Source: a virus
DNA: 20,328 nt
Reading direction: 5' to 3' (one strand)
Virus record (IMG/VR): IMGVR_UViG_3300029985_000183
Location: 1 to 20,328 of that record
In this document: positions 1 through 20,328 of the stretch, one piece after another
Position numbering within the stretch: position 1 is the first letter of the stretch
How the letters are laid out: every line of letters begins with the position of its first letter
Notes under the pieces: model-generated
Databases searched by the model: none
What the model was told of the DNA's origin: nothing
Seen by the model: the letters and a program-made list of their open reading frames with translations, nothing else
Made by a program: the position numbers and the translations under genes

Positions 1-163
1 TTAGGCTAAGTGATCCATTTGGTACTGCTGCTAATGAGTAATCATTTTTAGCAGTATTCCTATTATTATAAATATTCCTGGGAATATAAATATCATAAGG
101 CTTGCCTTCTATAATGAGAACACCGGCAGTAAAATTAGAGCCTGGACCTATTCCTTCATACAT
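1..163 (-). CDS. Unidentified protein, N-terminal part (3' end outside window)
   Basis: An open frame starts at ATG 163 and runs off the left edge without a stop (54 codons seen). The protein begins MYEGIGPGSNFTAG and continues with a hydrophilic segment rich in Asn, Tyr and Ile. It starts 10 nt after the stop of the preceding minus-strand gene and continues the virion gene cluster, so a structural role is inferred from position only. A second ATG in another frame at 159 is less likely because that frame is not needed to keep the reading open. No family recognised. Confidence 0.6.
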   Translation of the reverse strand, partial: MYEGIGPGSNFTAGVLIIEGKPYDIYIPRNIYNNRNTAKNDYSLAAVPNGSLSL

Positions 164-173
164 ATACTTTCTA

Positions 174-623
174 TTAAGCTACTGTAAAGAAAATGTTCAG
201 TGTTCCAGCTAATGCATTAGTACTATTATTATTACTGATTGTAATAGTAGCTGTACCAACACCAGTAACTACAGCAGATACAGATGGTTCACCATTAGTA
301 TCTATTACTCCTGAATAAGATTGTACAGCTACTAACAAGACACTACCTGCTACTATCTGACTATTATTAAGAGTAAAGTTTGTAGGAGCACCATTAGCAG
401 TAGTTACAGCCTGTGTAGTAATAACTCCATTTGGAGAGTTAAAAGTAACTGCTGTTGTAGAATTAGTTAATTGTGCTACTGCTGGTTTATTAGATAATAC
501 ACCTCCAGCTACTACTGCTAGTATATATTGCTGTAAATTGAATGGTGATTCCATTCCTGGTTCTGTAGGCGTAAAGCCATTTACCAGCGTTTTACTATCT
601 ATGAATATATTTTGTGGAATCAT
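174..623 (-). CDS. Probable head fibre or capsid decoration protein
   Basis: 149 residues. After a short polar N-terminus (residues 1-40) the rest is a Thr/Val/Asn-rich beta pattern: alternating hydrophobic strands, turns with NG and SNG, and an end like small trimeric jelly-roll or TNF-like fibre domains (strand ending NIFFTVA). Such domains are common on phage head fibres and decoration proteins. There is no signal peptide or membrane segment. It follows another small beta-rich protein by 11 nt and lies downstream of the capsid and ring genes, which supports a virion surface role. The fold assignment is inference from composition and periodicity. It could equally be a tail-fibre accessory protein. 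Confidence 0.45.
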   Translation of the reverse strand: MIPQNIFIDSKTLVNGFTPTEPGMESPFNLQQYILAVVAGGVLSNKPAVAQLTNSTTAVTFNSPNGVITTQAVTTANGAPTNFTLNNSQIVAGSVLLVAVQSYSGVIDTNGEPSVSAVVTGVGTATITISNNNSTNALAGTLNIFFTVA

Positions 624-634
624 GTTCCCTTTTA

Positions 635-1015
635 TTAGATTATATAGTCTACAAGAAAACGTGCTACTCCTACTGTAAAATTACCTACTGTAGTAAAGGT
701 CATTGCTCCAGGAGCAGTTGCTTTTATAGCAGTAGCTGAAGCAGCTAGTACTAAGTTAGCTTGACCAGCAGCTAAGTCTGCTGTTACATCAGCAGTTGAT
801 ATAGCGCCTACTGTAGGAATATTAAGTGTCACACTTGTACCAGAAACAAAGGTAGTAGTAGTGTCACTACGTAAAGCAGTAATTATTGCACCTTCTGGTA
901 TTGATTCTCCTTCATTAAAGGAGTATGTACCTGCTGGTAAATCTGTACCATTAAAAGATGGATGTGTAGCTACATTTAATGTAACTATTGCGACTTTATG
1001 TGATGTTAAACTCAT
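635..1015 (-). CDS. Small beta-rich virion protein, probable fibre/decoration subunit
   Basis: 126 residues without charged coiled coil or membrane segment. Features are a beta-rich N-terminus, a GTYSFNEGESIPEGAIITAL stretch around residues 29-48, a Thr/Ser-rich middle, and an Ala-rich repeat (LAASATAIKATAPGAMTF) before a final beta strand. The sequence style matches short virion surface proteins found next to capsid genes in Bacteroidota phages. It begins 5 nt after the stop of the 450-residue virion protein and is followed 11 nt later by the 149-residue beta protein, so the three are probably translated together. Whether it is on the head or the tail cannot be told from sequence alone. Confidence 0.45.
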   Translation of the reverse strand: MSLTSHKVAIVTLNVATHPSFNGTDLPAGTYSFNEGESIPEGAIITALRSDTTTTFVSGTSVTLNIPTVGAISTADVTADLAAGQANLVLAASATAIKATAPGAMTFTTVGNFTVGVARFLVDYII

Positions 1016-1020
1016 TTTTA

Positions 1021-2373
1021 TTACAGGTTTACCGGTTGAAGATTAAGAGATACAACATAGGGATTAATTACTGCTTCAAAAGAAGCTTTAGAAATAGTAT
1101 CACCTGTAGGTATAAGAACATTTGTTAAAAATGCTGATTGTGCTTGTTCACCATCAGATGATTCACCCCTATCAAAGTGGTAGATTATGTACACGTTATA
1201 GGTAGTATTAGCTACAATAGGTGATGGATAATCTATTACATAAGCTCCAGGGTATTGAGAACTACCATATTTACGTAGATCATCTGTCTCATCATAGTAA
1301 AGCTGCCATTGCCTAGCCAAACCTTCACCTTCAAATGCTACTGAAACTTCTTCCAAATATACAGTGTTAGGATTAAAGCCTTGACGTAAACCAACTACTA
1401 CACGTGGTTTAACCTGTGCAATTCTATCAAAGAACGCAAGTTGTTCATTCAAAGCTAATATAGCTAAGCGATCTACATTTGCATTACCAAAACCAGCAGT
1501 AGTCAAATTTACTGTTTCAATTACAGCTGTATTTGCTATTGGACCACCATTAGCTACAATTAGTGATTGAAGGGTAGTTACTTGATCTTGATTTAATGTC
1601 AGGGATATAGTTGCATCTACACCTGTGTATAATACTAATGTAGTACCTACTGTCAAACCAGAGATGGTTACAACTGAATGTGCATTACCAGTAGCTAGTT
1701 CATTAATAGCAATTGCTATTTCTTGATTACCACCTGGTGTATTAGGGTAAAGATTAGATGCCTGTAAAACTTGATAAGCCATATTCTGCATCAAATCATC
1801 CCTTTGATTTAGAGCAGTGTAGCCTAAAGCAGTGTAGAATGGAGTTGTATACTGTGGAAATATAGCAGCCATATTTCTACCATTTATAATATCAGTTCTC
1901 CTACCGTGAGTAGTCAAAGTGAGTTCATAAACGGTATTATCCTGCAAATTTACAGCAGTAGCTCCACCACCAGATGTAGCACCACCAACTACCCAACAAT
2001 TACTTGTTGGAGAAGCATAAGCCTTACCCTTAAACAGTGTAATTGTTGAGCCTATAATGTCATGGCTCTTTTCAAAAGGCCTATTAGGTAATGGCATACC
2101 CGCTGTAGAAAAAGAGCCTAACTGAGCACTATCAGGTGTACCCTGATAGATAGCTATAATAGGGCTATTTATTACAGTATCTCCAGCAGTGAGTGAAGTA
2201 TTTCTTGTATTAGTACCATTACCACTTGCATCCACAATAGCCAGTTGGCCATTAGCAAGGGCAACTACCCCAGAGGTAGTATTAATTAGTGGGGTACCAC
2301 CAGCAGGTAATACTATATTGCCAGCTTCCACCAGGGTTTTTTCTACCCTAACTTTGTTTTGTGAATAACTCAT
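1021..2373 (-). CDS. Large beta-rich virion structural protein, family not identified
   Basis: 450 residues. The N-terminal third is Gly/Ala/Thr-rich beta sequence. The middle (about 150-330) contains an alpha/beta segment with RRTDIINGRNM and a conserved-looking patch RVVVGLRQGFNPNTVYLEEV. The C-terminal part carries FEGEGLARQWQLYYDETDDL and a Tyr-rich strand (NTTYNVYIIYHFDRG). There is no signal peptide, membrane helix or enzymatic motif. It sits between the ring protein and the small fibre-like proteins. Candidates are a tail tube or ring component or a capsid-associated protein; position favours a major virion component. Its leader is A-rich, typical of Bacteroidota translation starts. 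Confidence 0.5.
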   Translation of the reverse strand: MSYSQNKVRVEKTLVEAGNIVLPAGGTPLINTTSGVVALANGQLAIVDASGNGTNTRNTSLTAGDTVINSPIIAIYQGTPDSAQLGSFSTAGMPLPNRPFEKSHDIIGSTITLFKGKAYASPTSNCWVVGGATSGGGATAVNLQDNTVYELTLTTHGRRTDIINGRNMAAIFPQYTTPFYTALGYTALNQRDDLMQNMAYQVLQASNLYPNTPGGNQEIAIAINELATGNAHSVVTISGLTVGTTLVLYTGVDATISLTLNQDQVTTLQSLIVANGGPIANTAVIETVNLTTAGFGNANVDRLAILALNEQLAFFDRIAQVKPRVVVGLRQGFNPNTVYLEEVSVAFEGEGLARQWQLYYDETDDLRKYGSSQYPGAYVIDYPSPIVANTTYNVYIIYHFDRGESSDGEQAQSAFLTNVLIPTGDTISKASFEAVINPYVVSLNLQPVNL

Positions 2374-2393
2374 AGTTCAAATTTTGTGTTTTG

Positions 2394-3134
2394 TTAATTT
2401 TTATCAGCTTCAGTATCTCTAGCTTTAATAGAAGTAGCTTGCTGGTTTTGTAAGTCTGTATATGCTTCTTTTACTGCTAACCTTATTATCTCATCATGAT
2501 AATCAGGATCTATATCACAACTAACTTGAGGATCTGTAGATTGGTACTGCCCACTAATACTATTGTATCCACCAAAGAATACAATGTTGGGCTTCTTTAC
2601 ATAATCTATAGCTACACCGGTAATTATAAAATCATTTCCTGTATCAAAGAAGAGTGAAGAAAGACCATCAGTAGAGCTAGAGGATTTACCAAATGAGGTC
2701 AATACTCTTTCCCATGCAAAGCTAGGCTTATTATAGTAATCTTTCTTATCATCAATGTGGTAAGCTGTTTGTCTTATTGCTGTCTTTATACAAGTGCCTT
2801 TCTGTATATTAATATCAGCAGCAGTTAAGAACATGTAAGGATAAAGTAAAGCGGAGAGCTTTAACTCATAGTATCCATTACCTACTGAAGTTGGTACTAG
2901 AATTGGTTGAACTGCTGGAGAATGTACGTGTAAGCTCTTTAGGTTATCTGTCCTCTTTTGGTCAGTTTCAAAGCCTCTTACTTTGCCAGCATTATCCCAT
3001 CTATCCTTTACCCAGAGAGAAATACCTTTTTGTATGTAGGTATCTATTTCTACCGGATTAAGACCTACAGACTCTAAGCTATCAATCTGATCTAGTTGAA
3101 GCTTAAACTCGTAGTGCATTTGGGCTATGTTCAT
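2394..3134 (-). CDS. Head-tail ring/adaptor protein (tail tubular protein-like)
   Basis: 246 residues. The N-terminus (MNIAQMHYEFKLQLDQIDSL, then VEIDTYIQKGISLWVKDRW) fits the helical start of the adaptor or tail tubular proteins found in crAss-like and related podoviruses, where an EID.yl..a...f...R pattern recurs. In that family the protein forms a dodecameric ring under the portal. The rest is mixed beta sequence with many aromatic residues, ending in a helix (EIIRLAVKEAYTDLQNQQA). It starts 2 nt after the preceding stop, so the two genes are translationally coupled. The assignment comes from the N-terminal pattern and from position downstream of the MCP. I am fairly confident it is a neck component, less sure which ring. 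Confidence 0.55.
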   Translation of the reverse strand: MNIAQMHYEFKLQLDQIDSLESVGLNPVEIDTYIQKGISLWVKDRWDNAGKVRGFETDQKRTDNLKSLHVHSPAVQPILVPTSVGNGYYELKLSALLYPYMFLTAADINIQKGTCIKTAIRQTAYHIDDKKDYYNKPSFAWERVLTSFGKSSSSTDGLSSLFFDTGNDFIITGVAIDYVKKPNIVFFGGYNSISGQYQSTDPQVSCDIDPDYHDEIIRLAVKEAYTDLQNQQATSIKARDTEADKN

Positions 3135-3136
3135 TC

Positions 3137-4177
3137 TTATGACATTCTAGACTTAAATTTCAATTGTGTTTTCATTTCCTCATACTCGATAGAAAACTTA
3201 GGGTCTGTCAAGAAGTCAAGCATTTCTTCTTTCCTATCAAAGGTAAGAGGTACTGGCTGTTTGCCATCTTCTTCTTGAGGTTTATACCATACATATTTAG
3301 AACCCCTATTTGATACTATACCATAATCTTCAAGATCACGTAAGAATGCTAAAGCTTCAAATCTAGCCCTAGTAGCTGTCTCTGAATACATCTTATAGAT
3401 AGATTCAAAGTGAGCTAACCTGGTAGAAGTACTTCTTACAAAAGCAGATAGATCATTATAAGCTTGTGGCCTGGTCATACCTTTCTTAGCTACTTCATCA
3501 CCAATTGCTTTACAGAACTTGATAAGAGTATCATCATTCTTATCTTCCAGATCAACAATGTGTGATATAGCTTTATCAATCTTTTTACCTTTAGAAGCTT
3601 TCTCTTTACCTTCTTCTTCTTCTGAAGTAATAACATATTGTGTTTCACCGGTAATTTCATTATAGTTATTAGCTACAATGTTATTGGCTAAGCAGATATG
3701 ATATTTGATTTCATCAAGAGGATTCTCAGTGTCCAGAATAGTAGCTCCATCGTTTAAAGACAATTGAGCTTCACCTGTCTGAAAGAAAGGTATTTTATCA
3801 ACATCTGACTTATCACCTGTACCCCTAAAAGGTTGATTAGTATAATAGTTAATAGCTTTACCGTGCTTATACTCTAATAGAGTTTGCAGTAGGATTTCTT
3901 CCTTACCCTTAAGCATTTTTTCCCAATCTGGGGTTGCATAGTTTTTTAGATCTTTATAGATATTAACTACCATGTCAGTTAGACCTGTATTTAATGCTCC
4001 TGCTAGTCTCCTAGAAGGGTTAGCACAAATAGTTTGCTTTGTACCTGGTGCCCTAGTTAATTCTTTTTCAGCAACAACTTGTTCTTGTACACCATAATCT
4101 GTTTTACGAGAATCTGTTACACGAGTAAAGTTTACTGCTGGTTGTTCTTTCTGTACTGGTTTAATTATAACTTTCAT
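3137..4177 (-). CDS. Conserved-type virion or packaging protein of unknown function
   Basis: 346 residues. It has a basic/polar N-terminus, a central alpha-helical region (LTDMVVNIYKDLKNYATPDW), a charged linker around 205-225 (EEEEGKEKASKGKKIDK), and a helical C-terminus with RARFEALAFLRDLEDYGIVS and KYVWYKP. That last region resembles a winged-helix or adaptor-like unit, but this is weak. There are no catalytic motifs. It lies between the DUF1737-like small protein and the ring protein, where crAss-like phages keep head-completion and internal proteins. The start at 4177 is preceded by an A-rich leader (AACAAAGAAGAAGAAACA). The function is not identified. Confidence 0.5.
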   Translation of the reverse strand: MKVIIKPVQKEQPAVNFTRVTDSRKTDYGVQEQVVAEKELTRAPGTKQTICANPSRRLAGALNTGLTDMVVNIYKDLKNYATPDWEKMLKGKEEILLQTLLEYKHGKAINYYTNQPFRGTGDKSDVDKIPFFQTGEAQLSLNDGATILDTENPLDEIKYHICLANNIVANNYNEITGETQYVITSEEEEGKEKASKGKKIDKAISHIVDLEDKNDDTLIKFCKAIGDEVAKKGMTRPQAYNDLSAFVRSTSTRLAHFESIYKMYSETATRARFEALAFLRDLEDYGIVSNRGSKYVWYKPQEEDGKQPVPLTFDRKEEMLDFLTDPKFSIEYEEMKTQLKFKSRMS

Positions 4178-4198
4178 TGTTTCTTCTTCTTTGTTTGT

Positions 4199-4381
4199 TT
4201 ACTGGCCCATAGCCTGGGCATAAATTACTGTATTTGTATATACTCCAGTTAATGGATTAAACACACTAGTAGCTGTAACTGATACTCCACCAACTACTAC
4301 ATAACTAGCAGCAAGCTGTACTGCTACTTTAGCAGCCAGCCCACCTCCAGTTGTATCTTGTACTACTATGTATTCAGTCAT
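4199..4381 (-). CDS. Small DUF1737-like protein downstream of MCP
   Basis: 60 residues. The pattern YIVVQDT near the start, a helix (LAAKVAVQLAAS), then VVVGGVSV and the ending VIYAQAM matches the layout of DUF1737-type small proteins (yxVV...L...GW...GGVSV...yyQAM), although the usual GW before the GG is replaced by SY. Such proteins have a compact beta-alpha-beta fold and no settled function. The gene starts 3 nt after the MCP stop, so it is coupled to MCP and may be made in large amounts. A role in head decoration or assembly is inference from position. Confidence 0.5.
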   Translation of the reverse strand: MTEYIVVQDTTGGGLAAKVAVQLAASYVVVGGVSVTATSVFNPLTGVYTNTVIYAQAMGQ

Positions 4382-4384
4382 ATA

Positions 4385-5908
4385 TTAGTTATCGAACCTC
4401 AATGCAATAAATCCACAACGGGTAATATCCCTAATCATTAAGCCAAAGGATTTTTCAATGAAGCAAGCATAACCGCCTACACCACCTGCTAATCCCATTC
4501 CACCATCATTGATAGGGAAGCCTGTTTGTTTATCCCATTTACCAGCGCTACAGAAATAGTAGTCAGCATACTTTTCAGATACCATTGAAATGTTATCTCC
4601 CATTTCACCGGTAGTCTGTTCTTTAGTAGAACCAAAGTCCAAAATATCCATCCTCCAGGAGTCAATTGGGGTATCTGTATAGATAGGGTGCATTTCTGGA
4701 CAGTAGTCTGGATTATCCTTGTTAGGATCCAGCATTACTGTAACATCCAAACCATTCTTACCTTTGTAATTGGTAAACTGAGCACCAAAGCTCAAATGGC
4801 GTGGATCCTTACCTTGGATAAAGAATGTATCCAGAGTTAAGAAAGCAGAAGCTTGTGTAGCTACCATCTCATGAAACATCCTAGCACCCATTTCACCGGT
4901 AGCTAAAACCAGCTTACGTGATTCAGGTGTAGCATCTTTCCTACCACGATAGATAGCAGATAACCATTCATCCAAACGTGTAAGTGTTAAGTTACCATTA
5001 TGGTAAAGAGCATTACTGTATTCCAATTGTTGACGAAGACCTGGACCTGTCCTTTTCAGGTAGCCTTGTGGACCTGTAACTGTAGACTTACGCCCAAAGT
5101 TCAAACCCCACTCAATGTCTTCATATATTTGATTCATCATCTCAGCTTCTGCCATAGGCATGAAGTTCAGATATGCTTTGCCATCATTATCATAGAAAGG
5201 TACTCGCCACTGTTTCAGTTTTTGAACTGGATCACCAGAGTTCTTATCAATCCTCAAAGCCTTATCAGTAAACTCTAACTTTTCAGCTACATTACCTGCT
5301 TGAGAACGCAATTCAAAGATTGAATTAAACTGCATTGTACCATAATCCTGATTCATTTCATCAGCTACAGAAGTAGATACCTTACGAAATTCTTGCCCTA
5401 CCTGAATTAAAGATACAGGAAAGAAGAGACTAGTATCATCTGTTTGTAAGCGTACTTTGTATAAGAAGCTACCACCATTCCTTGGAGTAGGATTACCTAC
5501 AACTTCCAAGTTATATAAGTTAGACATACCAATAAGCACATCTGGATAATGGAACCAACCTTTATCAAGTACTATTTGAAATTCCTGACGTGCTAAGCCT
5601 GGCTTAGTAGAAGTTTCTACTACCTCAGTTACACGCAGTTTTTGTTTCTTATGGCCTGACAGTTTCCAGGTATACTGATTAGAGCTAAGGATAGTTTTCT
5701 TACCTTTAGCTTCTGTCATACCTAATAGAGGTTTACTATTGTAAATGTCTGTAGCAGAAAACAATTGGGTTAAACCAAGTGCATTCATAGACAAATCATG
5801 AGGTTTGTCCAATCCATAGGCTCTAGTTAAGTGGGTGCTATTAAAAGAGCTACCCCCTAAACCTTCTGTTACTGTAGTAGGCATTAAGCCCTGCATTGTG
5901 AAATTCAT
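4385..5908 (-). CDS. Major capsid protein
   Basis: 507 residues, the usual size for the capsid protein of crAss-like phages. It follows a long charged scaffold-like protein, the standard place for an MCP. N-terminal residues 1-70 are polar and flexible. The middle has long helices (AEAEMMNQIYEDIEWGLNFG near 260) and the C-terminal part has a helix plus strands (ATGEMGARMFHEMVATQASA near 335) as expected of an HK97-fold subunit. No protease domain is visible. The leader AAAAACTAAAAGCACAAATAC resembles the leaders of the plus-strand early genes. Many C-ending codons suggest strong expression. The HK97 fold is inferred from context and length, not from a structure match. Confidence 0.75.
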   Translation of the reverse strand: MNFTMQGLMPTTVTEGLGGSSFNSTHLTRAYGLDKPHDLSMNALGLTQLFSATDIYNSKPLLGMTEAKGKKTILSSNQYTWKLSGHKKQKLRVTEVVETSTKPGLARQEFQIVLDKGWFHYPDVLIGMSNLYNLEVVGNPTPRNGGSFLYKVRLQTDDTSLFFPVSLIQVGQEFRKVSTSVADEMNQDYGTMQFNSIFELRSQAGNVAEKLEFTDKALRIDKNSGDPVQKLKQWRVPFYDNDGKAYLNFMPMAEAEMMNQIYEDIEWGLNFGRKSTVTGPQGYLKRTGPGLRQQLEYSNALYHNGNLTLTRLDEWLSAIYRGRKDATPESRKLVLATGEMGARMFHEMVATQASAFLTLDTFFIQGKDPRHLSFGAQFTNYKGKNGLDVTVMLDPNKDNPDYCPEMHPIYTDTPIDSWRMDILDFGSTKEQTTGEMGDNISMVSEKYADYYFCSAGKWDKQTGFPINDGGMGLAGGVGGYACFIEKSFGLMIRDITRCGFIALRFDN

Positions 5909-5927
5909 GTATTTGTGCTTTTAGTTT

Positions 5928-7250
5928 TTATAATATTTTTACTCTTCCATTAAGTGGGTTCTGGGCAAATAATTGTTTGTCTGGAGCACCACCTGCTTCA
6001 CCTTTAGCCTTTGTTGTACCATGCTTCTTTAACTTATCCAGTAGGCTTTTAGAGGAAACAGTTGTAGCTGCATCTCCTTCTCTCTTTGTAGAGAAGCCTT
6101 TCTTAGGATCATAGTCAGAAATAATCTCAACTAGTTTAAGGAAATCCTTTGGATTAGATGAGATAAGCTGATACTTATACTGGTAATTTGTCATCTCAGA
6201 ACCATCATTAAACTTAATTGGCTGAAATGTATTTAATATCTGTTGCTTCTTTGCAGGTAAGTAACCAGCTTCATCTACAGCAGATAAGAACTCGTGTTCA
6301 TATCTTTCCTGGTTCTGTTTGGCTTGTTTATTCTGCTTTTCTGCAAAAGCTTGTACGTTTTTCTTTTCCTTTCCAGCAGCCTCTTTAAGAGTAGCTAATG
6401 CTTCATCAGCTGCATCTTTAAGTTCGCCTTTATCTTCAAGAACTTCTATTGTAGAGGCTATTCTTTTACTAGATAATCCAGAAGCTGAAAGTTGCTTTTC
6501 TATAACCTGTTTAGCTTGATCATCTTTAGAAGTGTCTATCTTCTCCAGGTCTATCTCTCTTTGTTGAATGGCAAAGAGTTTATTAAGGTCTGCAAACTGT
6601 CCACCTTTAACTCCATGATCTATGAGTTCAAACACTCGTGGGTCCTTTATTTGATTCTTAAGGTCTTCAGTAACTGCTTCCATCCTCAGTTCATTATCTA
6701 AGGCTATTGCTTTCTGAAGTCCTTCTTCTGTACCATCAAACTTAAAGTCTTCTGGTAGGTTTAGAATACCAAGATCAATGTATGTCTGAAAGATTTCCTG
6801 AGCCTGTTCTGGTGTAGTAGCACCTTCATCCTGTTTAGCTTTCTTTGCTTCCTCAAGATCTTTTGCTTTCTTTGCCTGAAGTTCCTTTTCTGTAAGGACC
6901 TCACTTTCTTCCTCTTCCTCTTCTTCCTCTCTATTTTCTTTTCCTTCTTCTTTCTTAAATACTGATTTACCAGCAAGTATTGAATCAATATCTATATCAA
7001 GTACTACATTTCCTTGTTTAGTTGGGTCTTGATTATTACCTTCCTGTACAGCATTTTCAAGCTTACTTGCTGGTGTAGCTTTACTCTTATTAGTACCTTT
7101 AGCAGCAGCTTCTTCTTCTGCCTTGATCTCAGCTGGTGTCTTCTCTACTGCATTCCTAGTTAATTCTTCAAAATCGAAGGTAGGAAAGTTAGAGGTTCCA
7201 TCTGGGTTATTACTAAAGTTAATACCGTTTACTTTATTAGTTGTTTCCAT
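5928..7250 (-). CDS. Scaffolding-like internal head protein
   Basis: 440 residues, extremely charged and helical: Glu/Lys/Gln-rich coiled coil through most of 40-330, with an uninterrupted acidic run (EEEEEEEESE) near residue 110 and KKAKDLEEAKKAKQ after it. The C-terminus (LDKLKKHGTTKAKG, ending NGRVKIL) is basic. This composition and its position between portal and MCP are typical of phage scaffolding proteins, which nucleate capsid assembly and are then removed. No protease active-site motif is visible. A same-strand K/R-rich frame inside it (6761-6988) is a by-product of the purine-rich codons. The assignment rests on position and composition. Confidence 0.6.
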   Translation of the reverse strand: METTNKVNGINFSNNPDGTSNFPTFDFEELTRNAVEKTPAEIKAEEEAAAKGTNKSKATPASKLENAVQEGNNQDPTKQGNVVLDIDIDSILAGKSVFKKEEGKENREEEEEEEESEVLTEKELQAKKAKDLEEAKKAKQDEGATTPEQAQEIFQTYIDLGILNLPEDFKFDGTEEGLQKAIALDNELRMEAVTEDLKNQIKDPRVFELIDHGVKGGQFADLNKLFAIQQREIDLEKIDTSKDDQAKQVIEKQLSASGLSSKRIASTIEVLEDKGELKDAADEALATLKEAAGKEKKNVQAFAEKQNKQAKQNQERYEHEFLSAVDEAGYLPAKKQQILNTFQPIKFNDGSEMTNYQYKYQLISSNPKDFLKLVEIISDYDPKKGFSTKREGDAATTVSSKSLLDKLKKHGTTKAKGEAGGAPDKQLFAQNPLNGRVKIL

Positions 7251-7335
7251 CTATTTTCTATTACAAAGTTAATACTAAATTTTAAACTAATTACCCTAGA
7301 ATAGTAATCCTAGGACAGTTATGATTTATATATGG
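7251..7335 (-). promoter_or_regulatory. 85-nt gap before the scaffold gene with possible Bacteroidota -7 box and hairpin
   Basis: This is the largest gap within the packed virion cluster. Read on the minus strand it contains an inverted repeat CCTAG...CTAGG about 55 nt upstream of the scaffold start, then TAACTTTG (plus-strand 7264-7271), a match to the Bacteroidota -7 consensus TAnnTTTG. No clear -33 TTTG box is seen, and the spacing to the ATG would give a very short leader. A separate promoter or attenuator for scaffold and MCP is possible but unproven. Confidence 0.25.
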
Positions 7336-9906
7336 TTATTTGCCAGTTTTTTTCTTAATTGAGGAAGCTCTAATCTGAGCTACTTTTTCTTGAGAAGCTA
7401 TCTTTTGCCTTTCAGTATTAGTATCTTCAGCTTCTTTTGAAGTCTTAGCATCAAGCTTAGCTTGTTCTAAGTTATAATACCTTTCAGTATCTTCTCCAGA
7501 TTGACGTAGTTTTTCTATCTCTAATTGATCTGGTATACCATCGTCATTAGAGTCTTGGTTTTTCTGACGAGAGAAGCTATTAATCTCAGCTACGTGGACC
7601 ATAGCATTAGTCTTCATAGTCTCAAGATCTTCTCTAAGATCCCTATCCTTTTGAAGATCTGCACTCTTCATCTGTTGTACTTGAAGAGTAGTCTGTTGTT
7701 GAGCTTGTTGAGCTTGTTGTGCCTGTTGGCCTATCTCATCTTCTATTTGCTTAATGTAAACTCCAAACTCCGATAGGCTATCAGTAGTCATAAGCTTAGT
7801 TAACATACTAAGTGCATTCTGCTGGTTCTGTAATAGGTGAACAGCATTCTGTTTAAGAAATTCAAGAGATTGAGCTGCTCTACCATTATTAGCTATCTGT
7901 ACATCATAGTCCAGGTTATCAAATATACCTTCACCTATTTCTAAAATAGAGATTTCATCTTCATCTAATATAAAGCGCTCAGTTTTAGATTTAGATCTAG
8001 AGTACTTTAACTGCATCATCTGAACTACTCCATTAAGTACATCTTCCCAAAGAAGATCGTGTAAGGAGAATATAGCTTCAGTTATGTGAGAAGACTGCAT
8101 TATATCCTGCTTATTATCTCCAACATTAGAATAGGTAGAAGTTTGTCCCTCTCTTGGTTTAGATACACCAGCAGCTTCACCTATATTAGCTTCAATGAAC
8201 TGAAGTATCTGTGTATACTCGCTTATCCTTTTAGAAGATAAGTCAAGTGCTTCACCAGGCTTCATAGTATTACCTAATCTTTCAGCACCTTCTGCATTAG
8301 CAAGAGGATTATAAGGCATTACACCGGTATCCCTCATGTACCTCAAAGTCTTATCAAGATCAAATTTTGGATCCAGCAGGAGAGTATTAAACATATTAAT
8401 TACTCCCTGGTCCTTAGCTATAAGCTCTAACCACTTAGACATAACCATTAGATAAAGCTTTTGCCAAGGCTTCATTCTATCCATAGTAGAAACTATTGGA
8501 GCATTATATCCATTATGTGCAACGCCATATACTGGTAGTTTACACCTCTTAGGATCTTCCATAGACATATACTGGAAGGTAATAGGCCTAATGTTTACAT
8601 AGATATTAGACTCAATTCTAGTACCTTGCCATACTTCAGGTATCCAGTCCCATTCAATAGCTTCTGGCATACCCTCAGCATTAATCCATTCTTTTCTAGA
8701 ACGTGTTTCACCATCATCATCAGAATAACTAGTATTCTTAGCATATTTAGGTACTGTAAAAGCTTCATCTACTACTTGTTGAATCTCATCTCCATACTCA
8801 TTAATAGTAGTATAGAAACCTATCTTACGGAAGGATTTCCAGTAGATAGTATAAACATTAAGATAGTCAAAATCTGTAGAAAGTTCTTGTCCAAACTGTC
8901 CTAAGTGATGAAAGTCTGTCATTCCATAGGCAGAGAATCTTCCCCTTCTATAAACTAAATTTTCAAAGTGAGAAGGATCCCAACCTCCTTGTGAGTACAT
9001 CTTAGCATCAAGGCCAAATATACCACCTACCTGGCTATCTAAAGTACGTAGGTCATCTTCCTCCATGTCCTTACCATAGTGATCCATAACATCACTCATA
9101 GTCATTCTCCTACGGTATACAACATAATCTCCATCCTGTATAAATTGTACCTCTGGAGATTTGTGATATGCTAAACCTAATGGGTTAAGTACTTCTACAT
9201 TAACCTGATTATTCATTAATGAAACTTCTATAGCTTCTACTCCACTAACATTAGCATGAAAGAAAGTTTGGTTTTTCTTATGTCTAAGCTTATATGCTAT
9301 CTCTGCTCTACGGAGTAGTTTTTCCATTAGAGTTTCACGAGAGACTTTATAGTTTTTATACTTAGCTGCTATCTGCTCAGGATTAAGTATTCTCTGTTCC
9401 ATTTGTTGAAGCTCCTGCATTAAAGCTTCTTGCTGCTGCTTAGCCTGATCTGGTGGAAGACCTTGAGTTTGTTGTTGTACTTGTAACTGTATCTTTTGCT
9501 GATTCTTAGCTACTTCTTTCTGTAGATTAAAGTCTATTAATCTCTGCATATCCCTAGTCTTATCCCTAATTACTTCATTAGAAACATCTTCACTGCTAGA
9601 GATAGCACTATACTCCCAGGGCCTCTTCTGTTCTTCACCTACTAGTACATTAATCTTATTATAGGTATGATTAAATGCCTGAACATAGTCTCTACCTAAC
9701 TTATCATCTACTCCTAGTGGATCTGCAAATCTTTTATAGTCATTCTGGTTTAAGACATTGTTATGCAGGTTATAGTTTTCTTGCATCCTAGCATAGTCAA
9801 CTATATATTGACTATCTGCCTGTGAACAGCGGTAGTCAATATTGTCCTTTCTCCAGGCTTTATTCTTTTTACTGTAGGATATTCTTTGCTTAGGTAAGTG
9901 AATCAT
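7336..9906 (-). CDS. Portal protein
   Basis: 856 residues with the chosen start, very long for a portal but normal for crAss-like phages. The frame is open back to 9987, but those extra codons lie wholly inside the TerL gene and give a Met-rich, unlikely N-terminus (MPGSSMSIMVEMMNLMPLM). ATG 9906 gives MIHLPKQRISYSKKNKAWRK, overlaps TerL by only 17 nt and follows an A-rich stretch. Features are a Gln-rich helix at about 135-170, the body with long alpha-helical stem (PREGQTSTYSNVGDNKQDIM near 615), and a Gln-repeat coiled coil near 725-745. A DSNDDGIPD segment near 785-793 looks like a calcium-binding loop. The tail is charged and helical. It is placed directly after TerL. Confidence 0.75.
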   Translation of the reverse strand: MIHLPKQRISYSKKNKAWRKDNIDYRCSQADSQYIVDYARMQENYNLHNNVLNQNDYKRFADPLGVDDKLGRDYVQAFNHTYNKINVLVGEEQKRPWEYSAISSSEDVSNEVIRDKTRDMQRLIDFNLQKEVAKNQQKIQLQVQQQTQGLPPDQAKQQQEALMQELQQMEQRILNPEQIAAKYKNYKVSRETLMEKLLRRAEIAYKLRHKKNQTFFHANVSGVEAIEVSLMNNQVNVEVLNPLGLAYHKSPEVQFIQDGDYVVYRRRMTMSDVMDHYGKDMEEDDLRTLDSQVGGIFGLDAKMYSQGGWDPSHFENLVYRRGRFSAYGMTDFHHLGQFGQELSTDFDYLNVYTIYWKSFRKIGFYTTINEYGDEIQQVVDEAFTVPKYAKNTSYSDDDGETRSRKEWINAEGMPEAIEWDWIPEVWQGTRIESNIYVNIRPITFQYMSMEDPKRCKLPVYGVAHNGYNAPIVSTMDRMKPWQKLYLMVMSKWLELIAKDQGVINMFNTLLLDPKFDLDKTLRYMRDTGVMPYNPLANAEGAERLGNTMKPGEALDLSSKRISEYTQILQFIEANIGEAAGVSKPREGQTSTYSNVGDNKQDIMQSSHITEAIFSLHDLLWEDVLNGVVQMMQLKYSRSKSKTERFILDEDEISILEIGEGIFDNLDYDVQIANNGRAAQSLEFLKQNAVHLLQNQQNALSMLTKLMTTDSLSEFGVYIKQIEDEIGQQAQQAQQAQQQTTLQVQQMKSADLQKDRDLREDLETMKTNAMVHVAEINSFSRQKNQDSNDDGIPDQLEIEKLRQSGEDTERYYNLEQAKLDAKTSKEAEDTNTERQKIASQEKVAQIRASSIKKKTGK

Positions 9907-12196
9907 ACCTGGATTTATTTTTATTGTAAACATAAGAGGCATGAGATTCATCATCTCCACCATAATACTCATTGAACTTCCTGGCAAACTGATCCATTAC
10001 TGTTTCTTTACCAGGATCTTCTTCGCTGGCATATTGATTATACACCTCTTCTTGTTGTATTACACAACCCATTAGTGTCCTAATTCTATCAAAGTTACCT
10101 GTTCTATTATAGGATACTAGTTCCTGTAGTAATCCTATGTCTGGTATCAGGTCTAAGTTTCTTTCCTCTAATCCATTATCTGGATTAATACCTCTAGACT
10201 GCATTAGCCACCTCTTAAGATATATTTCTCCCATCTCCACATGTTTAGGAGATCCCATAGAGTGTCCCTTCACCCTCTTAGATGTAGCACTATTAGTTAT
10301 GTGTTTCTCCATTGTTCTATTAGGAGAGTCCATTAACCGGCTAAGTGCATTATTCTTTATAAAGAACTCTTGTACTACTGCACCATTCCTATCATTTTCA
10401 AAGTCTACTTTAGCGTTATAATACTTAGATAATTTAAATGCTATAAAGTTAGCAAAGGTAGTTGGATCTTCTTTAGCCCTACCAACATATATAGCTACAA
10501 GATCATCAAAGCCTATCTCATACATGTACTTCTTAGTCTTGAGGACCATTATACAAATAAGAGATTCTGCACCTGACTCCTCTATACCAATAGTATCCAT
10601 TGATATAATGTATGCTCCAGAAGGAATTTGACCTCTTATCTCTCTAGGCTGTTCATATATTACCAGACATCCTTCCCTATTCTTTTGATTAGGCTTAATA
10701 GGGTAAGTATCAATAGGCTGAAGCTTACCTTCAAGATCTGGTAGAAAGTCTACTAATCCTTTCTGTTCTACTAGAGTACCTTTAGTTCCCAGGAGCCTAT
10801 AAGCTCTATCTGACTTAAGTTTACCTAACCTAGCTATTAGCTCTGGTAGAATAGAAGCAAATATATTTCCACCTACTATAAGGAATGCTTCTGAAGGAGT
10901 TTTACAGTACTGAGTAAGGTCTAGTGCCAGTGAAGCCCTATCCTTGTTCTTAGAGGCCTCTCTTTCACGATTAAGAGATACCTCAGCTGCCCATCTAATA
11001 GCATTTCCATTAGTATCTAATAAGGATACTTTCTGTCCATCTATCATTTCATCCCCTTCCCTAAACCACATCTCATCTACAAAATATCCACACTTACTAT
11101 GTACTTCTGTCTCTTCATAAATATTATCAAATGAAGCTAAATGGTATGCTTCTGGATTATAGAACATTTCAGAGAAGTCCTGTGAGTCTCCCTTCATATC
11201 ACCACCAGTACCAAATATAATTGCAATACCTTTATATATCTTTCCTGATCTTAGAGTAGGTTCAGTGTAACCCCAGGCTTGCTTAAGTTGGGTTATAAGA
11301 CCAGCTTCTTCAAATAGTACTCTACTAGTACCATTACCTACAGCTGCTTTTGGGTTATTGTGAAGAGTAACAGTTGTTATTACGGACTTTCTTCCCTTAA
11401 CATATTTCTTTCCATTTTCTTCTACTTCCTTACCCGCCTTAACATAGCAATGATCTTTAGTAGATACTCTATTTACTGTTGGACCACCAAATTCAGTATA
11501 CTGATTTAGAAAGTCAAGCATATCCATTGCCATGTCAAAGGTGTCCTTTGCCTTAACACCTAACTCTGCGGCAATGATAACTTTACACATAGCTCCACCT
11601 GCATTCTTAAAAGAGAAACCCTTTCTTCTAGCCTTAACTACTATAAGGCTTTTCTTATCTTCTCTATTCTTAGGATTTTCCCTTTTTTCTAGTTCCTTAA
11701 ACCAGTAGTAATCCATTGTGCAAAAGATAGGAAAGTCAGGCTCACCTATCTCTTCACCAGTATCTTTATTAATAGCTACTAGCTCTATTAAGCAGTAGTT
11801 AAGATAGAAATAGTACTCTCCTGGTATTCTTACTCCACAAGGCTTACCATCTATATAAGGCTCATATCCTTGTAAGCACCTATCTCTTTCTTTGGTCCAA
11901 AACTCTTTATACTCTATTGTGCCTGGTATAGCGCTAGTATAACTAGGCTCCACTCCAGTACCACTATTGTCTTCTCTTGATTTTTTAAAGGCGTTAGATG
12001 CAGGACTAAATACAGATGAGTCATTAAAGAATAAATACTGCCATTCAGTATTTCTCATAGGGTCTAGCATACTAGCCCTAGAGATCTTACCATATACAGC
12101 TTCATTAGATAGTATAGTATCTATAGGACAGCCCTGCAAAGGATCTGTTATAACTACTGCTACTCTTGGGTCTAATGTAAGCTTTTCTCTAACCAT
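9890..12196 (-). CDS. Terminase large subunit (packaging ATPase-nuclease)
   Basis: 768 residues. The ATPase domain shows a viral-type Walker A at about 188-195 (KARRKGFS, after hydrophobic SLIVV). Walker B is at 293-299 (VLFEEAG), with Glu-Glu in place of the common Asp-Glu, and a coupling motif lies at 326-334 (IIFGTGGDM). The C-terminal nuclease domain has its first acidic residue in IISMDTIG (about 534), a second acidic group in VDFENDRNG (about 598-604) and a likely third in GNFDRIRTLMG near the end. This is the motor that cuts concatemers and pumps DNA through the portal. It starts 2 nt after the small-terminase candidate and overlaps the portal start. The long N-terminus before Walker A (about 185 residues) resembles crAss-like TerL. 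Confidence 0.88.
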   Translation of the reverse strand: MVREKLTLDPRVAVVITDPLQGCPIDTILSNEAVYGKISRASMLDPMRNTEWQYLFFNDSSVFSPASNAFKKSREDNSGTGVEPSYTSAIPGTIEYKEFWTKERDRCLQGYEPYIDGKPCGVRIPGEYYFYLNYCLIELVAINKDTGEEIGEPDFPIFCTMDYYWFKELEKRENPKNREDKKSLIVVKARRKGFSFKNAGGAMCKVIIAAELGVKAKDTFDMAMDMLDFLNQYTEFGGPTVNRVSTKDHCYVKAGKEVEENGKKYVKGRKSVITTVTLHNNPKAAVGNGTSRVLFEEAGLITQLKQAWGYTEPTLRSGKIYKGIAIIFGTGGDMKGDSQDFSEMFYNPEAYHLASFDNIYEETEVHSKCGYFVDEMWFREGDEMIDGQKVSLLDTNGNAIRWAAEVSLNREREASKNKDRASLALDLTQYCKTPSEAFLIVGGNIFASILPELIARLGKLKSDRAYRLLGTKGTLVEQKGLVDFLPDLEGKLQPIDTYPIKPNQKNREGCLVIYEQPREIRGQIPSGAYIISMDTIGIEESGAESLICIMVLKTKKYMYEIGFDDLVAIYVGRAKEDPTTFANFIAFKLSKYYNAKVDFENDRNGAVVQEFFIKNNALSRLMDSPNRTMEKHITNSATSKRVKGHSMGSPKHVEMGEIYLKRWLMQSRGINPDNGLEERNLDLIPDIGLLQELVSYNRTGNFDRIRTLMGCVIQQEEVYNQYASEEDPGKETVMDQFARKFNEYYGGDDESHASYVYNKNKSRYDSLT

Positions 12197-12198
12197 TA

Positions 12199-12741
12199 TT
12201 ATTCCTCAAACATATTAAATTTCTCCTGACCTCTTACATTAACATTAGAGGTTTGCTGTTCCTTCCTAACCTTTATTGTCTGATCCTGTATAGCACTAAC
12301 TACTTTAGGTAACTTCTCTAGTGCAGACATTATCATGTTAGTAGGGTATTTAGGCTTACCTAATTTATCTACAGCAGCAAAGTCCATATTCTTTAGGAAG
12401 TTAGCCATTTTATCTGCTGTGTCATTAGCTATATCTAATAATCTAGAAGCCGGTGTTTCAGATAGTACTTTGTATTTCTTTATAGCTTCTACTACTATAA
12501 CGTTAGGTTCCCAGTCTTTATCTTTAATGTAGTCCTTTATAATCTGCTCTTCCCTGGTGTCTAGTGCTATATTATGATACACAGATCTAGGGTCTGCCAT
12601 ATGATAAATGTAAGCTAGTACTTGAGTAGCTTTAGACTTATTAGTAGACTTATCATCATCCCAGATGTGCTTCATCTCTGGAATAAATAATCCTTCAGGA
12701 GTTATTTGAGGTACATTATCTCTTACTGTGAAGATTGACAT
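12199..12741 (-). CDS. Probable terminase small subunit or TerL-associated protein
   Basis: 180 residues, mostly helical and charged. The start (MSIFTVRDNVPQITPEGLFI) and the following YIYHMADPRSVYHN region resemble a protein commonly placed just before TerL in large Bacteroidota phages. The rest has helices near 75-125 and ends in a basic/polar tail (KVRKEQQTSNVNVRGQEKFN). There is no clear helix-turn-helix, so DNA binding is not shown. Spacing to TerL is 2 nt and it overlaps the preceding gene by 19 nt. The TerS role is inferred from position and size. Confidence 0.4.
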   Translation of the reverse strand: MSIFTVRDNVPQITPEGLFIPEMKHIWDDDKSTNKSKATQVLAYIYHMADPRSVYHNIALDTREEQIIKDYIKDKDWEPNVIVVEAIKKYKVLSETPASRLLDIANDTADKMANFLKNMDFAAVDKLGKPKYPTNMIMSALEKLPKVVSAIQDQTIKVRKEQQTSNVNVRGQEKFNMFEE

Positions 12742-13205
12742 TTATTCTCTATAAAAGGTGTACTTTCTAAGGTTCTATTTTTCCACTGCTCTACAGACTT
12801 CAAAGCAACTCTTGCCCAACCTATGAGATTATCATCTTGATCTTTCTTATCGTCATGATATATATCTAATACATTAGGAGATTTTAGATTAGTAGTATAA
12901 TCTTCCAAAGTGTTTTTAGTTTGACCTTCTTCCATCCTATATAAATTAATAGCTGTTCTATGAGAAATATCTCCAGTAACTATATAAGGTGGATTATAAG
13001 GAGTTGATGGAGTAGTATAAGGAATATAAGGTTGTCCTATAGGTTGTGTATAAGGTGTTCCTATTATGGGAAGTTTAGCGCTATTAGGTAAAGATAATCC
13101 TAATCTAATGATATCTAGTAGTCCATCTACTTCTTCTTGTGTAAGTCCACCTTTACTAGACTCTAGTTTACCTAGTAAATAGTATAATGTTTCTTTTTCT
13201 GTCAT
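12723..13205 (-). CDS. Pro/Tyr-rich low-complexity protein, unknown
   Basis: 160 residues. It has a helical N-terminus (KETLYYLLGKLESSKGGLTQ), then a low-complexity Pro-Tyr-Thr-Ile segment at about 43-76 with repeated PY pairs (GTPYTQP, GQPYIPY, STPYNPP), then a charged alpha C-terminal half (RTAINLYRMEEGQTKNTLED, WARVALKSVEQWKNRTLE). No enzyme motif, signal peptide or membrane segment is seen. It overlaps both neighbours (4 nt upstream, 19 nt downstream), which places it in the packaging operon. The PY-rich segment is probably a flexible linker. The function is unknown. Confidence 0.5.
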   Translation of the reverse strand: MTEKETLYYLLGKLESSKGGLTQEEVDGLLDIIRLGLSLPNSAKLPIIGTPYTQPIGQPYIPYTTPSTPYNPPYIVTGDISHRTAINLYRMEEGQTKNTLEDYTTNLKSPNVLDIYHDDKKDQDDNLIGWARVALKSVEQWKNRTLESTPFIENKCQSSQ

Positions 13206-13576
13206 CTTGCTGGTATTTTATATTTTCCTTTTGTTGTTAAGTCACTAAGTATCTTTCCAGTTAAATGCCCAACTAGAAAAGCATGAGCTTCATCAGAGTT
13301 TGTAGATACCTTTATACCAGTATTAACTAACACATAGTTAGCTGCATGTACACATTCATGTGCTATGTACTCTACTGATAGGCACTCCTCTGAGAAGAGT
13401 ATTAGAACTCCCTCTCCTTTGGTATAAGTTGTAGATGCACCATCTGTATCAATATACACTTTTGGGTCTAGCTCCAAATTAGAAACTATCTTAGCCATTG
13501 TAGGTCCTACTACGAAAGAGACCATATCATTATATATCTCTAAGTCTGTTGAGCTTTTGTATATCTTCCTTCTCAT
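13202..13576 (-). CDS. Putative small zinc metallopeptidase (HExxH)
   Basis: 124 residues. A zincin motif HECVH lies at residues 73-77 within a helix (EYIAHECVHAANYVL), preceded by beta strands including an edge strand (GVLILFS). A second helix carries DEAHAFLVGHLTG (about 95-107), where Glu96 could be the third zinc ligand, as in gluzincin-type phage peptidases. There is no signal peptide, so it would act in the cytoplasm, for example on virion precursors or host proteins; the target is unknown. Its start is 2 nt after the stop of the glycosyltransferase-like gene and its end overlaps the next start by 4 nt (ATGA). The metal-binding assignment is solid by motif, the substrate is not. Confidence 0.55.
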   Translation of the reverse strand: MRRKIYKSSTDLEIYNDMVSFVVGPTMAKIVSNLELDPKVYIDTDGASTTYTKGEGVLILFSEECLSVEYIAHECVHAANYVLVNTGIKVSTNSDEAHAFLVGHLTGKILSDLTTKGKYKIPAR

Positions 13577-13578
13577 AC

Positions 13579-14619
13579 TTAGTCAGATAGCTGGTCCTCA
13601 TTCCTTTGCCTAAAGTAACCACGTAATCCATCTCTTAGATTAGGCTTCTCTGTTGTAAGTTGATAGAGTCCTTGCCAATCTTTCTTTATATCAGTGAATG
13701 GGTTATAATCATTTTCACGTAAAATCTTCCAGCGATCATAGTACCTTCTATTCTGTATGTTACCATGAAAGAAGTGGTTTACTAAACCAGGTACAAATCC
13801 TACATTCCTTTTAATATATCTATCACAGTTATCACCCCAACGAAGAACCATTTTACGATATTCTTCGTTAGTAACCTCCTCTATAGATCCACTAGCATCT
13901 CCTACTAGAGCATGAGCCATATGCCTATCTGCTGCTCCTGTTACTGCAAAATCTATTAGTCCACCTACTTTGTTTATAGCTTCTTTTCTAGCTGCCCAAG
14001 CAAAGCCTGGGTGCCAAATTTTACCTGTCTGTGCTCCATACAAAGTGTTAATTTTCTTTAAGCCTACTGTCTCTGGAGTAGGTGGTACACCGGTAAAGGA
14101 TATGTTATTGATGTAAGAGTACATAAAACCATCAAACATTCTACCATTAATTGGGACACTATTACTATCTAGGTCCTGACAGTGAGAGAACATCTGAACA
14201 AAGTCATAATGCTGAAGTTGTTGGATAGTTTCTCCTGCCCAATCATGCCTGGCAAATTGTATATCTGCATCTACCCATGCTACATATTTCCAATCTTCTG
14301 GTAGGTGCTGTATACCTATGTTTATTAAGTTTTCCTTTATCCATAATTCAGAAGTTGTCTGGACATGTATAACTGTATGCTTATCTGTTATCTGTTCTGT
14401 ATATACTTTAGATCTTTCCCCAAATGTACACTCTACTGTGTACAAGTGTGCTTCATTGGTATCTAATACATACCTTTCAAATATCTTATAAAGCTCCCAC
14501 CGGCGCTTATATCTTTGTGGATTAAATACTACTGCTATCACATATAGAGGAGCATCAACAAAATCTGGTCTGTTGAAGTGTGTAAGTCTTTGTTCAATTT
14601 TTCTTTGTTGGCTTTCCAT
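13579..14619 (-). CDS. Glycosyltransferase-like protein (GT-A type)
   Basis: 346 residues. The N-terminal half has a Rossmann-like beta-alpha pattern (PLYVIAVVFNP at 24-34), then WIKENLINIGIQHLPEDW followed by KYVAWVDADIQF, with the DxD motif at residues 117-119. This is the metal and sugar-nucleotide binding signature of GT-A enzymes. Downstream there is FVQMFSHCQDLDSN and a Trp/His-rich region (KIWHPGFAWAARKEA) that may form the acceptor site. Such enzymes in phages may modify DNA bases, virion proteins or the host surface; nothing here tells which. It lies between endolysin and metallopeptidase, and it is in the same frame as the endolysin with only one TAG and 10 codons between. Confidence 0.6.
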   Translation of the reverse strand: MESQQRKIEQRLTHFNRPDFVDAPLYVIAVVFNPQRYKRRWELYKIFERYVLDTNEAHLYTVECTFGERSKVYTEQITDKHTVIHVQTTSELWIKENLINIGIQHLPEDWKYVAWVDADIQFARHDWAGETIQQLQHYDFVQMFSHCQDLDSNSVPINGRMFDGFMYSYINNISFTGVPPTPETVGLKKINTLYGAQTGKIWHPGFAWAARKEAINKVGGLIDFAVTGAADRHMAHALVGDASGSIEEVTNEEYRKMVLRWGDNCDRYIKRNVGFVPGLVNHFFHGNIQNRRYYDRWKILRENDYNPFTDIKKDWQGLYQLTTEKPNLRDGLRGYFRQRNEDQLSD

Positions 14620-14649
14620 TTTATTATTTACTTTTTTCTTCTTCTTATT

Positions 14650-15252
14650 CTATACTCTAACTAACCACCCATAAAGAAATACTTCCTCATCTGCATTAGC
14701 TTGAACAATACCTACATACTTCTGTACTTGAAAGTAGTGTATCACCTTTATTATAACCTGCTCATTTAGCAGAGGGCTTCTGCCTACATGCGTTTTATAA
14801 CTATCTAAGTAGCTCTGTAGTACAGACAAAGTATTACTTCCTAGTACTCCATCAATACTTATTTTACTAGCACTAGATATTGTAGCTAGAAGCTGTAGGG
14901 ACTTTTGTAAGTAACTAATTGAAGTACTAGCTCCATTATTAACTGCTATATCAAATAATGTGTTAGCGAGAGCTTGTGTAGGTATAGCCTGTATATTAGT
15001 GCCTATCCAGAAGTGAGCTAGATAAAAATCCTTTACCTTTGACTGTAGAACAATACTAGTGTCTAAGTATTTAGTAGCATTCTCTATAGTAGAGTTTTTC
15101 ATTACTGCCTCTACTATATCCCATCCTTCCCAACCAGGAAAGTTTATCTGTGAAATACCCTTATATGTTAATCCTCCTGGATCTACTGAATTATCTGATA
15201 GTCCACCTTCATGACCTAATGTAAGCTGAAAGGCTATATTGAAATCTGTCAT
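14650..15252 (-). CDS. Endolysin, GH108-type muramidase with peptidoglycan-binding end
   Basis: 200 residues. The N-terminus FQLTLGHEGGLSDNSVDPGG has the GH108 signature with catalytic Glu15 in HEGG, followed by TYKGISQINFPGW. The C-terminal half contains ALANTLFDIAVNNGASTSIS and a KISIDGVLGSNTLSVLQ segment, matching the PG_binding_3 partner domain of this family. It cleaves the glycan backbone of peptidoglycan at the end of infection. There is no signal peptide, so export would need a holin or pinholin that I do not see. Its start overlaps the preceding stop by one base (TAATG). Its stop is TAG, the only TAG stop I found in the window. Confidence 0.8.
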   Translation of the reverse strand: MTDFNIAFQLTLGHEGGLSDNSVDPGGLTYKGISQINFPGWEGWDIVEAVMKNSTIENATKYLDTSIVLQSKVKDFYLAHFWIGTNIQAIPTQALANTLFDIAVNNGASTSISYLQKSLQLLATISSASKISIDGVLGSNTLSVLQSYLDSYKTHVGRSPLLNEQVIIKVIHYFQVQKYVGIVQANADEEVFLYGWLVRV

Positions 15253-15812
15253 TAGTACTTAAGTATGTAAGTGAACTTATCTCCCTGCGTAAAGGTGAAA
15301 GTACTAATGCTTAAAGCTACCCCAAATGCCGGAGTCTTATTTGCTATGTCATATCCAGCAAATAGTTTTCCATACTGCTTGAAGCCCAATGTACCACCAA
15401 CAACAGCAGTACCTATGGAGGCTTTACCACCATTTAAGCTTACTCCACCACTAGCTGCTATTCCTATACTAAAGTCTTGATCTACTGTGCAGGTGTTATT
15501 AGCATTTCTTGTGCCTGTGCCAAAGATTATATCATACCCTAAAGTAGGTGCTAGAGTCCCTGCTGGAACTATTGAGTTCTTAGAAACCTCAAATTCTGAG
15601 AAACTTAATGATACTGCTGGTGCAGCTACTATCATAAATGAAGGCACACCTACTGCTGGTATTGAGGATCTTACTGTACTTGCTTTAAGTGATAGTCTAT
15701 ACTGTTCTGTAGTCCATGTAGAGTCATACTTCTGCATATACTGACTACATAAAGTTTGTGCTCCTACTGCAAAAGAAAAGAATAATGCTAGTACTGTGAA
15801 TAGTTTTTTCAT
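15252..15812 (-). CDS. Exported beta-rich protein, possible small outer-membrane barrel or lysis accessory
   Basis: 186 residues. It begins with a classical signal peptide: MKK, hydrophobic LFTVLALFFSFAVG, then cleavage-like AQ near residue 19. The mature part has two or three Cys and many amphipathic beta strands separated by Gly/Asn turns (SIGIAASGGVSLNGGKASIG, GGTLGFKQYGKLFAGYDI, ending in FTYILKY with a C-terminal aromatic). This resembles a small outer-membrane barrel or periplasmic beta protein. It lies between the GroES-like candidate and the endolysin, coupled to both by TAATG overlaps. Roles to consider are lysis of the outer envelope, superinfection exclusion or surface change. No named family recognised. 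Confidence 0.5.
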   Translation of the reverse strand: MKKLFTVLALFFSFAVGAQTLCSQYMQKYDSTWTTEQYRLSLKASTVRSSIPAVGVPSFMIVAAPAVSLSFSEFEVSKNSIVPAGTLAPTLGYDIIFGTGTRNANNTCTVDQDFSIGIAASGGVSLNGGKASIGTAVVGGTLGFKQYGKLFAGYDIANKTPAFGVALSISTFTFTQGDKFTYILKY

Positions 15813-16429
15813 TATCCTATAAACCTTTTAGTTGAAATTGATTCTATCATTGATGCTGATACTAATGCATAGCCTTCATAATTACTAAAGCTATAATCAT
15901 CCATAGTAACTAAATCACGTTGATTCTTAAATGGATAATAACGATCACTTTTAAGATCAAAAGAAATCATTTGAATAATATTACCTACTTCTAGTTTAGC
16001 ACTCAGATTACTATTCTCATTAATCTTTGGATCCATTGCTACTACTACACCCTCAAATAAATAAGGTAGTGGATTGTCTACTATCTTATGACTTCCATAT
16101 GCAGATGAAGATGGTACATCTACTGCTATTTTTGATATGCTTTTAATTAACAGAGGTTCACTATTTAACTGGTTAGTTACAGTTTTTGCTATCCTAGCGT
16201 GATCCTCTTTAAAAAGTTTAACCACGATATTACCATTAACATAAGACCTATTTTTAATAGGCTCAGGTATATCTGACATTGCCTCAGTTTCCCTATTGTA
16301 TTTTTCTACTTCTTCCTGGGCCAGTTTAAGAGATTCTTGTTCCCTCTCAAATCCATCCTTACTTGTTAAAATAAGTGGAGTGCCACCATTACTTTTTGAC
16401 ATATCACTTACTATTGGTTCATCTTTCAT
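15812..16429 (-). CDS. Unknown protein, C-terminal part possibly GroES-like
   Basis: 205 residues. The N-terminal 60 residues are polar and probably disordered. From about residue 70 there are beta strands (NGNIVVKLF, LLIKSISKIAVD), then LFEGVVVAMDPKIN, a segment SAKLEVGNIIQMISFDL, and EGYALVSASMIESI near the end. The order G(I/V)VVA..P, (V/L)GD-like turn and y.lV....i.aI resembles the Cpn10/GroES fold found in some phages, where the co-chaperonin assists capsid protein folding. The match is weak: the loop is not clear and the GD is replaced by GN. It overlaps neighbours by 4 nt and 1 nt. The function is tentative. Confidence 0.35.
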   Translation of the reverse strand: MKDEPIVSDMSKSNGGTPLILTSKDGFEREQESLKLAQEEVEKYNRETEAMSDIPEPIKNRSYVNGNIVVKLFKEDHARIAKTVTNQLNSEPLLIKSISKIAVDVPSSSAYGSHKIVDNPLPYLFEGVVVAMDPKINENSNLSAKLEVGNIIQMISFDLKSDRYYPFKNQRDLVTMDDYSFSNYEGYALVSASMIESISTKRFIG

Positions 16430-16737
16430 TTCTTTCTTTTTCGTTTTTGTTTATAAGTTGCTACTACTTTGTACCATTCTTTTGCTTTATCTAATGCATT
16501 AATTGCTTTAGTGCTATCTTGTTTCTTTGCTACTGCTCGTGTTAATGGGTAATCTATTAAGCCTTTTAGTTTGTATGGTATTATACCAAAGGTGCCAAAA
16601 TGATTATCTAGGATTGCAGGATATGTACCTTCAGCTAAGTTCTTTCTTATCCACCAATACTTATGGTCAATACAATGTTTAACTATATTAATGGGTACCC
16701 CTAACTTCTCTGCTACCTTCTGGTAAATTTCTTCCAT
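16426..16737 (-). CDS. HU/IHF-like DNA-binding protein
   Basis: 103 residues. The N-terminal helices (EEIYQKVAEKLGVPINIVKH), aromatic helix (YWWIRKNLAEG) and short strand with a FGTFG turn at about 47-51 reproduce the start of HU/IHF subunits. The beta-arm is short, and a basic helical tail ends in KQKRKRKK. crAss-like phages carry IHF-like genes near the virion cluster. The likely role is DNA bending for replication, packaging or transcription. The start at 16737 overlaps the preceding gene by 50 nt, which is long for this genome. The HU pattern at the very N-terminus argues for this start. Confidence 0.5.
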   Translation of the reverse strand: MEEIYQKVAEKLGVPINIVKHCIDHKYWWIRKNLAEGTYPAILDNHFGTFGIIPYKLKGLIDYPLTRAVAKKQDSTKAINALDKAKEWYKVVATYKQKRKRKK

Positions 16738-16873
16738 TTAGCTTATTCAGCACTTCGTCTTTATCATTATTCCTTAGTCCGGCGAGTATAATTCTAGCTT
16801 CTACTAAAGATATTTTAGATCCGTCTTCTCTATATAACCCGTCAGTCTTTAGTTCTATAAGATTTTTATTCAT
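16688..16873 (-). CDS. Small protein of unknown function
   Basis: 61 residues, charged and helical in the middle (SLVEARIILAGLRNNDKDEV). The start MNKNLIELKTDGLYREDGS reads as a natural protein. It overlaps the HU/IHF-like gene by 50 nt in a different frame, so its C-terminal residues are encoded by the same bases as the HU N-terminus. The overlap makes its C-terminus the less certain part. No family recognised. Confidence 0.35.
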   Translation of the reverse strand: MNKNLIELKTDGLYREDGSKISLVEARIILAGLRNNDKDEVLNKLNGRNLPEGSREVRGTH

Positions 16874-16939
16874 TCGATTTAGCTTTTGGTATATGTTCTA
16901 TACATATAGTTAAAGGTCTTTGTTAATTAAGTTCTTCCA

Positions 16940-17158
16940 TCAAATAAACTCTATGAGGTTTTCTTCTGTTGGTTTAATATGAACCATATATCCTGCATAT
17001 ACCGGTATCTCTTCATCTGGTGGTATATCATGAATTGTCTTTAGCAGTAAATAAGTATCTCTACCAAGAACAATATAGGTTGGGCGCTTACCTTTTTCTT
17101 CTACGAAAGCTTTAATACCCAACTCTATATCATCTTTAAGAGTTGTTATGTTTGTCAT
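16940..17158 (-). CDS. Small unknown protein
   Basis: 72 residues, compact alpha/beta: a first helix (DIELGIKAFVEEKGKRP), strand YIVLG, helix RDTYLLLKTIH, then PPDEEIPVYAGYMVHIKP as strands. It resembles small phage proteins of unknown function that share a helix-strand-helix-strand layout with the core of capsid-type folds, but this is only a visual impression. It overlaps the winged-helix gene by 4 nt (ATGA) and is followed by a 66-nt gap. Confidence 0.5.
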   Translation of the reverse strand: MTNITTLKDDIELGIKAFVEEKGKRPTYIVLGRDTYLLLKTIHDIPPDEEIPVYAGYMVHIKPTEENLIEFI

Positions 17159-17574
17159 TTTACTTGTTCTTCTATTGTGAAATTAAATACATAATCAAAC
17201 TCAAACTTCTGATCCTTGGCTAAGTTATCCTTTATTACCCGCCTAAGTACCTGAATCTCTTTAGGAAAGCTTAGTAAGCTATCCTCATCTTCTATTAATA
17301 TTCCCTTAGTTATAATAGAGGATCTTAAATTATATAACGCTGACCTAGTTACTTTTAGTTCTTTAGCTAGCTCAAAATTCTTTGATTGATAATTCTTACT
17401 CTTCTTTTTATCAAGAAAGTACTCCATAGGCTTACTACAGATTATTGAGATTAGCTGAATCTCATGGCCTGTTAGCCTAAACTTCTTTAACCTTCTGATA
17501 TTCATTACATTAAAATAGAACTTATAAAATTCGTATTCTGATGATATGAATTGATCATTTATTTGTTTCTTCAT
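17155..17574 (-). CDS. Putative winged-helix DNA-binding regulator, first gene of the minus block
   Basis: 139 residues. After an N-terminal helical region with YKFYFNV and a basic stretch (IRRLKKFRL) there is a helix-turn-helix-like segment at about 66-93 (NFELAKELKVTRSALYNLRS followed by IITKGIL), as in winged-helix or MarR-like regulators. The next stretch (LSFPKEIQVL) could form the wing. It is the promoter-proximal gene of the long virion block, so it could control late transcription. This is inference from position. The start at 17574 is preceded by AGTAACA and TATAAT. Confidence 0.5.
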   Translation of the reverse strand: MKKQINDQFISSEYEFYKFYFNVMNIRRLKKFRLTGHEIQLISIICSKPMEYFLDKKKSKNYQSKNFELAKELKVTRSALYNLRSSIITKGILIEDEDSLLSFPKEIQVLRRVIKDNLAKDQKFEFDYVFNFTIEEQVK

Positions 17575-17581
17575 TGTTACT

Positions 17582-17587
17582 ATTATA
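17582..17587 (-). promoter_or_regulatory. Possible -10 box (TATAAT) for the minus block
   Basis: On the minus strand TATAAT lies 7 nt upstream of the first ATG of the block. No matching -35 element at normal spacing was found. If used it would give an almost leaderless message, so it may be a chance match in AT-rich sequence. Confidence 0.2.
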
Positions 17588-18098
17588 CAATATCTCCCCT
17601 CACTTCAGTGACTTTTGACAACCAATTACTTGATTGCGATTTTAACTTACTAACTTATCCTCTGCCGTTTTAAGCCTTCCAGTAGCACCGGTAATCTAAC
17701 TGCTACCCCAGAGTATTCATTCTTGTAAGTCATTTTTGTTAGCTAGAGGGGACAACACCATAATGTCTATTTGACTAGGCCAACCCTCTGTCTAGGCTTC
17801 TATCTATCCCTCTGGGACCCTCAAAGCCGGTAACTATTAAGCTGCTAACGGATACAAAGATAAGCAAAATAAAGGATCCATGTAGCTTTAAGTATAGTTT
17901 TAGCGTACTAAATAATGTAAGTAGTTGATAGTCAATGAGAATGATTTCAAAGAATATTTTTTGTAAAGTAACAGGTTTACTTTCCTACTGGAATGGTAAA
18001 TATATTGCTTGACTATATAAGGCTATGAGCTTATAATGGGCCTATATTAGGTTATAGGCTTATGGTTGGCGAGGGCACTTTTGAAAGCCGGTATAGGT

Positions 18099-18133
18099 TA
18101 TAGTTAAAAAAATTTTTTAAAATTTTATTAAAT
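18099..18133. other. A/T tract
   Basis: After TATAGTT comes a run of only A and T containing A7T6 followed by A4T4. It is strongly bendable and easily melted. It lies inside the divergent region, between hairpins, so it could be a DNA unwinding element, an UP-like promoter element, or a bidirectional termination tract. The sequence does not decide among these. Confidence 0.3.
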
Positions 18134-18179
18134 GGGCTTACTAGTACTGGTGTTGGTACTTTTATTGTTACTGGCATAG

Positions 18180-18237
18180 GTACCTGGCATCAAACCTACC
18201 CCCCTACCTAATGCTGTCTTCTTGGTGCCTGGGGTAC
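18180..18237 (+). other. Two-part hairpin with C-rich loop
   Basis: GTACC (18180-18184) pairs with GGTAC (18233-18237). After a small internal loop GGCATCAA (18186-18193) pairs with TTGGTGCC (18222-18229, one G-U). The 28-nt loop contains a run of six C. It lies about 85 nt before the first plus-strand gene and could be a leader structure or attenuator. No T-run follows, so it is not a standard terminator. Confidence 0.4.
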
Positions 18238-18292
18238 ATGAGGGTCTTTCTAAGTCTACTTTGGACTTTTGAATGTGAACAATCCCCAGGAT

Positions 18293-18320
18293 TATAGTTC
18301 ATCAGTAAAACTCACAGATC
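18293..18320 (+). promoter_or_regulatory. TATAGTT plus AAAACTCAC leader before the 150-residue gene
   Basis: TATAGTT (18293-18299) is followed by AGTAAAACTCACAGATC and the ATG at 18321. The AAAAC..CTCAC block recurs right before the plus-strand starts at 19939 and 20272. TTTTG lies 21 nt upstream of TATAGTT, which loosely fits the Bacteroidota -33/-7 arrangement, but the other copies lack it. It may be a promoter with short leader or a translation leader. Confidence 0.35.
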
Positions 18321-18773
18321 ATGGTCACAGCCAAAAAAGAAGCTACTGAAGTAGCTCAAGTATCATCAGTTAGTACAACCTTTGGCAGCATGTTTACCAC
18401 TGCCAGAGATGATAATTCCTTCGATGTTAAGGTAATGCTACTTAAGGTAGAGAATGCCTTTGACACCAAGAAGGACGGTAGCCAGCGTAATGCTAAATCA
18501 GCAGATACTGTTCTGTCTATCAAAGATAGTGCAGGTAAATTGTTAAGGCCATTCTGCTATAGGAGCAGTGTATTTGGTCAAGGCATTCCTGCTTTGCCTG
18601 GTAGTGGTTTACCGGTAGTATGCACATTCATACCTCAAGAGGGTATTAATCCTATTACTAAAGTGGCATATGATCCTAAGCTTATTGGCTTAAGGGTTGA
18701 TATTGAAGCCATCCAAGAGGAAGTTATGCGTAAGCTTAACTCATTGAAAGGCTCTTTAGTAGCAACAATGTAA
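18321..18773 (+). CDS. Unidentified 150-residue protein, first plus-strand gene
   Basis: The protein starts MVTAKKEATEVAQVSS (flexible), then has beta-rich sequence (FDVKVMLLKVENAFDTKKDG, DTVLSIKDSAGKLLRPF), a Gly/Pro-rich middle (GQGIPALPGSGLPVV), and a C-terminal helix (EAIQEEVMRKLNSLKGS). There is no signal peptide or enzyme motif. An OB-fold or other small beta protein is possible but not shown. About 26 of 151 codons end in C (GCC, ACC, GGC, TTC), more than in most neighbours, which fits strong expression or a different origin. It is flanked by two structured non-coding regions. The stop is TAA followed directly by TAG. Confidence 0.65.
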   Translation: MVTAKKEATEVAQVSSVSTTFGSMFTTARDDNSFDVKVMLLKVENAFDTKKDGSQRNAKSADTVLSIKDSAGKLLRPFCYRSSVFGQGIPALPGSGLPVVCTFIPQEGINPITKVAYDPKLIGLRVDIEAIQEEVMRKLNSLKGSLVATM

Positions 18774-18780
18774 TAGTGGT

Positions 18781-18815
18781 TGGAGGGAGTTGCAGCTTAG
18801 GCTGTGCTCCCTTCA
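18781..18815 (+). terminator. Stem-loop after the 150-residue gene
   Basis: TGGAGGGAG (18781-18789) pairs with CTCCCTTCA (18807-18815), containing one G-U. Within it CAGC (18793-18796) pairs with GCTG (18801-18804) around TTAG. CTTCTTATTT follows, T-rich but not a strong U-run. It could end the message of the preceding gene or be a 5' element of the RNA domain that follows. Confidence 0.4.
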
Positions 18816-18947
18816 CTTCTTATTTGGTCCTAGCCAGGAATATCCATTACTGGTTATTGATGCAGAGGGATGTGTATACATATAGTTAATTGGCATCTCT
18901 CTAAATGACGTACAACGAATGTTACCTTATAGTTATAAAACAAAGTC

Positions 18948-19118
18948 TTAGGGCTACTGCAAGGGTTAATTGATAGTTCTTGTATCTTAGCTACACATCT
19001 AACTGATTGATGCAAAAGAATATCCTATCATAAGCATAGATTCTCTGTGAAGGGGTGAGTATTGACGAATACTACTTGACAGATAAAGACTCCATGTTAG
19101 CACTTGCAGTAGCTTTAA
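18948..19118 (+). other. Long-range helix domain of the candidate RNA
   Basis: 18948-18963 pairs with 19103-19118 without interruption (16 bp, two G-U). After one G-A mismatch 18965-18970 pairs with 19096-19101 (6 pairs, two G-U). After an internal loop 18975-18987 pairs with 19081-19091 with single-base bulges (about 11 pairs). The enclosed part holds hairpins 18996-18999/19009-19012, 19017-19021 plus 19025-19028 with 19036-19044, and 19058-19063/19068-19073 (AGTATT/AATACT). Confidence 0.55.
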
Positions 19119-19166
19119 TCTATATCTTGAAACCTGACAAGCTTTAAATGTAAAATAAAGTATATG

Positions 19167-19249
19167 GAGCAGAGTACAGCACAAGGCTGGTTGTGATTAC
19201 TATATCCAGAAGTCGAGGACAGCCAACCTCAAGATAGTAATAGCTGCTC
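19167..19249 (+). other. Three-way junction with complementary hairpin loops (kissing loop)
   Basis: Closing helix GAGCAG (19167-19172) with CTGCTC (19244-19249). Hairpin CACAA (19180-19184) with TTGTG (19191-19195), loop GGCTGG. It abuts helix ATTACTAT (19196-19203) with ATAGTAAT (19234-19241), which carries GAGG (19215-19218) with CCTC (19227-19230), loop ACAGCCAA. GGCTG in the first loop is fully complementary to CAGCC in the second. The layout is like that of riboswitch-type three-way junctions with loop-loop contacts. Confidence 0.5.
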
Positions 19250-19257
19250 TTATCCCT

Positions 19258-19380
19258 CTTCAGTACAATAACATTAAACTTCTGCTACTAGGATATAAAT
19301 AGGTTCAAGGTACATGCACCTCTATTTAGATTCCTAGTAGCTCTTGTTTAACTGCTAATGCATAAGTATTAGTACTTGAG
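19258..19380 (+). other. Rod-like hairpin domain of the candidate RNA
   Basis: An outer helix joins 19258-19266 and 19372-19380 (eight pairs, one C-T mismatch). Inside, TTAAAC (19274-19279) pairs with GTTTAA (19346-19351), then comes a symmetric 4x4 pyrimidine internal loop. GCTACTAGG (19284-19292) pairs with CCTAGTAGC (19333-19341), TAAATA (19296-19301) with TATTTA (19323-19328), and GGT (19302-19304) with ACC (19318-19320). Confidence 0.5.
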
Positions 19381-19401
19381 TAGATCTTCATTAACACTCA
19401 C

Positions 19402-19435
19402 CATTATAGTTAGCTTTGGCAGAAGGAACTAAATG
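19402..19435 (+). other. Hairpin containing a TATAGTT copy
   Basis: CATT-A-TAGTT (19402-19411, bulged A at 19406) pairs with AACTAAATG (19427-19435), then CTT with AAG around a TGGCAG loop. The TATAGTT copy at 19405 is mostly inside this helix. Confidence 0.4.
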
Positions 19436-19462
19436 ACAATAAAGAATCTGTCAAGTATAATA

Positions 19463-19532
19463 TGAACTATCTTTTTGAGCATAAAGTAAACTATGCACAA
19501 GTAAGTATGAGCAGCGAATGCTCTATAGTTCA
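19463..19532 (+). other. Three-way junction of the candidate RNA
   Basis: TGAACTAT (19463-19470) pairs with ATAGTTCA (19525-19532). Within are TTG.GCATA (19475-19483) with TATGC.CAA (19492-19500) and GAGCA (19509-19513) with TGCTC (19519-19523), loop GCGAA. Confidence 0.45.
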
Positions 19533-19618
19533 CCAACCACTGGAGCAACTAACTGTTTACAGATTAGTATATAAGACTCCAGTAACTTATTATTTATTTA
19601 ACATTTAAAGCTTTAGAT

Positions 19619-19807
19619 ATGCAAGATCCATTTGAAGAAGAGATGAAGAAGAGTATGGAGCAAAGATTATCTGAAGAGATAGCTGAGCTTAGAGCTACTA
19701 TTGATTCTCTTGAGGATAAGATAGGAGATCTTAAAGCTGAAGTGTTTGTACTTACTGGAAGAATGAATAGTGTAGAAAGAAGATCTGGAGTTAATTATCT
19801 AGACTAA
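19619..19807 (+). CDS. Small coiled-coil protein
   Basis: 62 residues, acidic and almost wholly helical. Heptad-like spacing of Leu/Ile/Val runs from about residue 12 to 52 (LSEEIAELRATIDSLEDKIG, then LKAEVFVLTGRMNSVE), predicting a parallel coiled-coil dimer or trimer. There is no membrane segment or DNA-binding motif. It begins 36 nt after the last helix of the candidate RNA and lacks the AAAAC..CTCAC leader of its neighbours, so it might be expressed from the same transcript as the RNA. Function unknown. Confidence 0.55.
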   Translation: MQDPFEEEMKKSMEQRLSEEIAELRATIDSLEDKIGDLKAEVFVLTGRMNSVERRSGVNYLD

Positions 19808-19844
19808 ATTTTACTTGAAATAATAAACTGTAAGTGAGTGGTGG

Positions 19845-19872
19845 TAAGGGTTCCAGGCATATATTCCCCTTA
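19845..19872 (+). terminator. Weak hairpin after the coiled-coil gene
   Basis: TAAGGG (19845-19850) pairs with CCCTTA (19867-19872), loop of 16 nt, followed by TTCCTCT. It has six pairs and no real U-run. It may be a terminator or chance. Confidence 0.25.
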
Positions 19873-19918
19873 TTCCTCTAAAAGCTCAAACACAAAACAA
19901 GAATAGGTCTACATACAT

Positions 19919-19938
19919 TATAGTTAAAACCCCTCACC
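19919..19938 (+). promoter_or_regulatory. TATAGTT plus AAAAC..CTCAC leader before the 99-residue gene
   Basis: TATAGTT (19919-19925) runs directly into AAAACCCCTCACC and the ATG. This is the most compact version of the shared early-gene leader. No TTTG box lies at the Bacteroidota -33 distance. Confidence 0.35.
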
Positions 19939-20238
19939 ATGACAAAACTTCAAATACTCAGAAAGACTAGGAAAGCATACAATGATATGCTTGAGAAGCA
20001 TAAGAAGTCTTCTTATAATAGATTTAATGATGCTTTATTCAAAGCTTATATGGATATAGGACTATGTTTGTACATATCCACAGTATTTAAAACAATGGCT
20101 CCATATAAGGAATATTGGTTTGGAGAAGGTTATATTGCTAATGTGCCAGGATTTACTTTTACAAAAAAAGATCTAACTCAATCTATACAGATAAGGATAG
20201 ATCGTTTAGATGTAGAAATAGCAAAGCTACAGATATAA
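19939..20238 (+). CDS. Unidentified small protein
   Basis: 99 residues. Basic helical N-terminus (TKLQILRKTRKAYNDMLEKH), then a Phe/Tyr/Leu-rich middle (FKAYMDIGLCLYISTVFKTM), an aromatic patch (YKEYWFGEGYI), and a C-terminal helix with DLTQSIQIRIDRLDVEIAKL. No signal peptide is present and the hydrophobic part is too broken for a clear membrane helix. Small proteins with this general look are common among early genes of Bacteroidota phages, with unknown function. It has the shared AAAAC..CTCAC leader. Confidence 0.6.
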   Translation: MTKLQILRKTRKAYNDMLEKHKKSSYNRFNDALFKAYMDIGLCLYISTVFKTMAPYKEYWFGEGYIANVPGFTFTKKDLTQSIQIRIDRLDVEIAKLQI

Positions 20239-20245
20239 AATTCAT

Positions 20246-20271
20246 CAATTCATAGTAAAAACTCACAAATA
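20246..20271 (+). promoter_or_regulatory. Third copy of the early leader
   Basis: CATAGTAAAAACTCACAAATA precedes the ATG at 20272. It matches the leader before 18321 in AGTAAAA and ACTCACA, but has CATAGTA where the others have TATAGTT. Confidence 0.3.
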
Positions 20272-20328
20272 ATGAAAACTATTAAATTTAACATTATCTG
20301 GATGAGTATGCAAACTACACTGGATCAA
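20272..20328 (+). CDS. Start of an unidentified gene (3' end outside window)
   Basis: 19 codons of open frame (MKTIKFNIIWMSMQT...) run to the right edge. The start is supported by the shared leader and the 33-nt spacing from the preceding stop. Nothing can be said about function. Confidence 0.5.
   Translation, partial: MKTIKFNIIWMSMQTTLDQ

Follow-up and report, generated by a model that had tools for sequence, protein, structure and literature searches.

The 845-nt interval at positions 18774-19618 of the window (the whole 20,328-nt stretch of viral DNA analyzed here, IMG/VR record IMGVR_UViG_3300029985_000183) is, in our reading of its predicted fold, probably a large orphan structured RNA that belongs to an early-region RNA locus of the Crassvirales, is expressed early and acts as RNA. 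Directly observed are the lack of a gene, an excess of long helices over both shuffled sequences and coding controls, a well-defined fold and a location that bears RNA genes in other Crassvirales. We infer that the region from about 18826 to 19613 would be transcribed off the plus strand at an early stage of infection (transcription, strand and exact ends all being part of the proposal) and that the product would function as a large, folded non-coding transcript instead of serving as mRNA. The molecule would consist of two domains of ~170 and ~475 nt, each closed by a helix and joined to the other by a putative loop–loop pseudoknot, and, judging from other large phage RNAs, would most likely serve as a stable scaffold, decoy or oligomer binding phage or host components during infection.

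Genomic context and coding potential

Judged from its sequence, the window covers part of a crAss-like phage genome: its terminase, portal, capsid and endolysin have PHROG matches, and its TerL shares ~30% identity with those of Crassvirales and of related phages of Bacteroidota. The late genes occupy the minus strand as far as 17574, and the early genes begin on the plus strand at 18321. A twin contig of 59.6 kb (IMGVR_UViG_3300029922_000075) is 99.9-100% identical to the window and extends it rightward, such that twin coordinates equal window coordinates plus 1680. TerL (window 9890-12196) comprises 768 aa in the window versus 776 aa in the twin, and the 8-residue difference fits a single 24-nt gap between the two sequences. 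The features discussed below are as follows.

17575..18320, no strand assigned: divergent spacer of 746 nt between the late (minus) and early (plus) genes
18321..18773, plus: first early gene, 150 aa, upstream of the interval, without recognizable family
18774..19618, plus: non-coding interval of 845 nt with the proposed structured RNA (ORF scans, fold versus shuffles)
18778..18814, plus: GC-rich hairpin (local fold ~-24 kcal/mol) immediately 3' of the 150-aa gene's stop codon, with ACTTCTTATTT after it
18864..18901, plus: predicted small hairpin GAGGGAUGU.../...CAUCUCUC (minimum free energy (MFE) and local folds)
18948..19118, plus: predicted domain A, closed by helix I2 (inverted repeat, best ungapped helix, pair probabilities)
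19073..19084, plus: proposed 5' arm of a pseudoknot, UACUUGACAGAU, mostly within a hairpin loop of domain A
19139..19613, plus: predicted domain B, closed by helix I1 (inverted repeat, MFE decomposition, pair probabilities)
19446..19457, plus: proposed 3' arm of the pseudoknot, AUCUGUCAAGUA, in domain B
19619..19807, plus: 62-aa coiled-coil ORF downstream of the interval, its ATG 5 nt past the 3' arm of I1

The preliminary description of this DNA had reported an 845-base stretch without genes, and we agree: no frame of the interval holds a plausible gene, recoded stops included. The longest ORF beginning with ATG has 48 aa, and with TAA as the sole stop the longest open frame is 240 nt, on which ground recoding with readthrough of TAG, TGA or both was rejected. 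A decayed gene was likewise rejected, as a six-frame protein comparison of 18774-19618 with relatives gave no match and no remnant, under conditions in which a control portal fragment did match. The accompanying statement that the genome otherwise wastes no space is incorrect: in the same region the twin has, besides the 746-nt spacer, early-side gaps of 1677, 580, 441, 366 and 424 nt beyond the interval. The GC-rich hairpin at 18778-18814 may not belong to the RNA and may instead terminate the 150-aa gene; no clear terminator was found at the end of the interval. The motif TATAGTT occurs on the plus strand at window positions 18293, 18881, 18928, 19405, 19524 and 19919, with four copies inside the interval and others just 5' of two early start codons, and is a possible phage promoter.

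Predicted fold and its controls

The two helices that would close the domains were detected as inverted repeats, without folding, and have pair probabilities of ~1 at most positions. I1 (arms 19139-19164 and 19588-19613; 26 nt, ~20 bp) is 88% complementary, and I2 (arms 18948-18969 and 19097-19118; 22 nt) is 82% complementary, with G-U on the plus strand at three of its four non-Watson-Crick positions. Within domain A, I2 is predicted to open onto a junction of three branches (18971-19030, 19035-19049 and 19052-19093), and I1 onto six nearly abutting branches in domain B (19166-19250, 19274-19351, 19354-19373, 19374-19456, 19463-19532 and 19539-19583). The long-range helices and junctions of the preliminary description are thus recovered; the end that it gave the structure, 19583, is wrong, since it omits the 3' arm of I1, which ends at 19613.

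Fold energy was compared with shuffled and with coding sequence. The plus-strand MFE is -234 kcal/mol (z -4.3, with none of 20 dinucleotide shuffles as low), a set of 12 other shuffles gave z -5.3, and in a third run none of 40 shuffles matched the interval in low energy or in having a well-defined ensemble; all 60 shuffles of the 20- and 40-shuffle runs fold worse. Coding windows from the same phage and strand, however, reach z -3 to -7, and ~5-15% of same-genome coding windows equal the interval in energy or in how well the fold is defined, with up to ~20% doing so in some fold measure. Hence the comparison with shuffles that the preliminary description had proposed comes out as expected for a structured RNA as far as the 60 shuffles go, but fold energy by itself does not set the interval apart from the phage's coding RNA. 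Nor do fold z-scores in 160-nt windows distinguish it from coding DNA, since its helices span long distances.

The count of perfect inverted repeats is a sharper test than fold energy. With perfect Watson-Crick pairing required throughout, the interval contains 4 inverted repeats of at least 10 bp, 3 of at least 11 bp and 2 of at least 12 bp, where 0.65, 0.17 and 0.02, respectively, are expected; no shuffle out of 150 and no coding window out of 54 reached its count. The best ungapped helix, in domain A, exceeds those of 60 of 60 shuffles and of all 55 coding windows. The 746-nt divergent spacer has none of these repeats, no inverted-repeat excess and a fold z of -0.2 on the plus and 0.15 on the minus strand; lacking excess structure, it serves as an internal negative control. 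These counts bear on the idea that the interval folds by chance and is either DNA under relaxed constraint, without function, or what is left of a gene. The phage does retain several large gaps in this region and its coding windows likewise fold better than shuffles, but the number of repeats of at least 10 bp is matched by no shuffle or coding window and no protein remnant is detectable, and we consider this explanation highly improbable.

The evidence on strand is weak. Helices picked without regard to strand contain 9 G-T and 3 A-C appositions, which is a weak sign of plus-strand RNA, and the minus strand folds almost equally well (z -3.6). The earlier claim that G-U pairs lie as expected for a plus-strand RNA is not confirmed beyond this weak bias, and A-C appositions do occur in the helices so picked. 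The same imbalance speaks against inverted repeats that act as DNA, for instance in a replication origin, a packaging site or a phage-polymerase promoter array. Such a role would suit an interval that adjoins the early/late divergence and carries four TATAGTT copies; yet the helices are long-range and multi-branched, unlike tandem iterons, and the divergent spacer itself has no repeat excess. We regard a DNA-level role as very unlikely.

The proposed pseudoknot would link domains A and B through 12 perfect pairs between 19073-19084 and 19446-19457. The duplex is worth -15.8 kcal/mol versus a cost of 6.6 kcal/mol for opening both arms, with the loop penalty left out, and the loop–loop contact suggested previously is thus supported by the model. 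This complement also bears on whether the interval holds several smaller, independent, adjacent RNAs, of ~170 and ~475 nt or shorter, much as hatchet, RAGATH and tRNA genes are scattered over this region in crAss-like phages of the gut. Each of domains A and B has its own closing helix, some 20 nt separate the two, and the RNA genes of the gut phages cr1_1 and cr115_1 measure 70-200 nt; a 12-bp complement between A and B, where 0.02 repeats of at least 12 bp are expected per sequence, argues instead for one molecule, and we think separate RNAs rather improbable.

The 3' arm of the pseudoknot has an alternative local partner, UACUUGA at 19373-19379, and with two competing partners a switch is possible. 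In a rival reading, the interval would be an unusually long, structured 5' leader for the 62-aa gene and its operon, with the closing helix masking the stretch ahead of the start codon and controlling translation. I1 stops 5 nt before the ATG at 19619, whereas the leader at this place is open and A-rich in most other early genes, and the pairing of AUCUGUCAAGUA with either 19073-19084 or 19373-19379 would then act as the switch. Against this, 845 nt is extreme for a 62-aa protein, covering a start codon needs little of the structure, and no riboswitch family in Rfam matches the interval. We judge the leader reading unlikely. A large multi-domain structured RNA, as first described, remains the best reading of a stable long-range fold that exceeds chance.

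Comparison with known RNA families

None of the 4227 models of Rfam 15 matches the interval at gathering cut-offs, and a search of 17500-20328 with permissive filters returned nothing credible up to E=5; the best lax-filter match to a hatchet or RAGATH model, RAGATH-7, is at chance level (17.4 bits versus a cut-off of 111.8, E=0.81). Group I and group II introns, tmRNA, RNase P and other Rfam RNAs were rejected on this basis, as were hatchet and RAGATH RNAs. Rfam models exist for GOLLD, ROOL and OLE (PMC12286853), and because none of these matches, whether at cut-off or up to E=5, the three are excluded as close members; the suggestion that the interval might be GOLLD or ROOL itself is therefore not borne out.

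The likeness to these families is one of kind. GOLLD and ROOL, the large ornate RNAs of phages and prophages (PMC12286853), are of similar size (600-850 nt) and, like the interval, are phage-borne and multi-domain, with long-range helices, pseudoknots (predicted in the case of the interval) and no known function. Unlike both, the interval belongs to a crAss-like lineage and leaves the Rfam models unmatched, and unlike GOLLD it does not sit beside a tRNA island, there being no tRNA gene inside the window and the nearest in the twin genome lying ~9.5 kb downstream. The interval is hence GOLLD/ROOL-like by kind and neither by family.

Searches for homologs returned the interval and its twin. DNA searches of viral contigs, phages, plasmids and relatives' contigs gave only chance-level matches beyond the twin contig, and the covariance models R1 and R2, based on domain A and a portion of domain B, found only the interval itself in 1.0 Mb of relatives (best other E 0.09). 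Searches with the neighboring proteins (the 150-aa and 99-aa proteins and a 328-aa protein) returned no carrier besides the identical twin contig, and the closest relative with a long contig (G010, major capsid protein (MCP) 65%) has no such gap.

An RNA-rich early region in Crassvirales

The interval is one of several elements in an RNA-rich early region that is general to Crassvirales, a context that the preliminary description missed. To our knowledge, only a few phage RNAs of such size and complexity have been described, none with an assigned function. On the early strand of cr1_1 and cr115_1, just beyond the late/early divergence and thus in the same genomic place as the interval, lie three hatchet ribozymes, RAGATH-9, RAGATH-22, tRNAs and a tmRNA. 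The hatchet and RAGATH RNAs of Crassvirales differ from the interval in being 100-200 nt long and in matching Rfam, none of whose models for them the interval matches. The hatchet, RAGATH-9 and RAGATH-22 copies of the gut crAss-like phages, together with a type-II hammerhead in a relative's contig, were located at L098:9624-9747 and 11800-11938, L097:13548-13647, L098:13360-13539, L097:15832-16032 and L024:197-276.

Gut Suoliviridae of four subfamilies (Boorivirinae, Loutivirinae, Uncouvirinae and Bearivirinae) carry an unannotated non-coding stretch of 1.9-2.5 kb at one syntenic place:

cr1_1 42136-44616 (L097:22137-24617), early strand: Suoliviridae element
L099:2350-4863, L100:2389-4844, L098:18393-20597, L101:2844-4990, L102:2636-4486 and L103:972-3051: the element in six relatives

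This element has no open frame even under recoding and no Rfam match, and it contains conserved sequence islands. Covariation is seen as double changes in 10 of the 16 pairs of one block and in up to 12 of 14 pairs, versus a shuffle maximum of 3. From these comparisons it is possibly a giant conserved phage RNA, and perhaps outranks the interval as a finding. Both are large, non-coding, structured and on the early strand of a crAss-like phage, but the element is more than twice as long and has other neighbors, and homology was rejected because nhmmer found no sequence similarity between the two. Though non-homologous, the element is evidence that very large structured RNAs are maintained at this place by phages of the kind.

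Downstream of the interval, the 1677-nt non-coding gap of the twin genome (L033:4789-6464) holds 11 inverted repeats of at least 10 bp versus 4.6 expected, a count reached in 1 of 150 shuffles, and its 3' end, TACTAAAGAG...CTCTTTAGTACCTTTTTTATT, reads by eye as an intrinsic terminator. The gap is probably a second large RNA. A comparison of four gaps of the genome, including this one against the interval, gave no convincing similarity. We tentatively suggest, as a possibility we hold with reservation, that the interval and the 1677-nt gap found a new class of large ornate RNA restricted to an environmental crAss-like lineage, and that the Crassvirales early region is a dedicated locus that carries and exchanges unrelated large RNAs. 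Crassvirales are among the commonest viruses of the human gut, and if such a locus exists, cultured phages could be used to test the function of large ornate RNAs by deletion.

A relative of 66 kb, IMGVR_UViG_3300045912_000129, has early gaps whose fold z-scores go as low as -12.6 and which hold tRNA-Glu, tRNA-Asp and an array of H-type pseudoknots. The array (L089 and L090; 54.5-66 kb) comprises ~20 copies of a ~35-nt pseudoknot whose third loop is A/U-rich (AUAUAAAUA) and whose stem sequences vary among copies with complementarity kept in both stems. A strict definition gives 10 such pseudoknots on the plus strand, none on the minus strand and 0-1 in shuffles; scanning viral contigs with an exact-type pattern turned up no further carrier.

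Several other observations concern the twin genome and its relatives. The twin's early region contains a G-rich simple repeat of the GGGAGT type on the plus strand (24161-24350). The twin also has a tRNA-Phe(GAA) (L033:13452-13548, twin 30844-30940; Rfam 51.8 bits) whose anticodon loop is interrupted, at the canonical intron position, by 21 nt (ARAGORN intron mode), which is too short to be a self-splicing intron. Capsid relatives at 65-66% in GTDB are confined to two genomes (L063 and L064), both archaeal metagenome-assembled genomes (MAGs) and one of them from Woesearchaeota. Together with the tRNA intron these raise, without proving, the question of an archaeal host, for which a binning error is the simpler reading. 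Finally, in the relative L007 (17869-20438) the capsid gene is split by ~1 kb and the TerL ORF spans 1869 codons, which suggests an intron and an intein.
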